From the NCBI RefSeq assembly GCF_024979255.1, contig NZ_JANLCN010000002.1, forward strand, positions 248,001 to 312,000: a stretch of 64,000 nucleotides of DNA. The letters run 5' to 3'. A program made the translations under genes and the position numbers. The stretch's first letter is position 1, and each line of letters opens with the position of its first letter. This document shows positions 1 through 64,000 of the stretch, in pieces. The notes below the pieces were generated by a model. That model had not been told where the DNA came from. It was given only the letters and a program-made list of their open reading frames with translations, and ran no database searches. The DNA is from Herbiconiux moechotypicola. Lineage in GTDB: Bacteria; Actinomycetota; Actinomycetes; Actinomycetales; Microbacteriaceae.

Positions 1-578
1 GCGGCGGCGAGCCAGTTGCCCAGCATGGCGTAGCCGCCCTCGGTGAGCACCGACTCGGGGTGGAACTGCACTCCGTACACGGGCGCGCTCACGTGGCGCA
101 GGCCCATGATGACCCCGCCCTCGGTGCGGGAGGTGACCTCGAGCGTGTCGGGAACGGTGCCGTCGACCACGGCGAGCGAGTGATATCGCGTCGCGGTGAA
201 TCCGTCGCGCACCCCGTCGTAGAAGGCGCTGCCGTCGTGCCGGATGACCGAGGTCTTGCCGTGCATGAGCTCTTCGGCGTTGGTGACGGTGGCCCCGAGG
301 GCCTCCGCGATGGCCTGGTGGCCCAGGCACACACCGAGCAGCGGCTTCTGAGCCTCGATCGCGGCGAACACCACCGGGATGGAGACGCCCGCCTCCGAGG
401 GCTTGCCCGGCCCGGGCGAGATGAGCACCGCGTCGTACCCCGCGATCACCTCGGCGGCATCGGCCGCGTCGAACGAGTCGTTGCGCACCACCTCGGTCTC
501 GGCGCCCAGCTGCTGCAGGTACCCGCCCAGCGTGTAGACGAAGCTGTCGTAGTTGTCGATGACGAGGACTCGGGTCAT
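1..578 (-). CDS. pabA: Glutamine amidotransferase, anthranilate/aminodeoxychorismate synthase component II (3' end outside window)
   Basis: Class I glutamine amidotransferase that would release ammonia from glutamine for chorismate amination (folate or tryptophan branch). Starts ATG at 578 with the typical MTRVLVIDNYDSFVYTL opening. GVCLGHQ near residue 84 carries the nucleophilic Cys and QFHPES near residue 170 the catalytic His-Glu. The frame is open to base 1, so the C-terminus is missing. Its start overlaps the stop of the upstream small membrane gene (ATGA), and both follow the sortase gene, an arrangement usual near the actinobacterial origin. pabA versus trpG cannot be settled here; distance from any trp gene favours pabA. 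Confidence 0.88.
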   Translation of the reverse strand, partial: MTRVLVIDNYDSFVYTLGGYLQQLGAETEVVRNDSFDAADAAEVIAGYDAVLISPGPGKPSEAGVSIPVVFAAIEAQKPLLGVCLGHQAIAEALGATVTNAEELMHGKTSVIRHDGSAFYDGVRDGFTATRYHSLAVVDGTVPDTLEVTSRTEGGVIMGLRHVSAPVYGVQFHPESVLTEGGYAMLGNWLAA

Positions 579-736
579 TGCTCCACCGTGACATCCTGCG
601 CGGGCGCCGTCAACTCGTCGATCCAGGGGAACACCCAGAACGCCAGCACCGCGAGCACCACGGCGGCGAGCACCACCAGGATGAGGATGCGCAGCCACAC
701 CGGGCCGGGCAGGATGCGCCAGAGGGCTGCATACAT
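575..736 (-). CDS. Small single-pass membrane protein, 53 aa, function unknown
   Basis: Reads MYAALWRILPGPVWLRILIL at the start, continues as one strongly hydrophobic helix (about residues 14-42) and ends in a short acidic tail (DELTAPAQDVTVEQ). It lies 3 bases after the sortase stop and its TGA overlaps the pabA ATG by four bases, so it is probably a translated member of a sortase-orf-pabA operon. No recognisable domain. It is too short for common length cut-offs, and its preserved couplings on both sides are the main support for it being real. Confidence 0.7.
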   Translation of the reverse strand: MYAALWRILPGPVWLRILILVVLAAVVLAVLAFWVFPWIDELTAPAQDVTVEQ

Positions 737-739
737 CGG

Positions 740-1543
740 TCAGGCTCCCGTGAGTGAGGCGATGGCGGCGGGTGCACCGGCCGAACGGGGCGTCCAGTCG
801 GTGAGCACACCGTACGCGATGATGCGTTCGGAGGCGACGTAGAGCGGGTTGCAGCTGGTGAGGGTGATGATGCGATCGGTCGCCGTCACACCCTCCATCT
901 GCGGAACCGGGTCGATCACGCCGACGCCGTAGGGCGAGACGTACTCGAGGCCGCGGAAGGTGTAGGTGTACCAGCCGTCCTGGGTCTCGACGTAGATGGC
1001 GTCGCCGACGGTGAGCTCGTTGATCTTGAGGAACGGGCTCCCCCATCCGTCGCGATGGGCCGCGACGGCGAAGTTGCCCACCTCGCCCGGCATCTGCGTC
1101 GTGGAGTAGTGACCGGCGCCACCCTTGTTGAGCACCGACTTCGGATCGACGCCCTCGGCGATGGTCTTGCGGTAGTCGGCTCCGAAGCGGGGGACGTACA
1201 TGACGGCGAACTCCTCGGCGGAGTCGGGCGCGGGCGTGCTCGAGACCGGAGGCTGGCCGTAGGCGAAAGCAGCGCTGACAGCGGTGTCGGGGGCGCCGGT
1301 TCCGTCGTCGGACGCCGGGGCGGGCGTCGATGCCGACCAGCTCTCCACCAGGGAATCGGCATCGGAGGCCTGCTGATTGCTCAGCATCACGCCGTTGAGC
1401 GTGAACTGCCAGCCGAGGAACAGCAGCACCAGCACGCCCCCCGTGATGAGCACCTCTCCGGCCACCCCCACGACCTTCGACGCGGTCGACCGACGGGGGC
1501 GGCGAGGACGCCTGAGGACGGGCTCCTCGGACTGCGCGCTCAT
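740..1543 (-). CDS. Class E sortase
   Basis: Transpeptidase predicted to anchor LPXTG/LAXTG-type surface proteins to the cell wall. The 267-aa protein has an Arg-rich cytoplasmic N-terminus, a membrane helix at about 24-48, a Pro/Ala/Ser-rich linker, then the sortase barrel. Catalytic residues visible: His163 in AAHRDG, Cys231 in TLTSCNP, Arg240. The TLTSC and YVSPYGVGVIDPVP segments are typical of actinobacterial class E enzymes. ATG at 1543 (MSAQSEEP) is preferred over longer in-frame starts because it puts a short basic tail before the membrane helix. No sorted substrate is visible in the window. Confidence 0.9.
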   Translation of the reverse strand: MSAQSEEPVLRRPRRPRRSTASKVVGVAGEVLITGGVLVLLFLGWQFTLNGVMLSNQQASDADSLVESWSASTPAPASDDGTGAPDTAVSAAFAYGQPPVSSTPAPDSAEEFAVMYVPRFGADYRKTIAEGVDPKSVLNKGGAGHYSTTQMPGEVGNFAVAAHRDGWGSPFLKINELTVGDAIYVETQDGWYTYTFRGLEYVSPYGVGVIDPVPQMEGVTATDRIITLTSCNPLYVASERIIAYGVLTDWTPRSAGAPAAIASLTGA

Positions 1544-1612
1544 GGGCTCAATCCTACGAGAGCCAAGCTGGGCGGCGGCCTCGAACAGTCGTCCCTGTGT
1601 ACTCACAGGTCA

Positions 1613-1636
1613 CTTGTGGACAGCGTGTGGACAACC
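1613..1636. other. Two DnaA-box-like sites in the sortase-crgA divergent region
   Basis: Two same-orientation 9-mers lie between the divergent sortase and crgA starts: TGTGGACAG at 1615-1623 and TGTGGACAA at 1626-1634. The second is the reverse complement of TTGTCCACA, the common actinobacterial DnaA box. A third, weaker match, CGTGGAGAA, follows at about 1638. They could bind DnaA near the promoters of these genes. Seen only by eye; no binding evidence. Confidence 0.45.
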
Positions 1637-1676
1637 CGTGGAGAACGCCGGGACAATCCCCGTTAGAATCGTCGGC

Positions 1677-1943
1677 ATGGCCCGAGACAAAGCATCATCG
1701 AACGAGGTCGCCCGCCGGAGCCGCGAGGTTCAGCGCACGAGCGACGACGCCTCGGCCAAGGCGCCGAACCCGGTGTGGTTCAAGCCCGTCATGTTCGGCT
1801 TCATGATCGTCGGCCTGCTCTGGATCATCGTGTTCTACGTGAGCCAGGGCCTCTTCCCCATCCCCGATCTCGGCAGCTGGAACATCCTCATCGGCTTCGG
1901 CATCGCCTTCATCGGCTTCATCATGACCACCAGGTGGCGCTAG
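1677..1943 (+). CDS. crgA: Cell division protein CrgA
   Basis: Small septum-associated membrane protein that in mycobacteria and Streptomyces helps recruit or restrain divisome components (FtsZ, FtsI, FtsQ, CwsA). The 88-aa product has a polar N-terminus, the family motif NPVWFKPVMFG (residues 31-41), two transmembrane helices (about 36-56 and 68-84) and the ending GFIMTTRWR. ATG at 1677 is chosen because longer in-frame extensions run through the DnaA-box region and are not hydrophobic or conserved-looking. It is divergent from the sortase and convergent with the rhomboid gene. Confidence 0.93.
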   Translation: MARDKASSNEVARRSREVQRTSDDASAKAPNPVWFKPVMFGFMIVGLLWIIVFYVSQGLFPIPDLGSWNILIGFGIAFIGFIMTTRWR

Positions 1944-1975
1944 CGAGAGATCTCGGCGCGGGGAATTACAACGGT

Positions 1976-2060
1976 GTGATTATCCCCAATGTGGAAACAC
2001 CTGGGGATAAGTCCACAGGTGTGGAGAGTCTTGTGCATAACCCACTGGACTGTGGATAAC
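1976..2060. other. DnaA-box cluster with 9-bp inverted repeat between convergent genes
   Basis: Between crgA (ends 1943) and the rhomboid gene (ends 2061) lie TTATCCCCA (1980-1988) and its perfect inverse TGGGGATAA (2002-2010), AAGTCCACA (2009-2017), TGTGCATAA (2032-2040) and TGTGGATAA (2051-2059). The last is a perfect inverse TTATCCACA DnaA box. The flanking genes converge, so no promoter is expected here. The cluster may be a DnaA-binding or titration site. The inverted repeat lacks a U-tract and is a poor terminator. Confidence 0.5.
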
Positions 2061-2915
2061 TCAGACCAGAGCGCGCGCGACGGTGATGGCCACCAGTCCC
2101 AGCGCCACCGCCGCCACCAGCAGGATCTGCGTCGTGCGCATGCGGATCGGCCGCGTGCGCACGTAGATGAGGGCCACCAGGCCGCCGGCGATCAGGCCGC
2201 CGAGGTGGGCCTGCCACGAGATGCCCGGGATGAAGAGCCCGAACGCCAGGTTGAGGCCTACGAGCACGATGATCTGGATGCTGTTGCCGCCCAGATGCCG
2301 GTTGATGATGAAGAAGGCGCCCATGAGGCCGAAGATCGCTCCGGATGCGCCGAGCACGGCGGTGAGCGGACCTCCGAGCAGGTTCACGGCGACCGAGCCG
2401 CCCAGCCCTGCGATGAGGTAGAGCGCGAGGAAGCGCCCTCGCCCGAGCATGCGCTCGAGGATCGGCCCGAAGATGAACAACGAGTACATGTTGAGCAGGA
2501 TGTGGAAGATCGAGCTCGGCGAGTGGGCGAAGATCGACGTGATCATGCGCCACGGCTCGAGCGGAGCTCCCGTGGAGGGTTGCACGTAGGCCGGGGCGAA
2601 GAGGATGGCGTTGGTGACACCCAATCCGGGGATGAGCTGCAGCACGTACACCAGGACGCACAGCCCGATGAGCGAGTACGTGACCACGGGCGCACCAGCA
2701 CCGGTGAGGTTCTGCAAGAACGCGGGGCGCCCTCGCTTCACCCGCGGCGCCTCGCGGCGGTCACGCGCGGCGCACTCCACGCAGTGCACCCCGACCGCCG
2801 CCTGCACCTGGCACTCGGGGCACACCGTGCGCCCGCACCGCTGACAGAGCACGTAGCTCTGCCGGCCCGGGTGCCGGAAGCAGAAGTCGTCGGACGAGGT
2901 GGGAACGCTGCTCAT
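2061..2915 (-). CDS. Rhomboid-family intramembrane serine protease with N-terminal zinc-finger
   Basis: The 284-aa protein begins with a Cys/His cluster (Cys12, His15, Cys24, Cys27, Cys32, Cys35, Cys45, Cys48), a B-box-like zinc-binding segment, followed by six or more membrane helices. The rhomboid signature GASGAIFG places the nucleophilic Ser at 191; the catalytic His is His237 in WQAHLGGLIAGG. The NMYSLFIFGPILE segment is the usual TM2 motif. Such zinc-finger rhomboids are common next to the origin in actinobacteria. Substrate unknown. ATG 2915 is preferred because it opens directly on the zinc cluster. It lies 43 bases after the cyclophilin gene, so the two may be co-transcribed. Confidence 0.92.
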   Translation of the reverse strand: MSSVPTSSDDFCFRHPGRQSYVLCQRCGRTVCPECQVQAAVGVHCVECAARDRREAPRVKRGRPAFLQNLTGAGAPVVTYSLIGLCVLVYVLQLIPGLGVTNAILFAPAYVQPSTGAPLEPWRMITSIFAHSPSSIFHILLNMYSLFIFGPILERMLGRGRFLALYLIAGLGGSVAVNLLGGPLTAVLGASGAIFGLMGAFFIINRHLGGNSIQIIVLVGLNLAFGLFIPGISWQAHLGGLIAGGLVALIYVRTRPIRMRTTQILLVAAVALGLVAITVARALV

Positions 2916-2958
2916 CGGACCTCGCGGAGAGAAGAAGGAGTGAGGATCGCGGAGGCGA

Positions 2959-3498
2959 TCAGACTTCTTCGACCGTGACGCTCTCGAGCACGACCTCGTC
3001 GAGCGGACGGTCGTAGGCATCGGTCGCGACACCAGCGAGCTTGTCGACGATGCGCTTCGAGGCGTCGTCGGCGACGGCGCCGAAGATGGTGTGCTTGCCC
3101 TGCAGCCAGGTGGTGGGGCCGACGGTGATGAAGAACTGCGAGCCGTTGGTGCCCTTGCCACCCTGGATGCCGGCGTTGGCCATGGCGAGGATGTAGGGCT
3201 CGGTGAAGTCGAGCTCGGGGTTGATCTCGTCGTCGAAGCGGTAGCCGGGCCCCCCGGTGCCGTTGCCGAGCGGGTCGCCGCCCTGGATCATGAAGCCGGG
3301 GATGATGCGGTGGAACACGATGCCGTCGTAGAGCGGCGCGGTGGTGGGCTGACCCGTCTTCGGGTCGGTCCATTCGATCTCGCCCGTCGCGAGGCCGACG
3401 AAGTTCTTCACCGTCTTCGGTGCGTGGTGGCCGTAGAGGTTGATGGTGATGGGGCCGTGGTTGGTGGTGAGGGTGGCGACGTGCGTGTGTACGGGCAT
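2959..3498 (-). CDS. Peptidyl-prolyl cis-trans isomerase, cyclophilin type
   Basis: Cytoplasmic cyclophilin that would catalyse proline isomerisation in protein folding. The 179-aa sequence holds the usual cyclophilin blocks: FHRIIPGFMIQGGDP, MANAGIQGGKGTNGSQFFIT and HTIFGAV. The Arg of FHRII and the QFFIT segment form the active site. There is no signal peptide. It starts at ATG 3498, divergent from the unknown gene at 3641. Homologues (ppiA) sit near the origin in many actinobacteria. Confidence 0.94.
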   Translation of the reverse strand: MPVHTHVATLTTNHGPITINLYGHHAPKTVKNFVGLATGEIEWTDPKTGQPTTAPLYDGIVFHRIIPGFMIQGGDPLGNGTGGPGYRFDDEINPELDFTEPYILAMANAGIQGGKGTNGSQFFITVGPTTWLQGKHTIFGAVADDASKRIVDKLAGVATDAYDRPLDEVVLESVTVEEV

Positions 3499-3640
3499 GC
3501 CGTCATTCTAGGCCACCCGTCCGACACATCCAGGAAAGCTCCAGCCTCTCTCAAGGGGATGAACAGTGCGGGCTCCTCCCACAGTCGCGTGATGCGTGCC
3601 AAGATGAAGTCGTCCGTGCTTTCGCCGATGGAGGTTTCCC

Positions 3641-4192
3641 ATGAGTCTTTCCCGTAAGCGTCGCAAGGAGCTGAAGCGCCTCAAGGGCACGGCCGAAGAT
3701 CTCTGGCTCGACCAGCAGGCCGTCCTCGACCGCGCGAACGCCATCCTGCGCGAGGCCGGCAAGCAGGCCAGTTTTCTGGCCGACGAAGAGGTGAAGCCAC
3801 GCGTGAAGACCGCAGTCGAGAGCGTAGCCCCGACCATCTCGAAGAACGTCGCCGCCGTCAAGGTGGCCGGCCAGACCGCCAAGGAGCGTTTCGCCGCCGA
3901 CGTGGTGCCCGCGCTGGCCTCCACCATCGGTTCCGCGGCCGCCGTGCTGCAGCTGGCCAAGAACCCCGAGTTCGTGAAGCAGGCCGGCAAGAAGGCGGCC
4001 AAGGCCTCGAAGGCCCTGCAGAAGCAGGCACCGAAGTCGGGCGGATCGAAGGCGGGTCTCGTCGTGGTCATCAGCCTCGGCGTCGTGACGGCCGCCGGTA
4101 TCGGCTACGCCCTCTGGCAGACCTTCCGCGCCGACGACGAACTCTGGATCGCCGACGAAGACCCGGCTCCCGCCGCCAACGCGGAGAGCTGA
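3641..4192 (+). CDS. Conserved actinobacterial protein with C-terminal membrane helix, function unknown
   Basis: The 183-aa product has a highly basic start (MSLSRKRRKELKRLK), a long Ala/Lys-rich region likely to be helical, and one transmembrane helix near residues 145-165. It ends in an acidic tail (RADDELWIADEDPAPAANAES). A strong ribosome-binding site (GGAGG) lies about 8 bases before ATG 3641. The shape suggests a membrane-anchored protein with a cytoplasmic basic coil. No catalytic motif is visible and I do not recognise the family. It is followed by a terminator hairpin. Confidence 0.75.
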   Translation: MSLSRKRRKELKRLKGTAEDLWLDQQAVLDRANAILREAGKQASFLADEEVKPRVKTAVESVAPTISKNVAAVKVAGQTAKERFAADVVPALASTIGSAAAVLQLAKNPEFVKQAGKKAAKASKALQKQAPKSGGSKAGLVVVISLGVVTAAGIGYALWQTFRADDELWIADEDPAPAANAES

Positions 4193-4205
4193 TCGTTCGC
4201 CCCCG

Positions 4206-4256
4206 ACACACGAAAGAACCCCGCAGCGAGAAGGCTCCGGGGTTCTTTTCGTGTGT
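4206..4256. terminator. Bidirectional-type terminator hairpin
   Basis: A long stem pairs 4206-4223 (ACACACGAAAGAACCCCG) with 4238-4256, with one bulged base and a 14-base loop. A TTCTTTT run lies within the 3' arm and GAAAG in the 5' arm, so it could stop both the plus-strand gene ending at 4192 and the minus-strand tRNA transcript arriving from 4261. Confidence 0.75.
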
Positions 4257-4260
4257 GCCC

Positions 4261-4336
4261 TGGTGGAGCCTAGGAGATTCGAACTCCTGACATCCTGCTT
4301 GCAAAGCAGGCGCTCTACCAACTGAGCTAAGGCCCC
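4261..4336 (-). tRNA. tRNA-Ala (TGC)
   Basis: 76-nt cloverleaf on the minus strand. The acceptor stem GGGGCCT/AGGCTCC includes one G-U pair. The anticodon loop CTTTGCAAG carries anticodon TGC, the T loop TTCGAAT is standard, and CCA is encoded at the 3' end. It lies 43 bases downstream of tRNA-Ile, so the two are probably one transcript behind gyrA and the DUF3566 gene. Confidence 0.97.
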
Positions 4337-4379
4337 CCGTCGCACCGAGGTGCTAGGGAGATTTCTTGTGGATCTCTCG

Positions 4380-4453
4380 TGGGGCTACAAGGACTTGAAC
4401 CTTGGACCTCTTCGTTATCAGCGAAGCGCTCTAACCGCCTGAGCTATAGCCCC
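4380..4453 (-). tRNA. tRNA-Ile (GAT)
   Basis: 74-nt cloverleaf on the minus strand. The acceptor GGGGCTA/TAGCCCC is perfect, the anticodon loop CTGATAA carries anticodon GAT, the T-loop is TTCAAGT, and the discriminator is A. Unlike the neighbouring tRNA-Ala the CCA end is not encoded, so it must be added after transcription; the cca gene is present at 28,145. It lies 54 bases after the DUF3566 gene. Confidence 0.97.
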
Positions 4454-4507
4454 GTTTTTTGACCAGAGAAGAGACTACCTTACGGCGACTCGTTCTCCCA
4501 ATCGAGC

Positions 4508-4907
4508 TTACTTGTTGGTGAAGCCGAGCATGACGCCGCCGGTGATGCGCACCGCGAGGTTGTAGAGCGCCGCGGCGATCGCGCCGAGCGCGGTGATGAC
4601 GATCACGTTGAGGAGCGCCACCACCACCGAGAAGCCCATCACCTGGGGCAGCGACGCGAAGTCGAACAGGTCGAAGTTGCCGGCGCCCGCGATGTCTTGC
4701 AGCAGAGTGTTCACCGAGTCGAAGACACCGGTCTGGTTGAGCACCGACCAGACGAGGAAGCTGGCGACCACGGTCACGATTCCGAGGATGATCGCGAGGA
4801 GGAAGGAGATCTTCAGCACCGACCAGAAGTCGATGTAGACCAGCTTCAGCCGCACCTGCTTGGTGGTCGCGACCCGTGCCGTCTTCTTCGCGAATTTGTC
4901 GCCAAGA

Positions 4908-4915
<8 letters not shown>
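4508..4915 (-). CDS. DUF3566 transmembrane protein
   Basis: A 135-aa actinobacterial membrane protein that regularly follows gyrA. The core [19 protein letters not shown] opens the first helix (about 32-55) and a second helix spans about 90-125. [12 protein letters not shown] lies between them. Its ATG overlaps the gyrA stop by eight bases, indicating translational coupling with gyrase. Function is unknown; mycobacterial relatives have been linked to CwsA/CrgA and the cell-division membrane machinery, which is suggestive but not shown here. Confidence 0.9.
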
Positions 4916-7463
<2,548 letters not shown>

Positions 7464-7491
7464 GTGTCAGTCTCTGTCGAGGCCCGAGGGC

Positions 7492-9480
<1,989 letters not shown>

Positions 9481-9601
9481 TCAGTGCGCTGCCCAGCGGC
9501 CGGGCAAGGCGACCCTTAATTCTATCAGGAGCGCGCGGGCGAAACCCGCTCAGACGCCCCTCTGACGAGATTTCTCCCGGGGGGTGACCACATTTGCCTA
9601 C

Positions 9602-10090
9602 TCAACCGTAAGTATCGCGAGGACCGCGCCCTGGAATCGATCTGGAGCCTCTTTTCCAGCTCGGGGCGTGGGGCGCTTCGAAGCGGATCGACTCGATGCC
9701 CGCCTCGGGAAAGCGCTGAGCGATCGTCGTCATGATGAGCACGCGCATCTGCCGGAGCTGAGTCGCCCACGCCGTCGACTCGCACTGCACGGTCAGAACC
9801 GAGTCAGTGATGCCGAGGGGCGTCGAGTGCGCCGCCGTGTCGGGCCCGGCGATCTCGGCCCAGGCGAGCAACAGGTCGGACTTCGCCAGCGACGAGCCCC
9901 AGCCCAGCTCCGTCGACAGGCCCGACATCACGTCGCCGAGCCCCTTCGGGTCGCGCCCGACGCCGTACGGCACGCTCGCCTCGTCGTCGCCACCGGTGCG
10001 CGACCGCCGCTCGCGCCACCGCGCGGCCCGCGCATCCGGGTTGCCGAACGCCGCCTTCAGGCGGAGGTACACGGCCTGCGCCTCAGACAT
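9602..10090 (-). CDS. DUF721 (DciA-like) protein
   Basis: The 162-aa product has a basic, Arg-rich N-terminal half and a C-terminal DUF721 domain (about 55-150: LAWAEIAGPDTAAHSTPLG, WATQLRQMRVLIM). DUF721 includes DciA, the loader or operator of the DnaB helicase in bacteria without DnaC/DnaI. Its ATG overlaps the recF stop by eight bases, so it is coupled to the replication operon. A DciA-type helicase role is inferred from family and context; actinobacterial members have additional N-terminal sequence. Confidence 0.85.
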   Translation of the reverse strand: MSEAQAVYLRLKAAFGNPDARAARWRERRSRTGGDDEASVPYGVGRDPKGLGDVMSGLSTELGWGSSLAKSDLLLAWAEIAGPDTAAHSTPLGITDSVLTVQCESTAWATQLRQMRVLIMTTIAQRFPEAGIESIRFEAPHAPSWKRGSRSIPGRGPRDTYG

Positions 10091-11267
10091 CGGCGTGCTC
10101 CGATTCCGCCTGCTCCACGATGGTGCCGGCCTGAATGCGCACCGTGTGTGCGGTGAGCTCCTCGGGCACGTCGTCGTAGACCGCGGCGGTGATGAGCACC
10201 TGCTCGTAGCCCTTCACCGCATCCGCCAGCCGCCCGCGGCGGCCCTGGTCGAGCTCGGCGAACACGTCGTCGAGGATGACGACGGGGTCTCCCGTCGCGG
10301 AGTCGGTGCGGATGAGCTCCGCACACGCGAGCTTGAGCGAGAGGGCGAACGACCACGACTCCCCGTGACTGGCATACCCCTTGGCCGGGAGCCCGTTCAA
10401 TGTGAAGAGCACGTCGTCGCGGTGCGGGCCGCAGAGCGTGATGCCGCGCTCGCGCTCGGCGCGGGCCACCCGCTCCAGCGCCGAGCGGAAGGCCTGTTCG
10501 AGCTCCGCGCGCGTGCGCTCACCCGTGTCGCCGTGTGTGCTCTCCTCGTCGTCGGCATCCGGATGCTCGCTGAAGACGCTGAGCACAGGGGCGAGTGCGG
10601 GCTGCTGGTCGACCCCGGCAACCGCCTGATAGGCCTCGACCACGCGGGGCCCGAGCGCCGCCACCACGGCGATGCGCTCCGCCATGATCTCGGTACCGAG
10701 CTCGACCAGCCGGTCGTTCCACACCTCGAGGGTGGAGAGCCTGCCCTCCTTGAGACCCGAGGCACGGGCCGACTTCAGCAGCGCGTTGCGCTGTTTCAGC
10801 ACGCGGTCGTAGTCGGCGAACACGCCCAGCAGCCGGGGCGACCGGATGCCGAGCAGGCCGTCCACGAAACGCCGGCGCGTCGACGGCTCGCCGCGCACGA
10901 GCGCCAGGTCTTCGGGGGCGAACAGCACCGAGGAGCAATAGCGCGGCAGCTCGCGGGGTTTGACGGCCGCGCGGTTCACCTGCGCGCGATTGGGTGCGGA
11001 GCGGTTGAGCTGCAACTCGACCAGCAGCTCCCGCCCGTCGTGCGCGAGGCGAGCCCGCACCACGGCCGACTCCGCACCCGCCCGGATGAGCGCCTGGTCG
11101 GACGAGACCCGGTGGGAGCCGAGCGAGCTGAGATAGCCGATCGACTCCACCAGGTTCGTCTTGCCTTGACCGTTCCTCCCCACGAAGAGGTTGGGACCGG
11201 GCTCGAGCGCCACCTCCGCAGACGCGTAGTTGCGGAAGTCGGTGAGGCTGAGGTGCCGGACGATCAC
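10083..11267 (-). CDS. recF: DNA replication and repair protein RecF
   Basis: SMC-like ATPase that helps load RecA at gapped DNA through RecF-RecO-RecR. The 394-aa protein opens MIVRHLSLTDFRNY, has Walker A GRNGQGKTNL near residue 30, the family motif FAPEDLALVRGEPSTRRRFVD, an ABC-type signature region (GESWSFALSLKLA) and Walker B VVILDDVFAELD. It follows gnd by 28 bases and overlaps the DUF721 gene. Confidence 0.97.
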   Translation of the reverse strand: MIVRHLSLTDFRNYASAEVALEPGPNLFVGRNGQGKTNLVESIGYLSSLGSHRVSSDQALIRAGAESAVVRARLAHDGRELLVELQLNRSAPNRAQVNRAAVKPRELPRYCSSVLFAPEDLALVRGEPSTRRRFVDGLLGIRSPRLLGVFADYDRVLKQRNALLKSARASGLKEGRLSTLEVWNDRLVELGTEIMAERIAVVAALGPRVVEAYQAVAGVDQQPALAPVLSVFSEHPDADDEESTHGDTGERTRAELEQAFRSALERVARAERERGITLCGPHRDDVLFTLNGLPAKGYASHGESWSFALSLKLACAELIRTDSATGDPVVILDDVFAELDQGRRGRLADAVKGYEQVLITAAVYDDVPEELTAHTVRIQAGTIVEQAESEHADV

Positions 11268-11295
11268 GGCTGGCCGGGTCGCGGGATGCGCGACG

Positions 11296-12183
11296 TCAGT
11301 CGAGTTCCTTCACGGCGTGGCCGCCGAACTGGTTGCGCAAGGCCGCGACGGCCTTCATGGCCGGCGAGTCCTCCTGACGCGACACGAAGCGCGCGAAGAT
11401 CGAGGCGCTGATCGCGGGCATCGGCACCGCGTTCTCGATGGCCTCCTCGAGGGTCCATCGGCCCTCGCCGGAGTCGTTGACGTAGCCCTCGATCTGGTCG
11501 AACTCGGGGTCGGCCTCCAGTGCGCGCACCAGCAGCTCGAGCAGCCAAGAGCGCACCACCGTGCCGCGCTGCCACGCCTTGAACGTGCCGGTGACGTCTT
11601 TGATGATGTCCTTCTTGGCGTCGAGCAGCTCGTAGCCCTCGGCGTAGGCCTGCATGATGCCGTACTCGATGCCGTTGTGCACCATCTTGGCGTAGTGGCC
11701 GGCGCCCACCTCGCCGGCGTGCACGAAGCCCTCGGCGCGAGGTCCCTCGGGGCGCAGCGCGTCGAAGATCGGCATGGCCCGCTCGACGTTCTCGGCGGTG
11801 CCGCCGACCATGAGGCCGTAGCCGTTCTCGAGGCCCCAGACGCCGCCGGAGACACCGGCGTCCATGAACTGGATGCCCTTCGGGGCGAGGAACTCGGAGT
11901 GCTTGAAGTCCTCGGTCCACTTCGAGTTGCCGCCGTCGATGATGAGGTCGCCCTCGTCGAGCACGCCGGCGAGGTCGGTGATGACCGAGTCGGTGATCGC
12001 ACCGGCCGGAACCATGACCCACACGATGCGGGGAGCCGGAAGCGCCGCCGCGAGGGCTGCGAGGTCGGGGACGTCGCTCACCGCGGGGTTCGTGTCGTAG
12101 CCGACAACGTCGATCCCGGCGTTCTTCAGCCGGGCCCGCATGTTGTTGCCCATCTTGCCGAGGCCGATGAGTCCGATGTTCAC
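11296..12183 (-). CDS. gnd: 6-phosphogluconate dehydrogenase, decarboxylating, short form
   Basis: Oxidises 6-phosphogluconate to ribulose 5-phosphate and CO2 in the pentose phosphate pathway. The 295-aa protein starts with the Rossmann motif MNIGLIGLGKMGNNMRARL and carries DGGNSKWTEDF, GVSGGVWGLENGYGLMVGG and KMVHNGIEYG, where the catalytic Lys lies. At about 300 aa it is the short YqeC/GndA-like type rather than the 470-aa enzyme; which cofactor it uses is not certain. Its place between dnaN and recF is typical of actinobacteria. Confidence 0.93.
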   Translation of the reverse strand: MNIGLIGLGKMGNNMRARLKNAGIDVVGYDTNPAVSDVPDLAALAAALPAPRIVWVMVPAGAITDSVITDLAGVLDEGDLIIDGGNSKWTEDFKHSEFLAPKGIQFMDAGVSGGVWGLENGYGLMVGGTAENVERAMPIFDALRPEGPRAEGFVHAGEVGAGHYAKMVHNGIEYGIMQAYAEGYELLDAKKDIIKDVTGTFKAWQRGTVVRSWLLELLVRALEADPEFDQIEGYVNDSGEGRWTLEEAIENAVPMPAISASIFARFVSRQEDSPAMKAVAALRNQFGGHAVKELD

Positions 12184-12224
12184 GAGCGTCTCCTTGAGAG
12201 TCAGGGGTGTGGTGGTGGGTGGAA

Positions 12225-13370
12225 CTAGCGCAGCAGCAGGTTGGGCTGGAGCAGGTACTTGTAGTCGTCGGAACCCGGCTGGTCTTTGGACGACTGGCTC
12301 GTGATGAGCACCGGGCCGGGCTTGTTGGGGTTGTCGGTCTTCGTGAACGAGATGCGCACGAACTCCGAGTGCACCGCGCTCAGGCCGTCGAGCAGGAACT
12401 GCGGCTTGAGCGAGACCACCGTGTCGTCACCGGTGAGCAGGGCGTCGATCGACTCGGAGGCCTGAGCCTGCTCCGATCCGATGGCCTCGAGGGTGACGCC
12501 GTCGATGGTGAAGGTGAACCGGAGGGCTGCTTCGCGCTCGAGCACCAGCGACACGCGCTTCGTGGCCTCGATGAGATCGGCCGTGTTGATGACGGCGTAG
12601 TTGTCGACCGATTCGGGGAAGAGCCTTTTCACGGGAGGGAAGTTGCCCTTGATCAGCAGGGTTGTGACCGTCTTGCGATCGGACTTGAACGCGATGAGCT
12701 CGCGGTCGTCGTTGCCCGAGATCGCCACCGAGATGGTGCCGGCGTTGCCGAAGGTCTTGCCCACCTCCTGGAGCGTGCGAGCCGGCACGAGTGCGGTGGC
12801 GGCGGTCACGCCGGAGTCGTTGGAGTCCCAGTCGATGTTGCGCACGGCGACGCGATAGCGGTCGGTGGCCACGAGCGAGATCGTGTTCTCGCTCACCTCG
12901 AGCTGCACGCCCGTGATGACCGGGGTGACGTCGTCGCGCGAGGCCGCGACCGCGACCTGCGACACGGCGGCGGCGAACTGCTCGGCGGGGAGCAGACCCG
13001 ACTCCGCACCCACCTGGGGCAGCGTGGGGTACTCCTCCACCGGCATGCTCAGCAGGGTGAAGCGCGCGGAACCGCAGCTGACGACGATGCGGGTCTCTTC
13101 GGTCACGAAGCGCACCGGGGCGTTGGGCAGCCGGCTCGCGATGTCGGAGAGCAGGCGGCCCGACACGAGCACGACACCAGGCTCCTCGACCTCGGCGGCG
13201 ATGCGCGTCTGCGCCGAGACCTCGTAGTCGAACGACGAGAGGGTGAGACCGTCGTCGCCCGCCTCGATGAGCACGCCGCTCAGGATGGGGAGCGTGGTGC
13301 GCTGCGGCAGCAGCTTCACCGCGAACGACACCGCTTCGCTGAAGACGTCTCGGTTTACTTGGAACTTCAC
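12225..13370 (-). CDS. dnaN: DNA polymerase III sliding clamp (beta subunit)
   Basis: Ring-shaped processivity clamp of the replicase. The 381-aa protein has three repeated clamp domains and ends in the usual short tail YLLQPNLLLR. The start is taken as GTG at 13370 (VKFQVNRDVFSEAV) because a good ribosome-binding site (AGAGGTGA) precedes it and homologues begin at this residue; a longer open frame to 13457 would run into the origin region. First gene after dnaA on the same strand, with gnd 41 bases downstream. Confidence 0.97.
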   Translation of the reverse strand: MKFQVNRDVFSEAVSFAVKLLPQRTTLPILSGVLIEAGDDGLTLSSFDYEVSAQTRIAAEVEEPGVVLVSGRLLSDIASRLPNAPVRFVTEETRIVVSCGSARFTLLSMPVEEYPTLPQVGAESGLLPAEQFAAAVSQVAVAASRDDVTPVITGVQLEVSENTISLVATDRYRVAVRNIDWDSNDSGVTAATALVPARTLQEVGKTFGNAGTISVAISGNDDRELIAFKSDRKTVTTLLIKGNFPPVKRLFPESVDNYAVINTADLIEATKRVSLVLEREAALRFTFTIDGVTLEAIGSEQAQASESIDALLTGDDTVVSLKPQFLLDGLSAVHSEFVRISFTKTDNPNKPGPVLITSQSSKDQPGSDDYKYLLQPNLLLR

Positions 13371-13429
13371 GAAGTCACCTCTGTCGGCTCTGGAGACCCT
13401 GGGTCGCTCAATGCTATCTGGTGCGGACG

Positions 13430-13711
13430 TCGCTCTCGGTGGGCCGCGCATCGACAAGGTTGTCGAGTGCCCCTGATCAAAGAATTGGTTTCTTAATCTT
13501 CTTAACGACTGTGGATATGTGGATAAAACTGTTTAAACCGCGTGATGACCGAGAACTACACGCGTGTGAGATGTCGAGACTGTGTGAATGACGAGGGGAT
13601 GCGGTCGACGGGCTGCTGAACCCTGGATGAACGAATCCACATCCCGACTCTCGAACTCGACAGGATGAGCCGATTTCTCCACAGCTGTGTTCACAATCTG
13701 TGGAGAACGCA
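13430..13711. other. Candidate origin of replication (oriC), dnaN-dnaA intergenic region
   Basis: This gene-free stretch between the dnaN start and the dnaA stop holds the signals expected of an actinobacterial oriC. A locally AT-rich segment at 13477-13540 stands out in a very GC-rich region. DnaA-box-like 9-mers include TGTGGATAT (13510-13518), TGTGGATAA (13518-13526, perfect inverse TTATCCACA), GAATCCACA (13633-13641), TTCTCCACA (13675-13683), GTTCACA (about 13689-13695) and TGTGGAGAA (13699-13707). The 13675 and 13699 boxes form a perfect inverted pair. Position matches oriC in Streptomyces and Mycobacterium. The unwinding site is inferred. Confidence 0.75.
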
Positions 13712-15133
13712 TCAGGCGCTCTTGTAGCGCTGATTGTGTTTGATGCGGTTGGAGATCTCGGTGACCTGGTTGTAGATCGATCGCTTCTCGGTCATGAGCT
13801 TGCCGATCTTGTTGTTGGCGTACATGACCGTGGTGTGGTCGCGACCGCCGAAGAGCTGACCGATCTTGGGGAGCGAGAGGCTGGTCATCTCGCGGCAGAG
13901 GTACATGGCGATCTGGCGCGCGGTCGCGATGGCCTGCGAGCGTGACGACCCGTAGAGGTCGTCGACGGAGAGCCGGAAGTACTCGGCGGTGTGGTTGATG
14001 ATGTCGACGGGGGCGATGACGTTGTCGTCGTCGAGTGTGATGAGGTCCTTCAGCACCGTCTGCACGAGGGTCATGTCGACCGGCGTGCGGTTGAGGCTCG
14101 CGAAGGCGGTGACGCGGATGAGCGTTCCCTCGAGCTCGCGCACGTTGGAGGAGACCTTCGAGGCCATGAACTCGAGGATGTCGTCGGGAACGCGCAGGCG
14201 CTCGGACTGCGCCTTCTTCCGGAGGATGGCGATGCGGGTCTCGAGGTCGGGGGTCTGCACGTCGGTGATGAGACCCCACTCGAAGCGGGTGCGCATGCGG
14301 TCTTCGAAGCCGGTGAGGTGCTTGGGCGGCAGGTCGGAGGTGATGACGACCTGCTTGTTGTGATCGTGCAGGGTGTTGAAGGTGTGGAAGAAGGCCTCTT
14401 GGGTCTCGGCCTTGCCCTGCAGGAACTGGATGTCGTCGATGAGCAGCAGGTCGATGTCTCGGTAGCGGCTGTGGAAGGCGGCGCCCCGGTTGTTCGCGAT
14501 GGAGTTGATGAAGTCGTTGGTGAACTCCTCGGAGCTCACGTAGCGCACCCGCACCCCGGGGTACAGCGAGATGGCGTAGTGGCCGATCGCGTGGAGGAGG
14601 TGGGTCTTGCCGAGCCCCGAGTCGCCGTAGATGAAGAGGGGATTATAGGCCTTGGCGGGAGCTTCGGCCACGGCCACAGCGGCCGCGTGGGCGAAGCGGT
14701 TCGAGCCGCCGATGACGAAGTTGTCGAAGCTGTACTTGGGGTTCAGCCGGGTGTCGTTGTTGCGCATCGGACCGACGGTCTCCTGCACGGTCGGCGGCTG
14801 CGTATCGGCGAAGGCGGGCTCGGGCGCCGGGTCGATGACGGCGGCGGCCGGGTAGTCGTCGATCTCGGGGTTCACCACGACAGAGAAGTTCGTCACCTCG
14901 AGGCGCGGGTCGAGCGTGCCGAGTGCGGCCACGAGTGAGGGGCGCACGCGCTGCTCGAGCATGTCGCGCGTGAAGTCGTTGGGCACCTCGAGGTAGAACG
15001 ATCCGCCGAGGATGCCCTTCGGCACCACCAGTCCGAGAAAGCCCTTGAGTTGAGGAGTGATGCGCTCGTCGTGGGAGAGGACAGTGAGCACCGACCGCCA
15101 ATTGTCTTCGGTCGAGCCGGCGCCGTCAGCCAA
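13712..15133 (-). CDS. dnaA: Chromosomal replication initiator DnaA
   Basis: AAA+ initiator that binds DnaA boxes and melts oriC. The 473-aa protein has domain I at the N-terminus, a short Pro/Ala-rich domain II (about 85-130), the AAA+ core with Walker A GDSGLGKTHLL (170-180) and Walker B LLLIDDIQFL, and the domain IV signature GGRDHTTVMYANNKI that reads the box. Domain II is short compared with Streptomyces DnaA. Start at ATG 15133. Confidence 0.99.
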   Translation of the reverse strand: MADGAGSTEDNWRSVLTVLSHDERITPQLKGFLGLVVPKGILGGSFYLEVPNDFTRDMLEQRVRPSLVAALGTLDPRLEVTNFSVVVNPEIDDYPAAAVIDPAPEPAFADTQPPTVQETVGPMRNNDTRLNPKYSFDNFVIGGSNRFAHAAAVAVAEAPAKAYNPLFIYGDSGLGKTHLLHAIGHYAISLYPGVRVRYVSSEEFTNDFINSIANNRGAAFHSRYRDIDLLLIDDIQFLQGKAETQEAFFHTFNTLHDHNKQVVITSDLPPKHLTGFEDRMRTRFEWGLITDVQTPDLETRIAILRKKAQSERLRVPDDILEFMASKVSSNVRELEGTLIRVTAFASLNRTPVDMTLVQTVLKDLITLDDDNVIAPVDIINHTAEYFRLSVDDLYGSSRSQAIATARQIAMYLCREMTSLSLPKIGQLFGGRDHTTVMYANNKIGKLMTEKRSIYNQVTEISNRIKHNQRYKSA

Positions 15134-15481
15134 GGGAACTCCTGTCGAACTGGATTGCTACGCCGAATCGCTCGTGTTCGTTCGGCGCCTGCCGTGTCAC
15201 GCCCCCGCCGGCTGTTAGTAACTGTAGGCCCCTAAGCTAGCTACTGCCATGCAACAGGGCAAGTTCGGCGTATTGACGGCCTGCGTGTCCTACACAGGTT
15301 TTGTCCACAGCATGTGGATACTTGATTCTTTGGGCGCAACGGTTTGACCTATCGCGACTGAGGCCGTAGTTTTAATCAGTTGACTTGTGGCATACGGCCA
15401 CGCCTCCCGTCACTGTGGTCCCCCCATGGCGACGAGACCACTTGACGACGACGAGCCCGTCGTCGAACCACGGAGATCACT
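15134..15481. other. dnaA-rpmH divergent promoter region with DnaA boxes
   Basis: This 348-base gap separates the divergent dnaA and rpmH starts. It contains TTGTCCACA (15301-15309) followed by TGTGGATAC (15313-15321) in inverse orientation, a pair suited to DnaA autoregulation of dnaA. Local AT content rises at 15225-15380. A TTGACT (15380-15385) could be an rpmH -35 element, but no convincing -10 follows. No open frame in it looks coding. Confidence 0.55.
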
Positions 15482-15619
15482 ATGAGCAAGCGAACCTTCC
15501 AGCCGAACAACCGCCGCCGCGCCAAGGTGCACGGCTTCCGTCTGCGCATGCGCACGCGCGCCGGCCGTGCCATCCTCTCGGCTCGCCGTCGCAAGGGCCG
15601 CACCGAGCTCTCCGCCTAG
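15482..15619 (+). CDS. rpmH: 50S ribosomal protein L34
   Basis: The 45-aa, highly basic protein [20 protein letters not shown] (then [25 protein letters not shown]) is a full-length L34. ATG 15482 follows a GGAG ribosome-binding site. It is the first gene of the plus-strand rpmH-rnpA-yidD-yidC-jag-rsmG cluster that runs away from the origin. Confidence 0.98.
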
Positions 15620-15633
15620 TCCGCTTCGTCGCG

Positions 15634-15972
15634 GTGCTGGCCAAGCCCCATCGAATCACCAGCGGTGCCGACTACCGGGTCACCGTTCGTCGGGGTACCA
15701 AGATCGTGGGGCCCCACACCGTCACTTACATTCGCGCATCCGGTTCTCCGGGTGCGCGTTTCGGGTTCATCGTGGCGAAATCCGTCGGCGTGGCCGTGAC
15801 CCGCAACCTCGTGCGTAGACGGCTGAAAGCCGCGGCCTACGCTCTGCTGCCTGCGATGGCTCCTGGCTACGACGTGGTGGTGCGTGCTCTGCCCGAAGCA
15901 GGGTCTCAGCCTTACCGGTTACTCTTCGAGGAGCTTTCGCGTTCTCTCACCAAAGGATCAGTACTCGCATGA
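15634..15972 (+). CDS. rnpA: Ribonuclease P protein component
   Basis: Protein cofactor of RNase P, which trims the 5' leader of pre-tRNAs. The 112-aa product has the signature RNLVRRRLKAA that contacts P RNA, preceded by FGFIVAKSVGVAVT. The GTG start at 15634 lies 14 bases after rpmH, the normal spacing, and gives the conserved opening VLAKPHRITSGADYR. The stop overlaps the yidD start (ATGA). Confidence 0.95.
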   Translation: MLAKPHRITSGADYRVTVRRGTKIVGPHTVTYIRASGSPGARFGFIVAKSVGVAVTRNLVRRRLKAAAYALLPAMAPGYDVVVRALPEAGSQPYRLLFEELSRSLTKGSVLA

Positions 15973-16280
15973 CGTCAGTGGTGACCGCGATCGTGCTGCT
16001 CCCCCGCAATCTGGCGGTGCTGGTGCTGCGCGGTTATCGGGCGGTCATCTCCCCGCTCTACGGTGACGTGTGCCGCTACTACCCCTCGTGCTCCGCCTAC
16101 ACCCTCCAAGCCATCCAGCAGCGCGGAGTCGTGATCGGTTCTGCGCTCGGTCTCTATCGCATCATCCGGTGCCACCCCTGGGCCAAAGGAGGCGTCGACG
16201 ACGTTCCGCCTCTGCGTCGCGCTCGGTACCGGTTGACCCCCTTCGGTTTCGTCGTAGCAGCTAGCCACGGAAAGGGCTGA
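15969..16280 (+). CDS. yidD: Membrane protein insertion efficiency factor YidD
   Basis: Small membrane-associated protein thought to help YidC-dependent insertion. The 103-aa sequence shows the diagnostic block YRAVISPLYGDVCRYYPSCSAYTLQAI and GLYRIIRCHPWAKGGVDDVPP. An N-terminal amphipathic helix precedes it. Start ATG overlaps the rnpA stop; yidC follows 10 bases later. Confidence 0.97.
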   Translation: MTSVVTAIVLLPRNLAVLVLRGYRAVISPLYGDVCRYYPSCSAYTLQAIQQRGVVIGSALGLYRIIRCHPWAKGGVDDVPPLRRARYRLTPFGFVVAASHGKG

Positions 16281-16290
16281 CTCCCACCCC

Positions 16291-17256
16291 ATGGAAATCC
16301 CGTTCATCGACACGATCCTCTGGCCCATCAAATGGGTGGTGGAGCTGATCCTCGTCGCCTGGCACTGGCTCTGGACCGCGATCGGACTCGACCCCGCGGC
16401 AGGTCTCACCTGGGTGCTCTCGATCGTCGGCCTCGTGCTCGTCGTCCGTGCCGCGCTCATCCCGATCTTCGTGCGGCAGATCAAGAGCCAGCGCAAGATG
16501 CTCGAGGTGGCGCCGCAGCTCAAGAAGATCCAGGACAAGTACAAGGGCAAGAAAGACCAGTTCTCGCGCGAGGCGATGTCGCGCGAGACCATGGAGCTCT
16601 ACCGGCGCACCGGCACCAACCCTCTCGCGTCATGTCTGCCCCTGCTGCTGCAGATGCCCATCTTCTTCAGTCTCTTCTCGGTGCTGAACAATGCGCAGAA
16701 GGGCGCGGCGGGTGTCGGCCCGCTCAGCGCAGACCTCGGCAAGCAGTTCGGCGACGCGACGTTGTTCGGCGTCGCTCCGCTGCACGACACCTTCATCGGG
16801 GCCTGGAACGCCGGCGGCCCGTGGCAGGTCATGGTGATCGCGGGTCTGATGGTGGTGCTCATGACCGCGTCGCAGTTCTACACCCAGCTGCAGATCATGG
16901 CGAAGAACCAGTCGCCCGAGGCGAAGAACAGCCCGATGTTCCGGCAGCAGCGCATCCTGCTCTACATCCTTCCCCTCGTCTTCGTGTTCTCGGGAGTCGC
17001 CTTCCCTCTCGGTGTCATGTTCTACTGGCTCACCTCGAACCTGTGGACCATGGGTCAGCAATTCCTCGTGATCCGCAACATGCCGACGCCCGGTAGCGAG
17101 GCGGCCAAGGCTCGCGAGGAACGTCTCGCCCGCCGCGGCAAACTCACCGGTAAGGACACCCCGGCGATCGAAGCCGCCCCCGAGACCCCCAAGACGACCC
17201 AGCGGCAGCAGCCCGTGAGCAAGAACCGCGCCAAGAAGCAAGGTGGAAAGAAGTGA
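16291..17256 (+). CDS. yidC: Membrane protein insertase YidC/Oxa1
   Basis: Inserts membrane proteins alone or with SecYEG. The 321-aa protein has the Oxa1 core of five helices: the first near 34-56, the cytoplasmic loop RQIKSQRKMLEVAPQLKKIQ with the hydrophilic-groove Arg nearby, LASCLPLLLQMPIFFSLF, and the late pair QFYTQLQI to LTSNLWTMGQQFLV. It lacks the large periplasmic domain of the proteobacterial form, as expected for actinobacteria. The basic tail ends SKNRAKKQGGKK. Its stop overlaps the jag GTG by four bases. Confidence 0.97.
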   Translation: MEIPFIDTILWPIKWVVELILVAWHWLWTAIGLDPAAGLTWVLSIVGLVLVVRAALIPIFVRQIKSQRKMLEVAPQLKKIQDKYKGKKDQFSREAMSRETMELYRRTGTNPLASCLPLLLQMPIFFSLFSVLNNAQKGAAGVGPLSADLGKQFGDATLFGVAPLHDTFIGAWNAGGPWQVMVIAGLMVVLMTASQFYTQLQIMAKNQSPEAKNSPMFRQQRILLYILPLVFVFSGVAFPLGVMFYWLTSNLWTMGQQFLVIRNMPTPGSEAAKAREERLARRGKLTGKDTPAIEAAPETPKTTQRQQPVSKNRAKKQGGKK

Positions 17257-17756
17257 GCGACGTGACCCAGGCGACCTCCGACGAGGCCCTCGAAACCTCT
17301 TCGTCGTTCGATGACGAAGGCGATGTCGCGGCCGACTACATCGAGGAGCTCCTCGACATCTGCGACCTCGATGGAGACATCGACATCTCGGTGACCGACA
17401 ACCGCGCGTACATCTCGGTGAACGCCTCGGGCGAGAGCAACCTCAGGCTTCTCTCGCACCCCGACACCGTGTCGGCCCTTCAGGAGCTGACTCGCCTCGC
17501 GGTGCAGACGAAGACCGGCGACTTCTCTCGCCTGATCCTCGACGTGGGCGGAAGCCGCGAGCAGCGTCAGCGCGAACTCGAGGTGATCGTCAACGAGGCC
17601 ATCGCCACCATCGAGGCCGGTTCCGACAGCGCTGCACTCGAGCCCATGTCGTCGTACGAGCGCAAGCTCGTTCACGACATCGTGGCGGCGCGCGGGCTTC
17701 ACTCCGAGTCGGAGGGCGAAGGTCGCGACCGGCACACGGTCATTCGCCGCGCGTGA
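17253..17756 (+). CDS. jag: Jag/KhpB-type RNA-binding protein with KH-like and R3H domains
   Basis: Single-stranded nucleic-acid-binding protein. The 167-aa product has an acidic N-terminal region, a KH-like domain (about 40-100) and a C-terminal R3H domain with PMSSYERKLVHDIVAARG. Family members (Jag, EloR, KhpB) work with KhpA as RNA chaperones that affect cell shape and division in Firmicutes; a similar job here is an inference. GTG start overlaps the yidC stop. Confidence 0.92.
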   Translation: MSDVTQATSDEALETSSSFDDEGDVAADYIEELLDICDLDGDIDISVTDNRAYISVNASGESNLRLLSHPDTVSALQELTRLAVQTKTGDFSRLILDVGGSREQRQRELEVIVNEAIATIEAGSDSAALEPMSSYERKLVHDIVAARGLHSESEGEGRDRHTVIRRA

Positions 17757-17759
17757 TGA

Positions 17760-17775
17760 TGTTTCACGTGAAACA
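17760..17775. other. parS centromere site 1
   Basis: The perfect 16-bp palindrome TGTTTCACGTGAAACA, which is the ParB-binding consensus. It lies between jag and rsmG, about 2 to 4 kb from oriC, and belongs with the parAB genes just downstream. Confidence 0.97.
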
Positions 17776-17790
17776 TTCGTCGGGTACGCG

Positions 17791-18438
17791 ATGAGCGCAT
17801 CGTCCACTCCCCCGCCCGAGTTGGAGGTGGAACCGCCCGTCGCCGCAGAGATGTTCGGTGATCGGATCGAGGTCGCCCGCGCGTTCACCCTCGACCTTGC
17901 CCAGCGGGGCGAAGAACTCGGGTTGATCGGTCCTCTCGAGCTTCCGCGCCTTTGGACAAGACACATCCTGAACTGTGCGGTGGTGGCACCTCTGGTGATG
18001 CCCGGTCGTGTGGGTGACATCGGCAGCGGCGCCGGACTTCCCGGGCTCGTGCTGGCCATCGCGCGACCCGACGTGGAGTTCGTACTGATCGAGCCGATGG
18101 AGCGCAGGGTCGCGTGGCTCGATGAGCAGCGATCACTCCTCTCGCTGGAGAATGTGACTGTGCTCCGCGGTCGCGCTGAGGATGTGCGCGGTACCGTCGA
18201 TCTCGATCAGGTGACCGCGCGCGCCGTGAGTGCGTTCTCGAAGCTGATCCCCCTGGCGGCTCCCCTTCTCCCCCGCGGCGGTGAACTCGTACTCATGAAG
18301 GGCGCCGCTGCTGCCAATGAGATCGCAGCAGCGGACAAAGCCATCAAGAAGTACCGGCTGAGCGACGTCGAGATCGTCGAGCTCGGCGGGTCGCAGGGCA
18401 TCGACCTCACGCGAGTCATTCGCGCGCGGGTTCGATGA
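17791..18438 (+). CDS. rsmG: 16S rRNA (guanine-N7) methyltransferase RsmG
   Basis: SAM-dependent enzyme that methylates the G527 region of 16S rRNA. The 215-aa protein carries the SAM-binding motif VGDIGSGAGLPGLVLAIARP and the following acidic strand FVLIEPMERR, with the conserved block WTRHILNCAVV before it. Loss of rsmG causes low-level streptomycin resistance in actinobacteria. ATG 17791 lies just after parS site 1. Confidence 0.96.
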   Translation: MSASSTPPPELEVEPPVAAEMFGDRIEVARAFTLDLAQRGEELGLIGPLELPRLWTRHILNCAVVAPLVMPGRVGDIGSGAGLPGLVLAIARPDVEFVLIEPMERRVAWLDEQRSLLSLENVTVLRGRAEDVRGTVDLDQVTARAVSAFSKLIPLAAPLLPRGGELVLMKGAAAANEIAAADKAIKKYRLSDVEIVELGGSQGIDLTRVIRARVR

Positions 18439-18497
18439 CACGCTCGGTGTCGGCTGACTTCGGTACGATCGAGGGTGCGCCCGGCGCCCACGCCTGA

Positions 18498-18513
18498 TGT
18501 TTCACGTGAAACA
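18498..18513. other. parS centromere site 2
   Basis: A second perfect TGTTTCACGTGAAACA palindrome, 18 bases before the parA ATG. ParB bound here could both nucleate the partition complex and affect parAB expression. In the upstream in-frame extension of parA this site would be translated as VSRET. Confidence 0.97.
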
Positions 18514-18531
18514 TTCCGACAGGAAGTATGT

Positions 18532-19443
18532 ATGACCAGTGATTCCCCCGCCTTCGATGCTTCGACTCCGTTGGCGAGAGAGCTGGCCGATCTGTCTCAA
18601 CGAAAGCGTCTCCTGGCCATGCGTGAGTTTCCCCTCCCCTCCTCCACCCGCGTTCTCACCGTGGCCAATCAAAAGGGCGGCGTAGGTAAGACCACCACGA
18701 CGGTGAACCTGGCGGCCGCGCTCGCAAAGCAAGGTGCTCGGGTGCTGGTGATCGACCTCGATCCCCAGGGCAACGCGTCCACGGCGCTGGGAGTCGAGCA
18801 TCGGGGTGATCAGCCGAGTGTCTATGACGCTCTCGTGCACGATGAGCCGATGGTGGAAGTGGTGCAGCAGAGTCCGGAGTTCGACACTCTGTTCTGCGTA
18901 CCGGCGACGATCCACCTGGCAGGAGCCGAGATCGAGCTGGTTCCTCTCGTGGCGCGCGAGCAGCGACTCCGGGGAAGTCTTGACCGCTACCTCGCGGAGA
19001 GCGACGCCGCCGGCAGCGGCTATCACTACGTCTTCATTGATTGCCCGCCCTCGCTCGGTCTACTCACCATCAACGCCTTCGTCGCGGCCCGCGAGGTGCT
19101 GATTCCCATCCAGTGCGAGTACTACGCGCTCGAGGGTCTGAGCCAGCTCCTCAACAACATCACGCTGATCGAGAGGCATCTCAACCCGACCCTCGCTGTC
19201 TCCACCATCCTTCTCACCATGTACGACGGCCGCACGCGGCTTGCGTATCAGGTGGCCGAGGATGTGCGCAGCCACTTTCCGGAGCAGACGCTGAGTGCGG
19301 TGATCCCGCGCTCGGTGCGTATCTCCGAGGCGCCGAGCTACGGCCAGACCGTCATCAGTTTCGATCCCCAGTCCCCCGGCTCCATCTCCTATCTGGAGGC
19401 GGCGGCCGAAATCGCAGAGCGAGGAGTGCAGCGTGGCCACTAA
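18532..19443 (+). CDS. parA: Chromosome-partitioning ATPase ParA (Soj)
   Basis: Walker-type ATPase that drives origin segregation with ParB-parS. The 303-aa protein has an N-terminal extension of about 40 residues, then the deviant Walker A KGGVGKTTTT (48-57), DLDPQGNAS, and FIDCPPSLGLLT. ATG at 18532 is preferred because it follows an AGGAAG ribosome-binding site and leaves parS site 2 untranslated. The frame is open further back through parS, so an upstream start near 18475 is possible. It overlaps parB by 11 bases. Confidence 0.95.
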   Translation: MTSDSPAFDASTPLARELADLSQRKRLLAMREFPLPSSTRVLTVANQKGGVGKTTTTVNLAAALAKQGARVLVIDLDPQGNASTALGVEHRGDQPSVYDALVHDEPMVEVVQQSPEFDTLFCVPATIHLAGAEIELVPLVAREQRLRGSLDRYLAESDAAGSGYHYVFIDCPPSLGLLTINAFVAAREVLIPIQCEYYALEGLSQLLNNITLIERHLNPTLAVSTILLTMYDGRTRLAYQVAEDVRSHFPEQTLSAVIPRSVRISEAPSYGQTVISFDPQSPGSISYLEAAAEIAERGVQRGH

Positions 19444-20392
19444 GAAGAGAGCGGGACTCGGCCGGGGAATCGGTGCACTCATCCCCACCGAAGAACCGCG
19501 CAGCGAGGGCGGCCGGCCCGTCGACGTGTTCTTCGACACTCCGCGAGCTGGTGCCGAAGGTCTCCGCGCCGTTCCCGGAGCGCGTCTCGCGCAGCTCGAT
19601 CCTGCATCGATCGTGCCGAACGCCAAGCAGCCCCGGAGCGTGTTCGACGCGGATGATCTCGCGGAGTTGGTGCACTCCGTCAAAGAGATCGGTGTACTCC
19701 AGCCGATCGTCGTGCGCGAGCTGCCTCATGCGGTCGGTGAACCCGTCCAGTACGAACTCGTGATGGGTGAGCGTCGACTTCGTGCCACCAAGGCGGCCGG
19801 TCTCGACACCATCCCGGCGGTGATCAAAGACACCGCCGATGAAGACATGCTGCGAGACGCACTGCTCGAGAACCTCCACCGTTCTCAGCTGAATCCACTC
19901 GAAGAAGCCTCCGCCTACCAGCAGCTGCTCGATGATTTCGGCATCACGCAGGACCAGCTCGCGGAGCGGATCGGGCGTTCGAGGCCGCAGATCACGAACA
20001 CCCTGCGCCTCCTGCGCCTTCCTCCGGCGGTGCAGACGCGCGTCGCCGCCGGCGTCTTGAGCGCGGGTCACGCCCGGGCGGTCTTGGCGGTCGGCGACGT
20101 CGACGCGATGACGAAGCTCGCCGACAAGATCGTGAACGAAGACCTGTCGGTGCGGGCGGCCGAGGCCCTCGCCTCCGAGGCACCGAAAGCTTCGCGGTCG
20201 AAGCCCACCGCGGGCACCAAGCGCGGGCACCTCGACGAGATCGGGGATCGGCTGGGCGATCGACTGAACACGAGGGTGCGCGTGAGCCTCGGCAGGTCGA
20301 AGGGTCAGATCGTCATCGACTTCGCGACGATCGGCGACCTCAACCGCATCCTCGCGGAGCTCGGCGAGGACGGCTTCGGCGGCGCCGTCTAA
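19433..20392 (+). CDS. parB: Chromosome-partitioning protein ParB (Spo0J)
   Basis: CTP-dependent DNA clamp that loads at parS. The 319-aa protein opens MATKKRAGLGRGIGALIP, which includes the ParA-stimulating basic tail. It then shows the CTP-binding motif GERRLRATKAAG, ENLHRSQLNPLEEA, a helix-turn-helix (FGITQDQLAERIGRSRPQI) and a C-terminal dimer domain. GTG start lies inside the parA 3' end. Convergent with ddl. Confidence 0.97.
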   Translation: MATKKRAGLGRGIGALIPTEEPRSEGGRPVDVFFDTPRAGAEGLRAVPGARLAQLDPASIVPNAKQPRSVFDADDLAELVHSVKEIGVLQPIVVRELPHAVGEPVQYELVMGERRLRATKAAGLDTIPAVIKDTADEDMLRDALLENLHRSQLNPLEEASAYQQLLDDFGITQDQLAERIGRSRPQITNTLRLLRLPPAVQTRVAAGVLSAGHARAVLAVGDVDAMTKLADKIVNEDLSVRAAEALASEAPKASRSKPTAGTKRGHLDEIGDRLGDRLNTRVRVSLGRSKGQIVIDFATIGDLNRILAELGEDGFGGAV

Positions 20393-20425
20393 CCGTCGGA
20401 GTGGCGTAGCTCGACGAGAGTCGGG

Positions 20426-21391
20426 TCAGGACAGCTGCTCAGCGATGGCGACCTCACCGAGCTTCTCGTAGACAGAACCGAGGGTGAAGCCTGCAGCGAG
20501 GATTCCCTGCGGCACCGTCGACGTCTCGGTGAGCCCGGGCAGAACGTTCACCTCGAGGAACCAGGCCACCCCGGCGCCGTCGATGATGAGATCGACGCGC
20601 GAGATGTGGCGCAGACCCAGGGTGGCGTGAACCGCCAGAGCCGTCTCCTGCGCTACCCGGATCACGTCGTCGGAGAGCCGGGCCGGGGCATAGAAGCGCG
20701 TCTCCCCCGCGTTGTAGCGTGCCTCGAAGCTGTACACGCCTCCGCGTGGCTCGATCTCGACCGGCGGAAGGGCGAACGGCCCGTCTCCGAGGTCGATCAC
20801 GCCGACCGAGACCTCGACTCCGCGGGCGCGCTGCTCGATGAGGGCGACCTCGCCATAGGTGTAGGCGTCGACCACGGCTCGTGGAAGATCGTCGATCGAC
20901 TCGAGCACCGTGAGTCCGAGCGCCGAGCCGCCCATAGCGGGCTTCACCACCAGCTCGTCTCCGAGCGCCGACCGCACGAGGTCGAGCACCTGGGTGGCGC
21001 CGAGCTCGCGGAAGCTGTCGCGCGGGAGGGTGACCGAGCGAGGCGTGGCCAGACCCGCGCGCTCGACGAGTTCTTTGGCCGTGGGCTTGTGCCAGGCGAG
21101 GCGCGCGGCGTCGGACCGCGCCCCGACATACGGGATGTCGAGCATGCCGAGCAGGGCGCGGAGTGCGCCGTCTTCCCCGCTGGCGCCGTGGAGTGCGGGC
21201 CAGACCACGTCGGGGCGCGACTCGGCCAGGTAGGGCAGCAGCGACGCATCAGGATCGCGCAAGATGACGGTGTGGCCGCGCTCGAGAAGGGCGTCGGCGA
21301 CCCGCCGGCCGGAGCGCAGCGACACGTCGCGCTCGTGGGAGATGCCGCCGGCGAGGACGACGACGGTGCGGGCGATCGAGTCAGCAGTCAT
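20426..21391 (-). CDS. ddl: D-alanine--D-alanine ligase
   Basis: ATP-grasp enzyme that would make the D-Ala-D-Ala dipeptide for peptidoglycan. The 321-aa protein shows VVVLAGGISHERDVSLRSG, ALHGASGEDGALRALLGMLDIPYVG, VVKPAMGGSALG and the metal-binding end EVNVLPGLTETST. The usual EVNTLPGMT is varied, but the ligand residues E and N are kept. It follows the aminotransferase gene by four bases. An alternative is a related ligase of the same fold with a different D-amino acid, so specificity is likely rather than certain. Confidence 0.88.
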   Translation of the reverse strand: MTADSIARTVVVLAGGISHERDVSLRSGRRVADALLERGHTVILRDPDASLLPYLAESRPDVVWPALHGASGEDGALRALLGMLDIPYVGARSDAARLAWHKPTAKELVERAGLATPRSVTLPRDSFRELGATQVLDLVRSALGDELVVKPAMGGSALGLTVLESIDDLPRAVVDAYTYGEVALIEQRARGVEVSVGVIDLGDGPFALPPVEIEPRGGVYSFEARYNAGETRFYAPARLSDDVIRVAQETALAVHATLGLRHISRVDLIIDGAGVAWFLEVNVLPGLTETSTVPQGILAAGFTLGSVYEKLGEVAIAEQLS

Positions 21392-21395
21392 GAGC

Positions 21396-22712
21396 TCAGT
21401 CCAGGTTCGGTGGTGGGGCGGAGTAGCCGCGATCGCGGACGGTCTCGAGCGGGCCGGTCGCGGAGAAGGTCTCTAGCAGATCGAGCTCGCCGTTGATGAC
21501 CGACTGGAGCCGGCGCACGCCGACCTTGATCGCCTCGGGGGTGGGATAGCAGAACGAGAGCCGGATGTTGTTGCGGCCACCGCCGTCGGCGAAGAAGGCC
21601 GTGCCGGGCGTGTAGGCGACGAGCTCCTTGACCGCTCGAGGCAGCATCTGCTTCGAGTCGAGGTAGGGCGGGAGGGTCAGCCAGACATAGAAGCCGCCCT
21701 GCGGATCCGTCCACTCCAGACCGGGCAGGTACTCAGACAAAGCCCCGATCATGGCCTCTTTTCGTTCGCGGTAGACGCCGCGGAAGCGGTCGACCTGAGC
21801 GCGCCAGTCGATGGAGTCGAGGTACTCCGAGACGACCAGCTGGCTGAACGAACTCGGCGAGAGCACCGCGGCCTCGTTGGCCAGGATGAGCTTCTCGCGA
21901 ATGGCGTGCGGGGCCAGCGCCCAGCCCACCCGGAAGCCGGGTGCCAGGGTCTTCGAGAACGTGCCGAGATAGATGACACCCTCCTCGTCGACCGAGCGCA
22001 TCGCGGCGGGCGGCGGGGCGTCGAAGTGCAGAAGACCGTACGGATTGTCTTCGAGCACGAGGATGTCGTTCTCGCGGGCGATCTGGAGGATCTCGAGGCG
22101 GCGCTCCCAGCTCAGCGTGACACCGGCCGGGTTCTGGAATGACGGGATCGTGTACAGGAGCTTGATCTTCTTGCCGGCCGCCTTGAGCCGCGCGATGTTC
22201 TCACGCAGCGACTCGGGGATCATCCCGTGCTCGTCCATCAGCACGTGATGGGTGTCGGCCTGGAACGACCGGAAGATGACGATCGCGGTGACGTAGCTCG
22301 GGCCCTCGGCGAGCACCACGTCGCCCGGGTCGAGGAACAGCTTCGAGACCAGTTCGAGGGCGTGCTGCGAACCCGTGGTGACGACGACGTCGTCGGCGCT
22401 GGCACGGATGCCCTCCATGGCCATCACGTCGAGGATCTGCTCGCGGAGCTTCGGGATGCCCTGACCCGAGCCGTACTGCAGAGCCACCGGCCCTTGCTCG
22501 CGCATGACCCGGTTCATGGAGTCGATCACGAGTTCCTGCGGCAGTGCGGAGACGGCGGGCATTCCCCCGGCGAGGGAGACCACCTCGGGGCGCGAGGCGA
22601 CGGCGAACAGGGCGCGCACCTCGGAGGCGGCGAGGCCGGCGGTGCGCTCGGCGTAGTTGTAGTACCAGGGGTCGAGGTTCGTGCCCGACTGCGGGGAGGT
22701 GTGGCTGTTCAC
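21396..22712 (-). CDS. PLP-dependent aminotransferase, MocR/AspC fold-type I (2-aminoadipate or multiple-substrate type)
   Basis: Class I/II aminotransferase of about 438 aa. The PLP lysine lies in GTFSKTLAPGFRVGWALAP, and SLAGGMPAVSALP, TGSQHALELVSKLFLDPGD and EDNPYGLLHF are typical of the YdcR/ARO8/LysN group. There is no GntR domain, so this is an enzyme rather than a MocR regulator. The start is set at GTG 22712 because similar proteins begin just before LDPWYYNYAERTAGL; the frame is open to 22754. It is coupled to ddl, which suggests a joint transcript rather than a shared pathway. Confidence 0.85.
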   Translation of the reverse strand: MNSHTSPQSGTNLDPWYYNYAERTAGLAASEVRALFAVASRPEVVSLAGGMPAVSALPQELVIDSMNRVMREQGPVALQYGSGQGIPKLREQILDVMAMEGIRASADDVVVTTGSQHALELVSKLFLDPGDVVLAEGPSYVTAIVIFRSFQADTHHVLMDEHGMIPESLRENIARLKAAGKKIKLLYTIPSFQNPAGVTLSWERRLEILQIARENDILVLEDNPYGLLHFDAPPPAAMRSVDEEGVIYLGTFSKTLAPGFRVGWALAPHAIREKLILANEAAVLSPSSFSQLVVSEYLDSIDWRAQVDRFRGVYRERKEAMIGALSEYLPGLEWTDPQGGFYVWLTLPPYLDSKQMLPRAVKELVAYTPGTAFFADGGGRNNIRLSFCYPTPEAIKVGVRRLQSVINGELDLLETFSATGPLETVRDRGYSAPPPNLD

Positions 22713-22758
22713 TGTGGTCCATCCGACGTTGACCGAAATTCCATCGTAGGACACAGAA

Positions 22759-22790
22759 AGTGGCCCGCCGCAACGAAGCAGCGGGCCACT
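22759..22790 (-). terminator. Terminator hairpin after trxA
   Basis: A perfect 10-bp stem pairs 22759-22768 (AGTGGCCCGC) with 22781-22790, with a 12-base loop. On the minus strand the stem is followed by TTTCTGT. It lies 46 bases beyond the trxA stop and before the aminotransferase start, so it would separate the two transcription units. Confidence 0.7.
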
Positions 22791-22835
22791 CGCGGCGAAC
22801 TGGCCGTCAGGCCGGTTCGGCGATGGTGCGCGAGA

Positions 22836-23159
22836 TCAGATGAACGCCGCGAGGTCGGCCTCGAGGGCAGCCTTGGGCTTGGCGCCGATGATGGTCTTCA
22901 CGACCTCTCCGCCCTGGTAGACCTTGAGCGCGGGGATCGAGGTGATCTGGTACTTCATCGCGGTCTGCGGGTTGTCGTCGACGTTGAGCTTGACGATCTC
23001 GATCTTGTCGCCGTGCTCGTCGGCGATCTGGTCGAGGATGGGGGCGACCGCACGACACGGGCCGCACCACTCGGCCCAGAAGTCGACCAGGATGGTCTTC
23101 TCGGACTTCAGGACGTCGCTCTCGAAGCTGGCGTCGGAGACGGCCTTGGCGTTGGACAT
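22836..23159 (-). CDS. trxA: Thioredoxin
   Basis: Dithiol-disulfide reductant of the cytoplasm. The 107-aa protein has the active site WCGPC at residues 31-35 in DFWAEWCGPCRAVAP, the buried Asp in LVDFWA, and cis-Pro in SIPALKVYQGG. No signal peptide. It sits 50 bases downstream of trxB, the enzyme that recycles it. Confidence 0.98.
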   Translation of the reverse strand: MSNAKAVSDASFESDVLKSEKTILVDFWAEWCGPCRAVAPILDQIADEHGDKIEIVKLNVDDNPQTAMKYQITSIPALKVYQGGEVVKTIIGAKPKAALEADLAAFI

Positions 23160-23209
23160 GATTCCTTCTTTCGTGGGGATGTTCGTGGGGCGGGCTCGGG
23201 AGGAGCCGG

Positions 23210-24169
23210 TCAGGAGGCCTGGACGAGGGCGAGCGCCTCGGCGGCCTGGTCGAGCGAGGCGAGGTACTCCTCGGCGTCGAGTGCGGCGACGGTGCCCGAG
23301 GCCGCCGCGGTGACGGCCTGACGGTAGTGCGGATCGATCACGTCGCCGGCGGCGAAGACGCCCTCGAGGTTGGTCTTCGAGCTGCGGCCCGCCACGGCGA
23401 TCGTCCCCGCCACGGTGAGGTCGAGCTGACCGTGCACGAGGTGCACGCGGGGATCGTTTCCGATCGCCACGAACAGTCCCTGCACGGGGAGTTCACGGGT
23501 CTCACCGGTGACCGTGTCGCGCAGCGACAGCGATTCGACCGCGCTCTCACCCGAGATGCCGATCACCTCGGCGTTCCAGACGAACTCGATCTTCTCGTTG
23601 GTGAAGGCACGCTCCTGCATGATCTTCGACGCCCGCAGCGAGTCCTTGCGGTGCACGACGTAGACCTTCTCGGCGAAGCGGGTGAGGAAGGTGGCCTCCT
23701 CCATGGCGGAGTCGCCGCCGCCGACCACCGCGATGGTCTTGGCCTTGAAGAAGAAGCCGTCGCAGGTGGCGCACCACGACACGCCGCGGCCGGAGAGCCG
23801 CTCCTCGTCGGGCAGACCGAGCTTGCGGTAGGCCGAGCCGGTGGCGAAGATGACGGCGCGCGCCTCGAAGGTGCCGGAGTAGCCGGTCTCGACGGTCTTC
23901 ACGTCGCCCTCGAGGTGCACGGCGGTCACGTCGTCGAGCAGCACCTCGGTGCCGAAGCGCTCCGCCTGCTCCTGCAGCTTCATCATGAGCTCGGGGCCCT
24001 TGATGCCCTCGGGGAAGCCGGGGAAGTTCTCGACCTCGGTGGTGTTCATGAGGTCACCCCCCGCCTCGACGCTGGAGGCGAGCAGCAGCGGCTGGAGTCC
24101 GGCGCGCGCCGCATAGATCGCGGCGGTGAAACCGGCGGGGCCCGATCCGATGATGATGATCTCGCGCAT
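23210..24169 (-). CDS. trxB: Thioredoxin reductase
   Basis: FAD- and NADPH-dependent enzyme that reduces thioredoxin. The 319-aa protein has the FAD-binding IIGSGPAGFTAAIYAARAG, the redox pair Cys133/Cys136 in CATCDG, the NADPH-binding VGGGDSAMEEATFL, and the FAD motif GVFAAGDVIDPHYRQ. ATG 24169 starts directly at the dinucleotide fold; longer open frames add an Arg-rich stretch with no family match. It lies 101 bases after murJ on the same strand. Confidence 0.98.
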   Translation of the reverse strand: MREIIIIGSGPAGFTAAIYAARAGLQPLLLASSVEAGGDLMNTTEVENFPGFPEGIKGPELMMKLQEQAERFGTEVLLDDVTAVHLEGDVKTVETGYSGTFEARAVIFATGSAYRKLGLPDEERLSGRGVSWCATCDGFFFKAKTIAVVGGGDSAMEEATFLTRFAEKVYVVHRKDSLRASKIMQERAFTNEKIEFVWNAEVIGISGESAVESLSLRDTVTGETRELPVQGLFVAIGNDPRVHLVHGQLDLTVAGTIAVAGRSSKTNLEGVFAAGDVIDPHYRQAVTAAASGTVAALDAEEYLASLDQAAEALALVQAS

Positions 24170-24270
24170 GTGTCCGTGTCTTTCGAAGTGGGGACGGGTA
24201 CGCATCCGTGGCACCCGTCGAGCGGTACAACACATCCTAACCGCGGCCTATTCCGCGGGCGCGAGGCCTC

Positions 24271-25890
24271 TCAGCCGCCCAGGCGTGCGCGGATCGGGCC
24301 CAGCGCATCCCGCAGTTCGGGCGACCGCACGAGGGCGAGGGCGCCGAGGTAGACCGCGAGCATCACCACCCCGATGACGGCCATCGACACGATGGGCGTG
24401 ATGTAGCCCGAGGTGAGGAACGCCTCGCCGAAAAGGGCGGCGAGGCCGAGGTACACGAGCACGCCGACACCCGCTGAGGGGAGTGCGGCGAGCAGGAAGC
24501 GTGCGAGACTGCGCAGCACGCTGCCACCGCCGTGGCCACCGAGCCGACGGCGCACGATGATCGCGGCGACCAGTGTCTGCACCCCGGTGGCCGCCGACAG
24601 CGACAGCGCGAGGCCGACGGCGATGTGCTCGGGCGGCAGCAGCGCGCATCCGGCCGACAGCACCGTGAAGATCGACGCCTGCAGAACTTGGAGGAAGAAG
24701 GGTGTCTTGGTGTCGCTCAGTGAGTAGAACACGCGCTGCAGCACGAACAGTGTGCTGAACGGCAGCAGGCCCACCAGGAAGGCGATGAGCACGTTGCCCA
24801 TCGCGACGGTCCCCGCGAAGGTCGAGGTGAACAGGCTCACGAAAGGGTAGGCCGCCACCATCAGCACGACCATGCCCAGCACCATGAAGAGCGAGGTGAC
24901 GCGGAGGGCAGCCGAGACGTCGGTGCGCAGTTCGGTGATCTCGCCGCGGTTGGCGTGCCCCGACATCTTCGTGAAGTAGGCGGTGACGATCGAGACGGTG
25001 ATCAGCGAGTGCGGCAGCATGAAGATGAGCCAGGCGTTCTGCAGGGTGGCGAGGGATGCGGCCTCACCGGAGGCGATGGAGGCCACGATGGTCTCCACCA
25101 GACCGGCCGCCTGCGTCACGAGCAGCATGCCGAAGGTCCAGCCGGCGAGCTTGCCGGCTTGGCCGAGCCCGACTCCGCGCCAGCGGAAGTCGGGGCGGTA
25201 GCGGATGCCGGCACGCCGCCAGAACAGGAACAGCACGAGCGCCTGCGACGCCACGGCCAGGGTGGTGCTGCCGCCGAGCAGGGCGATCTTCGCCGGGTCC
25301 CAGTCGGTGACTAGGCGCTGGCCCTCGGGATCGGCTCCGAACAGTGCGATGAAGGCGACCAGCCCGCCGATCGACACGATGTTGTTGAGCACGGGTGCCC
25401 AGGTGAACGGGCCGAACACGTTGCGGGCGTTGAGGACCTCGCCGAGTACGGTGTAGAGACCGTAGAAGAACACCTGGGGCAGACACCAGTAGGCGAAGGC
25501 TATGGCGAGAGCGCGCTGCTCGCCACTCCAGCCGGGCGCCGAGACGGTGACCAGCACCGGGGCGAGGAGGGTGGCCGCGAGCGTGGTGGCACCGAGGATC
25601 ACCATCGCGATGGTGAGGAGTTTGTTGATGTACCCCTTGCCTCCGTCGCTGTGCAGAGTGGCGCGTACGATCTGCGGCACCAGCACCGCCGAGAGGGTGC
25701 CGCCGGCGACGATCGCGTAGATGTTGTTGGGTAGCTGGTTCGCCATCGCGAAGGCGTCGCCCGAGGCGCTCGCCACGACGCCGAGCGTCTGCGCCAGGAT
25801 GATGGCGCGCACGAATCCCATCACCCGCGACACGAGCGTGCCGGAGGCCAGGAACGCGCTCGCCCGCCCGATGCGCGTGCCGTCAGTCAT
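24271..25890 (-). CDS. murJ: Lipid II flippase MurJ (MviN)
   Basis: MOP-superfamily membrane protein that flips lipid II for cell-wall synthesis. The 539-aa product has about 14 hydrophobic helices and the family opening ASGTLVSRVMGFVRAIILAQTLG with its conserved Arg residues, plus DAFAMANQLPNNIYAIVAGG. It is the short, core-only form; mycobacterial MviN carries a long kinase-like C-terminal extension that is absent here. Its ATG overlaps the DUF6049 stop by eight bases. Confidence 0.95.
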   Translation of the reverse strand: MTDGTRIGRASAFLASGTLVSRVMGFVRAIILAQTLGVVASASGDAFAMANQLPNNIYAIVAGGTLSAVLVPQIVRATLHSDGGKGYINKLLTIAMVILGATTLAATLLAPVLVTVSAPGWSGEQRALAIAFAYWCLPQVFFYGLYTVLGEVLNARNVFGPFTWAPVLNNIVSIGGLVAFIALFGADPEGQRLVTDWDPAKIALLGGSTTLAVASQALVLFLFWRRAGIRYRPDFRWRGVGLGQAGKLAGWTFGMLLVTQAAGLVETIVASIASGEAASLATLQNAWLIFMLPHSLITVSIVTAYFTKMSGHANRGEITELRTDVSAALRVTSLFMVLGMVVLMVAAYPFVSLFTSTFAGTVAMGNVLIAFLVGLLPFSTLFVLQRVFYSLSDTKTPFFLQVLQASIFTVLSAGCALLPPEHIAVGLALSLSAATGVQTLVAAIIVRRRLGGHGGGSVLRSLARFLLAALPSAGVGVLVYLGLAALFGEAFLTSGYITPIVSMAVIGVVMLAVYLGALALVRSPELRDALGPIRARLGG

Positions 25891-28027
25891 CGGCCGCCTC
25901 GGTCGACCCGGGCGCCTCGACCGCGTTGCGGCGCTGCCGACGACGGCGCAGGATGTTGCGCACGATGCCGAAGCCGAACACCCCGACCACGAGCACCGCC
26001 GCGATGACCGTGCCCCAGGTCTCCCAGTCGGCACTCACGTTCACCAGCACGGGGGACGGCACCGAGATCAGCACGCCCGTGGGACTCAGCACCTGCATGT
26101 TGAGCAGCACCGGGCCGTTCGCGACCCCCGCCTCGAGCGGGATCTGCGCGCCGCGGCGGGACTCCGCCTCGATCGTCACGGTCACGTCGCTCTGCTCCAC
26201 CACGAGGCGCCCATTGGACGGGGTGACGTGCAGCACGACGGTGACCGGGTACCGGAGGTCATTGCTGACGGTGACCGGCAGGTTCGCCTGATTCGCCACC
26301 ATGTTGATGCTCGAGCCGTCGACCACCTGGACGGCCGAGAGGGTGCTCTGCGTCTCGTCCCGAGCGGTACCGACGGCCACGTTCCAGCCGCCGGTGTTGG
26401 TGGTCCAGGTGTTCGACAGCAGCGCGAGCAGGTCGGACCTGGTCTGTCCGGTGAGCAGTGACGGATCGCTCAGCACCGACGAGAACGCGTCGAGCGACCG
26501 GCCGTCGGCCAGGAGCGCCGAGATGTGCTGGATGCGCTCGCCGTCCTGCGGGACGTCGGTGAGGGTGAGCGCCACCGAGGAGTCGGCGTCGAGGACGGCC
26601 TGCACCGGCGCGGGCACGGCCTGGCCACCCAGAGTGACCGCGGAGAGCGCCTGGTCGAGTCCGGCGAGGTTCATGCTGGTGCGGTCGAGCACGGCCAGCA
26701 CCGCACCGGTCCCCGCCCCGGCCTGCTCGCCCGACCGCACCGCGAGGGCGGCGTTGAGAAGTGCGCCCTCGGCGGACTTCGCGGCCTCGCCGGATGCCGC
26801 GAGCATCCGTTGCAGGGCGTCGGAGACAGCGTGGTCGGCCACGAGCACGCGCTGCCCGTTCACGGTGCCGGCCACCGGGAGGGGCGAGCCGTCGGCCGCG
26901 GAGAGCTGCGACGAGTCGACGATGGTCGTGTCGTAGCCCGACGAGGCGAACACCGGCAGGTCGTCGTTCACCACGGTGGAGGCGCGTGGCCAGGCGACGG
27001 AGGTGCTCGTGTAGTCCCAGTCGAGCAGCTGGTCGAGGGTCGGCACGGCCGGGGTGGCCTCCTCGGCGTCTGCGGTGCCCTCGGCGGTGCCCGTGGGAGT
27101 GGGGGTGCTGGAGGCCTCGGGCTCGATCAGCTCGTCGACGTCGGTGAAGTCGGCGGCGTCGAGCGCGTAGGCGAACGAGGTGGGTTGCAACACGGTATCG
27201 GAGCCCGCCTGACGCTCGCCCGAGATGTCGGAGTCGCCGAAGGTGAGCGGGATGATCGGGTTGGGGGCGGCGTCGAGGCGCTCGAGCCAGGCCACGGCGG
27301 ACTCGGGTGCCGTGGACCCGAGCGCCCGGATGGAGACGATGATGCGCGGGTCGACCGCCAGCGTGACCGGGCGGCCGTAGACCGCATCCAGTTCTCTGGT
27401 GAGCACGCCGTCGGGGGCCGTGAACGCCTCCAGGGCGGCGGCCTGGATGAGACCGGTGGAACTGGCCACGCTCGTGAGCGGCGCGATCACGGTGAGCTCG
27501 CTCCCCGGAGCCGAGGCGGCGTCGCGCACCACCACGGCGGAGTGGGCGGAGGTCACCACGGCGCCGTCGGTGCCCACCAGCTCGGCGGAGAGCGGATAGA
27601 CCCCGGTGCCGTCGGAACCCACCAGGGCGGCGGGCACGGAGAGCTGCAGCGAGTGCGTCGAGCCCGGGCCGAGGGAGGAGGACGGGGTGGTCGACACCGT
27701 CTCTCGGTCGACGTCGTCGTCGCCCGCGAGCCACGACGAGAGCGAGGCCGCGTCGTCGAGCACGGCGTCGCCGAGCTCGACGGTGAGCGTTCCCTCCCCC
27801 ATCGCGGTGGACCCGTCGTTCGAGAGCGAGACGGAGATGAGGAGGTCTTCTCCCGCGGCCACCGTGCCGGCCGCGCCGGGTGTGACCGAGAGGGTCACGG
27901 TCGAGGAGGGTTCGGCCTCGGTGGCCGAGGCCGGCGCTCCCGGGGTCGCGAGCAGGGCACCGGCGACCAGCACGCTGACGGCGATCGCGGGCGCAGCTCG
28001 AGACAATCGACGCGCAGGTGAGTTCAT
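25883..28027 (-). CDS. DUF6049 family secreted, membrane-anchored protein
   Basis: The 714-aa product has a Sec signal peptide (MNSPARRLSRAAPAIAVSVL, cleavage likely after ATPGAPASA), a large Ala/Ser/Val-rich extracellular part and one C-terminal helix (VIAAVLVVGVFGFGIVRNIL) followed by a basic cytoplasmic tail. This actinobacterial family always sits before murJ, and the genes overlap by eight bases here. That context suggests a cell-envelope role with MurJ, but no activity is known. The start is ATG 28027; the open frame continues upstream only as antisense of cca. Confidence 0.88.
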   Translation of the reverse strand: MNSPARRLSRAAPAIAVSVLVAGALLATPGAPASATEAEPSSTVTLSVTPGAAGTVAAGEDLLISVSLSNDGSTAMGEGTLTVELGDAVLDDAASLSSWLAGDDDVDRETVSTTPSSSLGPGSTHSLQLSVPAALVGSDGTGVYPLSAELVGTDGAVVTSAHSAVVVRDAASAPGSELTVIAPLTSVASSTGLIQAAALEAFTAPDGVLTRELDAVYGRPVTLAVDPRIIVSIRALGSTAPESAVAWLERLDAAPNPIIPLTFGDSDISGERQAGSDTVLQPTSFAYALDAADFTDVDELIEPEASSTPTPTGTAEGTADAEEATPAVPTLDQLLDWDYTSTSVAWPRASTVVNDDLPVFASSGYDTTIVDSSQLSAADGSPLPVAGTVNGQRVLVADHAVSDALQRMLAASGEAAKSAEGALLNAALAVRSGEQAGAGTGAVLAVLDRTSMNLAGLDQALSAVTLGGQAVPAPVQAVLDADSSVALTLTDVPQDGERIQHISALLADGRSLDAFSSVLSDPSLLTGQTRSDLLALLSNTWTTNTGGWNVAVGTARDETQSTLSAVQVVDGSSINMVANQANLPVTVSNDLRYPVTVVLHVTPSNGRLVVEQSDVTVTIEAESRRGAQIPLEAGVANGPVLLNMQVLSPTGVLISVPSPVLVNVSADWETWGTVIAAVLVVGVFGFGIVRNILRRRRQRRNAVEAPGSTEAADD

Positions 28028-28144
28028 AGATCTGCGCGGGCGCGCTTCGGTGGCGCCCGCTCCCTCAGCCGATTGTAGGAGGCGGCGCCTGGGAGAAGCG
28101 GGAAGCACCCGGGCGGTGTGCCATCTCGCGGCTAAAATGGCTCG

Positions 28145-29578
28145 GTGCAGTCGGTTCAGCAGTCCCTCGAGTTCCTCTCGGCGCTCGCCGCCGAAGGTCC
28201 GGTCGCCGCGCTCGCGAAGGCGTTCAGCGCCGCGGGCCGTGAGCTCGCGCTGGTGGGCGGTCCGGTGCGCGACGCCTTCCTCGGCCGGCCCATCACCGAC
28301 CTCGACTTCACCACCGATGCCCGGCCCGACGAGATCCTCGGCCTGGTGACCCCCATCTCGCAGGCACAGTGGGACGTGGGGCGGGCGTTCGGCACCATTG
28401 CCGCCCGCATCGACGGGCAAACGGTGGAGATCACCACCTACCGCTCCGACAGCTACGACGGAGCCACCCGCAAGCCGGCGGTGGAGTTCGGCGACACCCT
28501 CGAGGGCGACCTGTTCCGCCGCGACTTCACGGTGAACGCGATGGCGCTCCGGCTGCCCGAGCTCAAGCTGATCGATCCCTCGCACGGCATGGACGACCTC
28601 ATCGCGGGCGTGCTGCGCACCCCGGGAGCACCCGAGATCTCGTTCGGCGACGACCCGCTGCGCATGCTCAGGGCCATCCGCTTCACCGCCCAGCTCGGAT
28701 TCTCGGTGGCGGTCGACACCGCGGTGGCCATCACCGAGATGCGCGACAGCATCGGCATCGTCTCGGTGGAGCGGGTGAACGACGAACTGTCCAAGCTGCT
28801 GAAGACGGATGCGCCCCGCCGAGGGGTCGAACTGCTGGTCGAGAGCGGGCTGGCCGAGCTGGTGCTGCCCGAGATCCCCGCCCTGCAGCTCGAGCGCGAC
28901 GAGCACCACCACCACAAGGACGTCTATCAGCACAGCCTCACGGTGCTCGACCAGGCCATCGACCTCGAGAAGTCGCGCCATCCCGGCGCCGCCCCCGACC
29001 TTGTGCTGCGTCTCGCCGCGCTGCTGCACGACATCGGCAAGCCCGCCACGAAGCGCAACGAGCCCGGCGGTCAGGTCTCCTTCCACCACCACGACGTGGT
29101 CGGTTCCAAGCTGGCCCGCAAGAGACTGCGTGCCCTGCGCTACGACAACGACACCATCGCCGCGGTGAGCCGGCTGATCGAACTGCACCTGCGGTTCTTC
29201 GGCTACACCGACGGCGCCTGGACCGACTCCGCCGTGCGCCGCTACGTGCGCGACGCCGGCGACCAGCTGGAGCGCCTGCACATCCTCACCCGCGCCGACG
29301 TCACCACCCGCAACCGGCGCAAGGCCGATCAGCTCGCGTTCGCCTACGACGACCTCGAGGAGCGCATCGCCACGCTCGCGGCCGAGGAGGAGCTCGCCGC
29401 GGTGAGGCCCGACCTCGACGGCGAGCAGATCATGCGCATCCTGGGCATCAAGCCCTCACGAGAGGTGGGTCAGGCCTACGCCTACTTGCTCGAGGTGCGG
29501 CTCGACGAGGGTCCGCTCAGCGAGGAGGAGGCCACCCGCCGGCTGCTGGAGTGGTGGGCGGTGCGCCAGGAGGGGTGA
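28145..29578 (+). CDS. cca: CCA tRNA nucleotidyltransferase
   Basis: Adds or repairs the 3' CCA of tRNAs. The 477-aa class II polymerase has the nucleotidyltransferase motif LVGGPVRDAFLGRPITDLDFTT, the flexible-loop region RRDFTVNAMA, DPLRMLRAIRF, and a C-terminal HD domain (LAALLHDIGKP). tRNA-Ile in this window lacks an encoded CCA and would need it. GTG start at 28145, divergent from DUF6049-murJ; the 117-base gap carries the two promoters. Confidence 0.96.
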   Translation: MQSVQQSLEFLSALAAEGPVAALAKAFSAAGRELALVGGPVRDAFLGRPITDLDFTTDARPDEILGLVTPISQAQWDVGRAFGTIAARIDGQTVEITTYRSDSYDGATRKPAVEFGDTLEGDLFRRDFTVNAMALRLPELKLIDPSHGMDDLIAGVLRTPGAPEISFGDDPLRMLRAIRFTAQLGFSVAVDTAVAITEMRDSIGIVSVERVNDELSKLLKTDAPRRGVELLVESGLAELVLPEIPALQLERDEHHHHKDVYQHSLTVLDQAIDLEKSRHPGAAPDLVLRLAALLHDIGKPATKRNEPGGQVSFHHHDVVGSKLARKRLRALRYDNDTIAAVSRLIELHLRFFGYTDGAWTDSAVRRYVRDAGDQLERLHILTRADVTTRNRRKADQLAFAYDDLEERIATLAAEEELAAVRPDLDGEQIMRILGIKPSREVGQAYAYLLEVRLDEGPLSEEEATRRLLEWWAVRQEG

Positions 29579-29596
29579 GCCGCCGCCCAGTGCACC

Positions 29597-30673
29597 TCAG
29601 GCGGGCGAGTTCGCCGCGATGAACTCCTCGAGCTCGGCGCGGGCCACGTCGTCGGGGAGCTGCTTGGCCGGGGACTTCATGAAGTAGGCGCTGGCCGACT
29701 CGACAGGGCCGCCGAGCCCAGCGTCGAGCGCGAGCTTCGCGGCGCGCACGGCGTCGATGATGACACCCGCGGAGTTCGGCGAGTCCCATACCTCGAGCTT
29801 GTACTCCAGGCTCATCGGGGCACCGCCGAAGCCGTGACCCTCCAGGCGCACGAAGGCGAACTTGCGGTCGTCGAGCCACGGCACGTGGTCGCTCGGGCCG
29901 ACGTGCACGTCGTGGGCGGGCAGGTCGATTTCGATGTTCGAGGTGACCGCCTGCGTCTTCGAGATCTTCTTCGAGGTCAGGCGCCGGCGCTCCAGCATGT
30001 TCTTGAAGTCCATGTTGCCGCCGACGTTGAGCTGGTAGGTGCGGTCGATTCGGATGCCGCGGCTCTCCAGCAGGCGGGCGAGCACGCGGTGGGTGATGGT
30101 GGCGCCGACCTGGCTCTTGATGTCGTCGCCCACGATCGGCAGGCCCGCCTCGGTGAACTTCGCCGCCCAGACCGGGTCGGAGGCGATGAACACGGGGATG
30201 GCGTTGACGAACGCGACCCCTGCATCGAGGGCCGCCTGGGCGTAGTGCTTGGCGGCCTCGTCGCTGCCGACGGGCAGGTAGCACACGAGCACCTCGGCCC
30301 CGCTGGCGCGGAGGGCGGCCGCCACGTCGACGGGCTCGGCGGCCGACTCCTCGATCATGTCGACGTAGTACTCCCCCAGGCCGTCGAGCGTCGGGCCGCG
30401 CTGCACGGTCACGCCGGTGGGGGCGACCTCGGCGAAGCGCAGCGTGTTGTTCTCGCTGGCCCAGATGGCGTCGGCGAGGTCTGCACCCACCTTGGCCGCA
30501 TCGACGTCGAAGGCCGCCACGAACTCCAGGTCGCCCACGTGGTAGGGGCCGAAGCGGGTGTGCATGAGGCCGGGGATCGCTTCGGACTCGTCGGCGTCGG
30601 CGTAGTAGCTGACACCCTGGATCAGGGAGTTGGCGCAGTTTCCCACGCCGGCGATAGCGACCTTGATGCTCAT
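29597..30673 (-). CDS. ino1: Inositol-3-phosphate synthase
   Basis: NAD-dependent isomerase that converts glucose 6-phosphate to 1D-myo-inositol 3-phosphate. The 358-aa protein has the Rossmann opening [52 protein letters not shown] and [17 protein letters not shown], all diagnostic of the actinobacterial form. The product feeds mycothiol and phosphatidylinositol synthesis. It lies 57 bases after mshB on the same strand, so it probably belongs to the mshA-mshB transcript. Confidence 0.97.
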
Positions 30674-30730
30674 CGGGCGGTGTTCCTCTTGTACGGGCTG
30701 ATGCTGGTTCGTTGTCGAAACCTAACGATC

Positions 30731-31567
30731 CTATCCATCGGCCGGTCGCCGGTACCGTTCGACGACGCCGATCGCGTGCCGTTGGCCGCCGCTCAGCACG
30801 AAGTCGCCCGTGGCGTCGTCGAGCGTGAGCTGGGTGGCGTGCGCCGCCATCGCCCGGGCCTTGAGCGCGGTGAAGGGCCCGAGCTCGAGGGTGACCTCGC
30901 CGGCGAGGTCGCTCGGGTCTGAGGCCGGGTCGGGCTGCACCCGGGGCTCCACGATCGCGTAGAAGGGGACGCCGAACTCGCGGGCGGCCTGGCGCGCGGC
31001 GGTATGACTGCGCACGTGGTCGGGGTGCCCGTAGCCGCCGATGGCGTCGTAGCTCACGATCGAGGTGACCGCGGGGGCGAGTGCACGGATGCCCGCGATG
31101 AGGTCGGCGGCCACCTCGTCGAGCGGTGCCAGGCTGAGCGCCTCGGGTGGTGCGTCGTCGGCGGGGGCGGCGAGACCGTCGTCTCGCCAGCGCATTCCGG
31201 AATCGGCATACAGGCGCTCCGTGAGGCCGGCACGGGCCGGTGCCGTGCCCAGGAACAGCTGTGTGAGGGTGCCCGTCGCCGTCGGCGGGGCCAGGGCGGC
31301 GACGGCGGCCTGGAGTTCGCGCACGCGGTGCGGGCCGAGCTCAGGGGTTCCCTCAAGGGGGTGCAGCGGGCCCGGGACGACCTCGCCCCGCTCGCCGCGA
31401 GTACCGGTGACGAGCAGCACCTGGGCACCCGCCTGCACCAGGGCGGCCAGGGCGCCGCCGGTGGAGATGGACTCGTCGTCGGGGTGGGCGTGCACGAACA
31501 CCGGATGCGCGCCGAACGCCGCGAGGGCGAGGGCACCCGGGTCGTGGGGCGGGAGGGGGACGGTCAT
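30731..31567 (-). CDS. mshB: PIG-L family deacetylase, probable mycothiol enzyme MshB
   Basis: Zinc-dependent N-acetylglucosaminyl-inositol deacetylase. The 278-aa protein has the metal/catalytic motif AHPDDE (27-32), a GTRGERGEV stretch, and the second metal motif GGYGHPDHVRSH. MshB makes GlcN-Ins, the acceptor of cysteine in mycothiol synthesis. Its ATG overlaps the stop of the MshA-like glycosyltransferase gene by four bases, and ino1 follows, which supports MshB over the related amidase Mca. The DciA and recF genes are unrelated to it. Confidence 0.82.
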   Translation of the reverse strand: MTVPLPPHDPGALALAAFGAHPVFVHAHPDDESISTGGALAALVQAGAQVLLVTGTRGERGEVVPGPLHPLEGTPELGPHRVRELQAAVAALAPPTATGTLTQLFLGTAPARAGLTERLYADSGMRWRDDGLAAPADDAPPEALSLAPLDEVAADLIAGIRALAPAVTSIVSYDAIGGYGHPDHVRSHTAARQAAREFGVPFYAIVEPRVQPDPASDPSDLAGEVTLELGPFTALKARAMAAHATQLTLDDATGDFVLSGGQRHAIGVVERYRRPADG

Positions 31568-32766
31568 GGTGCCTCCGGATGAGTGGGCGTGGCGAGGAGT
31601 GCTTCGTAGTGCCGGAGGGTGTCCGCCGCCACAGCGGACCAGGAACGGCGGGCCCCGAACGCCTGCGCCGTGCGGCTCAGCTCGCGCAGCCGGGACGGGT
31701 GGTCGAGGAGTCGGCCGATCGCGGCGGCCCAGAGCACCGGTTCGCGGGAGGGCAGCAGGAGGCCGCTCACCCCGTCCTCCACCGAATCGAGCAGGCCGGT
31801 GGAGCTCGCCGCCACGACGGGCGTGCCGCTGGCGGCCGCCTCCAGGGCGACGAGGCCGAAGGTCTCGGAGTGCGAGGGAACCAGGAGGAGATCCGCTCCC
31901 CGCAGCAGCTCTGCGGCCTGTTCGCGCGAGCGGGGGCCGAGGAAGTCGACCGTGTCGGCGACGCCGAGCTCGCGGGCGAGCCGTTCGAGCTCGTCGCCGT
32001 AGGCCTCGTGGCCCGGACTCACCCCGCCGGCCACCACGAGGCGCGGCCGCGCCTGCGAGGGGAGCAGCGCGAATGCGCGCAGGGCGAGGTCGACCCCCTT
32101 CAACGGCTGGATGCGCGCCAGCACGAGCAGGTACGGGCGTCGGTCGCCGCGGTGCGTGGCCGGGTCGGGGTGGAACAGCGTGGTGTCGACGCCGGGGGGC
32201 ACCACGGCTACGCGCTCGGGCGACGCCTCATCGTGGTCGAGGATCGCCGAGCGCTCGGCCTCGGTGTGCGCCAGGGTGAGGTCGGAGTCGCGCACGAGCA
32301 TCCGCTCGGCCTCGAGCCGCGCCGCGGGTTCGGGCCGATCGCCGGCGGCGAGGCGGGAGTTCTTCAGGGCGGCGACCGTGTGCAGGCTCAGCACGTGGGG
32401 CGCGCCCGTCGCACGCGCCACGGGGAGCCCGGCGAGCCCGGAGAGCCAGTAGTTCGAGTGCACCACGTCGAAGCGCCCGAGCCCCGCCAGAGCTCGGGCG
32501 AACTCGGGCACGAGAGGGGGCAGGGCCGACTTGGCCACGGGGGCGAGGGGCCCCGCGGCGAGCCGGTGCACCGGGGTGCCGCCGGCCGTGTGCGCCACCC
32601 GGCCCGGCGCATCCGGAGACTCCGCACGGGTCACGAGCACCGCCTCGACCCCGGATGCGGTGAGCGCGTCGGCGAGACCCACCAGCACCACGTTCATCCC
32701 GCCCGCGTCGCCCTCGCCCGGCCGGGCCAGCGGCGAGGTGTGCAGCGATACCAGTGCGAGACGCAT
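31564..32766 (-). CDS. mshA: GT4 glycosyltransferase, probable D-inositol-3-phosphate glycosyltransferase MshA
   Basis: First committed step of mycothiol synthesis: transfer of GlcNAc from UDP-GlcNAc to inositol 3-phosphate. The 400-aa protein has the MshA-type opening HTSPLARPGEGDAGGMNV, the acceptor-side HSNYWLSGLAG, PPGVDTTLFHP, the donor block LARIQPLKGVDLALRAF and the GT4 motif SHSETFGLVALEAAASGTPVV. It is a little shorter than mycobacterial MshA. It overlaps mshB and is divergent from rpsF. Confidence 0.88.
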   Translation of the reverse strand: MRLALVSLHTSPLARPGEGDAGGMNVVLVGLADALTASGVEAVLVTRAESPDAPGRVAHTAGGTPVHRLAAGPLAPVAKSALPPLVPEFARALAGLGRFDVVHSNYWLSGLAGLPVARATGAPHVLSLHTVAALKNSRLAAGDRPEPAARLEAERMLVRDSDLTLAHTEAERSAILDHDEASPERVAVVPPGVDTTLFHPDPATHRGDRRPYLLVLARIQPLKGVDLALRAFALLPSQARPRLVVAGGVSPGHEAYGDELERLARELGVADTVDFLGPRSREQAAELLRGADLLLVPSHSETFGLVALEAAASGTPVVAASSTGLLDSVEDGVSGLLLPSREPVLWAAAIGRLLDHPSRLRELSRTAQAFGARRSWSAVAADTLRHYEALLATPTHPEAP

Positions 32767-32842
32767 TCTGGTAGGCTACCCAGGTTGTCTTGTGCCCTGC
32801 GGAACTCTCCGCGAGGTGCGAGACCGATGCAGAACCCTCCTG

Positions 32843-32859
32843 TCACAGACCGTCTGTGA
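32843..32859 (+). promoter_or_regulatory. Hairpin with CCG loop in the rpsF leader, possible S6:S18 operator
   Basis: The perfect stem TCACAGA-CCG-TCTGTGA lies 27 bases before the rpsF start, followed by the ribosome-binding site GAAGGAGGTG. S6:S18 autoregulatory leaders of other bacteria present a conserved CCG in a hairpin near the start of rpsF. Here the three-base loop is CCG itself. The resemblance is by eye, and the outer stem of the motif was not established. Confidence 0.4.
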
Positions 32860-32886
32860 CCGTTCTAGTCCGAAGGAGGTGGGTTT

Positions 32887-33333
32887 GTGACGCATCAGTA
32901 CGAACTCATGGTGATCCTCGATCCCGAGATCGACGAGCGCACCGTGGCACCGAGCCTCGACAAGTTCCTCAACGTCATCCGGGGCGCCGGTGGCACCGTC
33001 GACAAGGTCGACATCTGGGGCCGTCGTCGCCTGGCCTACGAGATCAACAAGAAGAGCGAAGGCATCTACGCCGTGGTGAACCTCACCGCGACCGCCGACT
33101 CCACCAAGGAGCTCGACCGCCAGCTGAAGCTCTCCGAGGCCGTCATGCGCACCAAGGTGCTGCGGGCCGAGGAGGCCATCGCCCAGGTCGCCGCCGCCGC
33201 GAAGCTCGCCGACGAGAAGGCCGCCCGCAAGGCCGCCAACCCGAAGGCCGCTGCTCCCGCTGCCGCCCCCGCCGCATCCGCCGCGTCGCCCGCCGCCGCC
33301 GTCAAGGCCGCGTCGGCCAAGGCCGCCGAGTAG
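32887..33333 (+). CDS. rpsF: 30S ribosomal protein S6 with Ala/Lys-rich tail
   Basis: Platform protein of the small subunit that pairs with S18. The 148-aa product has the S6 core in residues 1-97 ([47 protein letters not shown]) followed by a tail of about 50 residues rich in Ala and Lys. The tail is longer than in the 96-aa mycobacterial protein. GTG start at 32887 follows a strong AGGAGGTG site. First gene of rpsF-ssb-rpsR-rplI. Confidence 0.97.
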
Positions 33334-33338
33334 TCGTC

Positions 33339-33854
33339 ATGGCCGGCGAGACCGTCATCACCGTGGTGGGTAACCTCACCGCCGACCCCGAGCTGCGCTA
33401 CACGCAGAACGGGCTCGCGGTCGCGAACTTCACGATCGCCTCCACCCCGCGCACCTTCGACCGTGCGGCCAACGACTGGAAGGACGGCGAAGCGCTGTTC
33501 CTCCGGGCCTCGGTGTGGCGCGAGTTCGCCGAGCACGTCGCCGGGTCGCTGACCAAGGGCAGCCGCGTCATCGCGACCGGCCGTCTGCGCCAGCGCTCCT
33601 ATGAGACGCGCGAGGGCGAGAAGCGCACCGCGATCGAGCTCGAGGTCGACGAGATCGGCCCGTCGCTGCGCTACGCGACCGCCCAGGTCACCCGCGCCAC
33701 CTCCGGTGGCGGCGGCTCCTTCGGGGGCGGCAACCGCGGTGGTCAGCCCGCCGTCGACGAGCCGTGGGCCGCATCCGCGCCCTCCTCGTCGGGCGGCTCG
33801 GGCGGCGACGTGTGGAACACTCCCGGCAGCTACGCCGACGACACCCCCTTCTAA
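33339..33854 (+). CDS. ssb: Single-stranded DNA-binding protein
   Basis: Coats ssDNA in replication and repair. The 171-aa protein has the OB fold in residues 1-115 ([43 protein letters not shown]), a Gly/Ser-rich linker and the acidic tail ending DDTPF that recruits partner proteins. ATG 33339 follows rpsF by five bases. Confidence 0.97.
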
Positions 33855-33887
33855 ACTTCTCTTCTTTCAGAACAGGAACCCAACACC

Positions 33888-34151
33888 ATGGCTGGAAAGT
33901 CAAGCGGCGACCGCCGCAAGCCGCTCCGCGGCGCCAAGGGCGCGAAGAACGCCGCCCCGGCGAAGTCCATCCGCGTCGGGGTCATCGACTACAAAGACGT
34001 CGCGACCCTCCGCAAGTTCATCTCGGAGCGTGGAAAGATCCGCGCCCGCCGCATCACGGGTGTCTCCGTCCAGGAGCAGCGCCTCATCGCCCGTGCCGTC
34101 AAGAACGCCCGCGAGATGGCACTTCTGCCCTACGCCGGCTCGGGCCGCTAA
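33888..34151 (+). CDS. rpsR: 30S ribosomal protein S18
   Basis: The 87-aa protein has the S18 core [20 protein letters not shown] and [19 protein letters not shown] after a basic N-terminus of about 28 residues. It has no cysteine, the zinc-free form. It lies 33 bases after ssb and 11 before rplI in the standard order. Confidence 0.98.
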
Positions 34152-34162
34152 GGAGCGTCGAC

Positions 34163-34615
34163 ATGTCTAAACTCATCCTCACCCACGAGGTGACCGGTCT
34201 CGGTGCCCCCGGCGACGTCGTCGAGGTCAAGAACGGCTTCGCCCGCAACTACCTCATCCCGAAGGGCTTCGCCGTGGCGTGGAGCCGCGGTGGCGAGAAG
34301 CAGGTCGAGCAGATCAAGGCGGCTCGCGCCGCTCGTGAGCTCGCCACCATCGAGGAGGCGCAGCACGTCAAGCAGTCCCTCGAGGCCACCACGGTGAAGC
34401 TCACCGTCAAGGCCGGTCAGGGCGGCCGTCTGTTCGGCTCGGTGAAGACCGCCGACATCGCCGCCGCCGTGTCGGAGGCCGGCATCGGCAGCCTCGACAA
34501 GCGCAAGATCGAGATCCCCACGGCCATCAAGGCCACGGGCACCCACGAGGCGATCGTGCGTCTGCGCGACGACGTCTCGGCCACCATCACCCTCCAGGTG
34601 GTCGCGGCCAAGTAG
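34163..34615 (+). CDS. rplI: 50S ribosomal protein L9
   Basis: The 150-aa two-domain protein starts [20 protein letters not shown] and has the N-domain motif [17 protein letters not shown], a long central helix, and the C-domain [17 protein letters not shown]. Last gene of the rpsF operon, followed by a strong terminator. Confidence 0.98.
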
Positions 34616-34625
34616 CCCATTCGAC

Positions 34626-34667
34626 GAAGGGGTGTCAAGAGCTCTCGGGCTCTCGGCACCCCTTTTT
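34626..34667 (+). terminator. Rho-independent terminator after rplI
   Basis: The stem AAGGGGTG (34627-34634) pairs with CACCCCTT (34657-34664), and the 3' arm runs into CTTTTT. The loop contains a second small GAGCTCTC/GGGCTCTC arrangement. It ends the rpsF-rplI operon. Confidence 0.85.
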
Positions 34668-34956
34668 CGCGCCGATTCTCCCCAGATCTGTGCACAGGGT
34701 GCAGTGAGTAGTTCAACATTCAAGCGATGATCGAAGGATGTGTCTACTCACAGTGTGTGGAACAGCGAAATACCCGATCAAATCAGCTTTGAAAGTTGTT
34801 GCACCGGAGTTGTTCACAGAGTAGTCCACACCTTGTGCACACGGCGCCCGGCGTTTCGCCCAGATCATCAACAGTCTTATCCACAGCCCCATTTTGAGAA
34901 TGTCGGTGGTCGGCGATTTGCTTGTCGCACCACCGGATTCATGACGAGGAGACCAC
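34668..34956. other. dnaB upstream region with DnaA-box cluster
   Basis: This gap of nearly 300 bases is AT-rich for the genome and holds box-like 9-mers: TTGTTCACA (34810-34818), TAGTCCACA (34822-34830), TTGTGCACA (34833-34841) and a perfect TTATCCACA (34877-34885), plus the palindrome CTGTGCACAG at 34688-34697. It separates the rplI terminator from the helicase gene. DnaA could regulate dnaB here, or the site could titrate DnaA. No small gene is apparent. Confidence 0.5.
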
Positions 34957-36342
34957 GTGTCGATCGCCCATCTCGGCCTCGCGGGAGACCAGCCACGCCC
35001 CGGTGACCGGGAATCCCGACCGGCCGGGGAGCGCACTCCCCCGCACGACCTCCTGGCCGAGCAGAGCGCCCTCGGCGGCATGCTGCTGAGCAAAGACGCG
35101 GTGGCCGACGTCGTCGAGGTGATGCGGGCGGTCGACTTCTACATCCCCAAGCACGAGGTCATCTTCGAGGCCGTGCTGAACCTCTACTCGCACGGCGAGC
35201 CCACCGACGTGATCGCCGTCACCGACGAGCTCACGAAGACGGGCGAACTCACCCGCGCGGGCGGGGCCGAGTACCTGCACACGCTCACGGGTCTCGTGCC
35301 CACGGCGGCGAACGCCGGCTACTACGCCTCCATCGTGGCCGAGAAGGCGGTGCTGAGGCGCCTCGTGGAGGCCGGCACGCGCATCGTGCAGATGGGTTAC
35401 GCCAGTGAGGGCGAGGTGACCGACCTCGTGAACAACGCTCAGGCCGAGATCTACGCCGTCAACGGCGGGGTGGAGACCGAGGACTACGTGCCGCTCACGG
35501 TCGCGGTCACCGCGGCGATCGACGAGATCGAGGCGGCGGCGGGCAAAGACGGGCAGATGACCGGTGTGCCCACCGGCTTCGCCGATCTCGACAATCTCAC
35601 GAATGGGTTCCACCCCGGCCAGATGATCATCGTCGCCGCGCGTCCGGCGCTCGGTAAGTCGACTCTCGCGCTCGACTTCTGCCGGGCGGCCTCGATCAAG
35701 AACGACATGCCGTCGATCTTCTTCTCACTCGAGATGGGGCGATCGGAGATCGCGATGCGCCTGCTCTCGGCAGAGGCATCCGTGCCCCTGCAGAGCATGC
35801 GCAAGGGGCGCATCGAGGGCCGCGACTGGACCACGCTGGCCTCCACCCGCGGCCGCATCAACGACGCCCCGTTCTACATCGACGACAGCCCCAACATGAC
35901 CCTGGTCGAGATCAGGGCCAAGTGCCGCCGCCTCAAGCAGAAGGTGGGCCTCAAGCTCGTCGTCATCGACTACCTCCAGCTCATGACCAGCGGCAAGAAG
36001 GTGGAGAGCCGCCAGCAGGAGGTGTCGGAGTTCTCGCGTGCCCTCAAACTCATGGCCAAGGAGCTGCAGGTGCCCGTGATCGCCCTCTCCCAGCTCAACC
36101 GTGGTCCCGAGCAGCGCGCCGACAAGAAGCCCGCCATCAGCGATCTGCGCGAGTCGGGCTCGCTCGAGCAAGATGCCGACATGGTCATCCTGCTGCACCG
36201 CGAGGGCGCCTACGAGAAAGACAACCCGCGCGCGGGGGAGGCCGACTTCATCGTGGCCAAGCACCGCAACGGGCCCACCGCCACCATCACCGTCGGCTTC
36301 CACGGGCACTTCTCGCGCTTCGCCGACATGCCGCCGGCGTAG
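34957..36342 (+). CDS. dnaB: Replicative DNA helicase DnaB
   Basis: Hexameric 5'-3' helicase of the replication fork. The 461-aa protein has the N-terminal domain (PHDLLAEQSALGGMLLS, VDFYIPKHEVIFEA), the linker, and the RecA-like domain with Walker A ARPALGKSTLALDF, FFSLEMGRSEIAMRLLSAEA, Walker B LVVIDYLQLM and RESGSLEQDADMVILLHRE. No intein is present, unlike several mycobacterial dnaB genes. GTG start at 34957 follows GAGGAG. Confidence 0.98.
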   Translation: MSIAHLGLAGDQPRPGDRESRPAGERTPPHDLLAEQSALGGMLLSKDAVADVVEVMRAVDFYIPKHEVIFEAVLNLYSHGEPTDVIAVTDELTKTGELTRAGGAEYLHTLTGLVPTAANAGYYASIVAEKAVLRRLVEAGTRIVQMGYASEGEVTDLVNNAQAEIYAVNGGVETEDYVPLTVAVTAAIDEIEAAAGKDGQMTGVPTGFADLDNLTNGFHPGQMIIVAARPALGKSTLALDFCRAASIKNDMPSIFFSLEMGRSEIAMRLLSAEASVPLQSMRKGRIEGRDWTTLASTRGRINDAPFYIDDSPNMTLVEIRAKCRRLKQKVGLKLVVIDYLQLMTSGKKVESRQQEVSEFSRALKLMAKELQVPVIALSQLNRGPEQRADKKPAISDLRESGSLEQDADMVILLHREGAYEKDNPRAGEADFIVAKHRNGPTATITVGFHGHFSRFADMPPA

Positions 36343-36373
36343 CCGCGCGGGCGGTCCGGCACGGAGCGCGGAG

Positions 36374-36937
36374 TCAGGGCGTGGAACGCCGAGAGAGGTC
36401 TCCGACGACAGCCTGGAGCATTCTCAGCCGTCGATCTCGGTCACCCGTGATCTCCATCACGGTGACGCCTTCATCGACGATGTCGTCGTCGTTCACCAGG
36501 TCGAGCAAGGCGTCGTTCATCGCATCCCGAAGCGCCGGATCTTCGTCGACTCCGATGCTGATTCCGTCAGCGGGAGCCAAGGGCAGCAGCACGACCAGGT
36601 CGACGTGGCGGAGTGCATCGCGGGTGACCTCGGCGGAGCGTGCCAGGAGCCCGGGTGACTCCGGCATGCGATCGAGTGCGTCGAATGCCAGAAGATATGC
36701 CAGAAAGTCGATCGGGCCGCGCTCGGCGATGAGGTCGCCCGGGGTCTCGGTCGGATCGAGCCGGGCCGCGGAGAGGCGGAGCTGGCGTGCGAAAGACGAT
36801 GCGCCCGGACCGTCCCAGGCCTCATCGATCAGCTCGAAGGGGTCGGGCAGCACGGAGAACGCCGGATACAGCAAGGCGAAATCGGAGACGAGTGTGCTCT
36901 TGCCGCTCGCGTGCGTGCCGGATACGACGATGCGCAT
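36374..36937 (-). CDS. P-loop ATPase (AAA_28/NadR-like kinase fold), function unknown
   Basis: The 187-aa protein opens MRIVVSGTHASGKSTLVSDF, a Walker A typical of small kinases such as the NadR C-terminal domain. A LIAERGPIDFLAYLLAFDAL segment and a Walker-B-like DLVVLLPLAP follow. A nucleoside or nucleotide kinase is plausible, but no substrate is visible. It lies nine bases after the marR gene on the same strand, so the two are probably co-transcribed. Confidence 0.75.
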   Translation of the reverse strand: MRIVVSGTHASGKSTLVSDFALLYPAFSVLPDPFELIDEAWDGPGASSFARQLRLSAARLDPTETPGDLIAERGPIDFLAYLLAFDALDRMPESPGLLARSAEVTRDALRHVDLVVLLPLAPADGISIGVDEDPALRDAMNDALLDLVNDDDIVDEGVTVMEITGDRDRRLRMLQAVVGDLSRRSTP

Positions 36938-36946
36938 GTCACGACC

Positions 36947-37444
36947 CTAAGGCCCCTCGGCGGCGGTGCGGTAGACGGTGTCGACGGAGTGGAGGAAGCG
37001 CTCGACGGTGGCGCGCTCGGCGGGGGTGAGATCGTCGACGACGCCCGCGATGCCGGCGATCACGGGCAGGAGCAGGTCGACGGCGCGGTCGACGGATGCA
37101 CGGGAGGGCACCACGACGATCTTGCGGCGATCGTGCTGGTGCGGGTGGCGCTCGGCGTGACCCAGGGCGACGAGGCGATCCACCACGAGGGTCGAGGCCG
37201 CCGTGGTGACCCCGAGGCGGAGGGCCAGTTCGCTCGGCGTGAGCGGTCCGTTCTGGATGAGGTGCTGCATCGCCGCCAGATCGGTGGGGTTCACCGCGAG
37301 GGCGGAACCCAGTTTTCGCTCGAAGGCCCGCGAGTGGGTATCGATGTCTCGCAGGGCCACGGCGATGCCGCTCGCCGGCCCCGCGCCCGAGTCGGCGAGC
37401 TCGTCGCGCGACCACGGCGCATCCGGGTTGCGGCCATGTGTCAT
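36947..37444 (-). CDS. MarR-family transcriptional regulator
   Basis: Winged-helix repressor of about 165 aa. The DNA-binding core is TDLAAMQHLIQNGPLTPSEL then ALRLGVTTAASTLVVDRLVALGHAERHPHQHDRRK, with the wing Asp-Arg-Arg. Divergent from the MMPL transporter gene, with 75 bases between starts, so it most likely controls that exporter and itself. ATG 37444 is chosen; an ATG three codons upstream is also possible. Confidence 0.9.
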   Translation of the reverse strand: MTHGRNPDAPWSRDELADSGAGPASGIAVALRDIDTHSRAFERKLGSALAVNPTDLAAMQHLIQNGPLTPSELALRLGVTTAASTLVVDRLVALGHAERHPHQHDRRKIVVVPSRASVDRAVDLLLPVIAGIAGVVDDLTPAERATVERFLHSVDTVYRTAAEGP

Positions 37445-37471
37445 GGATGACATGCTAAACCTCTAGGTAGT

Positions 37472-37482
37472 TAAGTTGCTTA
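37472..37482. promoter_or_regulatory. Possible MarR operator between marR and MMPL genes
   Basis: The perfect short inverted repeat TAAG-TTG-CTTA sits in an AT-rich island between the divergent starts, where a MarR dimer would be expected to bind. It is shorter than most MarR sites, so it may be only the core. Assigned from symmetry and place only. Confidence 0.4.
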
Positions 37483-37519
37483 GTAAGAAGTGATCAGAGA
37501 GAGCGAGGCCCACCGCACC

Positions 37520-39610
37520 ATGCGCGCGATAGCCCGATTCATCAGCGGACGCGGCACGGCCTGGGTGGTGCTCGGCCTCTCGGTCGTGGCGATCGGGCTG
37601 CTGTTCGCGTTGCTCCCGAAGGGGTCGAGCGACTCCTACCCGGAGTCGGGGCTGCCGGACTCCAGCGAGGCCGCCCAGGTCTCGGCCCTGCTCGAACAGT
37701 TCCCGAGCGCCGACAGCACCGCAGCCATCCTGGTCTACGACCGCGGTGGCGACGCCCTCACCGACGCCGACAAGGCCGCCGTCACGGCCAGCGCCGAGGC
37801 CCTCGCGAGCGACTCGATCGCCCCGCAGGCCGTCGTGCCCCAGTTCAGCGACGACGGCACCGCCGCCCTCGTCGCCGTGCCGCTGGACGCGGCCGAGGTC
37901 GACGACGACGTGCAGGCCGCGGCGGAGCGCATCCGCACCACCGCCGCCGACGGCCTCCCCGACGGCCTCACCGCGCTGCTCACCGGCCCGCTCGGCTTCC
38001 AGGCCGACATCGGCAACGCCTTCGCCGGAGCCGACTTCCGCCTGCTGCTGGTCACCGTGATCGTGGTGGCGGTGCTGCTCATCATCACCTACCGCAGCCC
38101 CGTGCTCTGGATCGTGCCACTCGCCGTGGTCGGCACGGCCGACGGTCTCGCCCGCATCGTGGTGACCAGCCTCGCCGAACCCCTCGGCATCACCGTCGAC
38201 GCCTCCATCGCGGGCATCCTCTCGGTGCTCGTGTTCGGCGCGGGCACCAACTACGCCCTGCTGCTCGTGGCCCGCTACCGCGAAGAGCTCACCCGGGTCG
38301 ACGACCGGCACCGCGCCATGCTCACCGCCGTCACGAGTGCCGGGCCGGCCATCGCCGCGAGCGGCGGCACCGTCGCGCTCAGCCTGCTCACGCTGCTCTT
38401 CGCCCAGCTGGCGGGCAACCGCGCGCTCGGCGTGGCCTGCGCCATCGGCGTCGCCATCGCCGTGCTCTTCGCGCTCATCGTGCTGCCCGCCGCCCTCGTG
38501 GTGTGCGGCCGTGGCCTGTTCTGGCCGTTCATCCCGCGAGTCCAGAAGGATGCTGGGGTAGGCACCGAGCACAAGGGCGTCTGGATGCGCCTCGGCCGCG
38601 GCGTGCAGCGGCGCCCGGCCGTCGTCGCCGTCGTCGCGACCCTCGGCATCGCCGCTCTGGCGCTCGGCCTGAACGGCGGGCGGGTCGGACTCTCCCAGAC
38701 CGACCAGCTCATCGGCGACCCCGACTCGGTGGTGGCCCAGCGCATCGTCGACGAGGCCTTCGGGGCCGGACTCACCGGCCAGACGGTCGTGCTCACCCCC
38801 GACGCCGCGGTCGCCGACGCGACAGCGCTCGCCGACGGCGTCGACGGCGTGGTGTCGGTGCGCGCCGGCGAGAGCCACGACGGGCTCACCCGGCTCGACC
38901 TCACCCTCGACGCCGAGCCGCAGAGCGACGAGGCCTTCACCCTCATCCAGACGCTGCGCACCGACTATGCGTCCTCGCCCGCCCCCCTCGACCAGACCCT
39001 GGTGGGCGGCAACGACGCGACCGCCCTCGACGAGAACACGGCGGCCGCAGCCGACCAGGCGCTCATCATCCCGCTCATCCTGGCGATCGTGTTCCTCATC
39101 CTGGCCCTGCTGCTGCGCTCCCTCGTGGCGCCGGTGCTGCTCATCGCGAGCGTGCTGGCCACCTTCTTCGCGAGCCTCGGCGCCTCGAACCTCATCTTCC
39201 AGAACCTGATGGGCTTCCCCGCCTTCGATGCGAACGTGGTGCTCTTCGCCTTCCTCTTCCTGGTGGCGCTGGGGGTGGACTACAACATCTTCCTCACGAC
39301 GCGGGCGCGCGAGGAGACCGTCGCCCACGGCACCCGGGAGGGCATGGTGCGCGCGCTGAGCTCGACCGGCGGGGTCATCACGAGCGCCGGCATCCTGCTC
39401 GCGGCGGTGTTCGCGGTGCTGGGGGTGCTGCCCGTGGTGGCGCTCACGCAGATCGGCGTGATCGTGTGCATCGGCGTGCTGCTCGACACCCTCGTGGTGC
39501 GCACGGTGCTCGTGCCCTCGCTGGTGTTCCTCACCGGCGACGCCTTCTGGTGGCCCTCCCACCCCGCGCGGCGGGGCTCCCAGGCGAGGGGCAATAAACT
39601 GGAGGCGTGA
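37520..39610 (+). CDS. MMPL-family transporter
   Basis: RND-superfamily exporter of about 696 aa, with two MMPL halves. Each half has one leading helix, an extracellular domain and a five-helix bundle: half one around LLLVTVIVVAVLLIITYRSP, half two around LIIPLILAIVFLILALLLRS. The later helices carry FGAGTNYALLLVARYREEL and FLVALGVDYNIFLTTRAREE, where the proton-relay Asp/Tyr motif is found. Likely substrates are lipids or hydrophobic compounds. ATG 37520 is preferred over GTG 37490, which would add ten non-conserved residues. Its stop overlaps the next gene. Confidence 0.93.
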   Translation: MRAIARFISGRGTAWVVLGLSVVAIGLLFALLPKGSSDSYPESGLPDSSEAAQVSALLEQFPSADSTAAILVYDRGGDALTDADKAAVTASAEALASDSIAPQAVVPQFSDDGTAALVAVPLDAAEVDDDVQAAAERIRTTAADGLPDGLTALLTGPLGFQADIGNAFAGADFRLLLVTVIVVAVLLIITYRSPVLWIVPLAVVGTADGLARIVVTSLAEPLGITVDASIAGILSVLVFGAGTNYALLLVARYREELTRVDDRHRAMLTAVTSAGPAIAASGGTVALSLLTLLFAQLAGNRALGVACAIGVAIAVLFALIVLPAALVVCGRGLFWPFIPRVQKDAGVGTEHKGVWMRLGRGVQRRPAVVAVVATLGIAALALGLNGGRVGLSQTDQLIGDPDSVVAQRIVDEAFGAGLTGQTVVLTPDAAVADATALADGVDGVVSVRAGESHDGLTRLDLTLDAEPQSDEAFTLIQTLRTDYASSPAPLDQTLVGGNDATALDENTAAAADQALIIPLILAIVFLILALLLRSLVAPVLLIASVLATFFASLGASNLIFQNLMGFPAFDANVVLFAFLFLVALGVDYNIFLTTRAREETVAHGTREGMVRALSSTGGVITSAGILLAAVFAVLGVLPVVALTQIGVIVCIGVLLDTLVVRTVLVPSLVFLTGDAFWWPSHPARRGSQARGNKLEA

Positions 39611-40185
39611 CCGACGCAACCCGAACCCTCCCGCGGTCGCCCTACTGGGGCGTCCCGGTGGCGAGGGCCATCCCCTTCATCGTGACGGCGCTGGTCATCA
39701 CCTTCACCTCGAACCACTCCGCGCAGGTGGGGCTTCTGGCCTACGGGGTCTTCGCGATCGTCTCGGGCGTGATCGTGGGGGCGCTGTCCTGGCGCTACGT
39801 CGTCGAAAAGCCCGTGCGGGTCGCCTTCGTCATCCAGGGCGCCTCCGGAGTCGTGTTCGGTGCGCTGGCCCTCGTCATGAACGGCGGCGGGCTCGGCTTC
39901 CTGCTCTTCTGCGCCACCATGAACTCGGCCATCAGCGGCTTTCTCGAGCTCTACGTGGGGCTCCGCACCACCAAGAACCCGGCCTCGCGCGACTGGGCCA
40001 TCGTCGGCGCACTCACGGTCGTGTTCGCCCTGGTGCTCATCTTCTTCCCCACCGACCCGGTGTTCGTGGTCGGCATGCTCGGGGCCTACGGCGCGATCGT
40101 GGGGCTGTTCCTCGTGATCGCGGGCCTGTCGCTGCGCTGGGGCACCCAGGCGGCACCGGCCGTGCGAAGTGGAAAGGCATCGTGA
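39607..40185 (+). CDS. Multi-pass membrane protein (HdeD/DUF308-like), function uncertain
   Basis: The 192-aa product is nearly all hydrophobic, with about six helices in repeated pairs (for example AIPFIVTALVITF, YGVFAIVSGVIVGAL, GVVFGALALVM, GALTVVFALVLIFF, YGAIVGLFLVIAGLS). This resembles HdeD/DUF308 acid-stress membrane proteins, but the match is by layout only. Its GTG overlaps the MMPL stop (GTGA), and its own stop overlaps the next gene, so the three are translationally linked. Confidence 0.75.
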   Translation: MTDATRTLPRSPYWGVPVARAIPFIVTALVITFTSNHSAQVGLLAYGVFAIVSGVIVGALSWRYVVEKPVRVAFVIQGASGVVFGALALVMNGGGLGFLLFCATMNSAISGFLELYVGLRTTKNPASRDWAIVGALTVVFALVLIFFPTDPVFVVGMLGAYGAIVGLFLVIAGLSLRWGTQAAPAVRSGKAS

Positions 40186-40430
40186 ACCAACCCTCGAGGC
40201 GCGACCGGCTGAAGCCCGTCGAACTTCTCGTCCTGTCCGGCATCCTCTCGCTCTTCGTGGGCCTGGTGGTGCTCTTCACCACGCGCGAAATCGTGCTCTC
40301 GCTCATCTTCTTCGGCCTGGCGTTCATCGTGACGCTGGTGGTGATGGCGATGTTCTCGCTCTCGATCAAGCCGAACGAGATCGAGCAGCACGAGATCGAC
40401 GACGACGAGCTGCCGCCGCCGTCGCACTAG
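40182..40430 (+). CDS. Small two-helix membrane protein, function unknown
   Basis: The 82-aa protein starts GTG (VNQPSRRDRLKPVELLVLSG) and has two helices (about 14-33 and 38-60). The acidic tail IEQHEIDDDELPPPSH follows. It overlaps the stop of the preceding gene by four bases. No family recognised. Confidence 0.72.
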   Translation: MNQPSRRDRLKPVELLVLSGILSLFVGLVVLFTTREIVLSLIFFGLAFIVTLVVMAMFSLSIKPNEIEQHEIDDDELPPPSH

Positions 40431-40463
40431 CCCGCGGGCGGCGGTGCCGACGGCGGGCGTGGG

Positions 40464-41846
40464 CTACAGGATGTGCTCCACGAGCTGCGAGGCCAGTCCG
40501 GTGTAGCCGGCGGGCGTGAGCGCCACCAGCCGGGCCTTCGCCTCGTCGCCGATGTCGAGCCCCTGCACGAACTCCACCAGCTCGGCCTGTCCGATGCGGC
40601 GGCCCCGCGTGAGCTCCTTGAGCAGCGCGTACGGGTCGACGATCGACGAGCGGCCGGCCGTCACCTCGGCGCGCACCACCGTCTGGATGGCCTCGCCGAG
40701 CACCTCCCAGTTGGCGTCGAGGTCTCGGGCCAGCGCGTCTTCGTTGAGCGCGATCTGCCCGAGCCCGCCGCGGATGTTGTCGAGCGCGAGCACCGAGTGC
40801 CCGAGCGCCACCCCGATGTTGCGCTGGGCGCTCGAGTCGGTGAGGTCGCGCTGCAGCCGCGAGGTGACCAGCGTGGAGGCGAGCGAGTCGAGCAGCGCGC
40901 TGGAGAGCTCGAGGTTGGCCTCGGCGTTCTCGAACCGGATGGGGTTCACCTTGTGCGGCATGGTCGACGACCCCGTCGCGCCGGCGACCGGGATCTGGGT
41001 GAAGTACCCGATCGAGATGTAGGTCCACACGTCGGTGCAGAGGTTGTGCAGGATGCGGTTGGCGTGGCTGATGCGGGAGTACAGCTCCGCCTGCCAGTCG
41101 TGCGACTCGATCTGGGTGGTGAGCGGGTTCCACTCGAGCCCCAGCGAGGTGACGAAGCCGCGCGAGACCGCCTGCCAGTCGACCGCCGGGTCGGCCACGA
41201 GGTCGGCGGCGAAGGTGCCGGTGGCGCCCGAGAACTTGCCGAGGTACTCGGTGCCCTCGATCTGCGCCTTCACGCGCTCGAGCCGGTGCACGTTCACCGC
41301 GAGCTCCTTGCCCATGGTGGTGGGCGTGGCGGGCTGGCCGTGCGTGTGCGCGAGCATCGGCACGTCGCGGTAGAGCACGGCCTGGCGGCGCAGCTCGTCG
41401 ATGACGGCCGTGAAGGCGGGCAGCCACACCTCGGTGACGGCCGAGCGGATGGTGAGCGCATAGGAGAGGTTGTTGATGTCCTCGCTCGTGCACCCGAAGT
41501 GGGTGAGCTCGCCGATGGCGGTGAGACCGAGCTCGTCGAGCCGGCGACGCACGTAGTACTCCACCGCCTTCACGTCGTGCTTGGTGGTGGCCTCGAACGC
41601 CGCGATCTCGTCGATGTCGGCCTGACCGAACTCCTGCACCACCGCGCGCAGCCGCCGGGCGAGCTCGGCGTCGAGCGGCTCGGAGCCGATAAGCGAGTGG
41701 TCGGTGAGGTAGAGCAGCCAGTCGATCTCCACGTGCACCCGCGCGCGGTTGAGGCCGGCCTCGGAGAGGAACTCGCCGATCTCGCCGACGGCGGGGCGGT
41801 AGCGGCCGTCGAGAGGGCTGATGGGCTGAGGGGGCAGGGGAGGCAT
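40464..41846 (-). CDS. purB: Adenylosuccinate lyase
   Basis: Fumarase-superfamily lyase acting twice in purine synthesis, on SAICAR and on adenylosuccinate. The 460-aa protein opens with SPLDGRYRPAVGEIGEFLSE, the E. coli-type PurB start, and has TKHDVKAVEYYVR, THFGCTSEDINNLSYAL, HTHGQPATPTTMGKE and the signature GSSTMPHKVNP with the catalytic Ser loop. It is the long form rather than the 430-aa Bacillus or mycobacterial form. Confidence 0.97.
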   Translation of the reverse strand: MPPLPPQPISPLDGRYRPAVGEIGEFLSEAGLNRARVHVEIDWLLYLTDHSLIGSEPLDAELARRLRAVVQEFGQADIDEIAAFEATTKHDVKAVEYYVRRRLDELGLTAIGELTHFGCTSEDINNLSYALTIRSAVTEVWLPAFTAVIDELRRQAVLYRDVPMLAHTHGQPATPTTMGKELAVNVHRLERVKAQIEGTEYLGKFSGATGTFAADLVADPAVDWQAVSRGFVTSLGLEWNPLTTQIESHDWQAELYSRISHANRILHNLCTDVWTYISIGYFTQIPVAGATGSSTMPHKVNPIRFENAEANLELSSALLDSLASTLVTSRLQRDLTDSSAQRNIGVALGHSVLALDNIRGGLGQIALNEDALARDLDANWEVLGEAIQTVVRAEVTAGRSSIVDPYALLKELTRGRRIGQAELVEFVQGLDIGDEAKARLVALTPAGYTGLASQLVEHIL

Positions 41847-41894
41847 GGCGTTCTTTCGGGGCGGCGGGGCGGGGTGTCGGATGCGGGGCGCGGT

Positions 41895-42434
41895 TCAGAG
41901 CACGGGCGTGCTGCGGCGGAAGGCGGGTTCGAGCTGACGGAACAGGGCCCGGCAGGAGTGCTCCACCATCGCCAGCACCGAGTCGAACATGGCCTCGTCG
42001 GAGTAGTAGGGGTCGGGCACGTCGGAGCGGCCGGCGTAGTCGGCGTCGAAGCCGAGCAGCAGGCGCACCTTCTGCCGGTCGTCGTCGGAGCGGGCCCACG
42101 AGCGCAGTACCCGCTCGTGGCTGCGGTCGAGCGCGATCACGAGATCGAGCGAGTCGAACCACGAGGCGTCGAACTGACGGGCGCGGTGCCCAGAACCGTC
42201 GAAGCCCTGCCGCTCGAGGGCGGAGACGGTGCGCGGGTCGGCGTGCTCGCCCACGTGCCACTCCCCCGTGCCGGCCGAGGTGACCACGACGCGGTCGGAG
42301 AGCCCGGCCTTCTCGACCAGGTCGCGCAGCACGATCTCGGCCATCGGGGAGCGGCAGATGTTGCCGGTGCACACCATGCAGATGCGGAACGCCTGATCCT
42401 GCGGCTCGGCGGGGTCTGACGTCATGGCATCCAT
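41895..42434 (-). CDS. Low-molecular-weight protein-tyrosine phosphatase
   Basis: Cytoplasmic phosphatase of about 179 aa. The P-loop is VCTGNICRSP with the nucleophile Cys22 and Arg28, and the general acid Asp is in DVPDPYYSDEAMFD. The position of an ATG four codons downstream (42425) allows a slightly shorter start. Relatives counter bacterial tyrosine kinases or act in arsenate reduction; which applies is not evident. It lies between purB and the YvlD-like gene, all on the minus strand. Confidence 0.93.
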   Translation of the reverse strand: MDAMTSDPAEPQDQAFRICMVCTGNICRSPMAEIVLRDLVEKAGLSDRVVVTSAGTGEWHVGEHADPRTVSALERQGFDGSGHRARQFDASWFDSLDLVIALDRSHERVLRSWARSDDDRQKVRLLLGFDADYAGRSDVPDPYYSDEAMFDSVLAMVEHSCRALFRQLEPAFRRSTPVL

Positions 42435-42463
42435 TGTCGCAGCAGCGGAGGCTCGTGCGGCGG

Positions 42464-42865
42464 TCAGCGGCCCTTGCGGCCGGCGAGCGGCCGGAGGATG
42501 GCGCCGATGATGGCGGAGAGGATGGCCAGCACGAGCGCGCCGAGCACCGTCCACCAGAAGCCGGCGACGGTGAGCCCGAAGCCGAACCATCCGGTGACCA
42601 CCGAGACGAGCCAGAGCAGCAGCGCGTTCACGAACAGCGCCAGGATGCCCAGGGTGAGGATGTAGAGCGGGAAGGCGACCACACGGATGATGCTGCCGAT
42701 GATGCCGTTCACGAGGCCGAACACGAACGCCACGAACAGGTAGGTGACGATGGTCTCGAACACTCCGCCGTCGCCGAAGGCGTCGATCTTCACCCCGGCC
42801 ACGATGAGGGTCGTGAGCCATAGGGCGATCGCGTTCGCGACCAGGGAGACCAGGAATCTGCGCAT
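42464..42865 (-). CDS. Phage holin family 4 / YvlD-like membrane protein
   Basis: The 133-aa product has four hydrophobic helices: RRFLVSLVANAIALWLTTLI, FVFGLVNGIIGSIIRVVAFP, LYILTLGILALFVNALLLWL and VLGALVLAILSAIIGAIL. This is the YvlD (phage_holin_4_2) pattern, found widely in bacteria without phage linkage. No lysis genes are nearby. ATG 42865 begins at the first helix. Confidence 0.9.
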   Translation of the reverse strand: MRRFLVSLVANAIALWLTTLIVAGVKIDAFGDGGVFETIVTYLFVAFVFGLVNGIIGSIIRVVAFPLYILTLGILALFVNALLLWLVSVVTGWFGFGLTVAGFWWTVLGALVLAILSAIIGAILRPLAGRKGR

Positions 42866-42904
42866 GAGCCCACTATCCCAGACCGGGTGGTGCAGAGTCG
42901 ATGC

Positions 42905-43507
42905 ATGGTGAGCATCCCGTGGTCCCCTTCCTACCCCGTCGTGACCCCTCATCTCGACCTGCGACCGCACCGCCACGACGATCTCGACGATCTGGTGCGC
43001 TACCATTCCGACCCCGAGGTGGTGCGGTACATCCCGTGGCCGGTGCGCACCCGGGCGCAGGTGGCCGAGGCGCTCGCCGCGCGCGTCCGTCAGGGCATCG
43101 TGGGCGAGGAGGGCGAGTGGCTGGTGCTCGCCGTGGAGCTGCGCGAGCAGCGACGGGTGATCGGCGAGGTGCTGCTGAAGTACGACAGTGCCACGGATGC
43201 GCGGGGCGAGCTGGGTTACGCGTTCGCCTCAGACGTGCACGGGCAGGGGTATGCCACGGAGGCAGCGGGCGCGATGCTGCGTCTGGCCTTCGGCGAGTTC
43301 GGCCTGCACCGCGTGATCGCGCGGCTGGATGCGCGGAACGGTGATTCGGCGCGCCTTCTGACCCGACTGGGTTTTCGCCAGGAGGCGCACTTCGTGCGCG
43401 ACGAGTACTTCAAGGGGGAATGGACAGACACGCTCGTCTTCGCGATGCTGGCCGAGGAGTGGGAGGCCACTCATATTCCCGGCCCGCTTTCACAGCCCAA
43501 ACTATGA
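42905..43507 (+). CDS. GNAT-family N-acetyltransferase (RimJ/RimL-like)
   Basis: About 200 aa. It has the RimJ/RimL-type opening (LDLRPHRHDDLDDLVRYHSD), IGEVLLKY, GELGYAFASDVHGQGYATEA containing the acetyl-CoA pyrophosphate loop (QGYAT), and the end block VIARLDARNGDSARLLTRLGF. Target could be a ribosomal protein, other protein N-terminus or an antibiotic; not determinable. ATG 42905 is chosen, with a GTG six codons upstream also open. Confidence 0.9.
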   Translation: MVSIPWSPSYPVVTPHLDLRPHRHDDLDDLVRYHSDPEVVRYIPWPVRTRAQVAEALAARVRQGIVGEEGEWLVLAVELREQRRVIGEVLLKYDSATDARGELGYAFASDVHGQGYATEAAGAMLRLAFGEFGLHRVIARLDARNGDSARLLTRLGFRQEAHFVRDEYFKGEWTDTLVFAMLAEEWEATHIPGPLSQPKL

Positions 43508-43514
43508 TGGGCGG

Positions 43515-44618
43515 ATGAGCTCCGGCCCCCTGCACAGCCCGGTGACGCCGCATCTTCCCGTGAAGCTGCGGCCCGAGATCCTGGCCCTCCCGGCGTACCG
43601 CCAGGGTCAGGCCGCCCCCACCGGGTTCAAGCTCTCGTCGAACGAGAACCCCTACGACCCGCTGCCCGGCGTGCTCGAGGCGGTCGACGCCGCCACCCGG
43701 CAGCTGCACCGCTACCCGAACGCCGCCGCCCCCGAGATCACCGGCCGGCTCGCGGCGGAGTGGGGCGTGGAGCCCGACGAGGTGATCGTCGCCGCCGGCT
43801 CGGTGGCGCTGCTCATGCAGTTCACGCTCGCCGCGGCCGGGCACGGCGACGAGGTCGTGTACTCCTGGCGCTCCTTCGAGGTCTACCCGTGGATGACCGT
43901 GCTGCCGGGCGCCACCAAGGTGCCGGTGCCGAACACGCCCGACCACCGCCACGACCTCGTCGCGATGGCCGCCGCCGTCACCGAGCGCACGCGGCTCGTG
44001 CTCGTGTGCAGCCCCAACAACCCCACCTCGAGCGTGGTGACGGCCGAGGAGTTCGAGGCCTTCATGGCGAAGGTGCCCACCGACGTGCTCGTCATCCTCG
44101 ACGAGGCCTATGCCGAGTTCGTCACCGACCCGGCCGCCGTGAACGGCCGCCGGCTGGTGCGCCGCTACCCGAACCTCGTCATCCTGCGCACCTTCTCCAA
44201 GGCGTACGGTCTGGCGGGCCTCCGCATCGGGTACGGCATCGGCTCGCCCGCGATCCTCGCGGCCGCCCGCACCACCATCGTGCCGCTCAGCCTCACCGAC
44301 CACGCCCAGCTCGCCGCGATCGCCTCGCTCGACCGCGGCGACGAGCTGCGCCACCGGGTGGCCGAGATCTCCTCCCGCCGCGACGCCGTCTACGACGCGC
44401 TGCTCGAGCAGGGGTGGGCGAGCATCCCGCGCCCCCACGGCAACTTCCTCTGGTACCCCACGGGACCGAAGACCGAGGAGGCCCTCGAGGTGTTCCGCCG
44501 CCACGGCATCGTGGCGCGCGCGTACCTGCCCGACGGCATCCGGCTCACCATCGGCGAGGCCGAGTCGGTGCAGAACGTGCTCGACGCCTCAGAAGAGATT
44601 GCGAGGTTGCTCGCATGA
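43515..44618 (+). CDS. HisC-like PLP aminotransferase (histidinol-phosphate or aromatic amino acid type)
   Basis: The 367-aa class II aminotransferase has LSSNENPYDPLPGVLEAV, the PLP lysine in RTFSKAYGLAGLRIGYG, SPNNPTSSVV, DEAYAEF and GNFLWYP. HisC and the aromatic aminotransferase Pat share these. The stop overlaps bkdA (ATGA), so it is coupled to a 2-oxo-acid dehydrogenase. That context favours an amino acid catabolic aminotransferase over a histidine biosynthesis role, as no his gene is nearby. Confidence 0.87.
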   Translation: MSSGPLHSPVTPHLPVKLRPEILALPAYRQGQAAPTGFKLSSNENPYDPLPGVLEAVDAATRQLHRYPNAAAPEITGRLAAEWGVEPDEVIVAAGSVALLMQFTLAAAGHGDEVVYSWRSFEVYPWMTVLPGATKVPVPNTPDHRHDLVAMAAAVTERTRLVLVCSPNNPTSSVVTAEEFEAFMAKVPTDVLVILDEAYAEFVTDPAAVNGRRLVRRYPNLVILRTFSKAYGLAGLRIGYGIGSPAILAAARTTIVPLSLTDHAQLAAIASLDRGDELRHRVAEISSRRDAVYDALLEQGWASIPRPHGNFLWYPTGPKTEEALEVFRRHGIVARAYLPDGIRLTIGEAESVQNVLDASEEIARLLA

Positions 44619-45754
44619 GCGACGCCCTGGACATCACCACGCCGAAGCCCGTGAGCTTTCTCACGCCCGACGGTGAGTTCGCGCCCACTCCCGAGGCGGA
44701 GGCATTCGCCGACCGCCTCGACCTGCTCGACGAGACCACGCTGCGCGAGTTCTACCGGCACATGGCCGTCGTGCGGCGCTTCGACCAGGAGGGCATCAAC
44801 CTGCAGCGGCAGGGTCAGATGGCGCTCTGGGTGCCGAGCCACGGTCAGGAGGGCGCCCAGGTGGGCTCCGCCTTCGCCGCCCGGGCGCAGGACCACATCT
44901 TCCCCTCCTACCGCGAGCACGCCGTCGCCCACGTGCGCGGCGTGGAGATGCTCGACATCGTGCGGCTGCTGCGCGGCGTGACCCACGGCGGCTGGAACCC
45001 GAACGACCCCACCAACGGCAACGTGCACACCTACTGCCTGGTGATCGGCTCGCACTCGCTGCACGCCACCGGATACGCGATGGGCGTGCAGCGCGACGGG
45101 CTCGTCGGCACCGGCGACCCCGAGGTCGACACCGCGGTGCTCTGCTACTTCGGCGACGGCGCCACCTCGCAGGGCGACGTGAACGAGGCCTTCGTGTTCT
45201 CGGCCTCGAACCAGAGCCCCAACGTGTTCTTCCTGCAGAACAACCAGTGGGCCATCTCGGTGCCCGTGACGACCCAGTCGCGCACTCCCCTCTACCTGCG
45301 CTCGCGCGGCTTCGGCATCCCGAGCGTGCAGATCGACGGCAACGACCCGCTGGCGAGCTTCGCGGTCACCTCCGCCTACCTCGACCAGGCGCGCGCCGGC
45401 GAGGGCCCGCGCTTCATCGAGGCGCTCACCTACCGCATCGGGGCCCACACCTCCTCCGACGACCCGTCGAAGTACGCCGACCCCGAGCAGCACGCCTACT
45501 GGGTCGCGCGCGACCCCATCGTGCGCATGGAGAAGTACCTGCGCTCGCTCGGCGAGTCGGACGGATTCTTCGCCGAGGTCGCCGCCGAGGCCGAGGACTT
45601 CGCGGCCGACATCCGCCACCGCACCCTCGCCATCGAGCCGCCGCCGGCGTCGAGCATGTTCGACCACGTGTATTCCGAGCCCCACCCCGTGATGGCCGAG
45701 CAGAAGCTCTGGCTGGAACGCTACGAGGCCTCGTTCGAGGAGGAACTGTCATGA
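44615..45754 (+). CDS. bkdA: Branched-chain 2-oxo acid dehydrogenase E1 alpha subunit
   Basis: Thiamine-diphosphate-dependent decarboxylase alpha chain, 379 aa. The ThDP-Mg motif reads GDGATSQGDVNEAF to LQNNQWAISV, and the phosphorylation-loop equivalent is YRIGAHTSSDDPSKY. The block NLQRQGQMALWVPSHGQEGAQVG closely resembles mycobacterial BkdA (Rv2497c as I remember it). Together with bkdB and bkdC it would oxidise 2-oxo acids from valine, leucine and isoleucine; a pyruvate substrate cannot be excluded. Confidence 0.88.
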   Translation: MSDALDITTPKPVSFLTPDGEFAPTPEAEAFADRLDLLDETTLREFYRHMAVVRRFDQEGINLQRQGQMALWVPSHGQEGAQVGSAFAARAQDHIFPSYREHAVAHVRGVEMLDIVRLLRGVTHGGWNPNDPTNGNVHTYCLVIGSHSLHATGYAMGVQRDGLVGTGDPEVDTAVLCYFGDGATSQGDVNEAFVFSASNQSPNVFFLQNNQWAISVPVTTQSRTPLYLRSRGFGIPSVQIDGNDPLASFAVTSAYLDQARAGEGPRFIEALTYRIGAHTSSDDPSKYADPEQHAYWVARDPIVRMEKYLRSLGESDGFFAEVAAEAEDFAADIRHRTLAIEPPPASSMFDHVYSEPHPVMAEQKLWLERYEASFEEELS

Positions 45755-46785
45755 CCATCGACGTGTCGCCGGTGCAGGAGGTCGCGGCTGCGACCTCGCC
45801 CGTCGCCCGGGTCGAGGAGCTGCCGATGGCCAGGGCGCTCAACGCGGGCCTTCGTCAGGCGCTCGCCGACGACCCGAAGGTGCTGCTCATGGGTGAGGAC
45901 ATCGGCCGGCTGGGCGGGGTGTTCCGGGTGACGGAGGGCCTGCAGGCGGAGTTCGGCGCCCAGCGGGTGGTCGACACCCCGCTGGCGGAGTCGGGCATCG
46001 TCGGCACCGCCATCGGCCTGGCCATGCGGGGCTACCGGCCCGTGTGCGAGGTGCAGTTCGACGGCTTCATCTGGCCGGCCTTCGACCAGATCACCTCCCA
46101 GCTGGCCAAGCTCACCAACCGCGGCCAGGGCGCCTTCTCGATGCCCGTGGTCATCCGGGTGCCCTACGGCGGGCACATCGGTGCGGTCGAGCACCACCAG
46201 GAGAGCCCGGAGGCGTACTTCGCCCACACGGCGGGCCTGCGCCTGGTGAGCCCGTCCACCCCGAACGACGCCTACTGGATGATCCAGGAGGCCATCGCCT
46301 CCAACGACCCCGTCATGTTCTTCGAGCCGAAGAGCCGCTACTGGCCCAAGGGCCCGGTCGACTTCGCCGGCACCGCGGCGCCGCTGCACGCCAGCCGCGT
46401 GGTGCGCACCGGCACCGACGTCACGCTGCTCGCCCACGGCGCCATGGTGAGCGTGCTGCTGCAGGCCGCCGAGATCGCCGCCGAGGAGGGCGTGAGTGTC
46501 GAGGTCATCGATCTGCGGTCGCTCAGCCCGGTCGACTACGGGCCGATCGTCGACTCCGTCACCAAGACCGGCCGCCTCGTGATCGCGCAGGAGGCGCCCG
46601 GGTTCGTGAGCCTCGGCTCCGAGATCGCCGCGACGGTCGCCGAGCGCTGCTTCTACTCGCTGCAGGCCCCCGTTCTGCGGGTCTCCGGCTTCGACACCCC
46701 GTTCCCCCCGGCCAAGCTCGAGACCCTCTACCTCCCCGACGCCGACCGCGTCATGGAGGCGGTCGACCGCGTGATGGCGTACTAG
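45751..46785 (+). CDS. bkdB: Branched-chain 2-oxo acid dehydrogenase E1 beta subunit
   Basis: The 344-aa transketolase-fold beta chain has [61 protein letters not shown] and the C-terminal TVIAQEAP-like segment [20 protein letters not shown]. Its ATG overlaps the bkdA stop. It pairs with the alpha chain in an alpha2beta2 E1. Confidence 0.92.
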
Positions 46786-46799
46786 GCGAGGAGACTCCG

Positions 46800-48188
46800 A
46801 TGACCAGTTCCCTGTTCCACCTCCCCGACGTGGGCGAGGGTCTCACCGAGGCCGAGATCGTCGCGTGGAAGGTCGCTCCCGGCGACACCATCGCCATCAA
46901 CCAGGTACTCGTCGAGATCGAGACCGCGAAGTCGCTCGTGGAGCTGCCCTCGCCCTTCGCGGGCACCGTGGAGGGCATCCTGGTGAGCGAGGGCACCACG
47001 GTCGACGTGGGCACGCCCATCATCTCGGTGGCCGCAACCGACGGCGAGGAGGCTCCGCCCCCGCACGAGGTGCTCGAGCAGGAGGCGGCCGCCGCGGCGG
47101 CGCCCGCTGCCGCGCCGGTCGCTGCTGCGCCGGTCGAGGAGGCGAGCGCGCCGCCCGCACCCTCCGGCTCCGGCGCCGTGCTCGTGGGCTACGGCATCAA
47201 GGGCCACGTCACCAGCCGACGCAGCGGCCGCACCGGCGCCCGTGCCGCCATCCCCGCGATCGGCGAGGCGGTCGATGCGCGCCGCCCGGCCGAGCGCGCC
47301 GCCCGCGTGCACCAGCCCATCCCGGGCGTGCCCGTGATCGCCAAGCCGCCCATCCGCAAGCTGGCCAAAGACCTCGGGGTCGACCTCAACGAGGTCACAC
47401 CCACCGGCGTCATCGGCGACATCACGCGGGAGGACGTCATCCGGCACGCCGACCAGGCGAAGGTGTTCCACAACATCGAGACCCCGCAGTGGGCCCCGGT
47501 GCGCGAGGAGCGCATCGCGGTGAAGGGGATGCGCAAGCAGATCGCGAAGGCGATGGTGACCTCCGCGTTCACCGCGCCGCACGTGTCGCTCTTCGTCGAC
47601 GTCGACGCCACCCGCACCATGGAGTACGTCAAGCGGCTGAAGACCTCGACCGACTTCACCGGCGTGAAGATCTCACCGCTGCTCATCATGGCCAAGGCCA
47701 TCATCTGGGCCGTGCAGCGCAACCCCATGGTCAACTCGGCGTTCACCGAGAAGGAGATCATCGTGCGCAACTACGTGAACCTCGGCATCGCCGCGGCCAC
47801 GCCGCGCGGGCTGATCGTGCCCAACATCAAAGACGCGCAGGACATGTCGATGCGCACGCTCGCGGGTGCGCTCGAGCAGCTCACCCTCACGGCGCGCGAG
47901 GGCCGCACCTCCCCCGCCGACATGGCCGACGGCACCATCACCATCACGAACATCGGGGTGTTCGGCATGGACACCGGCACGCCCATCCTCAACCCCGGCG
48001 AGGTGGGGATCGTGGCGCTCGGCACCATCAAGCAGAAGCCGTGGGTGGTCGACGGCGAGGTGCGCCCGCGCTTCGTCACGACCGTCGGTGCGAGCTTCGA
48101 CCACCGCGTGGTGGACGGCGACGTGGCAAGCCGGTTCGTGGCCGACGTGGCGTCGATCCTGGAGGAGCCCGCGCTGCTGCTGGACTGA
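46800..48188 (+). CDS. bkdC: Dihydrolipoamide acyltransferase E2 component
   Basis: The 462-aa E2 has one lipoyl domain with the lipoylated Lys44 in [10 protein letters not shown], an Ala/Pro linker, the E1/E3-binding domain ([21 protein letters not shown] then [10 protein letters not shown], about 181-217) and the catalytic domain ending with DHRVVDGD, the active-site His. [17 protein letters not shown] is the usual acyltransferase signature. It follows bkdB by 14 bases. No E3 gene lies in the cluster, so lipoamide dehydrogenase must come from elsewhere. Confidence 0.93.
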
Positions 48189-48220
48189 GTCGTGACCGGC
48201 GACGGCCGGGCGGATTTGGT

Positions 48221-48239
48221 ATTGACAATCATTATCAAT
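48221..48239. promoter_or_regulatory. Zur/Fur-type operator upstream of znuA
   Basis: The near-perfect palindrome TGACAATCATTATCA (48223-48237) within a 19-base AT-rich island matches the 7-1-7 Fur-family operator form. It lies only 11 bases before the znuA GTG, so a bound repressor would block the promoter or start region. The zur gene at the end of the same operon makes Zur the probable ligand. Confidence 0.85.
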
Positions 48240-48250
48240 AAGATCGAGGC

Positions 48251-49333
48251 GTGAAGAGAAACGCCCTGATCCTGCCCGTGCTCGTCTCCGCCTCGGCGCT
48301 CGCCCTCACCGGCTGCGCCACGGGTGCCGCCTCGACGGATGCGGGTGCCACCGCCGCCGCGGGTTCGACCCTCAAGGTGGTGGCGACCACCACCCAGGTC
48401 GCGGACTTCACCCGCGAGGTGGCCGGCGACGCGGCCGACGTGACCCAGCTCATCCAGCCCAACCAGAGCGCCCACAGCTACGACCCCTCGGCGGCCGACC
48501 TGAGCGCCCTCGCCTCGGCCGACGTGCTCGTCATCAACGGCGCCGGCCTCGAGGAGTGGCTCGACGACGCCATCAGCGCCTCGGGTTTCGCCGGGGTGAC
48601 CATCGACGCGTCGACCGGCATCGAGCTCTCCGACGACGAGGCGGGCGACGACCACGATCACGCCGAGGACGAGCACGCGGACGACCATGCCGACGAGGAC
48701 CACTCCGACGAGGCGGAGTCCGAGCACACCGACGAGGCCGATGACCACGCCCACGAGGCCGGCAACCCGCACATCTGGACCGACCCCGCCCTCGCGAGCC
48801 GCATGGTCGCCACCATCGCCGACGGTCTCGAGCAGGCCGACCCGGCCGCCGCCGCCGACTTCGCCACCAACGCCACCGCGTACGAGGCGAAGCTCACCGA
48901 GCTCGACGCCTGGATCCGCGAGAACGTCGACACCGTCCCGGAGGCCGAGCGCCTGCTGGTGTCGAACCACGACGCCTTCACCTACTTCGTCGACGCCTAC
49001 GACATCACCTATGTCGGCTCGGTCATCCCGAGCTTCGACGACAACGCCGAGCCGAGCGCGGCGCAGATCGACGAGCTCGTCGCCGCCATCAAGGCGACCG
49101 GGGTGAAGGCCGTGTTCTCCGAGGCCTCCATCTCGCCGCGGGCCGCCGACACCATCGCCTCCGAGGCCGGGGTGAAGGTCTACTCGGGCGACGAGGCCCT
49201 CTACGGCGACTCGCTCGGCCCGGCGGGCAGCGACGGCGCCAGTTACATCGACTCGCAGGTGCACAACGCCACCGTCATCCTCGAGTCGTGGGGGGTGACC
49301 CCCAGCGCGCTCCCGGCAGACCTGGAAGACTAG
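48251..49333 (+). CDS. znuA: Zinc ABC transporter substrate-binding lipoprotein
   Basis: Captures Zn(II) at the membrane surface for ZnuBC. The 360-aa protein has a lipoprotein signal peptide with lipobox ALTGC (lipidated Cys22), metal-ligand His in NQSAHSYDPS, a long His/Asp/Glu-rich loop (about 130-175), and further ligands in GNPHIWTDP, SNHDAFTYF and YSGDEALYGD. The charged His loop is typical of zinc rather than manganese binders. First gene of the operon, four bases before znuC. Confidence 0.94.
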   Translation: MKRNALILPVLVSASALALTGCATGAASTDAGATAAAGSTLKVVATTTQVADFTREVAGDAADVTQLIQPNQSAHSYDPSAADLSALASADVLVINGAGLEEWLDDAISASGFAGVTIDASTGIELSDDEAGDDHDHAEDEHADDHADEDHSDEAESEHTDEADDHAHEAGNPHIWTDPALASRMVATIADGLEQADPAAAADFATNATAYEAKLTELDAWIRENVDTVPEAERLLVSNHDAFTYFVDAYDITYVGSVIPSFDDNAEPSAAQIDELVAAIKATGVKAVFSEASISPRAADTIASEAGVKVYSGDEALYGDSLGPAGSDGASYIDSQVHNATVILESWGVTPSALPADLED

Positions 49334-49337
49334 CCGC

Positions 49338-50102
49338 GTGACCCCGCCCACGGCATCCGAGCCCACCGTCGCCCCGGCCGCGGTGGGCGCCGTGCTGCGC
49401 GTGCAGGACGCCACGTTCGCCTACGGCGCCCGCACCGCGCTCGAAGGGGTCTCGATCGAGGTGCACCCCGGCGAAGCAGTGGCGCTCATCGGGCCCAACG
49501 GCGCGGGCAAGTCCACGCTGCTGAAGGGCATCCTCGGTGCCGTGCCGCTCGTCTCGGGGCGCATCGAGGTGGCGGGCTCGACGGGCCACCGCTCCTACGC
49601 CTCGCGCATCGGCTACATGCCGCAGCACGACGACCTCGACCCGCAGTTCCCGGTCACGCTCGAGCAGGTCGTCATGATGGGCCGCTATCGCGGCCTCGGC
49701 TGGTTCAGGATGCCCGGGGCCGCCGACCGCGCGGCCGTCGAGTCGGCGCTCGCCGCGGTGGGCCTCTCCGACAGGGCCAAGCGGCGCTTCGGCGACCTCT
49801 CCGGTGGGCAGCAGCAGCGGGGCATCCTGGCCCGTTCCATCGTGTCGTCGCCTGAGCTGCTGCTGCTCGACGAGCCCTTCAACGGCCTCGACCAGAGCAA
49901 CCGCGACGCGCTGGTCACGACGCTCCGCGACCTCAAGAGCCGGGGCGTGGCGGTGCTCGTCTCCACCCACGACTTCGACCTCGCCCGGCAGGTGTGCGAC
50001 CGCGTGCTGCTGCTGAACGGCCGCCAGCTCGCGTTCGGCGAGCGCGAGAGCGTGCTCACCCTGCCCAACGTGCACAACACCTTCAGCGACGTCGAGCTCT
50101 GA
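49338..50102 (+). CDS. znuC: Zinc ABC transporter ATP-binding protein
   Basis: The 254-aa ATPase has Walker [16 protein letters not shown], the Q-loop GYMPQHDDL, signature [13 protein letters not shown], Walker [14 protein letters not shown] and the H-loop STHDFDLA. It energises zinc uptake through the two ZnuB proteins encoded next. GTG start at 49338. Confidence 0.96.
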
Positions 50103-50107
50103 CCGCG

Positions 50108-51004
50108 GTGGACCTCGTCGCCGTCCTGATCGACCCCTTCGCCCTCCCGTTCATGGCGAAGGCTCTCGCCGTGCTCGTGGTGCTGAGCGTGGTGGCGGGT
50201 GTCATCGGCGTACTCGTCAACCTGCGCGCGCTCGAGTTCGTGAGCGATGGCCTCGTGCACGCGGTCTTCCCCGGACTCGTCATCGGCTACGTGCTCTCCG
50301 GCCGTGAGGGTCTCTATGCCGGTGCGGTCGTGGCGGCCGTCGTGGCGGCCGTCGTGCTCACCCTCGTCACGCGCCGAGCGGTCACCTCCGACGCCTCCAC
50401 GGCGATCGTGCTGACGGGCATGTTCTCCATCGGCATCCTCGTGGTCTCGACGCAGAGCGACTACGTGGGGCAGCTCGACCAGCTGCTGTTCGGGCGGCTG
50501 CTCACCGTGACCGACTCCGACCTGGTGCAGACGGCGGTGGTGTGCGGGCTCGCCCTGGTGCTCGTGCTGGTGACCTTCAAGGGGCAGCTGTTCCGGGCTT
50601 TCGACGAAGAGGGTGCCGCTGCGGCGGGCTACCGGGTGCTCGCCCTCGACCTCGTGCTCAACGTGGCGATCGCGCTCGTGGTGGTGGCCGCATCCAACGC
50701 GGTGGGCAACCTGCTGGTGCTGGCGGTGCTCATCGTGCCGGGTGCCGTGGGTCGGCTGGTGGCGGGGCGCATCGGGGTGATCGTGGCCATCGCGGCGGCG
50801 TTCGCCGCGCTCGCCGGCTGGCTCGGCCTCAGCGTCGCCTACGCGCTCTCGGTGGGCGCGGGCGTGCCGGCGCCCAGCGGGGCGACGGTGGTGCTCGTGG
50901 TCGTGGCCGCCTACCTGATCGTGCTGCTCGGCCGGGTCACGGTCGACGGGATGCGCCGGGTGCGCGCGCGTGCGCGGGCCCGGGCTGCCGAGGTGGCCGC
51001 CTGA
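50108..51004 (+). CDS. znuB: Zinc ABC transporter permease (first ZnuB)
   Basis: Permease of the ABC-3 family, 298 aa with about eight helices. It has the [29 protein letters not shown] motif region (split: [18 protein letters not shown] is diagnostic) and [26 protein letters not shown] at 50108 lies six bases after znuC. Two permease genes follow each other, which suggests a heterodimeric channel. Confidence 0.92.
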
Positions 51005-51831
51005 TGGGGTACTACGAGAGGGCGCTCGTCGTCGCCGTGGTGATCGGAGTGCTCTGCGGGCTGGTGGGCACCGTGGTGGTGCTGCGCCGCCGGGCCTTCT
51101 TCACGCAGGCACTCACCCACGCCACGTTCCCCGGGGCGGTGGTCGCGGCGGCGATCGGGGTCGACATCATGGTCGGGGCGCTGGCCTCGAGCGTGCTGCT
51201 CATCGTGGCCATGACGATGCTCGGCCGGGTCACCCGGCAGGGGTCGCAGGTGGCCTCGGGCGTCGTGCTCACGGCGGGGTTCGCGCTCGGGGTGTTCGCG
51301 CAGGCGTTCTTCCCCGACCTGCCGATCCACGTGGACAGCTATCTCGTGGGCTCCATCCTCAACACCACCGACAGCGATCTCGTGGTCGCCGCCGCGGTGC
51401 TCGTGGTGACGGTGCTCGTGCTGCTCGGCACGGGCAAGGAGATCCTGTTCTCCACGCTCGACCCGGCCGGGTTCCGCGCGGCGGGATACCGGCCGTGGGT
51501 GATCGAGACCGTGGTGCTCTCGCTCATCGTGCTCACGGTGGTCACCGCCATGCCGGCGGTCGGGGCGATCCTCGCGCTGGCGCTCATCGCCGCGCCCGCG
51601 GCGGCGGCCAGGCTGATCGCGCGCACCACCACTCAGCTGTTCGTGCTCGCGCCCATGCTCGGTGCGCTGTCGGGTGTGATCGGCGTCGTGGCGTCACGGA
51701 TGCTCGGGGTGGCCGCGGGTGCGGCGATTTCGCTCACGGCCGCACTGTTCCTCGTGCTCGCCCTGGGGATCTCCAAGCTGGCGGCACTACGGTGGAGGGG
51801 TTCGAAGTCCCTGGGATCGGTGAGGTCATGA
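51004..51831 (+). CDS. Zinc ABC transporter permease (second ZnuB)
   Basis: ABC-3 family permease of 275 aa with about eight helices. Family motifs: RRRAFFTQALTHATFPGAVV and AVGAILALALIAAPAAAARL. Its ATG overlaps the stop of the first permease by one base, and its stop overlaps zur (ATGA). It would form the membrane channel together with the first ZnuB. Confidence 0.92.
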   Translation: MGYYERALVVAVVIGVLCGLVGTVVVLRRRAFFTQALTHATFPGAVVAAAIGVDIMVGALASSVLLIVAMTMLGRVTRQGSQVASGVVLTAGFALGVFAQAFFPDLPIHVDSYLVGSILNTTDSDLVVAAAVLVVTVLVLLGTGKEILFSTLDPAGFRAAGYRPWVIETVVLSLIVLTVVTAMPAVGAILALALIAAPAAAARLIARTTTQLFVLAPMLGALSGVIGVVASRMLGVAAGAAISLTAALFLVLALGISKLAALRWRGSKSLGSVRS

Positions 51832-52214
51832 AGCGCAATACCTGGCAGCGCGAGGCCGTGCGCTCCGCGCTCGGCACGCAGATGGGATTCGTGAGCGCGC
51901 AGACTCTGCACTCCTCGCTCAAGAACACCGGTTCGCAGATCGGCCTCGCCACCGTCTACCGTGCGCTGGCCGACCTGGCGCAGGAGGGCGAGGCCGACTC
52001 GCTGCAGTCGCCCGAGGGCGAGTCGCTCTACCGCGCCTGCTCGCTCGAGCACCATCACCACCTCATCTGCCGCAGCTGCGGGCTGACCGTCGAGATCGAG
52101 GCCGACGAGGTGGAGGAGTGGGCGCAGCGCACCGCGCGCCTGCACGGTTTCAGCCGGCCCGAGCACGTGGTCGACATCTTCGGCTTCTGCTCGGCCTGCG
52201 TGCCGACCGCGTGA
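51828..52214 (+). CDS. zur: Fur-family zinc uptake regulator Zur
   Basis: Zinc-sensing repressor of 128 aa. It has the winged-helix part (TWQREAVRSALGTQMGFVSA, IGLATVYRALADLAQEGEAD), the regulatory HHHHLICRSCGLTVEIE with a Cys pair, and the second Cys pair in FCSACVPTA. Its place at the end of znuABC and the operator upstream of znuA support Zur over Fur. ATG overlaps the permease stop. Confidence 0.92.
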   Translation: MKRNTWQREAVRSALGTQMGFVSAQTLHSSLKNTGSQIGLATVYRALADLAQEGEADSLQSPEGESLYRACSLEHHHHLICRSCGLTVEIEADEVEEWAQRTARLHGFSRPEHVVDIFGFCSACVPTA

Positions 52215-52360
52215 CACCCTCGCGGCGCGTGCGGAGGATGGTGTAAGCTTCTCAGGTTGGGTGGAATCCTCCGCCCATTGTGGGTGCGGCACAGGCCGCA
52301 TCCGCCGACAAGTCATCTTGGGTGAGGCGCTCGTCTCACGGTAACCAAATGGAGGAACCA

Positions 52361-52597
52361 ATGGCAGCAGTGTGCCAGGTGACTGGAGCCGTTCCCGGCT
52401 TCGGGCACAACATCTCGCACTCGCACCGGCGCACCAAGCGCCGTTTCGACCCGAACGTGCAGAAGAAGACGTACTACGTGCCGTCGCTTCGCCGTAGCGT
52501 CACCCTCACGGTGAGCGCGAAGGGCATCAAGGTCATCGACGCCCGTGGCATCGAGGCCGTCGTGAAAGACATCCAGGCTCGTGGGGTGAAGCTCTAA
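52361..52597 (+). CDS. rpmB: 50S ribosomal protein L28, zinc-free form
   Basis: The 78-aa protein starts [20 protein letters not shown] and keeps only one Cys, so it lacks the CXXC pairs of the zinc form. ATG 52361 follows GGAGGAACC. It is 147 bases beyond zur. No Zur-type palindrome is seen in that gap, and the only promoter-like feature is a TGTAAGCT near 52241-52248. It heads rpmB-rpmG-rpsN. Confidence 0.97.
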
Positions 52598-52764
52598 TGG
52601 CGAAGCAGCAAGACGTCCGTCCCATCATCAAGCTCCGTTCGACGGCCGGCACCGGGTACACCTACGTGACCAAGAAGAACCGCCGCAACGACCCCGACCG
52701 CCTCGTGCTGAAGAAGTACGACCCGGTCATCCGCAAGCACGTCGACTTCCGAGAGGAGCGCTAA
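52597..52764 (+). CDS. rpmG: 50S ribosomal protein L33, zinc-free form
   Basis: The 55-aa protein [20 protein letters not shown] (continuing [20 protein letters not shown], ending HVDFREER) has no cysteine, so it is the C-minus type. ATG overlaps the rpmB stop by one base. It precedes rpsN by four bases. Confidence 0.97.
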
Positions 52765-52768
52765 GCAC

Positions 52769-53074
52769 ATGGCCAAGAAGAGCAAGATCGCGCGCAACGA
52801 GCAGCGCAAGGTGGTCGTGGAGCGCTACGCCGCGAAGCGCCTCGAGCTGAAGAAGGCGCTGGTGAACCCCGCCTCCACCGACGAGGAGCGCGAGGCCGCC
52901 CGCGTGGGCCTGCAGAAGCTCCCCCGCAACGCGTCGCCCATCCGGGTGCGCAGCCGCGACGCCGTCGACGGCCGTCCCCGTGGAGTGCTGACCAAGTTCG
53001 GCATCTCGCGTGTGCGGTTCCGCGACATGGCGCACCGGGGCGAGTTGCCGGGCATTACGAAGTCCAGCTGGTAA
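52769..53074 (+). CDS. rpsN: 30S ribosomal protein S14, long zinc-free form
   Basis: The 101-aa S14 has the core [34 protein letters not shown]. The Cys found in zinc-binding S14 (CXXC near the C-terminal half) is replaced, and the protein is of the long, C-minus class. With rpmB and rpmG it forms the set of ribosomal proteins that need no zinc. Confidence 0.97.
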
Positions 53075-53179
53075 GTTACCCACGGTCGTACCGACCAACG
53101 ACACTGGCCCTGGTGGCCGGACCGTTCCAGAACACACTGCTACCCCGGTAGCGAAGAGGTCCGAGGAGGACACCTTAAA

Positions 53180-53467
53180 ATGGCTGACAAGTCACTCAAC
53201 AAGACCGAGCTCGTCGCCGCCGTCGCTGCCGCTTCCGGCCAGACGCAGGCTTCCGTCAACGAGGTGCTCGACGCTCTCTTCTCCACCCTGGCCGACTCCG
53301 TCGCCAGCGGCACCAAGGTCACCATTCCGGGTTGGCTCGCCGTCGAGCGCACCTCGCGCGCCGCTCGCACCGGCCGCAACCCGCAGACCGGTGAGACCAT
53401 CGAGATCCCTGCGGGCCACTCCGTGAAGATCTCGGCCGGCTCGAAGCTGAAGGCCGCCGCCAAGTAA
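53180..53467 (+). CDS. hup: Nucleoid-associated protein HU
   Basis: The 95-aa DNA-bending protein has the HU/IHF fold: an N-terminal helical part (MADKSLNKTELVAAVAAASG), then VTIPGWLAVERTSRAARTGRNPQTGETIEIPAGHSV, the DNA-binding arm. It lacks the long basic C-terminal tail of mycobacterial HupB, giving the short form. ATG 53180 follows GGAGGACACC. The 105-base gap after rpsN contains an independent promoter region. Confidence 0.97.
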   Translation: MADKSLNKTELVAAVAAASGQTQASVNEVLDALFSTLADSVASGTKVTIPGWLAVERTSRAARTGRNPQTGETIEIPAGHSVKISAGSKLKAAAK

Positions 53468-53484
53468 GGCGACACCGCACCACC

Positions 53485-53518
53485 CGAAAGGGCGTCGACT
53501 CCGGTCGGCGCCCTTTCG
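53485..53518 (+). terminator. Terminator after hup
   Basis: The perfect stem CGAAAGGGCG (53485-53494) with CGCCCTTTCG (53509-53518) and a loop of 14 bases. The T-rich part lies within the 3' arm. It ends the hup transcript. Confidence 0.75.
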
Positions 53519-53604
53519 CATTCCCGGGATGCTCACAGCTGCCGGGTGGGCAGCCGGGCCCCTGGCCGTGCTCGGCGCACATCCGGGCCGCGTAAAGTAG
53601 TCCG

Positions 53605-55584
53605 GTGCCAAGAGTCGTGCGGATCGCCGGACCGGCCGCCCTCGTCGCGGTCTCGTTCCTCGCACTCCTGGTGGCATTGGCCATCGGCGGCGGAGCGGCA
53701 CCGCAGCTCCTCGAAGACCCCGGCGCCGTGGTGCGCTACGGGCTCCCGGCCTCGACCATGCTGGTCAACCTCGGCGCCTCGGGCATGATCGGCGCCATCG
53801 GGCTCACCCTGTTCGTGTTCCCGGCCGGCTCGAAGGCCTACGCCCGCTCACTCGACGTGGCCGCCGCATCCGCCGCCGTGTTCACGGTAGCCGCCGCACT
53901 CACCGGGTTCTTCTCCTACCTCAGCGTCACCGCCCGGGCATTCAGCCTCGACGACGCCTTCGGCCAGGGGCTCGGCCAGTTCCTCACCCAGATCGCCCTC
54001 GGCCAGGCGTGGCTGCAGACCACGCTCATGGGTGCCGCGGTGACCGTGCTCTGCTTCGCGGTGCGCAACCAGACGGCGCTGTTCTTCGTGGGCCTGTTCG
54101 CGGTGGCGAGCCTGTGGCCGATGGCGCAGCAGGGCCACGCCGCGGGCGTGAACGGGCACGACGCGGCCATCACGGCCCTGGGTCTGCACATCATCTTCGC
54201 CGCCGCCTGGCTCGGCGGTCTCGTGGTGATCGCGCTGCTCAGCCGGCAGATCGAGACCGGAGCCCTGGTCGAGGTGGTGTCGCGCTACTCGAGCGTAGCG
54301 CTGGTGTGCTTCGTGGTGGTGGCGGCGTCGGGCTATGTGAGCGCCGAGCTGCGCGTCGGAACCCTCGACCGGTTGCTCACCCCGTACGGCGTGCTCGTGC
54401 TCGTGAAGGTGGGGGCACTGCTCGCGCTCGGGGTCATCGGGGCGATCCACCGCCGCTTCGTCATCGCGCGGCTCGCCACCTCGGGCAGGCGCCGGCACTT
54501 CTGGTGGCTGGTCGTGGCCGAGCTCGGCTTCATGGGCATCGCCACGGGGTTCGCCGCGGCCCTCGCCCGTACCGCCACCCCGGTGCCCGAGACGGTGCCG
54601 CCCGAGCAGACGGCCGCGCAGATCCTCACCGGAGAGCCGCTCCCGCCCGAGCCCGTGTTCCCGCAGCTGCTCGGGCAGTGGAACGTCGACCTCATCTGGG
54701 TTCTCGTCTGCGGCTTCGGCATCGTCTTCTACCTGGCCGGGGTCATCCGCCTGCGCCGCCGCGGCGACCGGTGGCCGTGGTACCGCCCCGTGCTCTGGGT
54801 GGCGGGCATGCTGCTGCTGTTCTTCGTGACGAACGGGCCGCTCAACGTCTACCAGGACATCCTGTTCAGCGCGCACATGTTCGGCCACATGACCCTCAGC
54901 ATGATGGTGCCGCTCCTGCTCGTACCCGCCGGCCCGGTCACGCTCGCGCTCCGCGCCATCCGCAAGCGCGACGACGGCAGCCGCGGCATGCGCGAGTGGA
55001 TCCTGCTCGCCGTGCACTCCCGGGTGGCGACGGTGATCGCCAACCCCGTCGTGGCCGGAGTGCTGTTCGCCACCAGCCTGGTGGCGTTCTACTACACGCC
55101 GCTGTTCCGCTGGGCCACGGTCGACCACCTCGGGCACGAGTGGATGATCGTGCACTTCCTCATCGTGGGCTATCTCTTCGTGCAGGCGCTCATCGGCATC
55201 GACCCGGTGCCCTACAAGCTGCCGTACCCGTTCCGACTGCTGCTGCTGCTGGCCACCATGGCCTTCCACGCCTTCTTCGGCCTCGCCCTCATGGAGGGCG
55301 ATGGACTGCTGCTCGCCGACTGGTTCGGCGCCACGGGCCGCGACTGGGGCCCGAGCGCGATCGACGACCAGCGCAACGGCGGCGGGATCGCCTGGAGCAT
55401 CGGCGAGATACCCACGTTCATCCTGGCCCTCGTCGTGGCGGTGCAGTGGAGCCGCAGCGACAAGAAGGAGACGAAGCGGCGGGATCGCAACGCCGATCGC
55501 ACGCACGAGGCGGAACTGGGCGCCTACAACGCTATGCTCGGCAAGCTGGCTGAGCGCGACCGCGACGAGGGAGACGCACGATGA
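53605..55584 (+). CDS. CopD-CtaG fusion membrane protein (copper / cytochrome oxidase assembly)
   Basis: The 659-aa protein joins an N-terminal CopD-like domain (to about residue 330; His in QQGHAAGVNGHD, LGLHIIFAAAWLGGLV) and a C-terminal caa3-type CtaG domain (about 350-640; FSAHMFGHMTLSMMVPLLLVPAG and DHLGHEWMIVHFLIVGYLF with conserved His). Roughly 16 helices. Such fusions in actinobacteria are linked to copper delivery to cytochrome oxidase. GTG 53605. The stop overlaps the next gene by four bases. Confidence 0.9.
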   Translation: MPRVVRIAGPAALVAVSFLALLVALAIGGGAAPQLLEDPGAVVRYGLPASTMLVNLGASGMIGAIGLTLFVFPAGSKAYARSLDVAAASAAVFTVAAALTGFFSYLSVTARAFSLDDAFGQGLGQFLTQIALGQAWLQTTLMGAAVTVLCFAVRNQTALFFVGLFAVASLWPMAQQGHAAGVNGHDAAITALGLHIIFAAAWLGGLVVIALLSRQIETGALVEVVSRYSSVALVCFVVVAASGYVSAELRVGTLDRLLTPYGVLVLVKVGALLALGVIGAIHRRFVIARLATSGRRRHFWWLVVAELGFMGIATGFAAALARTATPVPETVPPEQTAAQILTGEPLPPEPVFPQLLGQWNVDLIWVLVCGFGIVFYLAGVIRLRRRGDRWPWYRPVLWVAGMLLLFFVTNGPLNVYQDILFSAHMFGHMTLSMMVPLLLVPAGPVTLALRAIRKRDDGSRGMREWILLAVHSRVATVIANPVVAGVLFATSLVAFYYTPLFRWATVDHLGHEWMIVHFLIVGYLFVQALIGIDPVPYKLPYPFRLLLLLATMAFHAFFGLALMEGDGLLLADWFGATGRDWGPSAIDDQRNGGGIAWSIGEIPTFILALVVAVQWSRSDKKETKRRDRNADRTHEAELGAYNAMLGKLAERDRDEGDAR

Positions 55585-56663
55585 TGGTGACCCCTCACTG
55601 CCCGGCCTGCGGGTCGGTGGTGTTCTTCGAGTCGCTCGAGTGCCCCGCCTGCAGCACCGAGCTCGGCTTCCACCGAGCCTCGGGCGAGTTCGCCGAGGCT
55701 CGCCCGGAGGGCGTGCTGCTCACCGACCCGCGCGGCGGCGAACCGCGCCTGTGGCGGCCCTGCTCGAACCGGGCGTGGCGCTGCAACTGGCTGGCCCCCG
55801 ACGGCGAGGCGAGCGCCCAGTGCCTCAGCTGCCGACTCACCCGCCGGCGGCCGGACAACGACGACACCCTGTCGCTCGAGAAGCTCGCGGTTGTCGCGGC
55901 CGACAAACGGCGCCTGCTCATGCAGCTGATCGACCTCGGGCTGCCCATCACGCCCTACTACGAGCAGGAGGGCGGACTCGCGTTCGACCTCGTCTCGAGC
56001 CTGTCGAACGGTGAACGGGTCATCATCGGCCACGCGAACGGCGTCATCACGATCGACCTCGCCGAGTCGCTCGACGCCTACCGCGAGCGGCTGCGGGTGC
56101 GCCTCGGCGAGCCCTACCGCACCGTGCTCGGGCACTTCCGTCACGAGATCGGTCACTACTACCAGAGCATCCTGCTCGACACCGACGAGCTCTGGGCGGA
56201 GTGCCGGGCACTGTTCGGCGACGAGCGGGCGAGCTACCAGGATGCGCTGAAGCGCCACTACGACGTCGGAGCCCCCGCGGGCTGGATCGACGAGTACATC
56301 TCCGACTACGCCACCATGCACCCGTGGGAGGACTTCGCCGAGACCTTCGCGCACTACCTCCACATCACCGGCACCCTCTCCACGGCCGCGAACTCGGGCG
56401 TGCTGCTGCAGGCCGAGCGCATCGCCGGCTTCGACCACGGCGACGTGCTGCCCCGGGCCTCCTACCGTGACGCCACGTTCGACGAGGTGCTCTCCGACTG
56501 GACCTGGCTGTCGCTCATGTTCAACCGGGTGAACCGCTCGATGGGGCTGAAAGACCTCTACCCCTTCGGCATCGTGGCCCCGGTGGCGCGCAAGCTCGCC
56601 TTCGTGCACCGCATCGTGGTGCGGGCGGGTGCGGCGCGGGCGGCCAGCTCACAGCCGGGGTGA
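55581..56663 (+). CDS. Putative zinc-binding metallopeptidase (HEXXH) with zinc ribbons
   Basis: The 360-aa protein has zinc-ribbon cysteines (Cys7, 10, 21, 24, then Cys61, 68, 81, 84) and a peptidase-type motif HEIGHYYQ with His188, Glu189, His192. A third ligand may come from HPWEDFAETFAHYLH. This matches a bacterial family annotated as zinc-binding metallopeptidase of unknown target. No signal peptide. Its ATG overlaps the CopD-CtaG stop, and its 3' end overlaps the convergent next gene by 15 bases. Confidence 0.8.
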   Translation: MMVTPHCPACGSVVFFESLECPACSTELGFHRASGEFAEARPEGVLLTDPRGGEPRLWRPCSNRAWRCNWLAPDGEASAQCLSCRLTRRRPDNDDTLSLEKLAVVAADKRRLLMQLIDLGLPITPYYEQEGGLAFDLVSSLSNGERVIIGHANGVITIDLAESLDAYRERLRVRLGEPYRTVLGHFRHEIGHYYQSILLDTDELWAECRALFGDERASYQDALKRHYDVGAPAGWIDEYISDYATMHPWEDFAETFAHYLHITGTLSTAANSGVLLQAERIAGFDHGDVLPRASYRDATFDEVLSDWTWLSLMFNRVNRSMGLKDLYPFGIVAPVARKLAFVHRIVVRAGAARAASSQPG

Positions 56664-57692
56664 GAACGCGATCGAGTCGTCGGGCTCGATCGTCACCGTG
56701 AACGTGACGTCGAACGGCACCGACTCGTCGCGGGTGCTCACCGTGCCGTCGAAGAGCGAGCGGATGTCGACGCGCACCCGGGCGCTCGCCGCCGACGACG
56801 GCACCACCCAGGTGTCCTGCCCGGCAAGGATCGTGAGCTGCGGGTAGCTCTCGATCGACCACACCGGCTCGGAGGCGATGCGGTCGTTCACGTCGAGACC
56901 GAACGGGCAGCCGGGCGGGTAGAGCAGCGTCTCGGCGGCGCAGTCGTCGAGGAAGGCGTCGACGGCGTCTTGCACGGCGGTGAGGAACCCCGTCGTGGGC
57001 TGCACGTCGACGATGGCGCTCACCGCCCCGAGCGGCTTCGTGGCGACGAGGGCCACCGGATGCGCGCCGAGGTAGGTGGAGCGGTGCGAGAGCATGGTGA
57101 CGCTCGGCACGAGCACCTCGTAGGAGCCGGTCGCGTGGAACTCGTCCTGCGCATCCGCCACCGCTACCTGCGTGGAGCCGGCCGTGAAGTCGTCGGCGTG
57201 CGACACCGTCACGGTCGCCGACGCGATCGGCGAGCGCGCGAACTCCCAGGTGGGGAAGAACAGCCAGCTGGTGCCCGTGCGCGTCACGTCGAACTCGGTC
57301 TGGGAGGGGATGACGTGGTCGTCGTCGCCGGTGAGGGTGTACGAGAAGACCATGCGGTGGCGGCCGGGGGTGATCTCCACGTCGCTCACCAGGGCGACGT
57401 CGTCGAGGTCGCCCAGCGCATCCGGGGTCAGCAGCGCGGCCGAGCCGGTGCCCGGCTGGTCGTCGCCGATGCGGTCGACCCCCGGGGTCGCGAGAGCGGC
57501 GGCCACGTCGTGCCGGGCGAGGGCCTCGAGGTAGATGCGCACGAAGGCCGGCGCGCTGTACAGCTCGCGGTTGAGGATGCCCACGGCCGAGAAGCCCGCG
57601 GCCACGATGAGCAGCAGCAGGCCGCTGTAGATCACGACGGAGCGCTGGAGGCTCGTGCGCGGGTCCTCCCCCGGCTCCACCGCGTGAGTCAT
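56649..57692 (-). CDS. Membrane-anchored extracytoplasmic protein, function unknown
   Basis: The 347-aa product has one N-terminal helix (VVIYSGLLLLIVAAGFSAV) and a long beta-rich outer region (DVEITPGRHRMVFSYTLTGD, FDVTRTGTSWLFFPTWEF, VDIRSLFDGTVSTRDESVPF). A Cys pair (DDCAAETLLYPPGCPFG) could form a disulfide. I do not recognise the family. Start ATG 57692 is preferred, GTG 57698 possible. Overlaps the metallopeptidase gene by 15 bases at its 3' end. Confidence 0.75.
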   Translation of the reverse strand: MTHAVEPGEDPRTSLQRSVVIYSGLLLLIVAAGFSAVGILNRELYSAPAFVRIYLEALARHDVAAALATPGVDRIGDDQPGTGSAALLTPDALGDLDDVALVSDVEITPGRHRMVFSYTLTGDDDHVIPSQTEFDVTRTGTSWLFFPTWEFARSPIASATVTVSHADDFTAGSTQVAVADAQDEFHATGSYEVLVPSVTMLSHRSTYLGAHPVALVATKPLGAVSAIVDVQPTTGFLTAVQDAVDAFLDDCAAETLLYPPGCPFGLDVNDRIASEPVWSIESYPQLTILAGQDTWVVPSSAASARVRVDIRSLFDGTVSTRDESVPFDVTFTVTIEPDDSIAFSPRL

Positions 57693-57752
57693 CTCCACAG
57701 TTTACGGGTGGGCTGCCGCCGGGCCCCGGGAGCGCGGGTAGATTAGGGCACC

Positions 57753-59042
57753 ATGCGCACCTCGCCGGCCGAAGAGCGGCCCACCCTCTCGGCCGAGCAG
57801 CAGCGCGTGTTCGACCTCGTGGAGGGCACCCGCAAGCACGTGTTCGTCACCGGCCGCGCCGGCACGGGCAAGTCGACGCTGCTCAACCACCTGTCATGGA
57901 ACACCGAGAAGCAGCTCGTGATCTCGGCCCCCACCGGGGTGGCGGCGCTCAACGTGGGCGGCCAGACCATCCACTCGCTGTTCCGCCTGCCGATCGGGGT
58001 GATCGCCGACCACGACATCGAGCAGAACGCCGAGGTGCGCAAGCTCCTCAACACCATCGACACGCTCGTGATCGACGAGGTGTCGATGGTGAACGCCGAC
58101 CTCATGGACGCGATCGACCGCTCGCTGCGGCAGGCCAGGCAGCGGCCGCTCGAGGCCTTCGGCGGGGTGCAGGTGGTGCTGTTCGGCGACCCGTACCAGC
58201 TCGCCCCGGTGCCCGGCGACGGCGACGAGCGCGCCTACTTCAGAGACCACTACCGGTCGATGTGGTTCTTCGACGCGAAGGTGTGGGAGGAGACCCAGCT
58301 CGAGATCGTGGAGCTCACCGAGATCCACCGCCAGCACGACGACGACTTCAAGTTCATGCTCAACGCGGTGCGCTTCGGCATGGTCACCAAGGAGATCGCG
58401 GATGCGCTCAATACCGCGGGGGCGCGGCCCGCGCCCACCGAAGGGGCCATCACGCTCGCCACGCGCAACGACTCCGTCAACCGCATCAACCAGGCTGCCC
58501 TCGCCCGCCTGCCCGGCCGGGTGCTGACGGCCAAGGCCGAGATCAGCGGCGACTTCGCCGGCCGCGCCTACCCCGCCGACGTGAGCCTCGAGCTGAAGAA
58601 CGGGGCGCAGGTGATGTTCCTGCGCAACGACAGCGAGGGGCGCTGGGTGAACGGGACCGTCGGCACGGTGACGAAGATCGACTCCACGGTGTGGGTCGAC
58701 GTCGACGGCGAGGTGCACGAGGTCGACCCCGTGGCCTGGGAGAAGCACCGGTACTCCTACTCCCCCGAGTCTAAGCAGCTCACCAAGGAGGTGATCGGCG
58801 AGTTCACCCAGTTCCCACTGCGGCTGGCCTGGGCCGTCACCATCCACAAGTCGCAGGGGCAGACCTACGACCAGGCCGTGGTCGACCTCGGGTCGCGGGT
58901 GTTCAGCCCCGGGCAGACATATGTGGCGCTGTCGCGGCTCACCTCGCTGGAGGGGCTGTACCTCACGCGGCCACTGCGGCCGAGCGACATCATCGTCGAC
59001 CAGTCGGTGCTCGCCTTCATGCGGCGCGCGCTGCGCCGCTGA
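57753..59042 (+). CDS. PIF1-like SF1B helicase
   Basis: The 429-aa AAA helicase has Walker A VTGRAGTGKSTLLNHL (Lys40), motif Ia SAPTGVAALNVGGQTIHSLF, Walker B TLVIDEVSMVNADLMD, motif III VVLFGDPYQLAPVPG, and motifs V/VI AWAVTIHKSQGQTYDQAVVD and YVALSRLTSLEGLYLTRP. This order is PIF1/RecD2-like. Eukaryotic Pif1 unwinds G-quadruplexes and stalled forks; a comparable role is inferred for a GC-rich genome. Divergent from the previous gene. Confidence 0.92.
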   Translation: MRTSPAEERPTLSAEQQRVFDLVEGTRKHVFVTGRAGTGKSTLLNHLSWNTEKQLVISAPTGVAALNVGGQTIHSLFRLPIGVIADHDIEQNAEVRKLLNTIDTLVIDEVSMVNADLMDAIDRSLRQARQRPLEAFGGVQVVLFGDPYQLAPVPGDGDERAYFRDHYRSMWFFDAKVWEETQLEIVELTEIHRQHDDDFKFMLNAVRFGMVTKEIADALNTAGARPAPTEGAITLATRNDSVNRINQAALARLPGRVLTAKAEISGDFAGRAYPADVSLELKNGAQVMFLRNDSEGRWVNGTVGTVTKIDSTVWVDVDGEVHEVDPVAWEKHRYSYSPESKQLTKEVIGEFTQFPLRLAWAVTIHKSQGQTYDQAVVDLGSRVFSPGQTYVALSRLTSLEGLYLTRPLRPSDIIVDQSVLAFMRRALRR

Positions 59043-59140
59043 GGGCTCTCGCGGTCGGGCGCACCGGCCCCCGGACGGGGGTGGAGGGGGCGTCGGGGCG
59101 GATGGGCGCGTGGCGATAGCCTTCTGGAGGGAAGGGGAAC

Positions 59141-62100
59141 ATGGCCACGCTGCTGTACAGGATCGGGCGGTTCGCGGCTCGGAGGAGCATCGCCGTCATC
59201 GTCGGCTGGGTGGTGCTGCTCGGCCTCGCGATCGGGGGTGCGCAGGCGCTCGGCGGCACGCTCACCGCCTCGTTCGCCATCCCCGGAACCGAGTCGCAGC
59301 AGGCGATCGACATGCTCGATCAGCGCTTCCCGCAGGCGGCCGGCGGTTCTGCCCGGGTCATCTACGTCGCCCCGGAGGGCGGGCAGGTGACCGACTTCCA
59401 GGACCAGATCGACGCGAACGTCACCGAGCTGGCCGCTGCGCCTCACGTCTCCGGCGTCACGGGCCCCTTCGACTCGGGTGCGAGCGGGCAGGTCAACTCC
59501 GCCGGCACCATGGCCTTCGCCACCGTGCAGTACGACGTGGCCACCGCATCCCTCACCGCCGCCGACAACGAGGCACTGCTCGCCGCCGGCGAGAAGGCGG
59601 CCACCGGCGGCCTCGAGGTGGGCTTCTCGGGGGTGACCGACCCGCCCGAGGCGGGCGTCGACTACACCGAGGCGATCGGCCTCGTGGTGGCCTTCGTGGT
59701 GCTCTTCATCACCTTCGGCTCGCTGCTGGCCGCCGGCATGCCGCTCATCACAGCCCTCGTCGGCGTGGGCGTCACCTCCACCCTCATCACCATCGCGTCG
59801 GGCTTCGCCAGCATCTCGTCGACGGCACCGCTGCTCGCCACGATGCTCGGGCTCGCGGTCGGCATCGACTATGCGCTGTTCATCGTCTCGCGACACCGCA
59901 CGCAGCTCATCCACGGCATGGACCCGAAGGAGTCCGCCGCCATCGCGGTCTCCACCGCGGGCAGCGCCGTCGTGTTCGCCGGCCTCACCGTCATCATCGC
60001 CCTGCTCGGGCTCTCCGTGGTGCAGATCCCGTTCCTCACGGTGATGGGCGTGGGCGCCGCCGTCTCGGTGGTCATCGCGGTGGTCGTGGCGCTCACGCTG
60101 CTCCCGGCGATCCTCGGTCTGCTCGGCCGCAAGCTCATCCCGAAGCCCACCTCGCGGGCAGCCCGCCGCGAGCTCGCCTCCTCCGCCCCCGACGCCGCCG
60201 GATCGCACCGAACCCTGGGGGCACGCTGGGTCGCCCTGGTCACCGCGAAACCCGTCATCACGGTCGCCGTCGTGGTGATCGGCCTCGTGGTCGTGGCCCT
60301 CCCGGCCACCTCTATGCGCCTCACCCTCCCCGACGCCGGCTACAACCCGCCGGGCACCGAGTCGCGCGACGGCTACGATCTGCTCACCGAGGGCTTCGGG
60401 CCCGGGTTCAACGGTCCGCTGCTGGTGACCGCCGACATCTCGAACATCCTCGACCTCGAGGCCGCCCGAACCGCACTCCAGAGCGAGTTCGAGGGGCTCG
60501 ACGACGTCGACTCGGTGAGCGAGGCCATCCCGAACGCGACGCTCGACATGCTCATCGTCTCGATCATCCCCGACAGCGCCCCCGACAGCGTGCAGACCGA
60601 GCAGCTCGTGCACACCATCCGGGCGCACGAGGCCGCCTTCGCCGAGAAGAACGACTTCGGCTACCAGGTCACCGGGCAGACGGCACTCGGCATCGACGTG
60701 TCGGCACGCCTGGCGGATGCCCTGCTGCCGTTCGCGCTCGTGGTGGTGGGGCTCTGCGTCATCCTGCTCACGATCGTGTTCCGCTCACTCGCCATCCCGA
60801 TCTCGGCGACCGTGGGCTACCTGCTCTCGGTGGCCGCCTCCTTCGGCATCGTCACCGCCGTCTTCGAGTGGGGATGGCTCTCCGACCTCCTCGGCGTGGC
60901 CAAGGTCGGCCCGGTGATCAGCTTCTTCCCGATCCTGCTCATGGCCGTGCTCTTCGGACTGGCCATGGACTACCAGGTCTTCCTGGTGTCACGGATGCGC
61001 GAGGAGTTCGTGAAGACCGGCGACCCGCATCAGGCAGTGCGGCACGGCTTCATCGGTGCCGCGCGCGTGGTGACCGCGGCGGCCTGCATCATGTTCTCGG
61101 TGTTCGCCTCGTTCGTGCCGGGCGGCAACGCGGTGCTGCAGCCGATCGCGCTGGGCCTGGCCGCTGGCGTGTTCATCGACGCGTTCTTGGTGCGCATGAC
61201 GTTCATCCCGGCGCTCATGATCCTGCTCGGCCGCATCGGGTGGGCACTCCCCCGCCGCCTCGGGCGCGTGCTGCCCGACGTCGATCTCGAGGGCGAGGGA
61301 GTGCGCGAGATGCTCGACGCCGTCGCTTGGCGTCCGCTCCCTGCGGGCGACGGGGGTGACGCGGGTGCGGATGCACCGGCACCGTACGCGGTCGCCGCCG
61401 AGCTCGCCGTCGTGGAGTCGGCCGCCGAGGGAGGGCTCGTGGCACCGTTCTCGGTGCGCGCCGCCTCCGGTTCGCTGGTGCTCGTCTCCGGAGGCCCCGG
61501 TACGCATCCCGAGGCCGTGGCGGCCGCGATCGCGGGCCGCCAGCGACTTCTGCGGGGGCATCTCCGCGTGCTCGACCAGCCGCAGCCGGTGCACGCGGCC
61601 GCCCTGCGACGCCACAGCGTGTTCGTGGCACGACCGGTCGAGGGCGACCTGCTCGCCGACCGCATCCCGCTGCGCCGCCTACCGGTGGGTGCGGCCGGAG
61701 TGCTCGAGTGGCTCGAACGGGAGCTCGGTGCCGAGCTCGGTGAGCTCTGGGGCGACGACCTGGCAGGCGAGTGGATGCGCCAGGTGGCGGTCGCCGTGGC
61801 CGCGGCGGGCGAGGTGGCCGGCAGGTCGCGCTCCGCCGGCCGCACGCGCCTGCGACTCGTGGCGATCGACGCCACCGCGCTCTCGACGACCCAGGTACAG
61901 CACGTGCTCGACGCGGTGGAGCCTTCGCTGCCGGCCGGAGCGACGCTCGTGGTGGCGCACCACGGCGCCGCGACGCTGAGCGCCGGGGCGCGCACCGTCG
62001 AGGTTGTCGCACTGGAGGCGATCGCTCCCCCTCCCCCGCTGCCGCCGGGTGGCTCCGCTCCCGACGGGCCCGATGACGTCCCCGAGGCCGACGATCCCGA

Positions 62101-62149
62101 CGCCCCCGACCAGTCCCCGTCCGCACCGCGAGAGGAAGTGACCGCATGA
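59141..62149 (+). CDS. MMPL-family transporter with C-terminal degenerate ABC-ATPase-like domain
   Basis: The 1002-aa protein has a normal MMPL part in residues 1-710, with RND helices such as LGLAVGIDYALFIVSRHRTQ and LLMAVLFGLAMDYQVFLVSRMREEF. A further 290 residues follow. They read like an ABC nucleotide-binding domain with lost motifs: SGSLVLVSGGPGTHPEAVAA in the Walker A place, GDDLAGEWMRQVAVAVAAA in the signature place, LRLVAIDATALSTTQVQHVL in the Walker B place and LVVAHHGA in the H-loop place. The protein ends in a Pro/Asp-rich tail. Its stop overlaps the YhgE/Pip gene. Confidence 0.9.
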   Translation: MATLLYRIGRFAARRSIAVIVGWVVLLGLAIGGAQALGGTLTASFAIPGTESQQAIDMLDQRFPQAAGGSARVIYVAPEGGQVTDFQDQIDANVTELAAAPHVSGVTGPFDSGASGQVNSAGTMAFATVQYDVATASLTAADNEALLAAGEKAATGGLEVGFSGVTDPPEAGVDYTEAIGLVVAFVVLFITFGSLLAAGMPLITALVGVGVTSTLITIASGFASISSTAPLLATMLGLAVGIDYALFIVSRHRTQLIHGMDPKESAAIAVSTAGSAVVFAGLTVIIALLGLSVVQIPFLTVMGVGAAVSVVIAVVVALTLLPAILGLLGRKLIPKPTSRAARRELASSAPDAAGSHRTLGARWVALVTAKPVITVAVVVIGLVVVALPATSMRLTLPDAGYNPPGTESRDGYDLLTEGFGPGFNGPLLVTADISNILDLEAARTALQSEFEGLDDVDSVSEAIPNATLDMLIVSIIPDSAPDSVQTEQLVHTIRAHEAAFAEKNDFGYQVTGQTALGIDVSARLADALLPFALVVVGLCVILLTIVFRSLAIPISATVGYLLSVAASFGIVTAVFEWGWLSDLLGVAKVGPVISFFPILLMAVLFGLAMDYQVFLVSRMREEFVKTGDPHQAVRHGFIGAARVVTAAACIMFSVFASFVPGGNAVLQPIALGLAAGVFIDAFLVRMTFIPALMILLGRIGWALPRRLGRVLPDVDLEGEGVREMLDAVAWRPLPAGDGGDAGADAPAPYAVAAELAVVESAAEGGLVAPFSVRAASGSLVLVSGGPGTHPEAVAAAIAGRQRLLRGHLRVLDQPQPVHAAALRRHSVFVARPVEGDLLADRIPLRRLPVGAAGVLEWLERELGAELGELWGDDLAGEWMRQVAVAVAAAGEVAGRSRSAGRTRLRLVAIDATALSTTQVQHVLDAVEPSLPAGATLVVAHHGAATLSAGARTVEVVALEAIAPPPPLPPGGSAPDGPDDVPEADDPDAPDQSPSAPREEVTA

Positions 62150-64000
62150 CCAGCCTCCGTTCCCTCGTGAGCCGCGGAGACGGCGGGGTGCTCTCCCCCA
62201 CCGCGCGTCGCGTGGCCATCGTGCTCGCCGTGCTCACCCCGCTCGTCGTCGCCGGTGTCGCCGTCACGGCGGTGCGCGGCACGGATGCGGCGGCGGCCGG
62301 CTCCACCGGCCCCTCGGACTCCGCGTCGACCACGCCGGTCACCTCTCCCGAGCTGCCCGCCGCCGTCGTGAACGGCGACCAGCTGGTGTACGTGGGCGAC
62401 GACGGCACCGTCACGCCCGCCGCCTCCGACGGCTCGGGCACCGGAACGCCGGTGCTGGCCGGCAAGCTCCTCGTGAGCGAGCTGACCTCGGGCGACTCGG
62501 GTGAGGGCTTCACGTGGACCGTCACCGACGCCGACACCGCCTCGAGCGGCCTCGCCTCGGGCGAGTTCGCCGCGGTGGTGACCATCCCGGAGGACTTCTC
62601 GGCGTCCTACGCCTCCCTCGGGGGCGACTCGCCGGTGCAGGCGCAACTGCAGGTCGAGACGAACGGTGCCGGCAGCTACGTCACCGGTCTGCTCGCCTCG
62701 GCGCTCTCCACCAACCTGCAAGAGGCTCTCTCCGATCAGGCGACGAAACAGTTCGTGACGGGCTTGCTCGCGGGCTTCACCACCCTCAACAGCCAGCTCG
62801 GCGAAGCGGCCACGGGAGCCGGGCAGCTCGCCGCGGGTGCGTCAGAGCTCGCGGGCTACACCGGCGAGCTCGCCTCGGGGCTGGCCACCGCCGCCGGGGG
62901 TGCCGCCGAACTCAACGGGGCGACGCAGGAGCTCGCGGTCGGGATGCGCGCCATCGCCGACGGCACGGCCGATCTCCCCGGATACGCCGACCTCATCGCG
63001 GCCGGGTCCGACGGCGTGACCACGGGCATCGGCGTGCTCACCGCACGGCTGGCCGAGGAGACCGCGGCCAGCGCCGCGATCGACGCCCGGCAGCACCAGC
63101 TCGAGAGCGACATCGCGGCTCTGAGCGCGCAGGTGCCCGACCTCTCCCCCGCCGAGATCCAGGCCCAGCTCGCCGGGCTGCAGAGCCAGGCCGCGAGCAT
63201 CCGCGACGCCTCCTTCGCCGTCACGGCCGGCCTCGGCCTCGACGCCCTCGGCGTCACCGCCCTGCAGGGCTTCTCGGCCGAGGTGAGCTCGGGGGCCACC
63301 CAATTCGCGACCGACCTGCCCCTGCTCACCACCACGCTCAGCGACGTCGCCGGTGGCACCGAGCAGCTCGCCACGGGCACCAGCGGACTCGCATCGGGTC
63401 TCGGTGAGCTCTCGACCGCCGCCACCGGTCTCGCGGGTGGCTCGACCGAACTCGCCACGAACATGGGCGCCCTCGCCTCCGGGCTCGACGAGGCGGTCGC
63501 GGCCATCCCGAGCTACACCGAAGCGCAGCAGGACTCCATCTCGACGGTCGTCACCGAGCCCGTCGTCACCGATCAGAGCGACCTGGGTGCGCCCCCTACC
63601 ACCGCGGGCGCGATCGCCGCGGTCGCGGTACCGCTCGCGCTGTGGATCGGCGCCTTCGCGATCTACCTGCTCCTGGTGCCGTTCGGGCGCCGCGAGCTGG
63701 CCTCGACCGCGTCGACGTTCCGCGTGGTGGTCTCGTCGCTCGTGCCGGCGGCGGTGCTCGCCCTGGTGCAGGCGGCGGTGATCGCGGTGGCGCTGTTCGT
63801 GGTGGGTGCGCATCCCGCCCACGCGGTGGGGAGCATCCTGTTCGCCTTCGTGATGGCGATCAGTTTCGTGATGCTGCACCAGGGTCTCGTGGCGCTGTTC
63901 GGCCTCGCGGGACGGCTCGTGTCGCTCGCCTTCGTGGTGGTGCAGGTCGCGGCGGCGGCCGTCATCCTGCCGAGCGGGCTGAGCGCACCGTTCTACACCG
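62146..64000 (+). CDS. YhgE/Pip-type ABC-2 membrane protein (3' end outside window)
   Basis: The coding region starts ATG 62146 (MTSLRSLVSRGDGGVLSPTA) and stays open to the window end, about 618 codons. It has one N-terminal helix, an extracellular part rich in Ala/Gly/Ser with repeated LAAGASELA, GGTEQLATGTSGLASGL-type segments that look like coiled coil, and a run of C-terminal helices starting near ALWIGAFAIYLLLVPFG. This is the YhgE/Pip layout (phage infection protein and ABC-2 permease relatives). Coupled to the MMPL gene by ATGA. Confidence 0.85.
   Translation, partial: MTSLRSLVSRGDGGVLSPTARRVAIVLAVLTPLVVAGVAVTAVRGTDAAAAGSTGPSDSASTTPVTSPELPAAVVNGDQLVYVGDDGTVTPAASDGSGTGTPVLAGKLLVSELTSGDSGEGFTWTVTDADTASSGLASGEFAAVVTIPEDFSASYASLGGDSPVQAQLQVETNGAGSYVTGLLASALSTNLQEALSDQATKQFVTGLLAGFTTLNSQLGEAATGAGQLAAGASELAGYTGELASGLATAAGGAAELNGATQELAVGMRAIADGTADLPGYADLIAAGSDGVTTGIGVLTARLAEETAASAAIDARQHQLESDIAALSAQVPDLSPAEIQAQLAGLQSQAASIRDASFAVTAGLGLDALGVTALQGFSAEVSSGATQFATDLPLLTTTLSDVAGGTEQLATGTSGLASGLGELSTAATGLAGGSTELATNMGALASGLDEAVAAIPSYTEAQQDSISTVVTEPVVTDQSDLGAPPTTAGAIAAVAVPLALWIGAFAIYLLLVPFGRRELASTASTFRVVVSSLVPAAVLALVQAAVIAVALFVVGAHPAHAVGSILFAFVMAISFVMLHQGLVALFGLAGRLVSLAFVVVQVAAAAVILPSGLSAPFYT

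Follow-up and report, generated by a model that had tools for sequence, protein, structure and literature searches.

An MMPL/RND transporter carrying a degenerate ABC nucleotide-binding domain, genetically linked to a YhgE/Pip-type permease in Herbiconiux moechotypicola

The window analysed here, a stretch of 64,000 nucleotides from Herbiconiux moechotypicola, holds a gene for an MMPL/RND transporter of 1002 aa (59141..62149, forward strand) whose C-terminal part is a degenerate ABC nucleotide-binding domain (pseudo-NBD), followed directly by the gene for a YhgE/Pip-type ABC-2 permease of 682 aa (62146..64000, forward strand, with 194 further bases beyond the window end). We favour, with moderate confidence, the reading that these two genes encode one proton-driven export module, in which the pseudo-NBD would join the pump to the permease. 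We regard the putative module as a hybrid of an RND pump, a dead ABC NBD and an ABC-2 permease.

The identity of the pump, as proposed in the preliminary description, is well established: the 1002-aa open reading frame matches PF03176 with an E-value of 7.7e-80 and 268.8 bits against a cut-off of 20.5. The two halves of the MMPL core occupy residues 1–705 (59141..61255, forward strand), and a pattern search located the proton-relay pairs of TM4 (Asp243-Tyr244, within GIDY 241–244; 59867..59872, forward strand) and TM10 (Asp610-Tyr611, within AMDY 608–611; 60968..60973, forward strand). Passages of PMC11524445 give the proton relay of MmpL3 as D256, Y257, D645 and Y646, and the roles assigned here are taken from MmpL3, MmpL4 and MmpL5 as treated there. 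Among 101 full-length fused proteins, the Asp-Tyr pattern is present 100 times in TM4 and 101 times in TM10, and by these retained pairs the pump half of the fused protein looks intact. A plasmid search returned 228 records with MMPL relatives, none covering 80% of the 1002-aa query.

The C-terminal extension starts in frame at 61271 (residue 711), rather than at 61270 as previously given, and presents, in order, a conserved junction, a linker, a domain of about 215 residues and a Pro/Asp-rich tail. The junction, LPxxDxEG...W, and the linker to the NBD occupy 61271..61378 (forward strand), and P2, D5, E7, G8 and W20 of the junction are invariant across a 35-row alignment. The pseudo-NBD itself spans residues 747–961 (61379..62023, forward strand), while the fast-changing tail (62024..62146, forward strand) is modelled with low confidence. 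The earlier suggestion that the last 290 residues follow the order of an ABC NBD stands for residues ~747–961, which have the NBD fold in the predicted structure, but not for the last ~41 residues, which belong to the tail.

Searched alone against Pfam and NCBIfam, the extension gives no family match, and its identity as an NBD comes from its relatives, a profile match and the predicted fold. The structure model, together with a Foldseek search, predicts an ABC NBD fold, with modest TM-scores of 0.36–0.45 by query length among the 50 matches listed. CydDC is found among the profile and Foldseek matches listed for the domain, and the top matches in a viral fold library are general ABC matches only. 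A profile of the paralogue group, run against PDB sequences, recovered four weak, unrelated chains and no ABC protein. Taken globally, these data support the assignment of the extension to the ABC NBD superfamily by fold and descent, as judged from sequence and model. A chance order of motifs, or an unrelated fold, is ruled out by the profile, the predicted fold and the matches of the relatives.

The motifs named in the preliminary description follow the NBD order, starting at residues 783 (SGGPGTHPE, 61487..61513), 874 (LAGEW, 61760..61774), 907 (VAIDAT, 61859..61876) and 938 (VAHHGA, 61952..61969), all on the forward strand and placed by motif position, as well as by alignment in all cases save VAIDAT. 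The catalytic elements claimed to be lost are indeed gone from the window domain: a Walker A motif of the form GxxxxGK[ST] is absent, with the lysine-less SGGPGTHPE in its place, no LSGGQ signature is found, the degenerate region reading LAGEW, and the column of the catalytic Glu of Walker B holds an Ala, the Asp being present (VAIDAT). The His of the H-loop, described as kept, is there in the H-loop-like VAHHGA, but the AHHG motif is limited to Herbiconiux (16 of 16 orthologue rows, and 0 of the 19 remaining rows of the 35-row alignment) and is therefore no evidence of function; as a sign of function it was rejected because the other groups of that alignment do not have it. Among 110 distinct fused domains, GxxxxGK[ST] occurs in one, a Glu at the catalytic column in five and the Walker B Asp in 86, while three of 112 fused domains retain the Walker A lysine, including L180 and L186 from another family of the class. 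On these motifs, the pseudo-NBD of the window looks catalytically dead.

Across the 16 orthologue rows from Herbiconiux, the former P-loop (61487–61513) follows a conserved pattern of its own, G-x-x-x-T-[HN]-P-x-A-V, and may thus have taken on a new structural role there. Short forms of the fused domain (~200 aa) were also observed, at the C-termini of the proteins in L040, L041, L042, L043, L044, L045 and L049; these keep the YhgE neighbour, and most of the helical stretch between the Q-loop and Walker B is seemingly gone from them.

Comparison of 16 Herbiconiux orthologues (120 pairs) gave median dN/dS values that rise from 0.262 in the core through 0.321 in the linker and 0.358 in the pseudo-NBD to 0.656 in the tail. 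The pseudo-NBD is under purifying selection in Herbiconiux, yet changes more quickly than the core does. A match covering the extension was obtained in 15 of 15 sampled relatives of the genus, and the identity of the window domain to alignment rows outside its own orthologue group is 21–36%. In a survey of the order, which at 1e-8 matched 197 of 297 genomes with ordinary ABC ATPases included, at least 91 of the rows listed, from 89 genomes, begin at the MMPL junction (profile position 1); this count is a lower bound because the profile misses the window's own copy. The junction-starting rows span ten coded families. In a sample of the class, 30 of 394 genomes presented a strong fused-type match (1e-38), in the coded families f1, f7, f9, f45, f57 and f35; nine class genomes with such matches stand outside the P-loop and neighbour counts. 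At the same threshold, the strong fused-type match in a phylum sample of 198 genomes came from the window's genome only. Relatives across the order thus carry homologous extensions, and no extension of an unrelated kind was found in this position. The window's genome also holds a second pair of MMPL-pseudo-NBD and YhgE genes (L035:5891-11433, contig C34), with an extension nearer to the standard NBD layout (TGETVSRRLLGAAIAGRI, LGELSP).

The gene that follows had been taken for an ABC-2-like YhgE/Pip protein overlapping the MMPL gene, and both points are confirmed. The two open reading frames share the four bases ATGA, which contain the start codon of the second (62146) and the MMPL stop. With respect to the YhgE/Pip family (TIGR03061/TIGR03062; PF12698; TC 9.B.74, PMC3924187), the full 682-aa protein passes the cut-offs of the C-terminal model TIGR03062 (126.6 bits against 102.2) and of PF12698, and has a predicted ABC-2 fold; it lies below that of the N-terminal model TIGR03061 (78.2 bits against 96.15, E 5.2e-22). 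The window piece of the protein alone matched both TIGR models, each below cut-off. Because of the TIGR03061 score we treat the protein as a divergent relative of YhgE/Pip type and shorten its name to YhgE. According to passages of PMC3924187, proteins of the ABC-2 superfamily are found among the homologues of Pip. By family match and predicted structure, the partner can be classed as an ABC-2 permease with the type V exporter fold, on a model whose pTM is only 0.56. A Foldseek search with this model gave no match at 1e-3 or better, and a YhgE profile run against PDB sequences returned mainly coiled-coil and repeat proteins among the matches listed. The N-terminal part of the protein bears a weak likeness to the type VII secretion protein EsaA (TIGR03929), below the curated cut-off (E 5.7e-8, 32.5 against 122 bits).

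In fused loci, chosen without regard to YhgE, a YhgE gene comes next on the same strand after 97 of 99 distinct fused MMPLs (at least 850 aa), as counted with a profile that was built iteratively on the fetched ORFs, starting from the YhgE of the window's genome, and not with a curated-library model; the PF12698 match gives an independent check. The two exceptions, L129 and L123, are found where their contigs end, the latter with a partial YhgE. In 79 of the 97, a possible YhgE start codon and the MMPL stop overlap by four bases. By comparison, 20 control loci with an unfused MMPL and more than 4 kb downstream have YhgE in the next position in no case; one of them shows a weak YhgE-like match (4.4e-6) on the other strand, ~3.6 kb away. 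Two unfused controls, L217 and L222 (ORFs of 757 and 754 aa), weakly match the domain profile (6e-4 and 1e-4), probably via the junction. The expected co-occurrence of extension and downstream YhgE therefore appears wherever the contig permits, and is absent beside the 20 unfused MMPLs. Gene linkage supports a putative MMPL-YhgE export module.

YhgE had also been expected to have an ABC ATPase as its usual partner. In this class, that partner is mostly a degenerate NBD rather than an ordinary ABC ATPase. A class survey for YhgE matched 66 of 197 genomes, and in 18 of 20 regions picked from its strong matches an NBD-like gene lies directly upstream of YhgE (17 free-standing, one fused), while L181 and L183 showed no such gene. 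In L159-L163, from the same order and without MMPL, a free-standing NBD-like gene precedes YhgE, with an intact P-loop in four of five. Among 23 free-standing partners, four have the lysine, 15 present Arg, Gln or His in a P-loop-like sequence, and four are more altered. A scan for LSGGQ-like motifs flagged none of the free-standing NBD-like partners of the class. The free-standing partners of YhgE may thus represent a family of ATPase-defective NBD proteins. As they are mostly lysine-less without a fused MMPL, motif loss alone is no proof of a takeover by the RND pump. The window's genome has a third YhgE (L177:3971-6727, contig C12), and the free-standing NBD-like protein encoded ahead of it is strongly degenerate.

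Phylogenetic analysis of the domain, in trees built without rows L043, L105 and L092, places fused and free-standing domains in one clade (support 98), as judged against a small outgroup of five ordinary ABC ATPases encoded in these loci. In the MMPL-core tree of 60 rows, the 39 fused rows (38 distinct, L180 and L210 being the same gene) form one clade (support 100) against 21 unfused rows, and no tail-less MMPL is found inside it. The domain tree, on the other hand, groups L180 and L186, the fused pair in which the lysine is kept, with lysine-keeping free-standing partners, a single fused clade being disfavoured but not rejected (p-AU 0.062–0.076 in two tree versions). A domain exchange may accordingly have taken place, and both readings stand: one fusion, as in the MMPL-core tree, or two, as preferred by the domain tree. 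Since lysine-keepers are nested in the fused clade, and assuming neither regain nor exchange, the Walker A lysine would have been lost at least three times, on a reading of the tree by eye.

These observations lead to the proposal of a shared export mechanism. Mechanistically, a proton-driven MMPL/RND pump would end, on the cytosolic side, in a catalytically dead ABC NBD that shares its origin with the NBD-like partners of YhgE. YhgE itself would be a permease of the ABC-2 type, having an extracytoplasmic domain as well as a long coiled coil. An ABC-2 permease normally rests on two NBDs, and the tail of the pump is the sole NBD-like piece in the gene pair. The pseudo-NBD would dock at the cytosolic face of YhgE in the place of the ATPase, and in that position would hold pump and permease together. 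In turn, with the ATP site gone and the proton relay kept, the complex would most likely be run by the proton motive force, supplied via the relay of the pump. The cargo would be an envelope-directed amphiphile such as a lipid, as kin on both sides (MmpL, ABCG/ABCA) make likely. We infer the docking, power coupling, stoichiometry, direction and substrate of the module, and likewise the single joint complex of MMPL, pseudo-NBD and YhgE. An outside hint at an amphiphile substrate comes from Saccharopolyspora hirsuta on cholesterol, where passages of PMC9782250 report the YhgE/Pip gene F1721_04135 up 3.82-fold and the MMPL gene F1721_04140 up 3.33-fold; these neighbouring locus tags are a candidate counterpart of the module. 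More tentatively, and with considerable doubt, an actinobacterial class of ABC-2 permeases could have switched its power source, with ATPase-dead partners, an NBD grafted once onto an RND pump in one large lineage, proton motive force delivered via the pseudo-NBD, and the lysine lost repeatedly.

Other roles of the pseudo-NBD have to be weighed. It could bind nucleotide without hydrolysis, as a sensor gating the pump or the permease, which would fit the replacement of Lys by Arg, Gln or His in the 15 P-loop-like partner sequences, the frequent Walker B Asp and the lysine kept in three fused proteins; we consider this unlikely, given that the P-loop of the window's orthologue group is rewritten to GxxxT[HN]P and that the short forms lack much of the stretch from Q-loop to Walker B. 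Many ABC transporters have asymmetric NBD pairs, and with CydDC among the matches listed it is conceivable that a true ABC ATPase from another locus partners the pseudo-NBD, ATP still driving the complex. However, ORFs combining a P-loop with an LSGGQ-like motif were flagged in 8 of 104 loci, and on the YhgE strand in 2, by a motif scan that may miss some, and with its signature motif lost the pseudo-NBD could hardly complete the ATP site of a partner, making such a dimer quite improbable. Least credible is the view of the domain as a relic in decay or a simple linker, with co-transcription for regulation only, as the fast evolution and low identity of the domain are outweighed by its spread over ten coded families, the purifying selection in Herbiconiux, the YhgE adjacency and the lack of tail-less MMPLs among the fused rows that form one clade in the MMPL-core tree.

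The proposed proton-driven module shares features with several known systems. The window protein has in common with the MMPL/RND transporters (PF03176; MmpL3, MmpL4, MmpL5) the core family and both Asp-Tyr relay pairs, and adds the NBD-like domain and the linked YhgE gene; to our knowledge, none of MmpL3, MmpL4 and MmpL5 ends in an NBD. With ABC NBDs (PF00005; FtsE, LolD, CbiO, MlaF) it shares element order, predicted fold and a profile match, but it differs from these four in lacking the Walker A Lys, the signature and the catalytic Glu, and from free ABC ATPases in being fused to an RND pump. We know of no YhgE/Pip member, the Lactococcus phage-infection protein for example, described with an RND pump or an NBD partner. 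Among the open-access papers listed in full-text searches, none describes an MMPL-pseudo-NBD-YhgE module in its title or the opening of its abstract, and passages of those naming both MMPL and YhgE discuss no fusion. As members like the lysine-keeping P0003 would show MMPL and ABC_tran in domain databases, public annotation may already display the architecture. Export by ABC transporters and export by RND transporters are viewed as being powered in separate ways; a conserved protein that combines an apparently intact RND pump with a dead ABC motor, next to an ABC-2 permease, allows the drive or coupling of an ABC-type permease by the proton motive force to be tested. It also provides a partner, and a candidate source of energy, for the YhgE/Pip family, which is poorly understood.

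Upstream of the pair, a gene on the forward strand (57753-59042) ends 98 bases ahead of the MMPL start; by eye, we take its product to be a P-loop helicase of the PIF1/RecD kind (GRAGTGKST). The window also encodes an unfused MMPL-like protein, in a 707-aa open frame at 37526-39553 (forward strand), with 29% identity to the 1002-aa protein (E 3.2e-31).
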